Below, piece by piece: positions 1-64,000 of a stretch of DNA of 64,000 nt (its first letter is position 1; each line of letters begins with the position of its first letter). This stretch comes from a bacterium (GTDB lineage Bacteria > Patescibacteria > JAEDAM01 > Absconditabacterales > Absconditicoccaceae): assembly GCA_017453665.1 (NCBI GenBank), contig JAFTEM010000021.1, positions 1 to 64,000 of the forward strand. Reading direction: 5' to 3'. Below the pieces are notes generated by a model. That model worked only from the letters and a program-made list of their open reading frames with translations. It searched no databases and was not told the origin of the DNA. A program made the translations under genes and the position numbers.

Positions 1-268
1 CATCAAGTGCAGAAGAATTATTGTATCAAGACAATATCCATGTTCAAAGCAAAAGGTTCTTTTCAACACAGACTCAATCCTTAGCTTCCATATTTTCAGC
101 TTCTTTTACTCAAGCATTTTGTAAAAAACACTCATTAGAATAAATCTTTCCATCGACTCAACACACTGGCTCATAAAGCGCAATACAAGTAGTCTGTTCT
201 GACTTTACAAAAAAAGAGAAAAAAGCTACTCAAAATACCATTCAAAGAAAAAAAACATAATTTTTCAT
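1..268 (-). CDS. Secreted Kazal-type protein with start of a META/HslJ-like domain (partial)
   Basis: Translated with TGA as Gly. The C-terminus lies beyond the window start. The N-terminus MKNYVFFLGMVFGVAFFSFF is a signal peptide or anchor. It is followed by a Kazal-like protease inhibitor module with the pattern C-x7-PVCGVDGKIYSNEC and a closing DGVC. Four cysteines are visible, where the classical fold has six, so it would be a two-disulfide variant. After it comes LLLGTWILSGYNNSSALD, which resembles the opening strand of META/HslJ domains. It sits 25 bp downstream of the nucleotidyltransferase on the same strand. The family role is inhibition of serine proteases; the target here is unknown. 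A self-protective role against the subtilisin in this window would be speculation. The META assignment is weak because the domain is cut. Confidence 0.72.
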
Positions 269-293
269 TAATATAAATTCTTAATATAAAACT

Positions 294-734
294 TTAAGAC
301 TTTGCTCTATAATCACTACTATTATGGGTCTTAGCACCAAGTCCATCTTTTATTTCGATTCCCAAATCTTTACAAACCTGGACTTCTGGAATATTTCAAG
401 AAAATCTATCTCCACCTTTTCAAAAATAAATAACAACATCGTCTCAATATTTTTCTCTAATTTTACGTGTTATTCCTTTAATACTCTCACATACAGAGCC
501 ATCAGTATCGACAGATAAAAAAACTTCATCAACAACTCTCAAAGAAGAAACAACCTTTATCCTAAAATTCTGATCTTGAAAGACTTCTTGTTTTCCTGTC
601 TTTAATCTCGCCTGTTCATCATTATTCACAATTACCCATAATTCATCTCACAATGCCTTACAAAGTTCTAGACATTCAATATGTCATGGATGAATAGGAT
701 TAAAATATCCAGAAGTAATTACTACAGTTTTCAT
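294..734 (-). CDS. Cytidylyltransferase-like nucleotidyltransferase
   Basis: 146 residues under code 25. The start SGYFNPIHPGHIECL holds the HxGH nucleotide-binding motif of the cytidylyltransferase-like superfamily (TagD, HldE C-terminal and CoaD types). Near the C-terminus NSSDYR matches the second nucleotide-binding motif (ISSTxxR). It has the usual length of a single-domain enzyme. Such enzymes transfer CMP or AMP onto a phosphorylated small molecule, but the substrate cannot be told from sequence. The residue after HPG is fixed only if TGA is Gly. It lies 24 bp after a large unknown gene and probably shares its transcript. Confidence 0.8.
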
Positions 735-758
735 AATTTAAAACACATATTATAAAAA

Positions 759-2954
759 TTATCATGGAATAATATATCTCTTATTATAGTAGGTAATATT
801 CTTAAGAAGTCCTCTAAACCAAATAATGTCATCAATTCCTAATTCTTTATACACTTTATCCAAACTCTTCTTAGCAAAATATTTTTTATAATTCTTCTCA
901 AATAATTCAAAGAATTGTTGATTATCATCAAGTCAACACCAAAGATCAAGAATTGGATGAAGTTCTAAAAGTGTAGTAGTTAAAAGATCATAAACTTTTT
1001 CATCCAAATCTATTAAATCAAACATAAGAATATCTCTCACATAGAGCAATAATAACATTGGAGCTTTATCACGAATGTCCTTCTTCTCTACTTTAAACAA
1101 GAATGTAAACAAAAGAGCCATTCAAAAAAGCGTCTCTCTTATAGTTCAATATAATGAAAGTAATACCAAATCATCAAGTTTTTTCTCCAAAGAAAGAGGC
1201 TTAAGTTTTTCTAAAAAATATTCAGTTACCCAATAATCTAATTTATATAATGAATCTCTTAAATTCACCAATTCTATATCTTTGATACTCTTTTGTAAAA
1301 GAGAAATAAGATCTGCTCATTTGTTAAGATTTCAAATTCCTGAAAAATAGAAATTAGTTAAAAAGTGTTTATTATCGTCTTTCACAATCTCTTGAATTTC
1401 CGTTCAAAAAAATGCTTTAAATTTATTAATAATTTGAGAACTTTTAATATTCAGTTTCGTATCCAACGGATTCAAATCTTGAAAATAAGAAGCCACAGCC
1501 CCTTCTAGATAAAGAGTAATCAATGTTTCATTAAACTTTACTTCTTTCATATCGTCCGATTTTAAAGGCATTTTAATTTTCAGCTCTCATGTCCTAACAC
1601 GACGATCTATATATACATAATAATACAAAACATCGGAATAACTATAACAAATATCTTGAAAATAAGTATCATAGAAAGGTTTTTTTTGAAGCTTTTTTAC
1701 CTTTCCTTCTCCTCTTAAAAATGCTAAAATCTCAGGCTTAAACAATCTAAGATAAAAACTATCCCCTCTTGCACTAGCAAAACCTCAAAGTAAAGTAATA
1801 TAATAATTAAGAAGTCTTTCAGTTATTTTTGATTCCCTTTTTATCCTTTCTGGAACATCAAAATTTGAGATATCATCTCAATTATCAATAGCAGAAAGCA
1901 TTTCATCCAAATCCTCTAACATATCTTCTTTTCAATCTTTTCTTAATAATCTAATAATATAATTCTGAACTCATGCAAAGAATCAATACTTATATCTCTT
2001 ATATTCTAAAAGATGTTCTAAAAGACGTGGTAACTCCTTATCTGATTTAAGAAAGGAAGACACGATAGGATCAAACTCTGCTTTATCAAAGATTTTTTCT
2101 ATAATAGTTTCAACTGCTAGAATAGGATCTGAATCTCAGAAAATATATTTAATAAGAATATCAGTTGGTCGTACTCTATTTAAAATTTTTTGTTCTAATG
2201 AAGATGAATGTGGAAGATACTTTGTAGTAGCATAATTAGATTTGAAAGCAACTAATGTAGTATCTTGATAATAGGTTTCCCCCAACAACCATTCAAGATA
2301 ATCTGCATCATCTGCCTTTCATTCTAATAATGAATTCAGCTTTTTATAAAAATGAAACAAAAGAAAGAAAAATGCTGTCTCTTGAAGAAGTGATTTTTTT
2401 ACTGCATTGAAATCTTCATCTGAAATTTTTGTCTGAAGTTGAGCAAAAGTAACTTTATAAAAATCAAAAAAGACATCAACAAACCAATTATAATTTTCTT
2501 GATTATTTTCTGATGGGAAGACTTTTATTCTTGATGCAAATGTAAAACTAAGAAGATAAACAGCATATATAAGTTGTGTAAAATAATAACGAGGATACTC
2601 TTGCATTGCATCTTTAAAATAGACAGCTGCTAATAAAGAAATAGCATTTCCTAAATTAGAAGGAGAAAAGAAAAGACTTCCATTCAAATTAGCTGCAACA
2701 CAATAAGCAAAATAAGTATCAAAATCTTTTTGATCAGTTTGATCCACTAAAGCTCAAAACCCCATTTTAAACTCCACTGGATCAAGATTCACATCAAAAA
2801 GATTTAATTTATAATTTTCGATTATTTTTCTGTTAATAATAGAAAAAAACTCTTTTGCAGAAATAAATCCAATAAACATACTCGCAGGATTCACAATATT
2901 ATGAATCGTAGAATTAGGAAATTTCGTCAACAAGAGTCTTTTAAAAAGATGCAT
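759..2954 (-). CDS. Large hypothetical protein
   Basis: An uninterrupted frame of 731 residues when TGA is Gly. No signal peptide, clear membrane segment or recognised motif is visible. The protein is rich in Phe, Leu, Lys, Asp and Tyr and looks mostly helical and cytoplasmic. The start MHLFKRLLLTKF is the first ATG of the frame and lies 29 bp after the FKBP-like lipoprotein gene. It sits in a four-gene same-strand run. I do not recognise a family. Confidence 0.75.
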
Positions 2955-2983
2955 TGCTTAGTTTTACTAAATATTTATATAAA

Positions 2984-3457
2984 TTATTTAATTGAAGTTA
3001 CTGTTAATGTCCATACTGCTGGAGAAATAGTCCATACAGGATTAGCATCAAGCTCAACTTGTTCTATACCATCAACACTTAAGACGTTTGTTACAACAGC
3101 TTCTGAATCTGTAAGTTGAACTTTTGAACCTACTACAACAGGAATTCACATTTCATTCAATACAAGAGCTGTTTGTCTATAAGTCAAATCAGGATTATGT
3201 TCATTAAATGGATCTGTTAAAACATCGGTTCTTGTATCTCACTTTACAGCACCTTCCATTAATTTATAAACTTCAGATCATGTATAATCAAAGGTTATTT
3301 CTTTTTCTCATTGGCTAATAAGTTCTTGTGTCATTGGATCTACAACTTCATAAGAAAAATTCACAACAGCTCATTGTTCCACAGTATTTTTTCAACAAGC
3401 AGCTAAGAAAACCATAGAAAAAACTGCTAATCACATTCATACTTTTGTTATTTTCAT
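2984..3457 (-). CDS. FKBP-type peptidyl-prolyl isomerase-like lipoprotein
   Basis: 157 residues. The N-terminus MKITKVGMGLAVFSMVFLAAC ends in a lipobox (LAAC), so the mature protein is probably lipid-anchored. The body matches the FKBP/SlyD pattern loosely: an opening strand VVNFSYEVVD, then LMEGAVKGDTRTDVLTDPFNEHNP, close to the family's 'L-x-G-M-x-x-G-E' and 'P-x-x-A-Y-G' region. The key aromatic residues of an active FKBP are not all evident, so it may bind peptides without isomerase activity. It heads the minus-strand run ending at the window start. Confidence 0.6.
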
Positions 3458-3574
3458 TTTGTATTAAAGTAAGGAAAGTAAAAACTTTCATATAACATAT
3501 AAAAGAAAAGTAGATTTTCAAGTTAAAATTATTATAAATCATTTGAATAAATTGACTTTATCCACAACTAAGAT

Positions 3575-4555
3575 ATGGAAATAACACTCCAAGCTGATCA
3601 AACAAATCAAAGATGTGACAGATTCCTTAGGAAGTATTGTAAACCCTATCCTCAGGTAAGACTTTCTGATATCTATTCTTGAATCCGTAAAGGAACTATT
3701 AGAGTTAACGGGAAAAGAGTGAAAGAGGAATACAGGGTAAATACGTGAGACGTCATATCACTCCCTGATGATTTTTTATGAAAAAAAGATAAACAACTAA
3801 GCATTTCTCAAAAAGAAAGAAAATTCCAAAAAATTGATAAAAAGCTTATATCATCTTGGATTCTTTATGAAGATGAAAACCGAATTGCATTTAATAAACC
3901 TGCTGGAATTGTTATTCACCCAAGTAATAAACACCGAAATGATCTTTGTATGAACGATTACCTCGAACGATATTGTGAAGACCAATGAATATCAACAAGC
4001 AGTACTTTCAAACCTTCATTTTGATATAGACTTGATAAAGACACTTCTTGAGTCTTGATTGCTGCTAAAAATTATGAAGCATTACAATACATCAACCAAA
4101 TTATTAGGGAGAGAGCCATTAGCAAAGAATATCTAACACTCGTTGCTTGAAAATTTCCTAAACACTTAATTATAGATAAAGCAATAGAAAAAACGTATAA
4201 CTCAAAATTCGATAGGGCACAAATGCAGCTCAATGAAAGTGATTGACTTGATTCAAAAACAGAATGTCGATTAGAAAAATCTTTTAATCATAGCCTACTC
4301 TGAACAATATCTCTCGTTAGAGTTAAACTTTATAGTTGAAGAATGCACCAAATAAGAATACATCTTTCAAGCGAAGGCTTCCCTGTACTCTGAGATTTAA
4401 TCTATTGAAAACCAGCATTAAACAGAATTGTCTACAAAAGCTTGCATATTCAAAGACAATTATTACACTGTTGGAAATACCAATTTAAAAATATTGATGG
4501 AAAATCTATAGCTTTTCAAGCTGATATCCCTCAAGAATTTAAATTGTTATCTTAG
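3575..4555 (+). CDS. RluC/RluD-family rRNA pseudouridine synthase
   Basis: 326 residues. An N-terminal S4 RNA-binding domain (about residues 12-70, DRFLRKYC ... GTIRVNGKRV) is followed by the RluA-type catalytic domain. The catalytic loop reads YRLDKDTSGVLIA with the essential Asp; its Gly is a TGA codon. Later family blocks are SKEYLTLVAGKFP and SGRMHQIRIHL. The enzyme isomerises uridines in 23S rRNA; the exact target cannot be assigned. It is transcribed away from the FKBP-like gene across a 117-bp divergent spacer. Confidence 0.9.
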
Positions 4556-4582
4556 TTTTTTACTTTCTATTTTATATCTATC

Positions 4583-5068
4583 ATGAAAATTTTTAAAACC
4601 ATTCTATGGACAACACTCTTTTGGATTCTTGTTATTATTTGATTATGGGTTGCTGGTTACTTTTATCCAAATCAAGCAATATCTGTAATTCCAAATAAAA
4701 TAAAAGATGTTGTTATTGAACAAGCTAAAGTTGTATGTGTTACTGAGTTTTCAACACCTGAAGAACAAGGAGTTGATGTAGCAATTGAAGAAACAATTCC
4801 TCAACAGGAAGTATACGTTGAAGAACCTAGTAATGAACCTGCAGCACCTGTAGAGCCATCTAATTCATTATTACTTCCAGTTGAAGAACAACCTTCTGAT
4901 GTTCAAGATCTACAAAATAGAGTAGCAAATCTTGAAAACGAATATGCATCTCTAGTTGCAGAATTACAACAAATTTTCGCCACTCCTGCTCTAGCACAAA
5001 TTATTGCTCAAGGATATCCTGTTGAAGAAGAAATTGTTCCAACATATGAAGAAACAAGTATTGAATAA
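4583..5068 (+). CDS. Membrane-anchored acidic protein with coiled coil
   Basis: 161 residues. A single N-terminal membrane segment (about residues 8-28, ILWTTLFWILVIIGLWVAGY) precedes a long Glu/Pro/Val-rich linker. A short coiled coil follows around residues 112-132 (VQDLQNRVANLENEYASL). The length, topology and low-complexity tail suggest a surface-exposed spacer or scaffold. No catalytic motif is seen. It starts 27 bp after the pseudouridine synthase and is followed by an intrinsic terminator, so the two probably form an operon. Confidence 0.7.
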
Positions 5069-5091
5069 TTAAACCATAATTTTTAGGAGAG

Positions 5092-5125
5092 ATAGGTAAT
5101 AACTGCATTACCTATTTTTCTTTTC
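5092..5125 (+). terminator. Intrinsic terminator
   Basis: A perfect 9-bp inverted repeat (ATAGGTAAT / ATTACCTAT) with a 6-base loop is followed by a T-rich run. It closes the two-gene unit ending at 5068. Confidence 0.75.
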
Positions 5126-5223
5126 ATAAAACAATATTCTATGGGAATCAAAAATCCTTAGCGTTTATCTAGTATTTTCATCCCATTTTGATAATATCGC
5201 TCTTGTTTATGTAAAAAAAGAAT

Positions 5224-7086
5224 ATGGAATTAACACGTATAATCGAAAAAGTACAAGAACTCCATCCAGATTTTTCATACGATGAAATCGCTGAAGTCTG
5301 TTTTGACTATTTAGCAGATTTTTCTGATAAAGTAAAAGAAGAAACAAAAGAAAAAAGCCTTAAAAAATATTTATCAAGAGAATTCTGAGTAGAACGAGAA
5401 CAATGAACTCAAGATACATTTGAAACAAAAACTGCATTTTCTAGTATTCCAAAATACCTCTTTAACTATACCAATAAAAAAACCGCCGACTATATTATTA
5501 CCATTAAATGACTCTCAAAACAGCTCTGAACTACTATCCTTTTCGACAACACTGACCTTAGAATAAAACCTCAAGATAAAATAGCCTTAGTTTGAAAAAA
5601 CGGAGCTTGAAAATCTACATTTTTAAAAATCCTTCTCGATCCTAGTTTAGCAGATAAATGAGAAATTGAAATTCTTAAGGATTTAAAAATAGGATATTTA
5701 TCTCAAGACTTATTTCGAGAATCAAGAGAAAGAACTGTTATAGATGAAATGCTAACAACATTTCCTGAGGTTACAAAAACGGTGGAAAGATTAGACGAAA
5801 TAAAAAAACTTCTAGATAACGAAGAAGAAGATAGCATAGCGCTACTAGAAGAGCAATGAGAACTTATTGAATGGATGCTTATGAATGAAGCTTATCAAAA
5901 ATATGATCTCCAAAAAGAAATCTTAAAATATTTCTGATTCACTAAAGAGCAAATGCAATTTAAGATTTCTCAACTTTCTTGATGAGAGCAAACAAAGGTA
6001 CAAATCGCCAAATTCTTAATTCAAGATGTTGATTTATTAATCCTTGATGAACCAACAAACCACTTAGACATCGAAGGAATTATGTTTATTGAAGAATTCT
6101 GTAAAATGTGGAATAAAGCATTAATTTGTATTTCACATGACAGGAAATTCCTAGGGACAGCCTTTAACAAAGTAATAGAAATTCTAAACAAGAAACTCAA
6201 TCTCTATTATTGCTGATACGAAGATTTCCTTATCGAAAAAAAGAAAAATGCAGAAATATATTTAAAAAACTACACAGCACAACAAAAATATCTTCAACAA
6301 CAAGAAAAGTTTATTGAAAGGTTTCGTTATAAATCAACAAAAGCTTCTCAAGTACAAAGTAGAATCAAAATGCTTGATAAAATGGATAAATTAGCAGCAC
6401 CTGAAGAAGAAATGATTTCTCATGCACCACGTCTCAGTGTAAAACGAAGATTACCAGAGACCTTAATCAAAATCTCAGAACTTTCTGTTGGATATTGAAA
6501 TAATGTCCTAGTAGACTTACCTAAAAACTTAGAAATAACAAAAGCTATGAAAATTGGAGTTATCGGTAAAAACGGTGTTTGAAAAACAACACTTCTAAAA
6601 ACAATTCTCTGAGAAATAAAACCTTTATATTGAGATATCTGGATCCATGAAAAAATAAGTATTGGTTTTTATTCCCAAATAGCTGATGATTTAGACTTCA
6701 ATGCAAGCATTGCTGAAGAACTTATCGGACCATGAGTTTCTAATAGAGAAATGATGAGTTATCTTTGAGCATTGCGTATAGACCAAGAAAAAGCAGACCA
6801 AAAAATTTGATCACTCTCTTGATGAGAAAGATCTAAAGTTGCATTAGCTAAAATGCTTCTTTCTCATCCTGATGTTGTCGTAATGGATGAACCAACGAAC
6901 CACCTCGATTTAAGCTCAAAAGAAGCCGTTAAAGAAATGTTAGAAGGATTTAATTGAGTAAGTATCATTGTTTCTCACGATAGAGATTTTCTTGAAAATA
7001 CTACAGAACTTCTACGAGTAATCAAAGATTGAAAATTAACAGTATTTCACTCCTTTGAAAGAGGATTCAATGAAATTTTAAAATAG
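5224..7086 (+). CDS. ABC-F family ATPase
   Basis: 620 residues with two ABC domains and no membrane segments, the ABC-F layout. First Walker A is VGKNGAGKST, with two of its glycines encoded by TGA. The signature is LSGGEQTK and Walker B is LLILDEPTNHLD. Second Walker A is IGKNGVGKTT, the signature LSGGERSK and Walker B VVVMDEPTNHLD. A helical linker between the domains (about residues 335-410) corresponds to the ribosome-reaching P-site tRNA interaction motif. ABC-F proteins bind the ribosomal E site and act in translation or antibiotic protection. A helical extension of about 85 residues precedes the first ABC domain, which is unusual. Its stop lies 8 bp from the stop of the convergent protease gene. 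Confidence 0.93.
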
Positions 7087-7093
7087 AAATTTT

Positions 7094-10000
7094 TTATGAT
7101 TTCAAAGCGCTTCTCATCAACATTAGCATCACATATCACCTTACTTCTTGTAACTCAGGATTGGTATTAGAAATAATTCCTTCACTATATAATTTCTGTA
7201 AATGTGGAGTATAATAAGCATCTCTACCATCTTTCAATCCGTACAACATCCTTGATAATGAAGTAGCAAATTCAGCTCTTGTTACGTTATCGTACGGCCT
7301 AAAATTACGGATTCCTACTCCCATAATTCAAAGTTGATAAACAAGTTCAACTCAATCACTATAAGAACTATCGAGCTCTTCAGAAACATCTTCAAATGAA
7401 ACAATTTTTGATGTATCAGGTTTTAATCCAAGTATATTGATAGCATACTGAGATAACATTTTTGCCATAGCTATTCTCGTTAATTCTCATTCCATATTCG
7501 CTTCTTGAATCGTTGCTTTTGTGGTAATTCAAACTTTATATGAGAACACATAAGCGTTATTAAACTCTACTGAGTATCAATTCTCTAATATACTTTTAGC
7601 ATCTGCAGTATTAAACCAAGAAAGATCTGAGAATACAGAATTCTTTTTTTGAAGTAATGTTGTTAAAGCTGGAGCTTTCTTTAAAGTTCAATCTGTTTTT
7701 TCAGTATCCGAACTTGATGATGAACTTGCACTAGAACTGGAAGAAGTACTACTCGATGAACTAGATGAATTTGAAGTATTTGAAGAAGAAGTATTTGATG
7801 ATGAACTTGAACTAGAGCTAGATGAACTGCTACTTGATGAAGAAGATGAAGATGATGAAGAGCTACTTGAAGAACTAGAAGAAGTTCCTCAAGACTTTGT
7901 ATTATAACTAAAATTTACAATTCACTGAACACTAGAACCTTCATCATCAATAAAAGTAATACTACATTTAGACGTTCAACTCGCTGATGAAGGAGCTCAA
8001 ACTTTCAAAATATTTCAACTTAAACTTCCCGTTCATTGAGAACAACTTACCGCTGTAGCTGTTATTGTGCTTCATCAACAAGCTCAATCCCTAGCTCATA
8101 AAAGCTCAACAACATTTCAAAGTTGCACAGTTGATGTTGTAGTAATCGTGGTTGGATAAGAATACTCCCCTGTTGTTAAAGAAGGAGCTGTATCAATCCA
8201 AGTAAAAGAAACTATTCAAGTAGTTGTTCTTTCTCAAAAAGTATTCTCAATTATAACTTTTTTTACTTGGCTTCATGTTCACATAAGCACTCCTGTTGAT
8301 ACCGTTTCATTATCATCTTCATCAAACCAAAGCTCAGTATAAGAACCTGTACAGAGATCCTCCTCATAACTCGCTATTCATGTAATAACAGAACACTCTC
8401 ATCCTGTATAAGCCACATCATTTAAAATTGGAGAACGACAAAGATATCAAGTTGAACTTTCTGAAATTCAATCAATACTATTTTCTGCCCACACCTTCCA
8501 AACATAATTTCAAGTCTCAAATGGTGATAAAGTAACTCAAGTATTCTGTGTTGATCAGCTGAAGAACTCTGTCTCTCAACTATATACAGAATAATAATAT
8601 CAACTTATAGCATACACACCTGTTGAAGCTCACCACATAAGTTTTCAATTCCAACTTGATTGAAGCTGCTGTGGAGCAGAAGGTTGTTCTAAATGCAAAG
8701 CTTTTAAAGTATTTTTCACATTAATAACTGCTCACGTTAACAAATAATTCTCTAAAGACGATAATCAACTTCAATTTTCAATAATCAATGACTTAATTTC
8801 TGAAGCTGTTAATTCTGGCTTTAACATCCAAAGCAATGATGCTAATCACGCAACATGAGGAGTCGCCATAGACGTTCATCATAAATACGCATAAACATCA
8901 TCTGCTCAAGAACTATAAGGATAATTATAAACTCTAACATCGTCAATAGCGCTTATAAACCCACCATTTCATTGATAAAGATCAATAACCGATATTTTTA
9001 TACTTTGATTATCTACTGCATATTGTGGATCAATTGGGATAGTAAATGAAGATCAATTATAAATTGGTCATATTATATTTCCCACTTCATATTCATCTCA
9101 ACTAAGATATTGAACAACTATGTATCAAGTAAAAGCCAAAGAATCGACATAAAAATCCATATAGAGCGAATCATATCAATCTAAATTTAAATTAGATAAA
9201 ACAACCTCTCATGTGAACTGATATCATTTATCTGAAGAATTCCATATTATACAACTTCCACCAGACCACTCCCCAATTTCATCAGGACAACTATTAAAAT
9301 TTTCAGAATAAATAGAAGTTTTAGATGCGGGTATGATACTAGTCGAAAAAATATTCTCTCAAGGAGCGGCAATATCAACACTTTTTTTTCATCGATTTGA
9401 AGAACTTGCTAACACACCATTACTTGCAGTTGAAGCTACACATAAAATATTATCCAACTCATAGGCACATGGATATATCAAATTCCCTTCATCTCAACTA
9501 TCAATATCTATTGTTTCATTTCATGCTGCAACTATAAAAAGTCATCAAGATTCCTGATATGCTTTAATTGCATTATATTCAACTTTTCAAGATCAATAGG
9601 CTCAAAAACTTGCATTAATAATTTTTATTCAATTATTAATCGCAAAATCTATAGCTTGAATTTCAGCATAGGTAGATAAAGAAGTCGAATTTCAAACCTT
9701 TAATGCTGCAATTTTTCCATGAGGATTAATTCCTACAATTCACTTTCCATTATTGATAGCAGCTCATACAATTCAAGCAACATGGGTTCAATGATTTCAC
9801 TGATTCGGCAATGGGAACACATCTCATCAAACAAAATTATATCAATGATTACAACTTCAAGAAACAACATCCTCTCAAGAACGCAAAGCACATTCTTCTG
9901 GACTTCGCATTGATGAACTCAAATCTACATGATTATAATTTACTCCATTATCAACAACTGCTACTACAACAGGTTGTTGGTTTTTCAAAACACCACTATA

Positions 10001-10480
10001 AAGATTATAGGCATCAACCCAATCAATATATTCTAAGCTTCGTTGTTCACCTTTATGAGTATCATCCGTAGAAAGATTTTCATTTGAGCTAAAAAAATAA
10101 CGAAGATAATTAGGTTCAACATACTCAATATTTGAATTCCTTTTTAAACTCTCAATAACTTCATCCATACTCTTTTCTCACTTTATCTCAACAAGTGCCA
10201 TATCTAAAGTATCTGATTTTTCCTTAAGTTCCAAATCATTCTCCTCTAAAAGAGTTTCAAATGAAGCATTAGTATTTTCTAAACTACTAGACCTTAAAAG
10301 TCTTTTAGTAGAAGGGATACTTTGAACAGGTTCATTATACTTAATAATAAGTTCTCATGGAACAAATTCACTTTTTTCATTATTCTTTTCTAAAGAACGC
10401 TCTTCTCAATAAGTAAAAAAAGACAATGAAAATATACAAAAAAACAAGAAAACTGATAATACAAAACGATTCATGGCCAT
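7094..10480 (-). CDS. Secreted subtilisin-like (S8) protease with inserted domain, poly-Ser linker and SLH-like C-terminus
   Basis: 1128 residues. Parts in order: signal peptide (1-27); an inhibitor-like propeptide (about 45-135); the S8 catalytic domain; Ig-like or Big-type repeats; a linker of almost pure Ser (about 865-922); and a C-terminal region with S-layer-homology-like signatures (FRPYDNVTRAEFATSLSRML, RGYVMLMLM). The triad is Asp177 (VAVVDNGVNY), His230 (GNHGTHVAGI) and Ser537 (GGTSMATPHVAGL). His and Ser are about 307 residues apart, so an extra beta-rich module of about 130-150 residues sits between the AAPGENIFST segment and the catalytic Ser. The protein is probably exported and retained at the cell surface. 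A second in-frame ATG at 10474 is an equally good start. Confidence 0.92.
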
Positions 10481-10598
10481 CGTAATAGTAAAAAGATACT
10501 ACTTTACTAAAGATTTTCGAAAGAATTGCAATAAGAATAAGATTACAGATAAACAACAAACAATACTCTTTGTATTGTAATTAATAAAAATTTTCAAC

Positions 10599-10626
10599 TT
10601 GTAGTTAATCTTGAAATTACTACAAT
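10599..10626 (+). promoter_or_regulatory. Candidate sigma70-type promoter for pheT
   Basis: TTGTAG and TACAAT are separated by 16 bp, ending 38 bp before the pheT start, in an AT-rich divergent spacer. It is a visual match only; AT-rich DNA gives many such matches. Confidence 0.35.
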
Positions 10627-10664
10627 ACACTTCAGTCGTAATTTTAATTTATTTTTCATAAGAT

Positions 10665-13178
10665 ATGAAATATCATCTTCAAGTGCTTAAAAAGTATCTT
10701 TCACTTGACGCTACTCCACAAGATATAGCACAAAACCTTATTCTAAAAACATGTGAAATCGAAGGAATCGAAGAAAGAATTATCCCAAAATCTATTGTTA
10801 TCTGAAAGATAGAAAAAGTAGAAAAACACCCAGATGCAGACAAATTAAACATTTGCCAAGTTAACTGCTGAGATAAATGAAATTTTCAAATTATTTGTTG
10901 AGGTTCTAATGTAGCTCCTGGACTTTACGTTCCTGTTGCTCTTGTATGAACACCATTTCCACAAGCATGAATCACTATCGCAAAAAGGACAATGAGAGGT
11001 GTTGATTCAGAAGGAATGATTTGTTCTAAAGGAGAACTTCAAATTAATGAAGATAAAGACACTCATCGAATTTGGGACCTAGCACAAGACCTTGAAGATA
11101 TTACAGATTCAGACCTTTGAACGCCATTAACCGATAAATTTCCACGATTAGATAGTACCGTATTTGAAGTAGACTCTAAAAGTCTTACTAATAGGCCTGA
11201 TCTTACAGGACATTTTGGATTAGCTGTAGATTTAAATGCTATCTATCCTGAAAACAAAAAGAAATTTAATGGAATAAAAAAATGGATGGAAGACTTCCGT
11301 GATACTAATATCTTAGAAGTTATCACCCAAGGAGAGAAACCATTAGATCGTAATATCCAATGACGTTCTAAATCTGTTAATACCTATATTGCACTTTGAA
11401 TTAATAATGTAGAAATTAAAAGATCTGACTTTTTCTCTCGTCTTCAACTCTTAGACTTTTGATCTAATCCTATTAATAACCGGGTAGATTTTTCTAACCT
11501 TTTCATGAATACCGTTGGATTACCTATCCACTGTTTTGATGCTGATAAAATCGATTGAGATATCATCGTAAGAGACGCTGAAGAATGAGAGCAATTCACG
11601 GACCTCTTCTGAACAGTTCATACATTAAAATCTACAGACCTAGTTATTGCAGATTCAAAGAAAGCATTAGCATTAGCTTGAGTCGTAGGATGACTAGATA
11701 GTTGAATTACTGATTCTACAAAAAATATTATTGTTGAACTAGCTAATTTTGACCCTGTAGCCGTAAGAAAGACAGGAACAAGATTAGGATTAAGAACAGA
11801 TGCAGAACTAAGATTTGAAAAAAATATTGCTCCTGCATACTCTCTTTACTGTCTTCTTCTTTTCTTAGAAGAACTAAAGTATTTTGCAAAAGACCTCTGA
11901 AATTACGAAATATGAGGAATTGCTTCATATATTAATCCTAGTATCAATCCTCTAGAAAAAAAGACAATTCTTACTCCATGGGATGAAATGGAAAGTCTTA
12001 TTTTCTGAACAAAACAAGAACATTTTAAAGAAAAATCTCAAGAAATCTTAAGAGACTTATGATTTGAAGTACAAGATACTTCTGTAACAGTTCCTTTACG
12101 AAGAGGACCAGATGATATGAACATAAAAGAAGATATTACGGAAGAAATCGCAAGAATCCGATGATACGATACTATAGCTTCTCAACCATTACTTTCTGAA
12201 ATAAAAGCACAACCATATAGCGACAGTGTTTGATTACTAAGAGAAGTTGAAGAAATGATGGTGGAACTCTTCAATTTTGATCAATTAGAGACGTATCCAC
12301 GAGTTGGAAAATCTCAAGTTGAGGGACTAGGAGGAAGTGTTGAAGAACTCTATACCCTTCAGAACCCACTGAATCCTGAATATCCATATCTTAGAGATTC
12401 AATGCTCTATAATTTTTTAACCATTGCTTCTAAAAGTAGCAAATTCTATAACTCATTTAAGATTTTTGATATTTGAAAAACTCGAAAAAAGAATAGGACA
12501 ATCTACTCTCATAACTTAGACGTAAGATATGCTGAGAATCATTTCAGCGAAGAACTTAGTATCGGAGCTTGTCGATACGAAAAGACAATAAAATCTTGGG
12601 ACGAAGATCCATTGCTTAAAATGAAATCTATCATTACTACCCTACTTTCAAAACTCGGAATTAAAGGAAAAATATTCTTTGAAAGTGATAATAATCCAAA
12701 TTTTCATCCAAAAAAGCAGACCAAAATTATTCTTAGAAATGGACCTACTCCATTAGAAATCGGGAAATTAGCTTCACTCCACCCATTCGTACTTCAAAAA
12801 AACAAGCTTCCTGAAACAGCACAACTTTGTTGCTTTGAGCTTAATCTTGAAGCTCTAAAATCATTAGTACATCAATGAAGTAACGAAAAAGAATATGAAA
12901 CATTCCAAGACCAAATACTCCGAAGAGATCTTTCTTTCATTATTGATGCAAACGAAGACTTCTGAAAAATCATCACTACATTAGAAAAAATGCAAGATAT
13001 TCACGAAGTAAAGGTCTTCGATCTTTATCAAGGAGAGAATCTCTGAGAAGGAAAGAAATCTATTTCTGTTCAAATAAAGATTAAAGGAGACGGTAATATG
13101 ACAACAGAGCTTATTAACTCAATAATGCAAAACGCCATTAAAAAGGTTGAAGCAACAGGAGCTCATTTAAGAGCATAA
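10665..13178 (+). CDS. pheT: Phenylalanyl-tRNA synthetase beta subunit
   Basis: 837 residues, the usual length for bacterial PheT. Domains follow the standard order: an N-terminal EMAP/tRNA-binding fold (EKHPDADKLNICQVN, about 58-72); the B3/B4 editing region (about 210-390), including VADSKKALALAGVVGG; the B5 domain; a catalytic-like core; and the C-terminal anticodon-binding FDX-ACB domain (RRDLSFIIDANEDFGKI to the end). It would pair with a PheS alpha subunit to charge tRNA-Phe, but pheS is not in this window. A strong terminator follows. Confidence 0.96.
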
Positions 13179-13201
13179 TAAACTTTAAATTTCAAAAAGG
13201 A

Positions 13202-13240
13202 AAAAGCAGGCTTTTAATTACCTGCTTTTATTTTTTTAAC
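13202..13240. terminator. Intrinsic terminator between pheT and pilT
   Basis: Stem AAAGCAGG / CCTGCTTT with a 10-base loop, followed by a run of T on the + strand. The A-run before the stem lets it also act for the convergent pilT gene. Confidence 0.75.
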
Positions 13241-13246
13241 TCTTTT

Positions 13247-14356
13247 TTATCTTAAATATCCTTTATTAATAAGCTCTCTCTTGATATATGCAGGATCATT
13301 TGCAGCTTCTAATGCTTGTTCAAGAGAGATTTTCTTCTCTTCAAATAATTGAATAAGGCTCTCTTCCATAACCTGCATTCCTCATGAGACTCTATTTGTA
13401 TACATAATACTCTTTAATTGATTTAATTTGTTTTCTCTAATAATATTTGTTACTGCTGTTGTATTTAAAAGTACTTCTTGTCCTAATACAAGTCCTGGCT
13501 TATCGATTCTTTTTAAGAGCTTTTGAACAACGATTGCTGCCATATTTTCTGCTAATTGTGTTCTAATATGACTTTGTTCTTCTGATGGGAATGAACCGAT
13601 AATTTTATTCAATGCTTGTTCTGAAGATCTTGCATGGACTGTTGTTAATACCAAGTGTCCTGTTTCTGATAACAAGATCGCATTTCTAATACCTTCTAGA
13701 TCTCTTATCTCTCAGAAGAGAATTACATCAGGTCTTTGTCTTAAAGCGTATTTCATTGCGTTAGAGAATGATGATACATCTTTTCCTAACTCTTTTTGAT
13801 CGATAATACTTTCTTTTGGTTCGAAGATATATTCGATAGGGTCTTCAATTGTAAGAATATGTTTCTTTTTATTCATATTAATTTCCTCAATTACGGCTGC
13901 TAATGTTGTTGATTTTCCAGAACCTGTTGGTCAAGCTAGGAAAACAATACCGTTTTCTCTATATGCTAATTGTTTGAAGATTGGAGGAAGATTTAATGCC
14001 TCTAATGTTGGGATCGTATTTCTTAGAAGTCTTGATACAATCATGATATGACCTCTTTGTCTTGAAATATTTACCCTATATCTTCTTTCTTTATATCATA
14101 CTCAAAGGTCCAGACTTCCGTGTTTTTCAAAATAATCTAGCCCTGTTTTATTCATCAAAGCAAGTGCTATTTTATTTAGCATAGTATCATCTAATTTTGG
14201 AAGATCTGTTTGCCTATTTACTTCCTCCATAATTCTTAAGGTTGGAGGCTCATTATAGGTTAAGTACATATCTGTAGCGTTTTTTTCAAGCATAAGCTCG
14301 TTAAGGAAAGCTACGTACTTCTTTGGATCTTTTACGTATTCATCATATTTTTCCAT
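13247..14356 (-). CDS. pilT: Type IV pilus retraction ATPase PilT
   Basis: 369 residues, typical for PilT. Family features include Walker [11 protein letters not shown] (about residues 145-154), an Asp box, Walker B VILFGEIRD and the His box [11 protein letters not shown]. The [13 protein letters not shown] region is also conserved. The enzyme hydrolyses ATP to disassemble and retract type IV pili at the inner membrane, giving twitching, adhesion or DNA uptake. No pilB or pilC is adjacent; CPR genomes scatter pilus genes. The gene stands alone between the convergent pheT and the divergent lepA-like gene. Confidence 0.93.
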
Positions 14357-14502
14357 TTTTGTTTAGAGAAATGAATAAAAAGTATTCACAGATAATTTTA
14401 ATTAAATCTTATAAATTTGCAAATTTTTAGGAAGTGTAAAATCTTGAAAATCAAAAGCAATTCCTTAGGTTTAGTTTGTTTTTATATTACGATGAGCTTG
14501 GC

Positions 14503-15948
14503 ATGGATACCCCTTCAAGAGCACTTATTTTTGATTCTGTTTTTGATCCATATAAAGGAGTACTCGCCTATGTAAAAGTGGTTGATGGTTTTTTTAGTGC
14601 TTGAGAAGAAGTTTATCTTGTTCATTCAGAAAAGTCTTTTCAGCCAACAGAAGTTGGACATTTTACTCCTGAATACCATGCTGATAAAGTACTTGAAGAA
14701 GGACAGATTTGATATATTGTTACTGGAGAAAAATCTGTTAGAGATGTTCAAATTTGAGATACGATTATAAAAACAAAAGTTTGAAAACTAGAAGAAACGA
14801 ATAAATTTAACCAGTTCCTTATCCCCGGATTTAGAAAAGTAACACCATATGTTTATGCTTGAGTTTATCCTATTGATTCGACAGAATATGATAAACTCAA
14901 AGATAGTCTTGAGAAACTATCTCTTAATGATAGTGCTGTAACCTATGAGATGGAAGATTCTAAAGCTTTATGATTAGGATTTCGTTGTTGATTTTTAGGG
15001 ATGCTCCATATGGATATTATTAAGGAAAGACTATTTCGTGAATATCATCTTGATACGATTTTCACGATTCCTACAGTGATGTATTTAGTAAAATCCAAAA
15101 ATCTTTCTATTCCACTCATTAAGACAGGAATGAATTTAAAAGGATTAATTCAAACCTGACTCTATCATGAAATATTAAAGAAAGTATGATATGAACTAAG
15201 TGATGATGAAATAGCCACGCTTGAACATGCCGAATGAATTTTTTGAACGATGCTTGAGAATCCTCGTTTTACTAAACTAGGAGAAATATTGAGACCGTGG
15301 ATTGTTGTAAAGTCTTGATCTGACATGATTGATCAAGGAATGATTGATGAGATTCTAGAACCTATTGCTAATGTTGAAATCGTTGGTCCGGAAGAATTTG
15401 CTTGAAACATTATGGCTTTATGTCAGGAATATAGAGGAAAACTTAAGCATATGGAATATCTTGATGCTACAAGAGTTGTTTGGCATTATGAGCTTCCTAT
15501 GTGAGAAATCATTGTTGATTTCTATGATAGACTCAAATCCTCTACTAAAGGATATGCTACTATGAATTATGAATTTAAATGTTATCAAGCTGATGACTTA
15601 GTTAAGTTAGATATTTTTATTAATAATGAGAAAGTCGAAGCTCTAACTTGGGTTGTTCATAATGATAAAGCATATTATTTATGACGTGAAATTGTTGAAA
15701 AATTGAAAACACTTATTCCTAAGCATTTATTTGTTATTCCACTTCAAGCTGGACTTTGAAATAAAATTATTGCACGTGAGAATATTGCTGCCGTTAAGAA
15801 AGATGTGTTAGCAAAATGTTATTGATGAGATGTTAGTAGGAAAAGAAAACTCCTTCAAAAACAAAAAGAAGGAAAGAAAAGAATGAAAGCTATCGGTAAT
15901 GTAGAAGTTCCTACTGATACTTTTGTTAAATTAATTTCTAGAGAGTAA
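14503..15948 (+). CDS. lepA: LepA/EF4-like protein lacking the GTPase domain
   Basis: 481 residues. The sequence aligns with LepA only from domain II onward. It opens with [20 protein letters not shown] and continues through [35 protein letters not shown] and [19 protein letters not shown]. It ends with the diagnostic C-terminal domain ([21 protein letters not shown]). The roughly 180-residue N-terminal G domain is absent. Upstream in the same frame a TAA at 14437 and no ATG exclude a longer product, and only 146 bp separate it from pilT. It also carries an extra segment of about 50-60 residues after domain III, around residues 215-275. EF4 normally uses GTP to promote back-translocation. This form could bind ribosomes only in another way or with a separate G protein. 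It lies 5 bp before an rRNA pseudouridine synthase gene. Confidence 0.9.
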
Positions 15949-15953
15949 ACAAA

Positions 15954-16631
15954 ATGCAAAGATTAGATAAATATTTAGCGAACTTAGGATTAGTTAGTAG
16001 AAGAGAAGCTCCTTTACTCTGTAAGAAAGGAGAAATTTTAGTTAATGGGGATGCTATTAAAAAAGCTGATTATAAACTTCTTTGAGGAGAAGTCATTTCT
16101 CTTCATGGACAAGAAATAAAAGTTATTGAGCAAGTATATGCTATTTTATATAAATCTGCTTGATATATTTCTTCTGATGAAGATGAGTTCTGATATCCTA
16201 GCTATAAAAAACAGATGCTTGATTGTCCTTATGTTAATCTTTTGCATGTTGCTGGAAGATTGGATGTTGATACTGAAGGGTTACTTTTACTTTCTAATGA
16301 TGGGCAATTTATTCATCAAGTTATCTCTCCTAAATGGGATAAAGAGAAAGAATATGAAGTTTGGCTAGAAAAGGAGGTAGCAATTGATGAATGTAAACAA
16401 TTAGAGGAATGAGTTGTTTTAGATGATGGATATAAAACAAAACCTGCTAAAGTAGAAAAAATTGAAGATAAAAAAATCCTTTTAACTATTACTGAGGGGA
16501 AATACCATCAAGTTAAAAGGATGTTAGAAGCTATTAATAATAAGGTTATTTATCTCAAGAGATTAAGGATTGGAGATTGGACTTTGGAGGGGCTTAATCC
16601 TTGAGAATGGAAGTTGGTTGAGAAATTCTAA
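15954..16631 (+). CDS. RsuA/RluB/RluE-family pseudouridine synthase
   Basis: 225 residues. An N-terminal S4 domain (QRLDKYLANLGLVSRREA, then GEILVNG) is followed by the catalytic domain. The RsuA-type catalytic motif is GRLDVDTEGLLLLSNDG, with its Asp, and the C-terminal block is TEGKYHQVKRMLEAI. It modifies a single uridine in 16S or 23S rRNA; the target cannot be assigned. It starts 5 bp after the lepA-like gene, so the two are probably co-transcribed ribosome-related genes. Its stop lies 3 bp from the convergent gene's stop. Confidence 0.92.
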
Positions 16632-16634
16632 AGA

Positions 16635-18179
16635 TTATGCCAATGAATTAATATAAACAGGATTTTGAATAATTCATATTATTGCATCTTTTATTTTTTC
16701 TTTTAAAACATCTTCATTTAAATTATTATTATCATCAATTAAATCCTTTGCTTCTAATTTTAAAGCTGGATTTTTTGTATAAATTAACAAATCTCTTATT
16801 GCATAGTTACTCCAAGAGTTTATATTTAGAACTAATCAAATATTTTCACCATCTGCGGCAGTTCATCCCAATGAAATTCACTTTGAAGATCACCAAGTTC
16901 AGAATTGTCAAGTACCTTCTATTCAGAAAAAATTTCTAACCCTTGCTTTATCCATATCATTATCAAATTCTGAAAGATCTCATGAGAAAATATCATTAAA
17001 TTCATATCTTTTCGTTTTAATAATATCTGCTCATTTTACAGCCTTTTCTTTTACTTTTATTTTATTTATAGCATTTTCTACTGCAATTTTTATAAACTCA
17101 TGATTATAGTTTTTATCAGAATTCATACATTTGCTTAATGGAATTTTCTCTTCAAAATTTGTTCAGTTCTTCTTAATGACAATATCATTTCCAGATAAGG
17201 TAGGTGTATATTCACTTCCTAGCAATTCATTTGTATCGGTTTTTAATGCATCCAAAATGCCATTTTTTACACTCATATCGATATTACCAACAAAATCTGG
17301 AGTATTTAATAATACCTGTTCTTGATTTTGATCGCTATCAGGATCCGTCTCTTTCTCTTTTAATGCATAATTATTTGTATATGGGACCCTATATTCATAC
17401 TTAGATTCTTCAGCGTCTAAATCATCCCAGAGGCGCTTTACCTCATCCTTTCCACCATTTTTAAAAGCTTCCATTGTTTCTTGTGATATGTATTTCAATT
17501 TTAAAACGTCTTCAACCGTCATATTAGGTATATTTTCTGCTTCAACCTTTCATCACTCTACCCAACTTCTTAATCATGCCAATGCCCTTCTTGTTTGATT
17601 TCCTAGAATTTTATCTTCTTTAATTTCACGAAGTTTATTAGCCTCTGATTCTGCTCCATATCAATTTCCTGCTTGGATTGTAGCTAAATTAGAAGTCTTT
17701 TGTATAAGATAGGCCAATGGTGATTCTTTTGGCGATGAAATTAATATTTTTAGTGCTTCTTCATACTTTTTATCATCTCATTCTGGAATTTCTGCTACTT
17801 TTAAACTCCACTTATTTTCGTCTTGATTTACATATTTTCAAAATAAAGTTGCTATTTCCATAACAGAGATTTCTCCAGTTCACATTTTAATTTTTACATC
17901 TTTTAATGCGTATTTTAATGCTTCATTTTTCTGTTTTTCATCAAGACTGTTAAGTTTCCCATCTTTTCAAAATAGTGCATCAATAGCTGAGAATTGAGCT
18001 TCCTTATTATCGTTCATAATATCTACTTGTAATGCAAGGTTTCCTAATTCAGACTTCATTGTTGCATCAAGAACTTCTGCACTTCAATCAGCAGGAGCTT
18101 CTGGTGTGTCTTCAGTTCATCAATCGCGAGATTCTGGGTTTCACTCCCCTTCTAATAGCATTTTTCGTTCATTAAGCAT
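16635..18179 (-). CDS. Hypothetical acidic protein
   Basis: 514 residues under code 25, mostly helical, acidic and Lys/Glu/Asn/Asp-rich. No signal peptide or membrane segment is seen. An internal stretch (KILGNQTRRALAGLRSWV, about residues 200-218) vaguely recalls the DxxT-x2-AL motif of peptidoglycan-binding repeats, but the support is thin. A C-terminal region contains several Gly-Thr turns. It follows a 73-residue gene by 24 bp, probably in one transcript. I do not recognise a function. Confidence 0.7.
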
Positions 18180-18203
18180 TGTTATTTACCTAGAAAATAA
18201 AAA

Positions 18204-18425
18204 TTATAATTTTTCAATTTCTTTTGCTAAATTAAGAATAATTTGAAATACTGCATCTAAGAATTCTTCATCAAGTTCAGACTTATGATCATCAATATAC
18301 ACTTTTAGGTCTTTAAAATAATCATAATGTTCTGCTAATTCTGAGACCCAATTTTCAACCTTTTCTTGTTTTTCTTCTAAACTTAAGCTTTTGAAACTTT
18401 CTGTTTCGTTTTTTAGATTTACCAT
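18204..18425 (-). CDS. Small helical hypothetical protein
   Basis: 73 residues, with no glycine codon of any kind, so the frame is open under any code. It is strongly charged and predicted helical (LSLEEKQEKVENWVSELAEH). It lies just upstream of the 514-residue unknown gene on the same strand and may encode a partner of it. No family is recognised. Confidence 0.6.
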   Translation of the reverse strand: MVNLKNETESFKSLSLEEKQEKVENWVSELAEHYDYFKDLKVYIDDHKSELDEEFLDAVFQIILNLAKEIEKL

Positions 18426-18656
18426 AAGAATAGCTTAAAATATATAAAATACATACTTCATAGAAAATTATACTTAAAAATTCAAAAAGGGCAAAATTTT
18501 ACCGAGATTTTTATTACGATATCACTTTTACTAAAAATGATAATTAAAAATTACAAACATCTATAAATATGTCAAACTGTTTTTATAAGAAAATACTTGT
18601 AATTATCTGAAAGATAACTATTGATTATTTGAATATTTTACATTCAATACTTCACT

Positions 18657-19130
18657 ATGGTTGAAAGAAAAACAACAAAGACTACTACTAGGACTACAAA
18701 AGCAGTTAAGAGTAGTGAAAAAGTTGAAGCACCTAAGAAAAGAGCTACAGCTACAAGAAAACCAAAAGCTCTTGTTTTAGAAGTCGCTAATCAATGAGCT
18801 ATCGAACATGAATGAGCTTGTTCATGTGGAGAGAAATGTCATTGTCATAAAGGACACGGATGCTGAAAATTGATACGCATCATAGAATTAGTTCTTTTAG
18901 TTGCCAATCTTATTCTTCTTTGTGTACTTATTTGTAAAGTTAACAAAGTTAATGATTGGACTGTATTAGGAAACTGATGAGAAGAAAATTTTGAAATATT
19001 GGAGGATCTTTATCAAACAGAAGAATATAAAACTTATGTTCATGGTCAAATCGGAAATCTAGAAGCTACTCTGACAAATTACAATGCTGAAGCTTACGAT
19101 TACGACTATTCTGATGAAAACATTGAATAA
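18657..19130 (+). CDS. Membrane protein with N-terminal Cys/His cluster
   Basis: 157 residues. A Lys/Thr/Arg-rich N-terminus (about 1-40) is followed by a dense Cys/His cluster (CSCGEKCHCHKGHGCG, about 54-69). A membrane segment comes next (about 75-92, LVLLVANLILLCVLICKV), then an acidic tail. The cluster could bind metal on one membrane face. The segment after the membrane helix (ENFEILEDLYQTEEYKTYV) resembles the same region of the next gene's product (ENFEKVFNAYMTDEYRDQI). The two therefore look like paralogues in their N-terminal halves. It starts a two-gene unit, 34 bp before the DsbA-like gene. A TTATCT-GAA-AGATAA inverted repeat lies at 18603-18617. Confidence 0.75.
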
Positions 19131-19164
19131 TGTTTATTTTATCTTTTTATATAATTTTTAAAAC

Positions 19165-20118
19165 ATGGAAAAAAAGGAACAAAGCTGTAAATGTTGTTGC
19201 TCATGTACAAATGTATTAGCATGGGTTGCTGTTATTTTGAGCGCATGTACTCTTGTTGGAGGTGCTACTCTTGGAACTTGTATTTATAAAAAAGTAAGTA
19301 CATTACACAAAGTAATCGTTGAAACTCAATATGGATCTGCTGAGAACTTTGAAAAAGTATTTAATGCATACATGACTGATGAATACAGAGACCAAATCAA
19401 CAAAGGAGTTGAAGAACAAATTGCTCAATTAGCTGAACAAAATGCTGAAGCTGATGAGAGTGATACTACTGATGTTGATACTACTGATTCTTCTGATAGT
19501 GATTTAGTTAACCCAACTGCTACAACTTGGGGAGATGAAGCTGATGAAGCATACACATTATTTAATCTAAGTGGAACTCCAGGAAATGTTGTAATTAACA
19601 GAGAATCTGGAATGTATAAAGCTGTTGGAGGTGCTTATCCTCAATCATCTTTTGAAGCTGCTATTGCTGCCGTAAAAGATTGATCAGCTAAAACTGATGA
19701 TATGGGACAAGCTGGATATCTTACTGAAGCTCAATTAGCTAAAGTTCTTGATGGAGCTTTCTTCAAAGATGATAATACTAACGCTGATATTATTATTGTT
19801 GAATACTCTGATCTTATTTGTCCTTATTGTCAAAGACATTACGATGCTAGAACACTTGAGAACATCGTTGAGGCTGACAGTACTGTTGCTCTTGTTTTCA
19901 AAAATATGCCACTTAGTTTCCATGAAACAGCTGACCTTGGAGCTAAAGGTGTAAAATGTGCTTGAGAAGTTGGAGGAACTGCTGCTTACTATGACTTTCT
20001 TGATAAAGCATTTGATGTAGCTGAAAGTGATGGAAAATTCTCTAATGACTCACTTGCTGGTATTGCTGCAGAATTAAATCTTGATGCTGACAGCTTCGCT
20101 AATTGTTTGAATGCATAA
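19165..20118 (+). CDS. Membrane-anchored DsbA-like thioredoxin-fold protein, apparently circularly permuted
   Basis: 317 residues. An N-terminal Cys-rich patch (CKCCCSC) precedes a membrane segment (about 17-40), a helical stalk and a Thr/Ser/Asp linker. The thioredoxin-fold part begins with FNLSGTPGNVVI and GGAYPQSSFEAAI. In ordinary DsbA-like proteins that is the end of the domain, holding the cis-Pro loop. Then comes VEYSDLICPYCQRHYDA with the CPYC redox motif, FKNMPLSFHETADLGAKG and a closing LNLDADSFANCLNA. The protein ends where the cis-Pro half would normally follow. The likely role is extracytoplasmic dithiol oxidation or isomerisation. Two TGA-Gly codons occur; most glycines are GGA. 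Confidence 0.85.
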
Positions 20119-20158
20119 GCCAAACAAAAAGCCTAAAATACCAATACAAAAAAGAAAG

Positions 20159-20190
20159 AAAGGATGGTCAAAATAACCATCCTTTTTTTA
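20159..20190 (+). terminator. Intrinsic terminator
   Basis: Stem AAGGATGGT / ACCATCCTT with a 7-base loop, followed by seven or more T. It closes the unit containing the DsbA-like gene. Confidence 0.85.
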
Positions 20191-20233
20191 ATAAAAGAGT
20201 TTTAGATATAAAATTCTTCATACAATTTTGTTG

Positions 20234-20275
20234 AAAATTACTTCTAGTTTTTATTTTTAGAAGTAATTTTTTACA
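20234..20275 (+). terminator. Second hairpin with T-run in the intergenic spacer
   Basis: AAAATTACTTCTA and its complement TAGAAGTAATTTT enclose an 11-base T-rich loop and run into a T-rich tract. It lies 75 bp after the first terminator in the 313-bp spacer before proS. It may be a back-up terminator or the end of a short transcript. The rest of the spacer holds only a promoter candidate and a short GTATG/CATAC hairpin. Confidence 0.5.
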
Positions 20276-20297
20276 ATTTTTCTGATAAAAATGTCTA

Positions 20298-20325
20298 TTG
20301 AAAACAGCTTCTATAAAACTATATT
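20298..20325 (+). promoter_or_regulatory. Candidate promoter for proS
   Basis: TTGAAA and TATATT with a 16-bp spacer. It would give a leader of about 100 nt before the proS start at 20432. It is a visual match only. Confidence 0.35.
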
Positions 20326-20431
20326 AGAATCAAGTTTTATTTTATATCTCTAAAGTATGTGTCTTCATACGCGCCATGTCCCCACGATAACAGATTAAAT
20401 TTCTAATTTTTTATTTTTTTTCATAAGAAAC

Positions 20432-21943
<1,512 letters not shown>

Positions 21944-21968
21944 GATTTACTTATTAAAATATTTTTCT

Positions 21969-22667
21969 ATGAAAAAGGTTACATTACTCCTCGCTGCTAC
22001 TACAGTACTACTCCTTTCTTGATGTTGAGGAAGCATTCTTGAGAATCAAGAGGAAAATGATCATTATCTTTCTTATGAAAATGAACTTACTGTTGAGGGT
22101 GTAACTCCCCTTAATCAATATTGAGGAGCTTTGAAAGACGGATTCCTTGTCTTAAGAGAAACCTTTGATGATTATACTGATATTGTTTTCTTTGAACCTG
22201 GACTTTGGGAAAACTATTTTGAGAATGAGAACGAATATCTTCCTTGAAATAAAATATTCTTCAAATGAGGAGTTGAATGGGTAGATTGAGCAGCTGGAAG
22301 TCATTACTATCAATGAGAACTTATTAAGGAATTAAAAACCGTTTGATATCCTAACGAAGAAGAAGTTAGAGGACTTATTGATAGCTATAATTCTTGTGAA
22401 ATTGATGAGGAATGTGTTGATTTTTATCCTTGATGTCCTTTAGGATGCTCAAATCCTGTAAACCAACTCTATTTAGAAACCGTTACTTCAATTGCTCAGA
22501 GCTTTAGAGATAGAGAAGGGGAACAATGCGTATACAGGTGCTTAGCCCCATCTCAGATAAGCTGTGAAAATTATAAATGTGTGGCTAAATTTGATATTAT
22601 TGAAGAAAATTCTGAAGAGGGACTTACAGCGAACGAGATTGCTGAAGCTAATAGCTTATTTAATTAA
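21969..22667 (+). CDS. Lipoprotein of unknown function
   Basis: 232 residues. The signal peptide ends in a lipobox (LLLSGCGG, Cys19 as the acylated residue); the Gly before the Cys is a TGA codon. The mature part is acidic, with several cysteines in its second half (EIDEECVDFYPGCPLGC and the region around 196-210) that may form disulfides. The spacing of the later cysteines resembles small secreted Cys-rich folds, but no family is recognised. It lies 25 bp after proS and is followed by a strong terminator. Confidence 0.78.
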
Positions 22668-22678
22668 GATATTTTAGG

Positions 22679-22702
22679 AAACCTATGCACATAGGTTTTT
22701 TT
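22679..22702 (+). terminator. Intrinsic terminator
   Basis: AAACCTATG / CATAGGTTT with a 2-base spacer, so the real loop opens to about four, followed by T residues. Confidence 0.8.
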
Positions 22703-22705
22703 AAT

Positions 22706-22736
22706 AAAAAAAAGACAGCTTGGAGTTTGGCTGCCT
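22706..22736 (-). terminator. Intrinsic terminator, minus strand
   Basis: On the minus strand GGCAGC pairs with GCTGTC (one G-U pair) around a 10-base loop and runs into eight U. It serves the gene ending at 22768. Confidence 0.6.
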
Positions 22737-22767
22737 AATATATTTTTAAGAAACACAGAGAGCTTTC

Positions 22768-23178
22768 TTAACCGATATAGATTGAATCCTTAATTTCTTC
22801 AATCATTGTTCTAATTTCGTTTAATCCATATTCGAAATTATTTCTTACATAGGTGTTTTCGATCATTAATGTTACTAATTTATCATCCAAGTCTTGCATC
22901 CCCTCAACTAATAACATCAAATCTTTTTCTGATGTAATAAGTCAATTGTTAATCTCTTTTTTTAGTCTTGTTGCATGAGCTCTGAGTTGAAGTAATGTTC
23001 TTACAACCACGTCAACATATTCGCTTGCAAATGAATGGACAATACCTCCACCGTATTGACTTGCTTGTTCTGTTGTAAATTCTAAGGCTGAAATTAATGC
23101 ATCACAAGTTGAAGCAATTTTATCAAGTAACGTTGTCATTTTCGTTGTTGTACTTGATACGGTGTTGATGTTCTCCAT
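22768..23178 (-). CDS. Hypothetical helical protein
   Basis: 136 residues with one TGA-Gly. No signal peptide or membrane helix is seen. Long amphipathic helices with heptad-like spacing suggest a four-helix bundle (TTKMTTLLDKIASTCDALI and QDLDDKLVTLMIENTYV). It stands alone with its own terminator. No family is recognised. Confidence 0.68.
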
Positions 23179-23340
23179 GGTGTTTCTTTTAAAAAAGATA
23201 AATAATTTGTGTAACTCAATTATACCCCAAACCCTATTTTTGCAAAATAAAGAAAAAAATAGATGTCGCTTTATTCTTATCTTTTCCCTATTTTGTGATA
23301 TCTATAGAAAAATGCGATAAAAATACAGTTCTCAACTATT

Positions 23341-24096
23341 TTATACCAAGAGATAATCATCAATAATATGAGCATCACTGTTTGAAATAATTCATTGAAG
23401 CTCTTCGTTTGGATTTCCTGTTGGAGTAATAAAAAGTACAGCCAATCTATCCCCTTGTCTTTTACTTTGAGAGAAAAGTTCTCAAGCTTCGAAAATTGTC
23501 ATATCTTGTGAGATAAAACGGTAATCTTTCCAACCGTATTCAAGTTGAATATGTCCTATTTTAGTTAATTCTAAGTTCAAATAATCTTCATTGATTAAAA
23601 GATCTGATATCCAGTAAAGAAGTCTTGAATCATTTAAGATTCCAACAAAATTTTCATTTTCATCATAGACTGGGATATTACTATATCCATATTTTTTCAT
23701 CTCTGGGATAATAGTTTTTATATAGTCCTCTTTATGTGCTTTAAATACTCTTTTTCTGAAAAGATCTAGTACTTTAGCTGGTCTTGTTATTTTTTCTGCA
23801 TAATGTTTAATTTTTTCAATAGCTGCTTGTGTTGGAAATGCTAGTGTTTCACCATCAGATTTTATTCCATGTGTAATAAAATTCCTTAATTCTCAGAAAT
23901 TTTTTAATTGATAAATATGTTTTCTAACAAATGATGTTATGGAATAATTTCATTCTGCAATTTTTTTTAGTTTTTCGTTGTATGGAGAAAAGCCATCCTC
24001 TCAGAGGATTTTATCAAATTGTTTATCGATTTCATTAAAGTATGCTACGAAACTTATAATATATTCTTCATTTGATGTTTTTTCTGGTTGCTCCAT
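23341..24096 (-). CDS. CBS-domain protein
   Basis: 251 residues. The N-terminal half is helical (about 1-110) and contains LRNFITHGIKSDG. The C-terminal half holds a CBS pair: the segment from AKVLDLFRKRVFKAH onward with GYSNIPVYDENENFVGILND, and a second repeat (DMTIFEAGELFSQSKRQGDRLAVLFI ... GNPNEELQGIISNSDAH). CBS pairs bind adenine nucleotides and sense energy state. The N-terminal half resembles small nucleic-acid- or HEPN-like helical modules only in a general way. It is a lone gene upstream of tRNA-Arg on the opposite strand. Confidence 0.75.
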
Positions 24097-24201
24097 ATTT
24101 TTCTTTTTATATAAAGAGATAGATATAGTATACTAGGAAATTAGAAAAAAATCAAATTTGTATTACTTTTGTTTTATAAGAAATTTGTTTATATTTATTT
24201 T

Positions 24202-24217
24202 ACAGTATATGTACTGT
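24202..24217. repeat. Operator-like inverted repeat
   Basis: ACAGTA-TATG-TACTGT is a perfect 6+6 palindrome in the 231-bp spacer between the divergent CBS gene and tRNA-Arg. It could be a regulator site, but none can be named. Confidence 0.3.
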
Positions 24218-24327
24218 GATGTAATACATCTCAATTATTAATTGTCATACAACGTTTATTAAATAAGTGATTTTACTTGATTTCTAAACGTAAATATTTA
24301 CAAGTTTTATCGTCTATTTAAAATGAT

Positions 24328-24399
24328 GCTCCTATAGTTCAATGGATAGAATAGGCCCGTCCTAAGGGTTAGATGCTGGTTCGATTCCGGCTAGGAGTA
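24328..24399 (+). tRNA. tRNA-Arg (CCU anticodon)
   Basis: A 72-nt cloverleaf. The acceptor stem is GCTCCTA / TAGGAGT with one G-U pair. The anticodon stem is GGCCC / GGGTT around loop GTCCTAA, giving anticodon CCT for the codon AGG. The T arm is GCTGG-TTCGATT-CCGGC. No CCA is encoded. AGA and AGG are the main Arg codons of this window. Confidence 0.92.
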
Positions 24400-24508
24400 G
24401 ATTATCGGAATTTTTTCAAAATAAAATATTCTGTTAAGTTTGAAGATTTAATTCTTTAAGATACCACTACTTTAATAGTATTTACTATTTTATTTATGCT
24501 TAATATTT

Positions 24509-24895
24509 ATGGCTAAAAATACACAACGTAATTTATGGATTTGTGCTGGTATCATTGTAGTGCTTTGAATTATCTTTGCATTCATTTGTCCTCTTGATAA
24601 AGTCAATGCACCAGAAATTGAAGATGAAGATGAAGTTCTCTTTTGTGATGACTGAAGTGTTTGTCCTATTCTTTGAGAAGAAGATGATAACAACTCAATT
24701 TCTTGGGAAGAAGCAAAGACAAAGATTATGAATTGAGAAATAAAAAGCATTATGCAGCTTCATAGTCTTGAAGTTACATTAATTGCTGATGATTGAACAA
24801 GCTATACCACAACAGAACCAGCTATCGATGATGTATTTAACATCGTAAAAGATTGTTGAGAAACTTGCTCTAATATTCTACTCTGAACCGAATAA
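24509..24895 (+). CDS. Membrane protein with a stand-alone FtsH-type extracellular domain
   Basis: 128 residues. One membrane segment (about 10-27) is followed by an acidic linker. A domain of about 60 residues (ISWEEAKTKIMNGEIKSIM ... TLIADDGTSYTTTEP) then resembles the periplasmic domain of FtsH proteases. No AAA+ or protease module follows; the gene stops shortly after two Cys residues. It could interact with FtsH or be a decoy adaptor. The assignment rests on the pattern of conserved hydrophobic residues and the final Tyr-Thr-Thr...Pro. Confidence 0.55.
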
Positions 24896-25009
24896 AAGTA
24901 GAAGAAAGGCCGGAGAATTTCAATAGCTTGCATTTACTAAGCAAATCATTACATTTAATTGCACATATAGGAAAATACTTATTCTTTATATTTTAGTATA
25001 TTAGTGTTG

Positions 25010-25243
25010 ATGAGAACTGCATTAATTATCTTGATGGTTCTTATTGGAATCGTATTTGTTTGAAGTGTTCTTCTTCAATCTCCAAAAGGTGGAGGTATTT
25101 GAATGGGAATCGGTGGAGCTTCTGCTGGTGGAAGTAATGAATATGGAAGCAAAAAGACTATGGAAGGAAAATTAAAGATTATCTCTTTATGTACAGCAAT
25201 TCTCTTTGTTGCCATCGTCTTGGTTTTACCTTACGTTAAATAA
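25010..25243 (+). CDS. secG: SecG, preprotein translocase subunit
   Basis: 77 residues with two membrane segments (about 3-22 and 55-75). The conserved cytoplasmic loop reads SVLLQSPKGGGIGMGIGG, as in SecG. It is the accessory subunit of the SecYEG channel. Its stop TAA shares one base with the ATG of the next gene, so the two are probably translationally coupled. In-frame GTG and TTG codons lie just before the chosen ATG. Confidence 0.9.
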
Positions 25244-27429
25244 TGTGGTATCGTTCATATGAGTCAAGCTCTCCTAAAAGAATAATGACGTATTTCTTTT
25301 ATGTTGTTTGTGCATTTTGGGTACTCGTTACAGCAATCCTTGGTTATCAGTTTCTTAATGAGAATTGAGAAGTGATAAATCAAAAGTGATGAACATTTGT
25401 TGAAGCTATTTTTGATCAAATCTCTTATTTGCCATATTTAAAAAATGACTGACAAAGTGTTTTTTATCAGTCTTTTTTGTTTGATTCTTGTATCGACTAC
25501 TCTACTCTTAATGAGGAAGGGCTTGAAGGAAACAATTGTAAAATAATTACTCAAGATTATCAAACCTATTATGTCTCTGTTGAAGGAACAGGAAAGCAGT
25601 GGTCTGATTGAGAAGTTTGGTCACTTGATGATGTATTTTTTACCTATGACCGTATTATCCGTCAGAATGTTTGGGATATAAAAACGCTCAATGCTTATAA
25701 AGACTTAAATATAGAAAAAGAAGAATGACGTATTAAGATAATATTCCCAACAAGTACAACAGATAATAATTATTTCTTTACTTTTTTCATCCTTCCTAAT
25801 CATATCTTAGGAACTGCGCAGTATGGCGATTATATTTGAGCATTTGCTGCTAATCCAATTACCAGTGCTTGTTGAAAACTTCAACCAAAATCTAATGATC
25901 CTCAAAGTCTGGTATTCAATCTTATGCAATGTGAAGATACTAATTTAGCGTATTATCAAATAAAGAATTATTCTGATTTTGAATCATTTTCTAAATCAGT
26001 TATTGAGGAGAATAATACTATCGTAGATATGTATGCTCATCAACTTCAGCTTTGAGATTATGCAAGAAAAAACATTATTAAAAGTGATATTCTTAGTTTC
26101 TTCTTTAATACTAAATCTCCTAAGATGAAAGTAAGATTAAGAAGAGCTTTATGAGGGTTAATTAATGCAAAATTTTATGTCGGAGATGAATATTGAAAAT
26201 TCTTAAAAATGTATAGAGAACCACTTCTTTCTACATTCTATTCTGATTGAAGTAATATCCAAGAATTTATTAATCGTGTTTCTCTAACTGAGAAAGATGA
26301 TGGTGTAGGACAACAAGAATTAGAAGATAGTTGAGTTCAAGCATTGAAGACTCCTATTAGTATTAATGGTGTCGAAAGAAAATTTGTATTCTATACCCCT
26401 AAAAGAGATGAGACGTTCAATTTAGAGATTAGGTTCTCTAACCAGTTTGAAAATATTAAAATTACTGATGCGAAAGGAAACACTTTTAGTCCTAGTAATT
26501 ATAAAAAGACAGATAAAAAAGTAAGCTACCCATTAGAAATCGGAAAGAACTTAAATCAAGGATTAAATCAATATACGATTGTAGGAACTATTAAATGAAA
26601 AACTTATACTATAGCGAATATTGATATCTATATGATTAATATTGAACAAGAACCTGTAAAAGATGATGCTAACGATTGGAAGATTAATGTTGTTTATTAT
26701 AATAATCTTGAATCTAATTTCGCTGTTAAACAATTTAAAAAGATTCTTGAAGATGCTTGAATTTCAGAGAACTTTGTGTTTGAGCAAGTTAGCTCTCCTG
26801 AGGCATTAGAAGCAAAACTTATTATGGAAGATTATGATATCATGATTAATACTATTAATATTGGTATGAAGAAAGATATCTTAAGAATTTTAACAACAAG
26901 TGAAGCTACTATCAATCCATCAAGATATACGAATCCTAATTTAACAAGTCTTTATAAACAATATACCAAAGCTTCTCAAAAAGATGAGATTATTGGTCAA
27001 ATTAATGCTATTTTTGCACAAGATATGCCATTTGTTATTGTTTGATATCCTTATGATTTCGTTAATCTTAGAGCTAGTTTAATGGATTCTGCTTTCTGAA
27101 CTGATGAGTTTATGTATGAATATAATCGAAGATATCATCTTTATCATCATATTACTCTTCTTCAATCAAGGAAAATTGATATTAGAAAATTAAAAGATAT
27201 TAAAGGATTTATCCAGCATCTCATGAATAAGATTGAATTTTCTTTCTCTCAAGAAAAAGGACAGGAAGTTATCAATGAAGATGCTAGTTGAGAAGTTATC
27301 CAACTAGAAAATGAGAACAATGAAGGAGTTTTGGAGAATAACGAAACTTCTCTTGAAAGCTATGAAGATAATGAATATTCTGCTAATTCTTGAAATCCAT
27401 TCGAGGGGCTATTACAACCTGCTCAATAA
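25243..27429 (+). CDS. Membrane-anchored extracellular solute-binding protein, family 5 (peptide) type
   Basis: 728 residues. It has an N-terminal membrane anchor (about 17-38) instead of a lipobox. The body follows the dipeptide/oligopeptide-binding protein family (SBP_bac_5): the family block WSDGEVWSLDDVFFTYDRII corresponds to 'dGkpltAdDVvfTyer'. C-terminal family blocks recur around VFEQVSSPEALEAKLIMEDY. It overlaps secG by one base. No ABC permease or ATPase gene is next to it, so transport partners must lie elsewhere. An acidic, Asn/Glu-rich tail follows residue 670. Confidence 0.8.
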
Positions 27430-27453
27430 TGAACTCAGTTCATAAAACATATG

Positions 27454-27484
27454 CAAAGCCTTGGTTAAATCCTTGGCTTTTTTC
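27454..27484 (+). terminator. Intrinsic terminator
   Basis: AAAGCC and GGCTTT pair around an 18-base loop and run into six T. Confidence 0.6.
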
Positions 27485-27542
27485 TTGCAAGAATGGAGCT
27501 AATCATTAGAACAATACTATAATTTATATCTTAGGATTTTTT

Positions 27543-28820
27543 ATGAAGGATTCTTTTCATGCAAGAACAGAATTTGCCGAAATGTTTAAAGAGATTTTCA
27601 CTTTCTTTGATCATTATTTTTGAGATATCTCTTGAGTTGAACATCCGAAAATCGCTGTAGCTGTTTCTTGATGAAGTGATAGTATGTTTTTATCTCATCT
27701 TATTTTAAGCTATCGGGAAGAAAGATGATTAAGCACTGATTATCTTTATTTTCTTCATTGTAATCATAAGGTTAGAAAAGAAAGTGATGAAGAAGAGAAG
27801 TTTCTCAACCAATTTTTTAAAGGATACCATTTTATCTCTTCTCAGAGGGAAAATTGAAAGGAAAATATTACTGAGGAAAATTTAAGAAATCGAAGATATG
27901 AACAATTTAATAGTTTTTTTTCTAAAGAAGGAATAAATTTTCTTCTTCTATGACATAATCTTACTGATAGAATTGAAACAACGTTTATGAATATGATTCG
28001 TTGATGTTGATTGAATGGATTTCTTAATATGTATTATGATACCAATCATCCTTTAATTAAAAACGCTTCTGTATTAAGGCCTCTTCTCTATTTTAGCAAA
28101 GATGAGATTGAGGATTATTGTAAACAGTATGAAATCCCTTATTTTGAAGATAGAACTAATTTTGATACTTCTGTAAGCATTAGAAATAAGCTTAGACATG
28201 AGTTTATTTTCCCTCTAGAGAAATTAGGAGGGAAGAAAAACAAATTCTTCGATTCTTGGAAAAGGATTTATCAAGATATCTGAGAAAACCAGCACGATGA
28301 ATTATGTCTTAAGCCTATGAATAATAATCCTTATTGGAATAGTGCATTCGCGTATGAATGGTGTATTTATCCAAAAATGATTAGTGAAACTTGAATAGCT
28401 TCTGTTTTTTGCAAATTAGGCATTGATTTAAAACAATGAGAGATTGCTGACATAAAGAATCGACTTATTAACTGAAAAGATTGACATCGCGTTGTTTGAG
28501 CATGGACGCTATTTATTGCTCATAAACGTTGTTATTTAATTGCTACCACTAAAGCCTTTTGGGAGAAAGAACTTCATTTAGAAAAGAAGATTGATAAAAA
28601 AGGAATTATGGTTTTTGGGAATTATCAAGTTGATATTCCAAAAGAACTTATATGAGCTGTTTTAAGGTTTCCAAAAACGGGAGATCATTATAAAGGGAAA
28701 CTCCTTACTAAACGGGCGATTAATGAAAAGATTCCTATTTTTTGGAGAAATATACTTCCTCTTGCAGAAAAGGACGAAAAAATTATATTCGTATTTGAGC
28801 CACAGCATCTTATTTATTAA
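27543..28820 (+). CDS. tilS: tRNA(Ile)-lysidine synthase
   Basis: 425 residues. The N-type ATP-pyrophosphatase motif is VAVSGGSDSMFLSHL, with one of the two glycines a TGA codon. The family motif LLGHNLTDRIETTFMNMIRG and a later RPLLYFSKDEIEDYC block follow. The C-terminal TilS domain is present. The enzyme adds lysine to C34 of tRNA-Ile(CAU), making it read AUA; it is essential in nearly all bacteria. A two-span membrane protein gene follows after 9 bp. Confidence 0.94.
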
Positions 28821-28829
28821 TTTATTGAC

Positions 28830-29360
28830 ATGAACTTTTCAACAATCTTAGGATATATCACTTCGTGATATGAACGAATTATTAAGCAAATTCAATATCT
28901 TTTTATCTCAGATTATTTATGGGCTTCTATCTTTTTTTGGGCGGTTATTGTTTATCTTATCGTCTTTTTTGTTATCATTCCTCTTCATAAGAAATTTAAG
29001 AAACAAAGACTCAAAAAAGAGCAAGAAATTGTTACTGATGTTGATGAGATGATTTATTTACTTGCTAAAGCTCAACATACCTTATGAGTTGATGTAAGAA
29101 AATTATGAGGGAATCCTAATATTGCTTTAATGAAAAGTATTTTTACAAAAGGAAATTGTGATTATATTAAAAGTTCTTATCTTATTTTGGACAATATCCA
29201 TAAGGTAGAGTCTCTTCTTTGAGATAAAATCATTAGTTTAGATAAAGAAAGTCTTTTATTAAAAGATGCTAAAGCCTATCTTAAGATAAAATCTATGGAA
29301 ACGATTTTCTTTTGGATTGCCGTTATTCCTACATTTGGAATCTATTATTTATTTAAATAG
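28830..29360 (+). CDS. Two-span membrane protein
   Basis: 176 residues. One membrane segment near the N-terminus (about 29-51, YLWASIFWAVIVYLIVFFVI) and one at the C-terminus (about 156-175) enclose a helical soluble region of about 100 residues. The Lys/Arg patch after the first helix points to a cytoplasmic loop. That gives a LemA-like or bundle-like shape, but no motif confirms it. It is 9 bp after tilS and ends at a terminator. Confidence 0.7.
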
Positions 29361-29366
29361 TCTATA

Positions 29367-29396
29367 AAATATCACTCTCTGAGTGGTATTTTTTTT
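29367..29396 (+). terminator. Intrinsic terminator
   Basis: AATATCACTC pairs with GAGTGGTATT (G-U allowed) around a 3-base loop, followed by eight T. Confidence 0.8.
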
Positions 29397-29479
29397 GCTT
29401 GAGTATTTTGTATTTTCAATTGCAAATCCCTTATCTTTTTCTATTATAATACTGTTTTATCCTCTAAATAGATTAGCTA

Positions 29480-31033
29480 ATGCCAAAACAAGATTTCTTT
29501 AGCAAACAAGAAAACAAAGGTACATTTTCATGAGGAACTATTAGACAACAGCCACAAAAACAAAGTTGATGACACGCAACACTTTGGATTGTTATCATCT
29601 TAATTATTATTCTTTGAATCGCCGCATATTTTTATAAGGACAAACTCTTTAATCAAGAATATGTTGAGCCAGCTGTAGAAAACCAATATGCCATTTGAAA
29701 TAGTATTGTCGAGGAAGGAGTATTATCTGCCGATTGAGACCTCCTTAACTATACTCATAGTTTAACGAATGATCAATGAGATATTTTCCTTTTAAAGAGT
29801 AAAAGTATCTCTTTGAACAACATTTCAGATCTTTCTTGAAAATTCAAGATTGAAGGAACTGTTGAATCATTATATTGAGGATATCCTCTTGTTGAAGTAA
29901 TAAGAATAGAATCAACAACTGTTAATGAAGAAGGAAATGTGGAAATTTTAGTAGATGAAGGAACGCCTTGAATTTTCGTTGCTAATGCTTGAATAGGATT
30001 CCCCGTTGATTTCTATGATAATTACGCTTTTGTATGAGAGGCTTGAGAAAATGGAACTATTAGTGTTAAGAATCTTGATAACGAAAAAATAACAACGATT
30101 AATTTCTTTAATTGTACTGATGCTTGAGACACCAACTGCAAACAACTTACTAGGACTTTTGAGAGCAATGCTAGTAAAAAAATTACTACTCTCAATTGAG
30201 ATATCTACTATAAATTACCTGATGTAAAAAGTTGGTATTTCCAGAATGGAAATTGGCGAGGATATTTCATTAATGATGCTGATGATGAAGAAGTTGAAAA
30301 ACTAAAAGACTTTATCATTATCCCTAACAGTGAAATTATTAAAGATATCGTTACTCGTTATGGAGTAAGAGTATGTTTATGATCTGATCAATGACTTAAC
30401 ACGATTACTTCACATACTGTTGAAAAGACTTCTGAGGGACTTGTTTTAACTATGAAATGAGAAGGAGAAAAAGATTTTGAATGTAAAGCTGTTATTGATT
30501 TCTCTCAAGCTACTCAATTAAGATTCCTTGATATCAAAGTTGTTGAGAAAACTGAAGCTGAAGAAAATAAAGATGTAAAAGAAAAGAAGGTTGAAGAGAA
30601 TACTCAAGTAGAGAATACAGAAAGTACTGTTCAAAAAGAAGTAGCTACGAGTTCTTCTGAACCTATTACTCCATCTGTAACTCAATTCCCTATTAATCTT
30701 GAGAAAGCTATGACATATAATTCAAGTAGAGGTGGATATAGTATGAGTTTCCCTTCATCTAATATCTCTTATACTTCTGATGCTGTTTCTGAAGATTTCG
30801 ATCAGGTTTGAGTACGTTGTTCTTATACCGTAAAAGTTATCCAATATAAAAACAAAGAAGAGCTTCAAACTAATCCTGCAGTTATTGTTTATGAATGTAG
30901 TTTCAAGAATGATTTTACACTTCCAGGAGGGAACTTCTTTCTTAAAGAATTAGGTGATAAAAAGTTTGTTGTTGAAGTAAGAGACCCCGCTTGGTTTGAT
31001 TTTGCTAAGAATATTGTTATTAGCGAGTTATAA
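29480..31033 (+). CDS. Single-span membrane protein with large extracytoplasmic region
   Basis: 517 residues. A Gln/Gly-rich cytoplasmic start precedes a membrane helix (about 35-52, LWIVIILIIILGIAAYFYK). The outer region contains a beta-rich part, a Glu/Thr/Ser-rich linker (about 355-400) and a C-terminal module with MTYNSSRGGYSMSFPSSN. The last module looks like a small beta-sandwich seen in several CPR envelope proteins, but I cannot name it. It is probably co-transcribed with the DUF1653 gene 25 bp downstream. Confidence 0.72.
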
Positions 31034-31058
31034 TATTTATCTTCTTACATAAAAAAAT

Positions 31059-31304
31059 ATGAGAAAGATTCAGCTTCATAGAGTATATAAACACTTTAAA
31101 GGAGATCTTTATTTAGTTGAAGGTGTTGCTAGCCACTCTGAAGATAAGAGCCAATATGTTGTTTATAGAGGGCTCTATTGAGAAAATAAATTATATATTA
31201 GACCTCTAGAAATGTTTTTATCAGAAGTTGATCATGAGAAATATCCTGAGGTTCAACAAAAATATAGATTTGAACTTGCTGAAATTGAAAGCGTAAATAA
31301 TTAA
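31059..31304 (+). CDS. DUF1653 family protein
   Basis: 81 residues, full family length. The sequence follows DUF1653 closely: [44 protein letters not shown] and [12 protein letters not shown]. The biochemical function is unknown. The stop TAA (31302-31304) overlaps the stop of the convergent L,D-transpeptidase gene in a TTAA palindrome. Confidence 0.9.
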
Positions 31305-32044
31305 TCTTCTTTATATAAAGAAATTTCATACGGCTTATGAATGATAATTGCTGTCTTTTTAGATGGGATATGTTCATAAAGCCGTTTTTGGTATAATCAA
31401 GGAACTCTTATACATCCATGAGAATTTTCGTTTTCTGAGGTATCTCATCGATGAAGGAAATAATCTCAATCATATTGTAATGCGTAAGGCATCGGTTCTC
31501 CTGGATATTTTCGAGAGCGACGATTTTCTAGGTTTTTCTTCACACGATAGATTCAAGGCTTCGTTCTTGACGTTCTATCTCCGATAGTTATGTAAGTTGC
31601 TAATTTAAGTTCTCAGGTTTGATAATATGCTAGCATATTTTTGTTCTCATCATTACGAAAAATAAGAATAATATTATCTTCTCCGAGATATTTCTTTTCT
31701 GTTGTCGAAAATTTGATATTCTTTTCCTCAAATCAAGAAATTAAGGAAGGGAAATAATTTAAAAGTTCTGGATAGATTAAAGGATATTGAAGTTGTTTTA
31801 TGCTTACATATTCATCCTCAGCTTTTTTTGTTGATAGACCATTATATCCAAGGATTGTTTCTGCTTGAAGATTTCAAAACAAGGTATTGAAGGTATTTGG
31901 GACATCCTCCATTTGATAAAGTGGAGTGTTTTGGAGTTCCTGGAAAGTTATCATCTCTGTTGGAATTCATGTAGGAATAATCCCTCAAGAAAATAGAGGG
32001 AGAAGAAGAGGAACTGTTATGATACTATGAAATAAAGATTGCAT
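31301..32044 (-). CDS. L,D-transpeptidase (YkuD domain)
   Basis: 247 residues. A hydrophobic N-terminus (about 8-20) can serve as signal or anchor. The catalytic YkuD domain fills the C-terminal half: YALQYDGDYFLHRGDTS and the nucleophile motif SHGCIRVP, with Cys211 and the upstream His. Such enzymes make 3-3 crosslinks in peptidoglycan or attach proteins to it. Expression would come from its own promoter in the spacer towards the VirD4-like gene. Its stop overlaps that of DUF1653. Confidence 0.92.
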
Positions 32045-32249
32045 ATTGTTGCTATGATTAAATCTCGTGGAATTGATACTAGTAATATCGACAATTTTTT
32101 CAAGAAAAAAGAAGACAACTATACTAAATAAATTAGATATTCATAAGTCAAGTCTTTTTTGATAATCAGATTGCCGTTTAGGCGCCGAAAATTTGCATTT
32201 TTTACTAAAAAATTTATACTTAAATAAGCTTATTTACACCAAAAACAAA

Positions 32250-34733
32250 ATGAATATATTCGCTTACATTTTATTATGAATTATCGCCTCTATTGCACTC
32301 TGGTATGCTATACTCAATCTCTATAGAGTTTTTTTTCTTTCAAAGAAAAAGCAACATAGAGAAGAACAAGCGTTAGGAATTAGGTTTCTTCAAGTTCAGA
32401 TTCCTAAAAATGCTGTTGCGAGAAGTTCTGATATTGATGCAAAAGATCATATTCAATCAATGAAACAAAATATCGAATTAATGAATCAAGTATATAAGAA
32501 TTTTTATGCTATTTTTGATGATTCTTGGAAACATAAACATTATGGAAACAATTTTATTAGTATGGAAATTATTGTAGAAAAAGAAGTCATTAAATTCTTT
32601 TTAGGAGTTCCTAAAGAACATTTAGTGACAGTTGAGAAGATGATTTCCTCTTTTTATGTTGGAGCGATTGTTGAACAAATAAAACAACCAAAATTTCTAG
32701 AAGCAGGTAAATTCTATGCTTGAGGGGAATTTAGTTTAACAAAAGATAGTGTTTATCCTATTAAAACATATGAAGCTTTTGAAGCTGATCCTATGGATAG
32801 TATTCTTTCAGCTTTTTCTAATATTAGTAAAGAAGAAAAAGTTTGAATTCAAATTATTGTTGAACCACTTCATGAAAGTTGGCTAAAAAAGATGAGAAAA
32901 AAAGCTGATGATATTAAAGAAGGGAAAGAGATTACAGGATTCTTTGATGTTGTTAAGAGAATTTGGAATTCTTGAGAGAAGGCTGAAAAAGAAAAGGAAA
33001 GACAAATGGAGAAAAGAAAACATAATTTTTCACAGCAACAACTCTCAGACTTTGATAAAAAGATGGATGATGAATTATTTAAAGTAAAAATGAGAACTAT
33101 TGCAATCTCTCCTGAGAAACAAAGGCCTAAAAAGATTATTGATGATATTGCAAGATTATTTAATCAATATAACTATATTGGACTTAATACTATAAAATTT
33201 AAGAAAGCTGAAAACCTTAAAAAGTTTGCTAAACATTATGTTATGAGATTATTCTATAGCGATAATGACTTACTTGATGATCTTAAACATTTTAATAAAG
33301 CTATGGTTTTAAATATCAAAGAGCTTTCATCTATTATTCATTTCCCTCACTGAAGATTTAATCAGAACCCAAGAATTGCTTGGCAAAAATTCAAGATTAT
33401 TCCTGCTCCTGATAATCTTCCTAATGAAGGAATTGTTGTGGGATATAACAATTACTGATGAGTAAAAAAAGAAATTAGGATTACTGATAAGGACAGATTT
33501 AGACATATCTACATCTTAGGGCAAACCGGTACCTGAAAATCAACAATTATGCTTACTCAAGCTATTGATGATATGGAGCATTGAAGAGGGTTTACTTTTA
33601 TTGATCCACATGGAGATGCTATTGAGACCCTTCTTAAACATTTTCCTAAAGAGAGAATTGATGATTTAATCCATTTTAATCTTTGAGATACTGCCTACCC
33701 TATTGGACTTAATCCATTAGAAGTTGATCCTGAAGATGCCGATGAAAAGGATGTTGTAACCAACGACTTAGTTGAGATGTTTATACAAATGTATGGACCA
33801 GAGATTTTTGGACCTAGAATTCAGGACTACTTTAGAAATGCTTGTCTTTTATTAATGGATCAACCTGAAGGTGGAACTATTGTTGATATTATGAGACTCT
33901 TTACTGATGAAGCATTTGCTGAAGCTAAAATAAGAAACCTTAAAGATCCTGTTGTTGCTTCTTGGTGGAACAAGACCTATAAAAAGATGGGTGATAGAGA
34001 AAAAGCAGAGATTATTCCATTTATTCAAGCTAAGTTCTGACCATTCACAACAGGAGTTTATGTAAGAAATATTATTTGACAACCAAAATCTGCATTTAAA
34101 ATGTATGACGCTATGCAAGAAAAGAAAGTTATTCTTTTGAATCTTGCTAAAGGTATTTCTTGAGAAGAAACTTCTAAACTTATCGGTAAAATTATTGCAA
34201 TGCAAGTAAAACTTTCAGCCCTTAAGAGAGCTAAAATAGAAGAAAAAGATAGAGTACCGCACTATTTGTATGTTGATGAATTCCAGAACTACGTTTCAGC
34301 ATCGTTTGAATCTATTCTTTCTGAAGCCAGAAAATATAGACTTTGACTCGTTGTAGCCCACCAGTATACTGATCAGCTTAAACAAGAAGGACTAGGAGGA
34401 AATCTTGATCTTTCTAAAACGATTTTTGGTAATATCGGAAATATGTTTGTCTATAAAGTCTGAGCTCCTGATGCTGAATTCTTAGCAAAGGAATTTGAAC
34501 CAGAATTTAATCAAACTGATCTTACTTCAACCGAGGCGTTTATGGGAGCTTGTAAGATTTCTGTTAACAACCAACAAACAAGACCTTTCAGTTTTAAGGC
34601 AAAAATTCCTTATGATTTACCAGCAAAGAACAGTCCTGAAAAAGTACAAATCATCAAACAAATTTCGGCTTTGAAACGATGAACCAAAAGAGAATTGGTT
34701 GATAAAGAAGTATATTATAGAGTTGGAGTCTAG
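32250..34733 (+). CDS. VirD4/TraG-like conjugation-type ATPase
   Basis: 827 residues. One N-terminal membrane segment (about 3-24) is followed by a long helical and alpha/beta region. The P-loop ATPase core has Walker A ILGQTGTGKSTIM (about residue 423; one Gly is TGA), Walker B-like GFTFIDPHGDA and a later YLYVDEFQNYV with SEARKYRLGLVVAHQY. The TraM-recognition-type C-terminal block follows. This is the DUF87/TraG class of coupling proteins found in CPR genomes, probably hexameric at the membrane and moving DNA or protein. No relaxase or other type IV secretion genes are adjacent. Confidence 0.85.
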
Positions 34734-34884
34734 GAAAAGTTTTTTTTTCTTAATTTTCTTCCTTGGTTTTATAGTTCATACCTTATGTTTAAATTCTAAA
34801 ATGTGGTTTTCACTTGATTTTTTTAATTTTTTGGATATATACCACTCCGCTTTATCCTCAAGAAAAAGAAAAAGTCATAAATTT

Positions 34885-34913
34885 TTGTTTTTTGTATTGG
34901 ATTGGAGTATACT
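34885..34913 (+). promoter_or_regulatory. Candidate promoter for the COG1855-like gene
   Basis: TTGTTT and TATACT separated by 17 bp, 50 bp before the ATG at 34964. The 230-bp spacer otherwise holds only AT-rich DNA and a distant inverted repeat (AAAAGTCATA / TATGACTTTT). Confidence 0.4.
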
Positions 34914-34963
34914 TATAAAGTAAGCTTTAGACTATGACTTTTATCTTTTCTTTTTAAAAAACG

Positions 34964-36400
34964 ATGACAGAACAAATTATTTGAAACTCAGTTCTTGATA
35001 AATATTTCGATGAAACGACGATGTCTTTACATCTTAAGGTAAACAGACCTATCTTAAGAAAGAAAGGAACTCCTGGAAATTGGAATCCTGTCGTTGATCC
35101 AAATGAAATTATGACGAAAGAAATGTTTGATGATCTTATAGATCAGCTTTTTAAGGAAGTTGAAACTAGAGATGATGCATTTCTAGAAATTAATAGAGAG
35201 CTTTCAAAAGTACTTCAAATTTGACCATATAGAATTGTTATTGTTTATCCTGCACTTTCTGATGGACTTGAGCTTACAGCAGTAAAGCCTGTTAAAAAAA
35301 TGACTATTGAAGAATATAATCTTGATAAAGAACTTTTTGATTTATTAAGAAACAAATCAAAAGGTATTTTAGTATCAGGAGCTCCTTGAAGTGGTAAATC
35401 AACATTTACTGCAGCGTTAATAGAACTTTATCATAAAGATAATCATATTATTAAGACTATTGAATCTCCTAGAGACTTGATGCTTGATGATGATATTGTT
35501 CAATATAGTTTTACCTATGGTAGTCATGATGAAGTAAGAGATATTCTTCTTCTTTCAAGACCAGATTTTACCATCTATGATGAGGTAAGAAATAAGCCAG
35601 ATTTTGAACTCTATAAAGATCTTAGACTTACTGGTATTGGATTAGTTGGAGTTATTCATGCCACTAAACCAGTTGATAGTATTCAAAGATTTATTGGAAG
35701 TATTGAAATGGGTATTATCCCTCAAGTAATTGATACTGTTATCTTTATTGATAAATGAACTATTACCGAAGTTCTTCAACTTGAACTTACTGCTAAAGTA
35801 CCTGATGGTATGCTTTCTGAAGAACTTGCTAGACCTGTTATTGTTGTCTCTAGCTTTATTCAGAAAAAACCGTTATATGAAATTTATACCTTCGGTGAAC
35901 AAGTTGTTGTTATGCCGATAGCATATGATGAGAATTGAGCTCCTAAAGCTCAGACAAAGCAACAAGTTGTTTCTTGATATGCAAAAGAAGGTATTCAAAG
36001 AAAACTACAACAACTCCTCCCTTGTGATTTTCATTTAAGTGTTAAAGGAAATGAAATAGATCTTTATATCCCTGAATATTTTAAAGGAAAGATCATTGGT
36101 AAAGGAGGAACAGCGATTAGCAATCTTGAGAAAGAGATTGGATTAGCTATTCATGTAAGAACCTTTAATGAACTTCCTTTGCTTGATGTTAAAGTTGATT
36201 TAGCTTGAGGAAATAGGAAAGGTGAACCGTTAGTGATTTCACTTCCTGAAAGTTTTAGGAATAAAACAGTACCGTTGTTAGTTGATGATGGATTGGTATA
36301 TGCTAAAGCTGATAATCAAGCTAATATTGTTATCAATTCTAAAGAAACTCAATCTCTTATAAAAAGAAAATGATTTGTTGTTGTTAATACCGAAGAATAG
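34964..36400 (+). CDS. COG1855-type PilT-like ATPase with KH domain, lacking the PIN domain
   Basis: 478 residues. The sequence tracks the archaeal-type COG1855 ATPases: LDKYFDETTMSLHLKVNRP, the P-loop ILVSGAPGSGKSTFTAAL, IKTIESPRDL, LLLSRPDFTIYDEVRNKPDF, LVGVIHATKP and EELARPVIVV. A KH RNA-binding domain follows near residue 350-400 (YFKGKIIGKGGTAISNLEK). Family members normally carry an N-terminal PIN ribonuclease domain of about 130 residues, which is absent here. What remains is an ATPase plus RNA-binding module, with a possible role in RNA handling. It is followed 26 bp later by a pyruvate kinase. Confidence 0.88.
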
Positions 36401-36426
36401 TATGTTTTTAATCTCATATATTTACA

Positions 36427-37833
36427 ATGAATAACTTCAGATTTACAAAGATTATTGCTGGAGTAAGTCCTACTCTTGCAAAAGAAACCGTGCTTTCAAA
36501 AATCATCAATATGGTTGATGCTTTTAGAATTACTCTTTCAAAAGGATACGATGATAATAATAAAAAATACATCGATACTTTAATGAAACTTGATAATAGT
36601 AAAACAGTTATTCTTGAGACCAAAGGTATTGATATTAGAATTAAAAATACCTGAGATTTAGCAGTAAAAAAATGAGATAAATGGACTGCTGAATATTCTG
36701 AATATGCACAAGAAGGGAATACTAAAATTTATATTGATTATCCTCAACTTTGAGAACTTAAAGAAGGAGCATTACTTCAATGTCAACAAAGTAAGGTAGT
36801 ATTAAAAATAAAAAGTACTAAAGAAGATACTGCTGAGGTTGAAGTTGTTGGTGCAGGGAAATGAAAAATTATTCAATATGACAGAATTCTTTTTGAAGGA
36901 CTTAATGATTTTGATGAGGAAGAATTATCTGAAAGAGATAAGAAAGATATTCTTTGGGGACTCGAATATGGTGCTCATGTATTAGGTGTATCTTGTGCTA
37001 GTTCTCCTGAACATATCAGAAGTGCAAAAGAATTCTTAGAGAATAATAATGCGAAAGATATGAAAGTATTTGCTAAGATTGAAACAGCTACAGGACTAAA
37101 AAATCTTGATAGTATTTTAGAGGTTGCTGATGGTATTATTTTTGCTATTGATGCTTTCTCTGATTTAAAGAAAGATAAAATCATTGAAGTTATTAGAAGA
37201 ATCAAGGCTGTTTGAAAACCTGTACTTATTACTAAAGTAACTACTTCCTATGGTAAAGAATTTGAAGAAAGTTTCTGAGAAGAAATCCAAGAATATAGTA
37301 AAGAAGCTATTGATGGTATCATGTTAGAAACATTCCTTGTTGAGGAAGAAGTTTTTGATGCTATTGAGAAGACAGGGAATCTTCTATCTGATGTTGAAAA
37401 TAAATTAAATGAAAAGACTCTTGCTAGATTTGAAGAAGCTGGAGATTTTGAAGTAAGAGATTATATTATCTTTAATGCATTTAGAAGTTGAAATGAATTA
37501 TGAGTAAAAACAGCTATTTGTTTTACTGATAATGGATATACAGCAACAAGATTTTCTTCTCTTGCTCCTAGGATTCCTGTTATCACATTTACTCAATCAA
37601 AAGAAACTTATAGATATTTAAGTTTGGTATGGGGAGTTAAAGGATACAAAATTTCACAATCATTTAATTATGAGAATTTGAAGAAGATCTGAAAAGAAAT
37701 GATTAGAATGATCTTTAAAGGAAATATCTCTCTTGATGATAAGATTTTGATTCTTCAGGCTAATGAGACTATTGATGCAGATAGGGGTGATATGATTAAC
37801 GGTATTGAACTTTATAATTTCAAAAATATTTAG
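36427..37833 (+). CDS. pyk: Divergent pyruvate kinase
   Basis: 468 residues, normal length, in family order. Recognisable parts: TKIIAGVSP near the start, VILETKGIDIRI, the B domain, LSERDKKDILWGLEYGAHVL, the substrate loop KIETATGLKNLDSILEVADGIIFAI and the C-terminal domain with ARFEEAGDFEVR. The active-site region departs from consensus. The usual 'R-L-N-x-S-H-G' reads FRITLSKG, and 'M-V-A-R-G-D-L-G' reads IFAIDAFSDL. The Lys and Glu of KIE are kept. It would make ATP and pyruvate, feeding KorAB at 58416-60683, unless it has lost activity. Confidence 0.82.
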
Positions 37834-37852
37834 TGATAGTTTTGTTTCTTGA

Positions 37853-37888
37853 GAAGTCTTTGGTTCTAGAGAACTAAAGGCTTTTTTG
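37853..37888 (+). terminator. Intrinsic terminator
   Basis: GTCTTTGGTTCT pairs with AGAACTAAAGGC (two G-U pairs), with a 2-3 base loop and six T after it. Confidence 0.8.
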
Positions 37889-37960
37889 TAAATTAAGGGT
37901 TGATATTAAAAGGACGTTTGCATATAGTAAGAGAACAACATAATCCAAAAATATAAATTT

Positions 37961-38443
37961 ATGATAACAACATTACCGATCATCAAACAAGTCTTGTTGA
38001 ATAAAGATCTCAACATCTCCGAATTCGCAAGCAAGTTAGAAGAAGCTCTTAATTCTTATCAGGCTAAGAATGAGAAAGAGGCAGAGCTACTTCAAGTGTT
38101 AAAATCCCATATCTCGTCTAGTAAGTCGAGACCGACCATCTTCTTCCAGGAGAATGGCATCTATCGTAAGGATTTACAAGAGATTGACTGCAGCTCTGCA
38201 TGTCTTATCGATAGTAGTGTTGGACGTGTGGTTATTGCACATGCAAAGACCAAGAAATTCCATTGCTACCCTCATACTCTTTCTGGAGTAGAACCTGTTG
38301 ATAGTTTTGCTATTCTTCCTACTTGGGCAAGGGAGGAAGATCAAATTGATGAGATACAAGCGTTTCTTCTTGCTATTGCTCCCGCTGTTGAGAAGTTACT
38401 TCAAGAATGCTGGGCTGGTGGCTTAAATTTCAATTTCTACTAA
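37961..38443 (+). CDS. Hypothetical protein without TGA-Gly codons
   Basis: 160 residues. All five glycines use GGN codons and the base composition looks GC-richer than in the neighbours (many CTC, ATC, GAG, TCG). There is a helical N-terminal half, then a beta-rich part with CSSACLIDSSVGRVVIAHAK and a Trp-containing tail. No signal peptide is evident and I do not recognise a family. It stands alone between two terminators. The composition suggests recent acquisition from a standard-code donor or strong selection on codons. Confidence 0.68.
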   Translation: MITTLPIIKQVLLNKDLNISEFASKLEEALNSYQAKNEKEAELLQVLKSHISSSKSRPTIFFQENGIYRKDLQEIDCSSACLIDSSVGRVVIAHAKTKKFHCYPHTLSGVEPVDSFAILPTWAREEDQIDEIQAFLLAIAPAVEKLLQECWAGGLNFNFY

Positions 38444-38476
38444 AAAGCAGAGAGGTTTTTCTTCTCTGCTTTTATG
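38443..38476. terminator. Bidirectional intrinsic terminator
   Basis: AAAAGCAGAGA / TCTCTGCTTTT with an 8-10 base loop lies between convergent genes; both flanks carry A/T runs. Confidence 0.8.
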
Positions 38477-38592
38477 TTTCTTTTTTATAGGAGAATCGTT
38501 TATTGCATCCAAAATACCTATTTTTACTTCCATTTCTCAAAAGCGGAAGTTCCTGTATAGGAGCCATCAAACGTTATTCATATCAACTATTC

Positions 38593-39630
38593 TTATGCTA
38601 TTATTCAAGATCACAAACAAACATCTCAATCATACAATACGAAGACCTGTCATGGAGCTACAGCCCATTGTGGTTGATTAAATTCAACTTCGATTGATGT
38701 TCATTCTTTTTTTATAATTTTACATTCAACTGGTGGATTCTGACGATAACGGATTTTACCTGTTAAAGGAATTCCTTCATCATAGATGTCTGTTATCCAA
38801 TGCCAATCTTTTACGAGGATGTTTGTTGTTAAAAGTTCTTCTGCATCTTTATCACAAACATATACAATATTATTTTCGATATCAATACGATAAACATATG
38901 CTTTAAAATTTAATCAAAGTCCATGTTTTTGTCCTATTGTGAAAAAGTAAGCACCATCATGTTCTCAAACTTTTTTTCAATCTAAAGTTCTTATCTCCCC
39001 CTTTTTTATAGGGAATTCTTTCATTAGAAAGTTTTTAATTGGAACATTTCATATAAAACAAAGTCATTGAGAATCTCTTCTTTCTGCATTAGGTAAGCCA
39101 ACTTCTTTTGCTAAGGTCCTTACTTCTGGCTTTGTTAAGTTCCCAATAGGAAAGAGAGCATGTTCTAGTTGGAATTGATTTAATCCTGCTAGGAAATAGG
39201 ATTGATCTTTATTATAATCTTTTCAACGAAGTAAGTAGTACTTCTCTTCTTTCTTTTCTATTTGTGCATAATGCCCTGTTGCAATTTTATCAAAACCTTG
39301 CTCTAAGGCTTTTTCTAAGAATACATCAAATTTAATTAAAGAATTACATAATACATCTGGATTTGGTGTTATTCCTTTTTTATATCCTTCAAAGATATAA
39401 TCTATAATTCTTTCTTGATATTCTTTTTGGAAATCAAAAGCAAGAATTTTTATTTTCAAAAATTCTGCCACTTTTATAGCTTCAATAGAATCATTATAGG
39501 TGGTACAGTTACCACCTTCAGAGGTATAGTTTTTCATAAATCCTGCAACAACTTCATGTCCCTGCTGTTGCAAGAAATATGCAGCTATTGCAGAATCTAC
39601 TCCTCATGAAAGTCCAACTAATATTTTCAT
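38593..39630 (-). CDS. mnmA: tRNA 2-thiouridylase MnmA
   Basis: 345 residues, normal for the family. The PP-loop is [14 protein letters not shown]. The two active-site cysteines sit in [12 protein letters not shown] and DSQGLCFIG. Later blocks [19 protein letters not shown] and the C-terminal domain ending near WAVAPGQVFVLYDGDVCLG are typical. It makes 2-thiouridine at position 34 of Lys, Glu and Gln tRNAs, with a cysteine desulfurase not seen here. The gene for the large polytopic protein is 20 bp upstream on the same strand. Confidence 0.95.
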
Positions 39631-39650
39631 ATGTTTTAATTAGCTAGTAA

Positions 39651-42600
39651 TTATTTTAATTGTAGCCCGATAACTTGACTAGAACCAAACAAAGAATTTT
39701 GGAATAATTGAGTTATCACTGATTGAGCTTGTTCGGCATTTCATGCTGTAGTTAATAATCTATAAATACCTGCATATTGAGCCACAACATATCTTTCATC
39801 TTGAGAAAGATTTTTAATTCAAGAAGACTTTCAATTAAGTACATCTTGTACAATTGGAAGTAATTTAGATTCATCAACTTTTTTACCAAGGACACTTGCA
39901 ACATCTCCTACTCCTCTTCAATTTAATACTCTTTCTTGGAAGAGTTCAAACATAGATTCTAATGTTGATTGTTCTGTATAGAAGAATTTAATTACAGCCA
40001 TTTTTGCTCTTAACAAGATTAAGTCATCTTTTGTCATCATTCCAAACTTATTAATGAGTTCACTATCAGAGAGTTCAAATGCATATTTTGCTCAAAGATT
40101 ATTTGTATAGATAAGATCTATATATCCTTCTTGTGCCATTTTAACTAACATTGTAATAGCTCCATGAGTTTGGATTTTTTTCTCATCTTCTGAAAGTCTT
40201 GCAAAGAATCTATAGAATAATGATTCGTTTCCATCTCATGCTCTACCTACAGTTCCGATATTAGGGTCAATAATAAGGTATTTTACATGTTCGTTCTTAA
40301 GTCTTTGATATGATCTACAACTATTAAAATCTGACATTTCTTCCCAAAGCCATGTGAGCATACCATCTCAGATAATATTTCTTTGGTTATCTAAGAAGTA
40401 CTGAATATAGGTTCCTGCAACGAGAACACCATCTTCATCTTTTCTTGTTTTTACTTCATCAATAAATGGTTGATATTGACCGAATTGGAGTCAGAAGATA
40501 TCACTTGCTTTAAAATTATATACTTTATCTGTTTTGAATTCTAAACTTTCTGTAATATTTTGTCTTTCTCAAACATTAGATTTATACCATCCGAATGGTC
40601 AAGAACTTGACTGAGATGCTATTCTTGAAGCATTAAAAACTTCTTGAATAATCATATAGATTGCGAATAATCCAATTAAGAAATATACCCATAATTTCAA
40701 TCCTTCTTTTTCTTCTGAAGTCCATTCTTGGAAGAAACTTGCGATAACAAAGCTAGACCAAAGAATAAGACCTAATCAATACCATACAATACCTCAAGCA
40801 ATTGCTCGCCAAATAATCCATCAAATAATTGTTGAGAATGTAAGGATTAATAAGTGCTTTCTTTTTTTATCATAGGTACAGATTGCATAAATAAGTCCCC
40901 CTCACATAATAACAAATACACAAAGCCAAATAAGACCTATATCTGTATAATAACTACTATGATTTTGTAATGACCGGTTAAAGACTACATTAAGAGGTAC
41001 AATATATCTGTATGGGATATAAACGCTTTCATCTGTAGTATAGATACTATGTTCTTGATAATAGGTTTCGATTGCTGTATAATAATCTCTTAGATCATCT
41101 CATGAAGTTTTAGCCTCCAAAAGCTCTTGGACAAGTCTATTTGCTTCTCCGTTTTCACTTAAGCTTTCTTTAGCAAGAGTTTCTAATCCTCCGCTATTTT
41201 GATTATCGATAAGATTAGCATTTTTACATAAGATTCTTCCATCATTATCTCGACCGAAACATGCATTATTCTTCCAGAAGAATAATTTCAATAATGCTCA
41301 TCAGAATCCTGTCTTCTTAAACTCTCTCCATCAGAATCCAACATATCTTCATACATCTTCATTTAGTGCATTACCTGGAGCTTCTTCTTTTGTTGAATTT
41401 AATTCTTCTTCATCAAATTCTTGTTTTATACATTGAGCATATGCAATATCTTTTGTTTCTTCTTTAAGAACTGCTAGGTCTGTAGCTGATTGTTCTTCGA
41501 GATCAATATCATCGTTTGCTTGAGCTAAAAGAAGTTTATTTTCATTCTCCGTATTTTTAGCTAAGATTGTTGTTTTTAAGAATGTTTTAAATTCAAACCC
41601 ATCTCAAGTGATTTGAGCGATAGCTGTCCATGGTCCTTTGAAAACAAAAATTGTTAGAACGATAGCTAATCACCGTATTATAATTTGTTTTAATCTCTTA
41701 GTAAATGCATCTGTTCTTCGGATAAGTCCACGGATTAATCCAACTAATGCGATAAGAGCTCAAACAATAAGGATTAAAATACCTAATTCTTTTGTGATGA
41801 ATGCATAAGTAAATAATGGTTGGATAATACCCATAAGTCATAAAATCATGATTCCTATTCAGATAAGTGTTGTTGTATTTAAACAGAATCAAACCATAAT
41901 AAGAGCAAAGATTACAACATCAATAAATGCTGTTACCTTAGCGATAACTGCGAAAGCAAAAAGGACTGCTGAAACTAATAGATATTTCATACTTTGATTA
42001 CTTTCGATATGGGCACCTCTTTTGTTAAAATAGTTAAGGAAGATAAATCAACTTAGGATAGCAAGAAGACTTAGTGCCAATACTCACATATCTGTTTTGT
42101 TATCAACGAAGACTAAGAAGGCTCACATTCAACTTGTTAACCACATCAAAATAAGACTTCGCCCCGTTAAGAATGCTGGATATGAAATTTCCCCTTCATC
42201 TTCTTTTTTTCTGAATAAAGGAAGAGATTCTTTAAGTGCTCCAAGACCAAAAAGGAGTACGAATACTCAACTTAATGCATTTAGATTAACAGCTATTGTA
42301 TCTTTTGCTATATTAAGAACAGAGGAAATTGGAGCTCAGATAGAAAAGAAAAATGCAATATAAACATGCCAAAGTCCTAGCATTGAATTTGCTGGTCAAG
42401 TATTTCACCATAACATTCCATGATGTTCTGAAACTACTTTTGGAGTATACATATATTCATGGTTAGCATCCCATGCTGTTGAATATGGGATATAAGAATG
42501 TGAGAAATTAAAGAAATAATATCCAAAAGAAATGATAATAAGTACCGTGAAAATTCGTCATCGTTTTTTTGTTGCTTTAGTTGTTTTAAGATTTTCTATA

Positions 42601-43193
42601 ATTCCGAGAAGAGCTTCTCTATGTGGCTCTAAATGTTTTCTCTCAAACCATGCCAATACTAAGAGGAGGATGAATATGATTCGGCTAATTCGACTGTAGA
42701 ATATTTGGATTCCTGCTAAAATTTGAATAACAACTAGAAAGACGATTAATCCCAATCAAAATGTAAGGAAGGTCTCTTGCCATCTAATTTCTTTGAATAA
42801 TTTTAACATTCTTGATATTCGGCTTCCTAGAGAAAAAACTGCTAGGATGAATGCCAATGATAAGATGAATAATACTAAGGTATTGAATACCAAAGGGATG
42901 ACAGCAAAAAGTGTTAATATATTCCCTAAAATGAGTTCATGAAGAACCATAAATAATGAAAGACCTCATCCTATTGAAAAAATAAGTTTTTTCAGGCTGA
43001 GTTTCTTACTATTCATATAAAGTGCTGGAATAAGTCCACATGCTCACGCTGACAAGATGAGTCCAAAATCTTTCCATGAAAGGATCATGTCTTTATAGTA
43101 AGTGTGTTCTCACCAAAAAGATGACATTCCTTCAAAGCCAACGATTAAAAGAACTGCAAACAAAATCAAAATAAATATTTTTTTTGCATTCAT
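39651..43193 (-). CDS. Very large polytopic membrane protein, GT-C glycosyltransferase-like
   Basis: 1180 residues. About 12-15 membrane segments cover roughly residues 5-545 and 740-830, separated by a charged soluble loop. The last 320 residues are soluble. After the first helices, around residue 235, an exposed loop reads SYIPYSTAWDANHEYMYTPK. An acidic or aromatic motif in an early loop is typical of GT-C enzymes such as PMT and STT3. The size and topology match the oligosaccharyltransferase-like proteins common in CPR. No confirming motif such as WWDYG is visible. Cell-surface glycan or glycoprotein assembly is the most likely field. Confidence 0.6.
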
Positions 43194-43382
43194 GAAAAAA
43201 ATAGAAAAAGATATAAAAAACATTTAATGACTTATAGTGTTTTCATAAACGTTTTCAAATCAAAAGCGTATGCATTTTAATACTTTTGTATATAATTTTA
43301 CGCCCCTACAGCCGTTATTTAAGATTTTTATAAATTTTACTATAATAATACCTTTTATTATTCATAAAATTTTTAATTCTAA

Positions 43383-43411
43383 AAAAGCTAGCATGTATAC
43401 CTTGCTAGCTT
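43383..43411 (-). terminator. Intrinsic terminator, minus strand
   Basis: On the minus strand AAGCTAGCA pairs with TGCTAGCTT and runs into a U tract. It closes the lipoprotein gene ending at 43433. Confidence 0.8.
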
Positions 43412-43432
43412 CTCTATTGCTTTTTGTACAAG

Positions 43433-45649
43433 TTAGAACACATAAACATATCTTAAATCATCTTCTGATGTGTATGTACATTCTCCGTTTTCAGGAACAG
43501 AAGTGCTCATTGTTGTCCCCTTTACTAAGGTCTCACAAGATGAGAATTTTGATAAATCATTAGGTATTTTAATTCATGCGACATAATTAGAATGTTCTGG
43601 AGTTTCTGTTTTTGCCATTAGAACAAATCATGCCTTAGGAATACTATTCTTTGTTGTTAGCATATACCCATATGATCAATTACCGATTTTTGATCCATTA
43701 TACTCAAAACTATTCTCCTCTAATGGATCTGATGGAATATCACCCATCCAATTAATTTCTTCTAATACGTTTGAAATAGAAGATACTTCGACCATCTTAT
43801 TTTCTTCTACTTTTGGATATTCTCATTTTTCATTATAGTATGAGAGCAGTAATGACCCCAACAAAGAAAGATCTCATTTCCTTGTTGTATCTCTCGATTC
43901 TCCCGCTACTCAAGATTCTTCTTCTAATTCATCGACAAAGTTCTCGAACTCTTTAAATGAGATTGCATTTGAAACATCTGGCTTTCTAAAGTTTTCACCC
44001 ATTGTTGTATGGGATTTAGCTTTTATTGAGATTTCAATATCATTATCCAAATAAAGAAGTTCTTTTTTTATTAGCATCTTGATTTGCATATCTGATAGCT
44101 TTTCTTTTTCATCGTTTTTTGTTGTATCTGTAATTGATAAAACAATTAGATCCTCTGTAATACTTTCTGTTTCTCCTGTATCAAAAGAAAAGTTAATAGT
44201 GACTGAATTTGTATCATCTGTATTTGAATATTTTACCACAATCTTAGCTTTTGCTTCCCCTTCTTCAGATACAACAATTCCAATTACTTTTGTAAGTGTT
44301 GAGAATACTATATCGATTTCATACTCTTTTTCCTCAGTAATAAACATTTCTTCATCTGAATTTTCATCAAGATAATTATAGTTAGGATTGTATACACTTT
44401 CTTCTTCAATCATGAAGATATGTAACTTTTCTATTACAAGATCAAAATCTTGTGTGGTTTCATCATATACTAAATATCCAACAAACTCTTTGATTGAGAT
44501 TTTATTTAATAAATCATTTATTGAATCTTTTATATCAGCAAGTTGTTCTTGTTTATATTCATCTAGATCTTGTTTAAGGTAAGCATATTCATCAGGATAG
44601 GTGTCATTTATTTCTTGCATTGTTTTAACAGACTTTTCAATGGAATATGTTCCTAATGTTTCAAGAACTTTTTTCATATTACGCTTAAGAGCTCTTTCGT
44701 TTAATCAGAATTTATATGCTTGTTTTCACTTATATTGTGTCAACTCTGAATCAATTAATACATTTGGAGAAAAAACACTTTGAATAGATGCTTGCATTGT
44801 TGATTTAATTACTTTAAGCAATTCTTCTGATTGTTCGTTGAATTCTTCTTGATTTTGTGTCAATCAAGATAATGTTGTCATATATTCACTAATTCATTCA
44901 GCCATCTCACACCCGTCTTCTGAGTATTGTTCTGAAGATTCATTACAGAGGTTTTCTTTATTAATTTCTATCCATTTCCCGTTCAAGAACTCTTTAATTT
45001 TTGTTATCATTGCTCGCATTTTTTCATCATATTCGTCTTCAAGTAATGCTTCTTCCAATCAATCAAACTTAAAATCTCAGAATTGGATATATTGAGAAAC
45101 TTTTTCTAAAAATACTTTAAATGAAATTCAAAGATCTAAAGTATTTGGAAGACTCTCTGTTAATTCTTTTCAATTCTGGAGTAATAATGAAAACTTAAAT
45201 AATCAAAGAATATTCTCTAGTGTTTTATCCATAGCTCAAGAATAATCAAATCAGAGTGTTCATTTTGTTAATCCATATGTTGCTGAGATTTCTCAATTTC
45301 CAGAAATATTTGAATCAGCATCGATAACTGTTGTAATTTTCTCTTGGATTTCAGATTGAAGGCTTTCTTGTGCTTTTTCTTTATATGAGGCAATGACCTC
45401 TTCGAATGATGGTAATGATTGATTTTTACTTTCTGCTACGTTATGTTCTTGATTTTCTGTTGTTGTTTCTTGTGATTCATTTATTTCTTCGTAATTTTGA
45501 GTTCCTTCAGTATCTTGCACTATTGGAGATTGAGACTCTTGTGGCTCGATTTCTCAATTAATATTTACTCCATCACATCATGAAAGGATTGTTCAAAAGA
45601 GTATCATCCATGAAAATAAAGAGAGAAGTTTTAGTGGGGATTTCAACAT
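43433..45649 (-). CDS. Lipoprotein with pseudopilin (T2SSG)-like C-terminus
   Basis: 738 residues. The signal peptide ends with the lipobox LSGCDG (the Gly before Cys is TGA). A Glu/Gln/Ser/Thr-rich linker (about 30-85) precedes a long helical and beta-mixed central region. The last 130 residues carry the pattern of type II secretion major pseudopilins: RDTTRKGDLSLLGSLLLSYY-NEKGEYP, IPSDPLEEN and YGYMLTTKNS. It lacks the N-terminal prepilin helix those proteins need. It may be a surface lipoprotein that uses the pseudopilin beta domain as a binding module. The downstream gene is separated by a terminator. Confidence 0.72.
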
Positions 45650-45813
45650 GGTAAAAGAAAATAGAAAAATAAATATAATCAATTATAATTTTAAATTTTT
45701 CAAAAGTCAATTTATCTTGACTTTATTAAAAATACATATATTTATATTTTACTAAAAAGGGATTATTTGGTATTGAAAAAATATGAAAAGCTTCCAATAT
45801 AAGAACCTTTTCC

Positions 45814-45842
45814 TTGATTTCTTTTATAAAAATCCTTATATA
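45814..45842 (+). promoter_or_regulatory. Candidate promoter for ndk
   Basis: TTGATT and TATATA with a 17-bp spacer, 33 bp before the ndk start. An inverted repeat AAAGTCA / TGACTTT lies further upstream near 45705-45735. Confidence 0.4.
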
Positions 45843-45875
45843 CAACTTTGCTTTAACAAATAAAATAATTTTAAG

Positions 45876-46355
45876 ATGAAAGTATTGCTAATTCTAAAAC
45901 CAGACTGTATTGAAAAAGGTTTGGAAGCTAAGGTGAAAGAAGCCTTAACATCAAAAGGTTACAACATCGTAGCCGAGAAAAAAATCGAGAAGGTCCCTGT
46001 CGAGATGCTTGAGAAACATTACAATGAGCTCGGGAAACTCAGAGAACGTCTCAGTGAGGCTAAGGGGGAAGATTTTGCCAATATGGTAATTGAATCTACC
46101 TTCAACTACATGAGTCGTGGGCCTATCGTTCCATTCGTAGTAGAAAAGGATGGTGATGATGCCGAGGTTGTTGAAACTCTCAGAAACGAAGTTATTGGGA
46201 AAACAAGACCTTGGGAGGCCGCAGAGGGGACAATCCGTGAAATGTACGGGAATAAGGACCCTAAACACGATCCGATTGAGAACGTTATTCACTGCTCTGG
46301 AAGTGCAGAGGAAGCATATGACGAGGTTGCACTTTGGTTCCCTGAACTTTCTTAG
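45876..46355 (+). CDS. ndk: Nucleoside diphosphate kinase
   Basis: 159 residues. LLILKPDCIEKG at the N-terminus, GPIVPFVVEKDG and a C-terminal NVIHCSGSAEEA with the catalytic His (NxxHxSDS-like) identify the family. GTIREMYGNKDPKHDPIENV corresponds to the 'GTIRgdfg...N..H' block with an insertion. It transfers the terminal phosphate between nucleotides. None of its ten glycines uses TGA and six are GGG, unlike the neighbours; the gene also looks GC-richer. It has its own promoter candidate and terminator. Confidence 0.92.
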   Translation: MKVLLILKPDCIEKGLEAKVKEALTSKGYNIVAEKKIEKVPVEMLEKHYNELGKLRERLSEAKGEDFANMVIESTFNYMSRGPIVPFVVEKDGDDAEVVETLRNEVIGKTRPWEAAEGTIREMYGNKDPKHDPIENVIHCSGSAEEAYDEVALWFPELS

Positions 46356-46375
46356 GTGGTAGATGCTCTTTGAAA

Positions 46376-46408
46376 AAAGTCTGAGTTCATATTGAGCTCA
46401 GATTTTTC
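46376..46408. terminator. Bidirectional intrinsic terminator
   Basis: TCTGAG / CTCAGA with an 11-base loop, an A-run before and a T-run after, lying between convergent ndk and the Fic gene. Confidence 0.75.
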
Positions 46409-46410
46409 GT

Positions 46411-47286
46411 TTATTCTTCTTCGTAATAATAGCTATAATCAATCCCTTTCATAAAAATATCCCTATCTTCTATTTTATCTGTTAACGCCTCACTAAGTAG
46501 TGTTTTAATTTTAATTGGATTTCCTACGCTCTCAATCATTGCATTGAGATACTCGTATTTATCAATTTTACTCCGATCTACACATTTCTTAAGCTTTTTT
46601 TTAAAGATGAGGTCAACTCGGATCCTTGTTGTCCTTCCATTTCCTTCCATAAAGGGATGTGCAATATTCATTTCAACGTACTTATTTACAATTTCATCAA
46701 AGGTGTTTTCTGGCATTTTTTCTATTCCATGAAGGGTATTTCCCAAAAATTCAGCTGTTGCAAATCTAAATCCTCATTTTGAGATATTCCTTTGTCTTAT
46801 TTTTCATGCAAATTCATAGAGTCATCAAAAAAGATAGGCATGGATCTGTTTTAGAGATTTAATAGTTCAAATATCTTCATCTTTAATAAGATTATTTTCA
46901 AAAAGTGCATAAGCTTTTTTTCTACTTTGTCAGTCGATACTGTTTTCACTATAAAGAAACCAATCTAGGAAATCTGAGGCATTATTATTAGGGAAGTTTT
47001 TTGCTAAGAGAAGGATTCCATCACTGTCTAAAGCATCTGTTAAACGAAATTTACCATCGGGAGCCATTAATTTGAACTGGTTAGTGACACTAACCACTTG
47101 AGATTTCTCGTTTTTTAATTTAGTTTTTAAGTATTTCCAATAGTTACGATTCTTACTATAATTTTCCTCACTATTCAAGATTCAAATAACATCAACAACC
47201 GAGAACCGCCATTTAGCATTCTCTTCATCCCAAATAGCTCTAACTTCATTATCTTTATAAAATCTAACAGAGTACTTTATCGTCAT
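46411..47286 (-). CDS. BRO-N-like / Fic domain fusion protein
   Basis: 291 residues. The N-terminal 95 or so (VRFYKDNEVRAIWDEENAKW, FSVVDVIGIL, RLTDALDSDGILLLAKNFP) resemble the BRO-N/DinD-type DNA-binding domain of phage and toxin proteins. A Fic domain follows: LKQIHAYLFGGLYEFAGKIR and the catalytic loop HPFMEGNGRTTR with His210. Fic enzymes AMPylate or otherwise modify proteins and often act as toxins. No antitoxin gene or obvious inhibitory-helix motif is seen next to it. The base composition is not strikingly different from the surroundings and TGA-Gly codons occur, so it is adapted to this host. Confidence 0.88.
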
Positions 47287-47318
47287 TTTTTTAGATAACA
47301 ATATAATTACACTTTTGT

Positions 47319-47400
47319 TATAGTTATTCTATCTTTCATTGCAAGAAGTTACGCCAACTTTCTTCTTGTTTTCTCTTCTTATATCAGTAGAGTAACTATA
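47319..47400 (+). repeat. Structured spacer before dut
   Basis: TATAGTTA at 47319-47326 is complementary to TAACTATA at 47393-47400. Between them CAAGAAG (47342-47348) pairs with CTTCTTG (47362-47368). A nested fold of about 80 nt is possible. It could be a leader or a small transcript, but nothing confirms it. Confidence 0.3.
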
Positions 47401-47425
47401 GTTTAATTTTCTTATTTTTATACTC

Positions 47426-47914
47426 ATGCAAAATATTCTTATCTGTACGTATGATGAACAACTTTTACCAGAGAAAAAGACACCTGAGGCAATTGCTTGG
47501 GATATTAGGACAGCTGAGGATTTTTCACTTGAACCAGGAGAATTAAAACTTATTCCTGCTGGTATTAAAACCGTTATGCCTGCTGGTTGGTGCTGTAAAA
47601 TCTATGCTAGAAGTTCTTTACCATGCAAGACAGGACTTATGCTCTGAAACAGTGTTGCATTAATTGATTCTGATTATAGAGGAGAATATTTTATGCAGAT
47701 TTATAACTATACAAAAGAAAGAGTTGATATCAGCAAATACACTAGAATATGTCAAATAGAGTTTGCTCCTCATTATTGGTGAAATAAAAAGTTTTGAACT
47801 GAAGAAATTCCAGGAATTGAGATGATTATTGATCAAGAAAAATATGAAAATTTAGCAGAACTTTACCCTTCTGAAAGATGAGCTGGTGGACTTTGATCTA
47901 CTTGAAAAATGTAA
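47426..47914 (+). CDS. dut: dUTPase
   Basis: 162 residues. Trimeric dUTPase motifs: AIAWDIRTA (motif 1), YARSSLPCK (motif 2, with Ala in place of the usual Gly), NSVALIDSDYRGEY (motif 3) and the C-terminal flexible RGAGGLGSTG (motif 5). The Gly codons in the last motif are partly TGA. It converts dUTP to dUMP and keeps uracil out of DNA. A hairpin-rich leader precedes it (47319-47400, see separate entry). The map gene follows 27 bp later. Confidence 0.9.
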
Positions 47915-47941
47915 TTTTTAATCTGAAAAATCTTTTTTATC

Positions 47942-48718
47942 ATGAAACAACCTAGTATAAAAACTCCTGAACAGATCCAAAACATCACTGATTCTTGTAA
48001 ATATTTAACTGAGATGCTCTACTATCTTAGAGAACATACCAAAGCTGGAATGAAGCTTATTGAAGTAGAACAGCTTTCTCAAGAATGGCTTGATCAAAGA
48101 AACTTAAAAGGAGCATTTAAAAACTATGATGGATTCCCTGCAAATCTTTGTCTTTCGGTTAATGATTGTGTAGTACATGGAATACCTGACGATACCATAC
48201 TTGCTAATTGAGATTTATTAAAAATCGATGCTGGAATTATCTATAAAAAAGGATATTCTGATGCTGCTATCAGTATGATTATTTGAGATGAAGGACTTAA
48301 TCCTTTAGGAGCTGATTTAATTAGAGCAACGAAAGAAGCTTTAGATTTAGGAGTTGATGCTATAGAAGTTGGGAAAGAGGCTTACTGAATATCTAAAGCG
48401 ATTTATAATCATATAAGGAATAGTTGATTTTCTATTATTAAAACACTTTGTGGGCATGGAGTTTGAAATGCTGTCCATGAAAAACCTTTGTTCTATAACT
48501 ACCCTAATGCTGAGATGAAAAAGATTGTTCTTCAGCCAGGGATGGTGATTGCTATAGAACCGATCACTGCGATTGCTTCAGATGATGTTGTTTTTTCTGA
48601 TCTTAACGATTGGAATCTTTACTGCAAAAAAGGAGATCTTTGAGCCCAATGGGAATATACCATTCTTATTACCGAAAATTGACCTAAGATATTAGCAGGG
48701 ATAACTGAAGATTTTTAG
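47942..48718 (+). CDS. map: Methionine aminopeptidase, type I
   Basis: 258 residues. Conserved blocks: LSVNDCVVHGIPD, LKIDAGIIYKKGYSDAA, TLCGHGVGNAVHE and a final YTILIT. The metal ligands (Asp, Asp, His, Glu, Glu) are present in these segments. It removes the initiator Met from new proteins and is essential. It is probably co-transcribed with dut (27-bp gap) and xth (15-bp gap). Confidence 0.95.
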
Positions 48719-48733
48719 TTTTTCTTTACGCGT

Positions 48734-49516
48734 ATGAAAATTATTTCATGGAATGTGAATGGGATTAGATCTGTTCTAAAAAAGGGGTTTCTAGAACGAG
48801 TTTGATTAGAGAATCCTGATATTTTATGTTTACAAGAAGTGAAAGCTTTTGAGCATCAGATTCCTACAGAATTAAGATATGCGTTCCAAGAATATAATTA
48901 TGTATGGCATATCTCTGAAAGGCCTTGATATGCAGGAACTGCTATTTTTTATAAAAAGGATCTTTGAGAAGTTAGCACTTGCAATAAATTTGATGATCCA
49001 CTCTGTTTTAATGATGATGGAAGGGTTACATCTCTTGCTTGGAAAGATTATATCCTCTTTAATATCTATTTCCCTAATTGAGGAGATAGAGCTGATGGGA
49101 CTCCAATGTTAGGATATAAACTAGATTTTTATGAAAGTTATATCAAATATATTAGTAAGCTTAAAGGCCAAGGAAAGAAACTTATTACGACTGGAGATTT
49201 TAATATCTGTCATAGAGAAATAGATATTGCTAGACCAAAAGAGAACGAAAATAGTATCTGATTTTTGCCTATAGAAAGGAAGGAAATGGACTCTTTAGAA
49301 GAACACGGATTTATTGATGTTTTTAGATACTTCAATCCTGAATTGAAAGAAAAATATACTTGGTGGAGTTATAGAGCTTGAGCAAGACCTAGAAATGTTT
49401 GACGGAGACTCGATTATTTCCGAGTAGGAGAGAATATGATAGATGAAGTAAAAGCTATGGTTCATTATGATAGTATTGAGGGTTCTGATCACTGCCCTAT
49501 TGGACTTCACCTTTAA
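48734..49516 (+). CDS. xthA: Exodeoxyribonuclease III / AP endonuclease
   Basis: 260 residues. Family signatures: MKIISWNVNGIRSVLKKG, DILCLQEVKA, GYAGTAIFYKK, FNIYFPNGG, TTGDFNICH and the final GSDHCPIGLHL. The Trp-Asn, Glu, Asp and His residues of the active site are present. It cleaves at abasic sites and trims 3' ends in base-excision repair. It forms a repair and nucleotide-hygiene cluster with dut. Confidence 0.95.
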
Positions 49517-49575
49517 AAGAGTTGCATTCAAGAGGTTTTTTCTATATAAGTTAAAAAATACAAAAACAATAATCT

Positions 49576-50067
49576 ATGGAAAAAATTCTTCACCAACTTG
49601 CTATGCATATTCGGATATATTGCATCTTTAAAAAGATTATCCGAATCGTGGAGATTTTAATGATTCTCTACCTTGGCATCTGGGGAGGTAGCGCATATTA
49701 CCTCAACGGGAATCTTATGCGATTTCAGTTCTTTTTGATTAGCATCTTTGTGGTTTTCCTGTTCTTTTTTGAGCTACTTATCAGGATTACAAAATACGTT
49801 TTAGAATCCACTTTAGATAGGACAGATAATCTTAACAAAGGGTTTATTGCTATAAGAAGAGACCTGGTTAACTACTATCAGGAGCTTCTTGATAAATTGG
49901 TTGAGGAGGAGGAGGAATTATTCAATATGAGAGAACATGTAAAGACACCATTTTCTAAGAAAATAGAAAATGATAAATATCGTTTACTTAAACTCAAAAT
50001 TGAATATCAGAACTCACTCAGTCATGATAAAGGAATTGCTATGTTGCGCATCATCTTGAACAAATAA
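49576..50067 (+). CDS. Two-span membrane protein without TGA-Gly codons
   Basis: 163 residues. Two membrane segments near the N-terminus (about 24-42 and 50-72) precede a charged helical C-terminal half (LDRTDNLNKGFIAIRRDLV, LVEEEEELFNMREHV). All six glycines use GGN codons, none TGA, and the codon choice looks like that of ndk. No family is recognised. A strong terminator follows. Confidence 0.68.
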   Translation: MEKILHQLAMHIRIYCIFKKIIRIVEILMILYLGIWGGSAYYLNGNLMRFQFFLISIFVVFLFFFELLIRITKYVLESTLDRTDNLNKGFIAIRRDLVNYYQELLDKLVEEEEELFNMREHVKTPFSKKIENDKYRLLKLKIEYQNSLSHDKGIAMLRIILNK

Positions 50068-50098
50068 TACTAGGAAGTCTCTTTCTAGTATTTTTTTA
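50067..50098 (+). terminator. Intrinsic terminator
   Basis: AATACTAG / CTAGTATT with an 11-base loop, followed by seven T. Confidence 0.8.
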
Positions 50099-50124
50099 GT
50101 TTTGGGTTCGCGATGTTTTTTTGC

Positions 50125-50153
50125 CAAAAAAAGATGGCAATCACCATCTTTTA
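50125..50153 (-). terminator. Intrinsic terminator of the CotH operon, minus strand
   Basis: On the minus strand AAAGATGGTGATTGCCATCTTT folds with an 8-bp stem and runs into U residues. It starts at the stop codon of the CotH gene. Confidence 0.75.
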
Positions 50154-51887
50154 TTCTTCGGTTTTTTTATTCTCTAAATAACTCTTTAAACTTTCTACCG
50201 CTTTTAAATAGGATTCTTCGTCCACCAATGCAGTATCTTCATTGTATTTAAGTATAGCATTTGACCGGGTTTCAAAGAATGATTCTGAGAAGTCTGAATT
50301 GAGTGCTATATTTTCTATCTCAGCATAAATTTCATCGTATCTTGCCTTAAACGTTTCGTTTGCTAAGAGTCTTGTTTTTAATTCATTATTTCCGTTTCTT
50401 CACATTCATCATCCTCTATTTTCTCCTCATTCATTATCTCCTCACGGGAAGCCTGGGAATCATCATTCCATATTTTCTGGATTAAATCATTCTCATGGGA
50501 AGGCTCACATTGTTCATCAAGAGAAATCTTCTGGGAATCATCAGAAATTTTGTGGTCATTGCATTCATCATGAAGTAGCTGTAGGCATTCCTTGAGATAT
50601 CATTCACTGCATATTTTCTCATGAAAATTCTCCTCAGAAATTTGGCATTCATGGGAAAGCTCATCACATTCCTCATCACATACCTCATCAACCTCACATT
50701 CCTCAGAATGCTAAGTTTTGATCTCGAGTAAGAAGATAAAATTTTCCTTCTCATAGATGATAATAAAGATAATAGTTGCTTCACATTCCTCCAAATGAAT
50801 CTTGATTTCCTACGAAGTCATCAATTGCTAATACGGTTAATACTGAATCTACATCGATATAGTCATTGATTGATTCTGCGAACTCCTCATCGGTTGATGT
50901 TGAAACGAATTTCAAAAGTTTAATCAATGGAGAAATATCATAATCATTTATCCTTGTCTTCTGAGTGAAATAATCAGAATATTCTGTTGGATCATCTCAT
51001 TGATAAGAGAAATCTATAAAATTTCCAGCTTTATAAAGCACTCCATTATCATCACCAAACCATTTTTTTATGTAGTATTCGTCTTCTGGAAGCTCACTTA
51101 TAATGAAGAGCCTCTTTTCCATTCAATCAATTTGGACTGCTCAATATGAAGTATCTGGAGCAGGATCTCATTCTTCCTGATAAAGTTCATAAGAATAAGG
51201 TTCTGAGAGAAGAGAGACATCGTTTCCCATTCCTCCCACACGGAGTGAAATCATTTCGTGTCATTGATAGGTTTGATCTTCGTATTTATCAAATTTTATA
51301 AAGAGAGGAAGTTGGGTATCATAATCTATAGAACCTCAGCTCATTGCTCATGGTCAAAAACTTCAACCTTCGAAGACTTCTGGCTTTTGGAAGTCTCATG
51401 ACATTGCTGGCCTATTTCAGAACCTGTTTGCATGAAATCCCATCATTCTATTATCTCAACTACCATCTCTATGTTTTCCAACTCAACGATCCATTCAACT
51501 TACACTTCTTCATGGACCTCATTCATTATATCATCAAACTCCTTTTAATGAAGAATTTCATTTTAGTCTTATTCCTACATTATAGACAGTTACCCCATCT
51601 ATTGTAACATCTGTTTTATACCAATCTTTTTCGGAAGTACTTGCATAAGTATCTATCATATCTTTATATTCTTCATCTGTCATAAGAATTTTGACATCAT
51701 GAACTTGTGTTGTAACGAAAAGATCGATAGTATTTTCTACATTGTAATAATCCGTTGTTACCTCTCCTTTATCTCAGATATTTACTGAAATAACCCTTTT
51801 ATTCCCATAATAAACAAGGATAAGCAATGTTATAATACATATCGGAATAAGATATCGATTTCTTCTCAAGGTTAAAGAGACAGCCAT
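50151..51887 (-). CDS. CotH-kinase-like surface protein with Gly/Met-rich region
   Basis: 578 residues. An N-terminal membrane anchor (about 12-27) is followed by the CotH domain. Its features here: DVKILMTDEEYKDMIDTYAS near the start, VGIRLKGNSSLKG and FYLLTRDQNLAFGG near residue 390, matching the Asp-Xaa-Asn active-site region of CotH. About residues 392-500 are a low-complexity Gly/Met/Phe/Pro run (GGMGGGGMGGGMGG and similar). Most of its glycines are TGA, with several TGA-TGA pairs. CotH proteins are atypical protein kinases. It is followed by DUF4956 and VTC genes in the conserved order of this module. Confidence 0.85.
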
Positions 51888-51916
51888 CTTAATATAAGTT
51901 AATAGTAATAAAGATG

Positions 51917-51939
51917 AAGAGGAGATTTTCACTCCTCTT
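51917..51939. terminator. Hairpin between DUF4956 and CotH genes
   Basis: AAGAGGAG / CTCCTCTT with a 7-base loop sits in the 57-bp gap. The T-tract after it is weak on both strands. It may only attenuate transcription within the operon. Confidence 0.4.
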
Positions 51940-51944
51940 TTACA

Positions 51945-52652
51945 CTAAAGGTCTGTTGTATTATATCCTGTAATAAGTGTTACATTTAAGTTATCATTCA
52001 ATTTTTTAACTTCTGCTAAGAATTCTTGTTTTTTATCAGGATTCTTAAGATCAACATTATATACCAATTCTGTTAAAGCTCATCATCTTACAGAATCGAT
52101 ACTAATAAGATCAGAGATATTCGTATATTTTACGAATACATTATCAAAGATATGATCAAAATCTAAGGTATTTGCTACTTGGATTTTTAGTATTTGACTT
52201 GATGCTTGACGTGCAAACCAATTAAAGCGAGACATTACAAAGATTATAATTGAAATAATCAATGTGAAAACAATAGCTAAGATATAAAACTTTGTACCTG
52301 TAGCCATACCGATTGCCATTGCAGCAAACATAAATCCGATATCTCTTGTTTCTTTCATGGCATTTCTAAATCTGATGATTGATAATGCTCAAACAAGAGA
52401 GAATGCACGAGCGATGTTTGAACCTACGATTAACATGATTACACAAACTGTCATACCCATCATTACTAATGTATGCACATAACTTTGAGTGTATGAAGTT
52501 CCTTTATGGGTCTTTTTATATATCCATCAAAGGAATGCGGTTAGGATAAAACTTGTTAACATTCCTAATGTTATATCCATAACTGAGAATGTTCCTGTTA
52601 AATCTTGGATTGAACCCAAGCTTTCTGTAAATTGTTGAATAAATGCTTCCAT
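51945..52652 (-). CDS. DUF4956 membrane protein
   Basis: 235 residues. Four membrane segments in the N-terminal two-thirds include the family block RFRNAMKETRDIGFMFAAMA, and GMATGTKFYILAIVFTL follows. A soluble C-terminal domain of about 90 residues completes it. DUF4956 proteins are usually encoded next to VTC and CotH genes, as here. The function is unknown; a membrane partner of the VTC polymerase is a reasonable guess. Confidence 0.85.
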
Positions 52653-52690
52653 TTGTATAATTATTTAAAGAATAAAAATAAATACTATTG

Positions 52691-53485
52691 TTAGCTTTTT
52701 AAGGCATCTTCTCCAATATAGAAGACAGTACGAGGGAGTTCTTCTGAAGTTTCTAATCCTTGGCAATATTTACTTACACGGATTAAGCGGAAATTATAAT
52801 CAGAAACTATCTCTGTCAACCAATAAGGGATACGTTCATTTGCTTTTACTTCCATGATAACCATGTTTGGTGATATCATGAAATCTCCTATCTTTTTATC
52901 AGCTAAATTTAAATTTTTTGTTCTATAACGGATATTTGAGTCAAAGGTTATACGGAGTCAACTATCATAATCAGTTCAGAAATAAGCGTTACGCATATAA
53001 CTTGTTATACATGAAGGTCTAAGATTATTTGTTTTTAAGAGTTCATAAATCTCAAATAATGTCGCCTCATCAACTTTTTCATGGTCTGGGATGATAAAAT
53101 GATTACAAAGATTTAATGCATCAGAATATTTCATAGGAACTCTTCTCTTTTGTGTTACTCTATCAACTCTTTGCTTGATTTCTACGTACACCATTGAATC
53201 ATCATCTAATGGTTTTTCTGTTTCATACTGCCTGATTCTTAATTTTCTTCTATATTTTATTCCATCCACTTTTTCTCGATAGAAACGGTAATCATTTGTA
53301 TCATAGTAAAGTGATGAAAGTGTATATAAACCGTTAGGAGTTTTTGCATATGCATCAGGTAAGACATATTTTTTTAGATCTTCTTGAAGTCTTTGTGCTG
53401 TATCATAAGAAATGAGATATTTTAACTCAAAACGATTAAATTTTCTAATAGCATTTAATGGTTTTGTTGAAGTTGAAGAGGTCAT
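52691..53485 (-). CDS. VTC-domain protein (polyphosphate polymerase-like)
   Basis: 264 residues, essentially one VTC domain. It has the basic tunnel-lining segments FNRFELKYLISYD, YYDTNDYRFYREKVDG and YRRKLRIRQYE, then VYVEIKQRVDR and a late MEVKANERIPYWL. Eukaryotic VTC4 makes polyphosphate in such a tunnel. Bacterial homologues lie with DUF4956 and CotH genes. It heads the three-gene minus-strand module. Confidence 0.9.
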
Positions 53486-53836
53486 TTTTTATGGTGTATT
53501 GTTATAAAACCGACTTGGAGTATACTTAATAACCTTAAGTCTACCTTAAATTGTTGGAATATTAGTTTGTATATAGGGAAAAGAGAAGTAATTACAAATT
53601 TTTTTGATTAATATAACATACCAATAATTCAAAAAAATCTAGCTTTTTAATAAGTTATTAGATATTGTTTGGTTCTCAACTAGTATATTCCTTTTTTTTA
53701 ATTTTTTCTATTCCTCACTTTTGCTTTTTTTGTCAAAGTGAGGAATAAGCCTTTTAAAATATAGTAAGTACCTATGTTTTAAAAATAACATTTTTTAACA
53801 TGTATTCTATTTTTTATTTCTATTAAATGGTTTTTA
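53486..53836. other. Long gene-free spacer
   Basis: A 350-bp AT-rich stretch between the VTC gene and the tRNA-Ser terminator. It contains homopolymer T and A runs and the strong hairpin at 53709-53747. It must also hold the promoter of the CotH module. No ORF is convincing here. Confidence 0.6.
53709..53747. repeat. Perfect 13-bp inverted repeat
   Basis: TATTCCTCACTTT and AAAGTGAGGAATA enclose a 13-base loop. It is more stable than most terminators here, but no U-run follows on either strand, and a T/A-rich block precedes it. It may be a structured small RNA, or a terminator working with another end. Confidence 0.5.
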
Positions 53837-53866
53837 ATAAAAAAAATTCCTATTTTATAAGGAATT
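53837..53866 (-). terminator. Intrinsic terminator for tRNA-Ser
   Basis: On the minus strand AATTCCT pairs with AGGAATT and runs into eight U, 24 bp after the tRNA 3' end. Confidence 0.65.
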
Positions 53867-53889
53867 AAACAAATTCATCTCTAATAATT

Positions 53890-53974
53890 CGGTGAGGGTG
53901 GGATTCGAACCCACGGTACGTTTCCGTACGACTCGTTAGCAGTGAGTTGATTTCAGCCTCTCATCCACCTCACC
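53890..53974 (-). tRNA. tRNA-Ser (GCU anticodon)
   Basis: 85 nt with a long variable arm typical of Ser. The acceptor stem is GGTGAGG / CCTCACC. The anticodon loop CTGCTAA gives GCT for AGC and AGU codons. The T arm GTGGG-TTCGAAT-CCCAC is intact. No CCA is encoded. Confidence 0.93.
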
Positions 53975-54067
53975 ATCGAATTACAAGATAAGTGTATAGC
54001 GAAATTATATTGAATTTCAAGAAAAAAATGCTACAAGTTAGTTTGATTTTATGCATATTTTTAAATA

Positions 54068-54673
54068 ATGAGTGAATTAGCAACTTGAGTAGAGGATTTC
54101 GGTCCCGTTAGAGAGGATAATAACCAAGTAACGGAAGAAGCTGTTCAGCGTGTTCAAGCTCAAAGTCAACAAGCTAAACAAATAGCGCAACAAATAAAAA
54201 AAGATAAGGCAATTAATAATCAACTTGCTAAATTTTTGAGTTTTTTAATGAGAACTATCGATAAAGAAGAGATTATTCAAGCTATTGTTGCTACTTTTTT
54301 TAAAACAACAGATGCCAAAAACCAAATAACCTATTTAAGAAAAGATATTAATGTTTATGTTGTCGTTTGATTTTTTCTTCCATTTTTTCTTCAAGAAGCT
54401 GAGCAATTAAAAATTATTGGATTTTATGAAAAGCTTTGAGTAAGGACAGCATCAGAGAGTTTAGAAAGTTATATCTCTTATCTTTGAAAAGTTTCAGAAG
54501 TTTACCATGATAATATTCCAATCGATCAATGACCATTAATAACTCTTATTATTCTTATTGCAGAAAATTGGATTTATACTAAAGAAAATCTTCCAAGTCA
54601 TGAACAATTAAAGCAAAAGACATTGGAAGTTTTGTATTGATGAGAGTCAACACAAAAAGGAACTTCAGCTTAA
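54068..54673 (+). CDS. Hypothetical protein
   Basis: 201 residues. A Gln-rich helical start (VQRVQAQSQQAKQIAQQIKK) is followed by a mostly helical domain with a hydrophobic patch (FFLPFFLQEAEQL). No signal peptide or known motif is visible. It begins the plus-strand run that contains yqeY and the pilin-like genes. I do not recognise a family. Confidence 0.68.
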
Positions 54674-54744
54674 TTTTCATTTGTATTTTCCTTAAGTTTA
54701 GCTATATACTAAGCATATTATTTTACATTCCTATACTTGAATTT

Positions 54745-55185
54745 ATGTTATATGAAAAATTATTAGAAGATTATAAAACTGCTATGAAAGAAAAACAAGA
54801 GGTAAGAAAGGCTGCTCTTAATTTTGTTTTAGCTCAAATAAAAAATAAAAAGATTGAGCTTCAAAGAGATCCTAACGATGATGAAATTATTGCAATATTG
54901 AAGAAAGAAGTAAAAGCGCTTAATGAGACGATATGATTCTTAGAAAAAGCAAATAAACCAGAAGAACTTGCTGAAGAACAAGAGAAGAAAACTCTTATTG
55001 AAAGTTATCTTCCTCAAATGCTTGATCGCGAACAAACAAAAACACTTATTGATAATATTATTACTACTCAATGAATTACAGATTTAAAAACTGGAAGAGG
55101 AATATTAATGAAAGAACTTATGGCATGACATAAAAGTGAATTAGATACTGCTCTTGTTAATGAAATAATCAATAGTATGCTTTAA
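54745..55185 (+). CDS. yqeY: YqeY family (GatB/YqeY) protein
   Basis: 146 residues, full family length. EKLLEDYKTAMKEKQEVRKAAL at the start is typical of the family, as is the C-terminal part around KTLIESYLPQML to the end (GRGILMKEL). The fold is shared with the tail domain of GatB; the role may be tRNA-related but is not settled. It precedes a pilin-like gene by 21 bp. Confidence 0.9.
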
Positions 55186-55206
55186 TCTTTATATGTCTTA
55201 ATTGGA

Positions 55207-55629
55207 ATGAAGAAATTAAAATATATGTTATTCTTCTGATGCATTTTTGCACTTTGAATCGCTCCGCTATTTACATATGCTGATGGAGAGACTTCCACTA
55301 CAAAATGTGAATGAATACAATTAAATACTAATGTTCCTTTTGTTTGAAATTGTATAGAAATAAAAGAAGCTGGAAGTAAAGATGGTGCAACGACACCTGT
55401 TAATGCGTTTCCTAAACTTATGGGAGCGATGATGAATCTTATGATGACAATTATTTTGATAATGTCATTGCTCTTAATTGTCTATGCAGGAGTTTTGATG
55501 ACAATGGAATGATCTGTCTCTAAACAATGAGAAGGGATGAGTATTATTAAAAAAGTTGCTGCTGGAATGGCACTTCTTTGAGCTTCCTGAGTTATTCTAA
55601 AAATAATAAACCCAAACTTCTTTACCTAA
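55207..55629 (+). CDS. VirB2/TrbC-like pilin (copy 1)
   Basis: 140 residues. A signal peptide (about 1-26, ending near FTYADGE) precedes a short Cys-containing outer segment. Two hydrophobic helices follow (MNLMMTIILIMSLLLIVYAG and KVAAGMALLGASGVILKI), separated by the charged turn MTMEGSVSKQGEG. That layout matches VirB2/TrbC pilins and CPR pilin-like proteins. It is a near copy of the protein at 56107-56586. Such subunits would assemble into surface filaments, perhaps with the VirD4-like ATPase, though the link is only inferred. Confidence 0.75.
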
Positions 55630-55667
55630 AATTTAAACAATTCTTTTAATTCTTTTTTAAAAACACT

Positions 55668-56075
55668 ATGGCTATTCAAATAAAACAAGATTGAGGATTT
55701 CAAATCGAAAATGAACTTTTCTTTTGATATACTTATGCTCATAATTCACTTATTAATCTTTCATCAGAGATTTGAGAAGATATGAGATATAATGAATGAG
55801 AAATGACCGTTATTGATTATCCATGAGAATATGATGTAAGATGATGGGCTATTAAGGTTCTTCGCTGAATGAATGGAAAACTTAATTATCTTATTCAAAA
55901 AGATAATAAAAAGATTTGAATTATTCAATCTCCTGATGTATTAGAACTCCAGGAAGTTGATGGTATGGATACCTGGCTTTATCAATGAGAAGCTATTGAG
56001 AAGAAATTTGATCAACTAGAAATTGAGTGAGAAAAAATAAATCTTGAAACCTATGGAGAAGAAAAGGAAGAATAA
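55668..56075 (+). CDS. Hypothetical protein, possibly a degenerate metallo-beta-lactamase-fold relative
   Basis: 135 residues, with many TGA-Gly codons. The segment TVIDYPGEYDVRGWAIKVL resembles the PGEYEV-x-G strand seen in small CPR proteins of the L-type MBL superfamily. The HxHxDH metal site is not present. It lies between the two pilin-like copies, so the order is pilin, this gene, pilin. The function is unknown. Confidence 0.55.
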
Positions 56076-56106
56076 TTTTTAATAGCATCGAGAATGAATC
56101 TAGATA

Positions 56107-56586
56107 ATGAAGAGATGAAAATACTTGTTATTCATAATTATTCTCTTGTTTTGATGTTTTACATCATACGTTTCTTTTGCAGAACAATGTTGAGATCAAG
56201 AGCTTCCTTCTGGAATGTATTGTACTGATTGAGTTATTACTAATATTGCTCCAGATTCCGTGGTTGTTGAGGGTTGCTATTGAATAAAGCTCAATACTAA
56301 AGTCCCATTTGTCTGAAACTGTATATCGTTTACAGGAGTAAATGCAACAACTCCTATTAACGCTTTTCCAAAGCTCATGTGAGCAATGATGAATCTTATG
56401 ATGACAGTTATTATGGTGATGTCACTCCTCTTAATTGTGTATGCAGGGGTTTTGATGACAATGGAATGATCTGTCTCTAAACAAGGAGAAGGAATGAGCA
56501 TTATCAAAAAAGTAGCCACTTGAATGGCACTTCTTTGAGCTTCTTGAGTTATTCTCAAACTTATTAATCCTAATTTCTTTACTTAG
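56107..56586 (+). CDS. VirB2/TrbC-like pilin (copy 2)
   Basis: 159 residues. The chosen start at 56107 gives a good signal peptide (KRGKYLLFIIILLFGCF... ending near VSFAEQC). The mature part repeats copy 1 with high identity over the last 90 residues, ending in the same INPNFFT. It has an extra Cys-containing N-terminal segment (QCGDQELPSGMYC). Several glycines encoded by TGA here are GGA in copy 1, and the reverse. A palindrome with a T-run right after the stop should end transcription. Confidence 0.75.
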
Positions 56587-56604
56587 ATTAGAAATTTATT
56601 CTTT

Positions 56605-57678
56605 CTATAAAGAATCCAAGATATCTTGGATTTTTTTGTTATCAGCAAATTTTTCACGAAGTTTTGTTATCATAGCATCAGACAACACAAATAATGTATA
56701 TCTCTTTAATGTTGATGTTCAGCTTTTTATTGTTAGTTTATGTAATCATGCTTGATTACCAACAACTCTGATATCTCTTCCTGTTCAAAGATAAGCAATT
56801 TTATTAGCAGAGGTATCTAATCATGTTGTTGTTTCGATACTTAAATCGTCTTTTAAGAACGCTCCTTCTGTTAGTGAAGTCTTTGGTAAAATAGAGAGGT
56901 TTGTACTTACACCTTGTTTAAGAACTGTTGTTCCTAAAGAATAATTAAGTTCGCTTGCTGATAAATAACTATCTGATATTGTTGAAACCGTCTCATCTTT
57001 ATGTTCTGCTAAAAAGATTGCTCCATTTGTCTCTAGAAAAAGAATTGGATCTAGCGTATTTGATTTAATTTGAGACCAACACCTTCATTCGTTTACTATT
57101 TCTGTAATCGTTCATTCACATCAACTTGGAAAATAAGGATGTTTTCCTTCTGTAGTATCAATCTGAAAATGTACGTGTACTCAAGTTGTATTTCAGGAAT
57201 TTCCCATTTTAGCAATCAACGCTCATTCTTTTACTGTGTCTCAAACTTTTACTAATACTTCATCAAGATGAGCATAAATACTCCATAAAGAAGCATTTCA
57301 AACAGTATGTTTTATAATAACAACATTTCACCACTCTCCCCTTTCTCAAGCTTCTATAATTTCTCAATCTCACATCGAATAAATTGGTGTTCAAAGTTCA
57401 CTTGCGATATCAACTCCTTGATGTGATCAAAATCAGAAATCCCGTCAATCATAATAGGTACCTCACCACATTACGGTATAAATCTCACGATAAAGGGCTG
57501 AATTTTGATAACTTAAATAATCTGCATTTTCAATTTTAGGAAGTTCTATACTACACACTCCACCTGTTTCTCAACAAAAATTTCAAGAGACTTCTTGTAC
57601 AGGATAGGTCCATGCATAACTTGTTCATAAAAAACAAGAAGCTAGTGTTAAACAAGAAAATAATAATGGTTTTTTCAT
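56605..57678 (-). CDS. Secreted M23-family metallopeptidase
   Basis: 357 residues with a signal peptide (about 1-22). The M23 (LytM) domain covers about residues 70-190. The zinc ligands lie in SHQGVDIASE, where HxxxD provides His and Asp, and in GVHVHFQID, where HxH provides a third ligand. A C-terminal beta-rich domain of about 150 residues follows. M23 enzymes cut peptidoglycan crosslinks. The last codons overlap a terminator on the other strand. Confidence 0.9.
56612..56639 (+). terminator. Intrinsic terminator inside the M23 coding region
   Basis: The perfect palindrome AATCCAAGAT / ATCTTGGATT followed by T7 lies 26 bp after the pilin stop. The same bases encode the last residues of the convergent M23 gene (KKIQDILDSL). 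Confidence 0.75.
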
Positions 57679-57749
57679 TTATTTTTTAAACAAAAGATTA
57701 AAAAATCGGATTCAGTATAGTTTTTTTACCGGAAAATGGAAATGGAATT

Positions 57750-58388
57750 TTATTCCGAGAAATATTCTATTTGTTTATCGATAAGTTCCTTGATAAAAAT
57801 ATCATAGAATGCAATATTTACAGCAATTTTTTGTTGTATTGATGCATCATAACGCTCTTCTACAATTTTTGTAGCATATTTAGAAAAAAGATATTGCACT
57901 GTTGAAACTTGTTCATATGTATATTTAAGTACTATATCTTTCGTTATTTCTTTTTTCAAAAATGGAGCGTGTTTTAAAGCTTCTTTCGTACATTCTGTAT
58001 ACGCTTGAATCAATCATCATACCCCGAGTAAGGTCCCTCAGAAATACCTTGTCACAACAGCCAAGACATTGAATATCTCTCATCATGTAAGAACAGAAAG
58101 TATTGGCTTTCATGCTGTATTGCTTGGTTCTCCATCATCATTAGCTCTTTCTTGATGAGATGAAATAATTCGATTTCAGAATAAATCTTTATTAGCATCA
58201 ACATCTAATCTTCGAGCATAGCAATTATGTGTCGCATCGAAATATTTTTTTCTTATCATTGTTAATTCGTTTTCTATTTCATCTTTTGAATGGATTGGAA
58301 TCAATGTAGCAAAAAATCTTGAACCTTTTATTTTAGGAATTTCATATTGAAATGGTTTTTCTATTGTTGTATATTCTAATTTTTCCAT
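57750..58388 (-). CDS. YigZ/IMPACT family protein
   Basis: 212 residues. The N-terminal UPF0029 domain shows family landmarks HNCYARRLDVDANK, SSHQERANDDGEPSNTAGKP and VLAVVTRYFGGTLLGVGGL. A C-terminal DUF1949-like part ends in KQIEYFSE. The family is linked to translation regulation, but the biochemical role is unclear. It starts 28 bp after the korB stop on the same strand, so it may belong to the same transcript. Confidence 0.92.
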
Positions 58389-58415
58389 TATGTATGCTCG
58401 AATTTTGAAAAATAA

Positions 58416-59018
58416 TTATCGCCTTTTTCGACTTGGACAACTTTGTACAACATTAATATGAGAGAATCCTTCATATTGAAGTGCTTCTTTTATTGTTTCT
58501 TTTAACTCCTGAAAATTTGATCATTGTTGTGTTTTTACAAATCAGCAACCAATACTTTCAAGAAGTGCTATTGGATTTATAGGAGAAAGTGTATTTCCAT
58601 CTGGTGTAGATTTTGTTTTCACTCAAAGCGGAGTTGTTGCTGATGCTTGTCCTGTTGTAAGTGCATAGTTTTCGTTATCACATGTAATATGGAGGATTTG
58701 GACATTTCTTCTTGCTGCATGAATGAGATGTCACATTCCTATTCAATAGGTATCACCATCTCATGAAAGAGAAATAACTGTCAATTTTGGATTTGCGAGT
58801 TTTACTCCGATAGCGAATGGAATACCTCTTCAATGAAGTGTCTCTGCACCATATCATTCCATATATTGGCTCATTTTACTATTACATCAGATTCAAGTTA
58901 CCATTACAGTATCTTTTGGAGCTATTTGAAGTTCTTGAAGAGCTTGCTTAAGTGCTAGATGAATGAGATAATTTCAACATCAAGGGCACCACTGTATTTT
59001 ATTTAGATTATGTCTCAT
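58416..59018 (-). CDS. korB: 2-oxoacid:ferredoxin oxidoreductase, beta subunit
   Basis: 200 residues. The subunit binds thiamine pyrophosphate. It shows IQWCPGCGNYLIH with the CxxC of the family, GIGCNSKMSQYM, then TLHGRGIPFAIG, and VISLSGDGDTYGIGMGHLIH, which is the GDG-x-N-like TPP motif. It transfers electrons from 2-oxoacids to ferredoxin with CoA. The short length lacks a long C-terminal extension. It starts 18 bp after korA, so the two are one operon. Confidence 0.92.
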
Positions 59019-59036
59019 GGAATCTAAGAAATTAAG

Positions 59037-60683
59037 TTAAATAAGGTCTTCTTGGAAAATAGGATAAAGATTATATTTTCTTTTGTTTGTTATTTTAGAG
59101 TTTCGGTCTTGATAGAGTTTACATTCTTTTCTGACTAAATCTTCTAATATTCAAGTATAATTCATTTCTACAAAAATTAATTGTTGGATTGTTTGCTTAT
59201 TCTCCTCTAAAAACTTTTTTAATCTTTTATCAAATGGATAGAATGACTTGATTATAATAAGTCATAACTCCTCTTTTCATTTTAGATATTCTTGTATTGG
59301 ATAACGATTAATTCCCATCGTCACATAGAAATTTTTAGCGTTAGGATTTATAATTTCGTATCCATAGAAGGATTCATTAAACTCTTTTTCAACAAAAGTT
59401 TCTAGTTTTCTCATCCTCTTTTCTACCATTGCTTTTTTCATTGAAGGTTCTTCGTTTGTGAATCAATACTCGTCGTGTTCATAAGAACTTGCAATGAATG
59501 TAGTATTTTCTTCTCAAGGAATGGCATATGGAGAGATTCAATTTTCGGTAATTTCATATCTTTTATAAGTGTCTTTTTCTTCAGCTTGTGTTTTTTCTCC
59601 TCTTTTTGGTGGTTCAGGAATTAATGTTTTTGGATCAATACTTAAATAACTTTCCGAAAATTGTTTATCAACAAGCATAATAACGGGATGTTGATAGGTA
59701 TCAGACCAATTTAATGCCTTTCAAACAAAATTATATACTTCTTGGAACGTTGATGGAGCAAAAACAATTGGTTCAGTTTCTCAAAAACTTGCATTTAGTG
59801 CATAATTAAGATCTGATTGTCCAGTAAAAGTTGGGGTTCATGTACTTGGACCATCTCTTTGAGAAAGGATATAGACTCCTCATATTTCTGCTTGATTTGA
59901 AAAAGCTATTGATTCTGTCATTAAAGCAAATCATCCACCACTTGTTCAACACATTGCCCTCTTTCATGCATATTTTGCTCAAAGCATTGCCATACTTACG
60001 GCTATTTCGTCTTCTCCTTGATAGAAGATTACATTTTTATCCTTTACAATCTCGTCTATAATTGATGAAGCTGGCGTCATTGGATATGCAGCATAGAATT
60101 CTAAGCCACTTGCTATTGCTCATTGTGCGATTAATTCATTTCCATATTTTATCAATTTCTTTTCTCCTATCGGTGTATCAAAATTAATAATTTTACAAGC
60201 ACTTCATCCACATTGAAGAACATATTCATATCAATGTTCTAAATCTTCATAATTTTGTTGCATCTTCTCTTCTGTAAGATTTTTTTGTGCAAATTGTTTT
60301 TTTAACACTTCTTTTCCTTCTTCTAATGGAATTCCGAAGATTCTTATCGCTGATCCAAAAGCAAAGGTGTTTTTATACGTGCATTTTTCATCCTTAAACA
60401 TAAAGGTGTTTTGTAAGTCATAGAGTGAAGTATTTTTTTCGATTGCATAAGGATCATAAGCTAGAAAGTAGTCTATTTTTTTTGTAATAAAGATTTCTTC
60501 TTTATTTGAGATATACAGAAAAAAACAATTATTTTCTCCTTTAATAACAGATGCATATTCTTTATCAGCATAAACCGTATATCATTTATTTGCAAGGACC
60601 TCAGCTAAAAGAAGTCACGCTGTGTTTACTCAAGATCAAGCTGGTCATGAGAATCATATACTTACTTGCATAACTCTATTCAT
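59037..60683 (-). CDS. korA: 2-oxoacid:ferredoxin oxidoreductase, fused gamma-alpha subunit
   Basis: 548 residues. The N-terminal gamma domain (about 1-185, GFSGPAGSGVNTAGLLLAEVL and KEYASVIKGENN) is fused to the alpha domain. The latter shows AAYPMTPASSIID, YQGEDEIAVSMAMLGAKYAG, CGTSGGGFALMTESI and QRDGPSTGTPT. That is the KorA/PorA arrangement. Together with KorB it oxidises a 2-oxoacid such as pyruvate or 2-oxoglutarate; the substrate cannot be told. ATG 60683 is the first in the frame, with another Met at residue 5. Confidence 0.92.
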
Positions 60684-60811
60684 AATGTATAAATATGTAT
60701 TGTAGTGTATATCAAAAAGAGGGCGAAAAGAAAGTGGAATTTTTTGCTCTTTTTTTTCTTAGAGAAAACCATATTATGAAGCTCCAATTTTTATTATCAA
60801 TTTTGTTGTTT

Positions 60812-62011
60812 ATGCAGCCTGAGGATCTTCTTCTTTCATCATATAATTACAATCTTCCAGATAAGCAAATAGCCCAGGTGCCATCAGTTCCTGCCCATAA
60901 TGCAAAAATGCTTATTTGTACGCCTAATCAAAATAGAGGGTATGATTTTCAGCATAAAAGCTTTATTGAGTTGGCAGAACAATTAGATGATAAGTATCTT
61001 ATTTTCTTAAATAGAACTAAAGTTTTTAAAGCTAGAATACCTCTTCATTGAGTAAAAATTATCAGAAAAAGTTGAAAGGAATATATGATAACCGACTGAG
61101 AAATTTTTGTTTATCGTATTATTTCTGAAAAGAAGTTTGAGTGTCTTGTCTCTGATTCTAAAAATTTTAGACCTTGAAGTAGAATTTTTTTTGAAAATAA
61201 CATTATTCTTGAAAGTGAAGCATTTACTGAAAATTGAATTTTGTTTAGTATTAATTGTGAATCTATTTTTTCTTTTCTTGAGGCATTAGGAGAGATGCCA
61301 CTCCCTCCTTATATCAAATATGAAAAAGAAAAGGAGCAATGGTATCAAACTTTTTTTGCCGAAGAAATTGGGTCTGCCGCTGCACCTACAGCATCACTTC
61401 ATTTTACTCCATTGCTTGTAAAAAAATTACAAGAACAATGAGTGACATTACATTATCTTTGTTTGCATGTTGGACTTGGGACTTTCAAGCCTGTGTATGA
61501 AGAACATATAGAAAATCAAAAGCTTCATTTTGAACCAATGATTATTTCAAAATCGATTCGAGAAACTATTTATACTGCAAAAATAGAAACAAAGATTTTC
61601 TTACCTATTTGAACAACAATGATAAGATATCTTGAATCACTTCCTTATATTTGGAAATTCCTTAAAAAGAAAGCTTATCTTCCTGAAATTCCTTCACAGG
61701 TAGCTCAATGGCGAGATGAGTTATGCTCTAAGATACCAGAATCTCTTGTTGATGATTTTATTCCAGATCAAGAAATTCAATATAATGAACATCAAGATTT
61801 AATTATTCAAACAAGACTATTTATTAGACCTTGAATTCCTTTTTATTTAGTTGATGAACTTATTACCAATTTTCATCTTCCTAAATCTTCTCTTATGATG
61901 CTTATTTCTGCATTTATGTGAAGGAAAAATCTTCTTGAATGTTATCAAGAAGCTATAAATCATGATTATAAATTTTATAGTTTTTGAGACTGAATGTGGG
62001 TAAGAGGCTAG
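60812..62011 (+). CDS. queA: S-adenosylmethionine:tRNA ribosyltransferase-isomerase QueA
   Basis: 399 residues from ATG 60812. An in-frame ATG at 60776 would add MKLQFLLSILLF, but QueA normally begins within about ten residues of the block [14 protein letters not shown], so the inner start is preferred. Family signatures: [57 protein letters not shown], then [17 protein letters not shown]. It makes epoxyqueuosine at tRNA position 34. The stop overlaps that of the convergent radical SAM gene in CTAG. Confidence 0.93.
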
Positions 62012-63255
62012 ATTTCTTGCATAATATCTGTAAGGATAGCATTAAAGACATCCATTCAATTATCTGTTAGCACTAATCTATCTCAATCAAAAATAAGAAG
62101 GTTTTCTTCTTGGTAACGAAGGAGTTTCTCTTTATATTTTGGGACTAATATTTTTCCGTAATTTTTAATATTTTCTACTCCTCTATCTGTTCTTAAACCT
62201 AAGAAAAATGATTCTATAAGATAATCTTTTTCTCATAAATTTTGGGTTTCTTTCTCATCAAGGAACTTTCATCCTATATACTTTTCTAAATCTGTGGTAT
62301 TCTTAAATCTGACAGCTTTTTCGTCTTTGGTTATTCATAAATAGTCTTTTAATCCTTCTGTCATATCTTTTTGATTAAAGAATGATGCTGAATTAAGTCC
62401 TAGTCCTAAATAACTTTCCATTTCCCGATAGACTCTATTATGAATACTTGATTTTCCTGCTAATGCAAAATTAGAGATTTCATATCTTGAGTATCCTGCT
62501 TCTAAAAGAATTTCTTTTAATAATGAAAATTCTTCATAGATTTCATCATCTGTTCAAAAATAAGCTCATGAAATAAGTTTTTCTGGCTGTTTTTTCTTTC
62601 GAACTTGATGATCGAAAAGTTCCAGTGTATAAAGAGAAAAACTATCTGCAAATCAAGAATTTACAAAATCATGGAAGAATTCTAATGCAGGTTGTGTCCG
62701 AAGATATGGATTCCCTTTTTTACTTTTATTTCGTTTTCAGAATGCGATAAAATCGAAATTAAATACTGTTGTATCTTCTTTTAGTGGTCTTAATCCTCTC
62801 AAAAAATCTACTAAACCTATAAATGAAGATTTTCTTCATGCAAGGCTTAATACTTCGTTATCAAAGCTTTGAATTCAGAATGAGAATCTTATTCTAGGAT
62901 AACGTTTTCAAAATTGTTTCTGTAATCATTGAATTATTTCATAAATTTCTTCTTCTGGGTAGGGATTAAATTCAAAGCTTAACTCTCATAAATCTTCTAG
63001 ATTGAAGTGCTGTTCAACGTAGGAAATTAACTCTATTAGTTTTTCTTTCCCTAATAAATTTGGCGTTCCTCCTCCAAAATATAAGGTTTTTAGTGACGGC
63101 TTATTAAGGATATTTCAATAAAAATGTATCTCATCTTTTAATGCTTGCAAGTAAGTATCTACTTTTTCTTTTTTTTCTCCTATGGGGAAAGAGGTAAATG
63201 CACAATACTTACATTTAGACTGACAAAATGGGATATGAATATACAATGAAAGCAT
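62008..63255 (-). CDS. hemW: HemW-like radical SAM protein
   Basis: 415 residues. The radical SAM cluster motif is CQSKCKYCAF (CX3CX2C) near residue 11. YFGGGTPNLL, a G-Q-S-F block (FGIQSFDNEVLSLAGR) and the C-terminal HemN-like domain (LGLNSASFFN, FFLGLRTDRGV) follow. The family includes heme chaperones and coproporphyrinogen oxidase-like proteins. No heme synthesis gene is in the window, so HemW is more likely than HemN. It ends inside the stop of queA. Confidence 0.88.
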
Positions 63256-63275
63256 GGTATAGAGAGCTATTTAAA

Positions 63276-63677
63276 TTACTTTTTTGAATATTTAGCATTT
63301 CAGAAAGCTAAAATTCATAGGAATATTGGATTAATAAGGAGTAATCACAATGCGAAAAGCCATGATTGTCAGAATCTTTTTGAGACATCAAAGAATGAAA
63401 CAATCATAACAATTCCAAATAATGGAGGGAATATCATCGTTAATAATCGCCATCATGATCTCCCTGCTGTTTTAAGCCATAAATATACGTTGTATATAGG
63501 AATAATAGCCCCTCGTCAATGATAATGTGCTTTATTAAAAATTTTTCGTAAACATATAATCGTAAAAACAAAAATAAGTCATGAGAGAATACTTGAAGAT
63601 GTTGACCATGATGAAACATGTATTCCTATTGTCTGAAAATAAGTTCCATCAAATCAAAGGACCATCGATTCTGGCAT
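63276..63677 (-). CDS. Small polytopic membrane protein (DUF5684-like)
   Basis: 133 residues with about four membrane segments. Family-like features: GRGAIIPIYNVYLWLKTAGR, SGWRLLTMIFPPLFGIV, FGQSWLFALGLLLINPIFLG and a closing YSKK. These match the DUF5684 pattern. A TAG in the same frame shortly upstream fixes the start at 63677. It lies 20 bp upstream of the HemW-like gene on the same strand. Confidence 0.72.
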
Positions 63678-63818
63678 AATTTCAACAAAAGAAAATAAAA
63701 ATAACTATGTTTTATGACTATAGGAATTCTTAAATGAATATCAAATCTTAAATTAAAGCTGTTGTGAAAAAGGACGAAGAAAATATTGTTTTTCAGTATC
63801 AAAACAATAAACTCTAGC

Positions 63819-63847
63819 TTGCTTAAAAAGTGCATATTTTTTATACG
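63819..63847 (+). promoter_or_regulatory. Candidate promoter for the U32 peptidase gene
   Basis: TTGCTT and TATACG separated by 17 bp, 22 bp before the ATG at 63870. It is a visual match only. Confidence 0.35.
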
Positions 63848-63869
63848 ATAAATTTTTTCTTTAATTCCT

Positions 63870-64000
63870 ATGAAAAAGCCAAGTATTGTTGCTCCATGAG
63901 GGTCTTATCAAAAAGCGTTAACTGCTGCTAGATTCTGAGCTGAAGAAGTTTATATGTGAGTTCCTTTTACTTCTCTACGTATGAGACAAAATAAAATTCT
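63870..64000 (+). CDS. Peptidase U32 family protein (partial)
   Basis: Only the first 43 residues lie in the window. KPSIVAPGGSYQKALTAARF followed by GAEEVYMGVPFTSLRMRQNK matches the U32 opening, 'pELLAPaG-x-x-e-x-l-x-a-A-x-x-y-G-A-d-a-V-Y-l-G'. The family includes TrhP/YegQ-like proteins that act in tRNA hydroxylation rather than proteolysis. The remainder is off the end of the window. Confidence 0.82.

Follow-up and report, generated by a model that had tools for sequence, protein, structure and literature searches.

Translational GTPases are understood as single chains, in which the other domains receive the nucleotide state of the G domain by mechanical coupling. LepA/EF4 (TIGR01393), whose function is still debated, is normally one such chain, and the paralogous factors EF-G and BipA/TypA share its G-II-III-V architecture. 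According to the accessible parts of the respective studies, LepA is near universal (PMC1780047), lepA is present in over 80% of CPR genomes (PMC12641178, in whose accessible main text the word "split" does not occur), and in Escherichia coli both the active-site histidine, judged by the failure of the H81A variant, and the C-terminal domain (CTD) are needed for complementation (PMC4245954). Genes likewise interrupted at domain boundaries are described for the Nanoarchaeota, a host-dependent lineage with small genomes, where split protein genes are regarded as derived characters tied to that lifestyle and where, in the accessible part of the account, no translation factor is named among them (PMC3655853). 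Those splits belong to another domain of life and to other proteins, whereas the present case is a single gene in which the same break has recurred. No published description of a split LepA, or of any other split translational GTPase, was found in a search of the open-access literature.

The LepA considered here departs from the one-chain norm in being encoded, in relatives of the window, as two chains by two genes. The window chain is without a G domain and keeps domains II and V and the CTD, with a candidate domain III, in the order known from LepA/EF4, and the G half found in its relatives has a LepA-type G domain.

A LepA gene that begins at domain II

The window, that is, the whole 64-kb stretch of DNA that was analysed, was read with the SR1/Gracilibacteria code (table 25, TGA = Gly). 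Its LepA C half lies on the forward strand at 14503..15948 and comprises 481 amino acids plus the stop. Along the 490-residue frame, Pfam recognizes domain II (PF03144, 14557..14766, residues 28-97) at 36.3 bits, domain V (PF00679, EFG_C, 15349..15606, residues 292-377) at 78.3 bits, both above their cut-offs, and the LepA-specific CTD (PF06421, 15619..15936, residues 382-487) at 152.8 bits for a cut-off of 29.7. Domain III (PF14492, 14845..15060, residues 124-195) scores 19.9 bits, below the cut-off of 27, as does a fused control protein, P0072, at 19.6 bits. The protein has no Pfam match to the G domain (PF00009), and its score against the NCBIfam lepA model TIGR01393, 524.8 bits, falls 9 short of the cut-off of 533.9, for which the missing domain may account. 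The first-pass annotation had described a match running from domain II to an intact, ribosome-contacting tail, with no G domain, and the profiles bear this out. Nor was a LepA-type G domain found anywhere in the 64 kb with a LepA G-domain query (best E 2.2).

The surroundings, too, are as that annotation had them. An in-frame TAA at 14437..14439, read in the sequence, excludes an attached N-terminal G domain; there is no in-frame ATG upstream of 14503; and 146 bp separate the gene from the start (14356) of the divergent pilT, a PilT/PilU ATPase gene at 13247..14356 on the reverse strand that is no part of LepA. The frame is open under code 25 from 14476 to 15948, with the ATG at 14503 as the likely start, because the proteins of two close relatives, G001 and G002, begin at the same point of the alignment (MENISRALIFD and METISRALIFD), and a TTG at 14476 as the alternative. 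Directly downstream, at 15954..16631 on the forward strand, follows a 16S rRNA pseudouridine synthase of the RsuA type. A promoter scan around the LepA gene gave no excess over shuffled sequence (15 versus 12.3 hits). The pseudouridine synthase is adjoined in turn by a gene on the reverse strand (16635-18179) for a 514-residue protein without any Pfam match.

Free G halves in related genomes

Among the best 120 of 7998 scored homologues of the window protein, PF00009 is missing from 48 and present in 72; 44 of those without it measure 461-510 residues. A count by motif gives 52 G-less proteins in the same 120, including four with a PF00009 match. Full-length relatives reach about 70% identity, so that one lineage contains LepA both with and without the G domain; one-chain LepA of other phyla is up to 45-52% identical to the window C half. 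A LepA without its G domain is thus neither a chance product nor a lone assembly error.

The close relatives G001 and G002, 93 and 96% identical to the window protein, carry the G half as a separate gene of 191-192 codons, on a contig other than that of the C half. A LepA-type G domain was found in all 17 searched genomes with relatives; in 16 of them the match has 71-87% identity and covers most of the query, and in G011 it covers only part; the frames show it fused in some of these genomes and closed by its own stop in others. In the whole order of G002, 43 of 49 genomes match LepA_C and 43 of 49 the G domain. The first-pass annotation had suggested looking in relatives for LepA lengths and a free G domain, and had remarked in passing that a separate G protein might exist. 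Such a protein is indeed present: 16 of the 49 genomes have both halves together as separate ORFs, each with its own start and stop (G001, G002, G003, G005, G008, G010, G011, G015, G016, G017, G027, G037, G044, G045, G046 and G048). A fused gene is found in 25, counting one with a frame break (G023), two whose gene runs off the contig end (G035, G049) and one with two contigs (G024), and neither half in five. The remaining three stay unassigned, G029 having a G half with no LepA_C match, G031 a C piece at a contig end with no G match, and G039 fragments. The split genomes contain no additional full-length lepA, as each has one full LepA_C match, barring weak or fragmentary second matches in G011 and G017.

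The free G protein is about 177-205 residues long, and 113 of 120 listed matches in a protein search with one such half are without the motif that starts domain II. The break falls in the linker between the G domain and domain II: free G halves stop 4 or 17-23 residues past the last G helix, and the linker after that helix measures 11-48 residues in 23 fused rows. The halves share a contig in six of the 16 split genomes and lie on different contigs in the other ten. In G010 and G048 they are separated by one small ORF on the opposite strand, and in G011 by several ORFs, one resembling by eye that of G048. A nitroreductase-like gene lies between them in G037, where Pfam was run, and in G016, in which the C half is inverted. 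In G045 the distance is about 6 kb, with pilT among the genes there.

Some LepA genes of these genomes carry inserted domains. The two copies in G024 (L197, L198) have linkers of 174 and 194 residues owing to an in-frame, endonuclease-like DUF559 domain (PF04480, Pfam on P0033), at the linker that is split in other lineages, and such in-frame inserts may show how the linker originated as a breakable site. A PDDEXK_3 nuclease domain (PF13366) stands in frame between domains II and III in the C half of G016 (L173:3516-5432), as well as in the fused proteins P0072 and P0107. In G001, G002 and G029 (L177, L178, L187) the free G half directly follows a radical-SAM/UPF0004 gene, presumably rimO, for the S12 methylthiotransferase.

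Repeated changes between split and fused LepA

A careful tree of the C part, with 46 rows (16 split genomes plus the window, 24 fused and five outgroup rows), requires five changes between the split and the fused state, at least four of them forced by well-supported branches. The window falls into an 11-row split clade with support of 100/100. Sisters of opposite state occur elsewhere, as G010 (split) with G007 (fused), and G011 plus G048 (split) with G049 (fused); long branches, including that of G027, leave some placements unsure. A single origin of the split was tried on the C-half data and rejected, one split clade costing 236.6 log-likelihood units (AU p = 1.5e-5). With fused outgroups, repeated fission is the plain reading, the direction of change not being settled, since mixtures of fission and re-fusion are equally costly on some resolutions. 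Separate fissions are favoured because the genomes in which the halves lie near each other have different genes between them.

The survey was extended beyond the order. In the wider class, 12 short frames among the listed of 309 matches were examined, and none was shown to be split: five are one frame of 632-690 residues, four run off a contig end, one has a frame break on one contig and two are contig fragments. In a sample of the phylum, 133 of 145 genomes match LepA_C; leaving aside G002, which uses code 25, 121 LepA frames have at least 562 residues and 11 are shorter. Among these 11, the two halves are encoded apart in G381, G398 and G455. In G428 the G half stands by itself and the C half shows a frame break close to its beginning, and G415 appears to encode LepA in three ORFs on three contigs (L241 for G, L246 for II-III and L234 for V-CTD). 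In G454, outside the order, the C half is present and a search for the G half found none. Four further frames are cut by contig ends (G476, G358, G404, G470) and that of G403 is interrupted by unread bases.

The attached G domain is absent from all five LepA_C-bearing genomes (G381, G398, G415, G428, G454) of the six examined in a second patescibacterial class. All 120 listed matches to the C half of G398 are without PF00009, 118 of them 395-440 residues long, on contigs of up to 1.27 Mb. A 51-row tree with these additions, with eight near-copies left out and one outgroup not readable, needs seven changes, six of them forced. Because the second-class genomes are read with table 11, the split is not tied to the recoding of TGA. 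The arrangement in G455, where an ORF6N-domain gene and a gene resembling by eye phosphoglycerate mutase lie between the halves (L235:1468-3061), could be a recent split.

EF-G and BipA in the genomes of the order are one chain in most matches, unlike the split LepA. BipA was matched in 43 of 49 genomes at 1e-100, with 39 of the 43 spanning the profile in one frame; of the four partial matches, two start at the first base of a contig, one is from G017, where two contigs each carry a piece, and the fourth is from G026. EF-G was matched in 47 of 49 genomes and is full length in 40; four of its seven partial matches start within three bases of a contig start, and the rest are from G017, G024 and G038. 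As far as tested, the split thus appears peculiar to LepA among these factors, the partial EF-G and BipA matches being explained only in part.

Constraint on the two halves and how they may work

Five G-domain motif patterns, AHIDHGKST, RGITI, DTPGH, NKIDLP and SG-KTG, were searched for in the free G halves; all five are intact in 16 of 17, the 17th (G011) being partly masked. Ratios of dN/dS were computed for 16 pairs, some with one half only, and are rough values, as dS is often above 1, near saturation, and infinite in a few. Split pairs with finite dS give 0.013-0.104 and fused pairs 0.029-0.084, and the window C half gives 0.036 against G001 and G002. Distances between G halves follow those between C halves in 15 split genomes (G011 dropped; r = 0.89), in the window clade (r = 0.86) and in 24 fused genomes (r = 0.84), with none of 5000 permutations as high in any case. 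With rows G011, G017, G035 and G049 left out, split rows deviate from the columns invariant in fused LepA at 4 of 75 positions (G) and 5 of 99 (C), and fused hold-out controls average 4.2% and 9.9%, respectively. Judged from these alignments, both halves are under purifying selection like that on fused LepA, with no excess breakage of invariant sites. The best PDB matches of single-chain models of the C half (mean pLDDT 74.3, pTM 0.52) and of the G half (78.9 and 0.79) are LepA/EF4 entries (9a76, 3jce, 5j8b, 3cb4; 2ywf). The C-half model reaches a TM-score of 0.46 at best, so that its domain arrangement is not reliably predicted.

We regard it as likely that the window gene encodes the larger subunit of a recurrently fissioned, two-subunit LepA/EF4, whose halves reassemble non-covalently and whose partner G protein would, by the example of its relatives, be encoded elsewhere in the genome. 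Non-covalent reassembly is the simplest mechanism because the G half is intact and equally constrained. The fission would have occurred in the linker that connects the G domain with domain II, leaving two genes. After translation, the halves would bind each other by the conserved interface that holds the G domain against domains II-V when LepA is one piece. Like LepA, the heterodimer would engage the ribosome or an intermediate of 30S assembly. The ribosome would stimulate the G half to hydrolyse GTP, and the CTD would be carried into the tRNA site by the C half. The association of the halves, their GTPase activity and the function of the pair are all predicted from sequence.

The first-pass annotation had proposed a ribosome-binding factor without GTPase activity. 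A C half acting alone and independently of GTP, with the free G domain employed in another job, would suit the window protein, with its intact ribosome-facing CTD and no G domain, as well as G454 with its C half only. This is nevertheless improbable, because each of the 16 split genomes of the order also has a free, intact and strongly selected LepA-type G domain, both halves keep the invariant sites of fused LepA, their distances are correlated and, in the accessible part of that study, E. coli LepA needs both its GTPase, H81A failing to complement, and its CTD (PMC4245954). A related possibility, which we consider quite improbable, is that the halves also work apart, with a G subunit that is shared or exchanged, and that fission was a new control point, not a neutral break. 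It would fit the repeated changes of state and the location of the halves on different contigs or at a distance, hence not in one operon, in much of the window clade, but selection and invariant sites resemble those of ordinary LepA.

Genes that are broken and then rejoined by trans-spliced introns or split inteins are known in other organisms. Either device would give back a one-chain LepA before it acts. However, Rfam searches of the window and of 15 loci carrying halves gave only tRNAs and no intron at the gathering score, and G halves that stop 4-23 residues past the last G helix, together with C halves that begin at domain II, leave no room for intein parts, making rejoining very improbable. 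An assembly artefact or a decaying gene in the window is conceivable, the genomes being metagenome bins, some of them with genes affected by contig ends or frame breaks (G023, G031, G039, G428), but the chance is minimal: independent contigs and assemblies agree, so that the error deleting the G domain against which the first-pass annotation had warned did not occur, the G-less form recurs among the best homologues, and the dN/dS of the window C half against G001 and G002 is 0.036.

A bolder proposal may be put forward tentatively, as a possibility that we hold to be rather doubtful. LepA would be a translational GTPase that can do without a covalent link to its G domain; on at least two occasions in Patescibacteria, and several times in one order, the factor would have become a two-subunit, once a three-piece, machine. 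Its free G subunit would load onto a ribosome-bound effector subunit, fire there and perhaps depart again, providing a control point absent from one-chain factors.

A natural, conserved and recurrent two-chain LepA would directly test the need for a covalent link in the coupling of the G domain to the other domains, and its halves would serve as ready-made split constructs. LepA may also be miscounted in small genomes, as annotation pipelines label the halves "hypothetical protein" or "GTP-binding protein". For instance, in an SR1 bacterium at NCBI that has both halves, DLD55_01080 and DLD55_00315 are each annotated as hypothetical protein.
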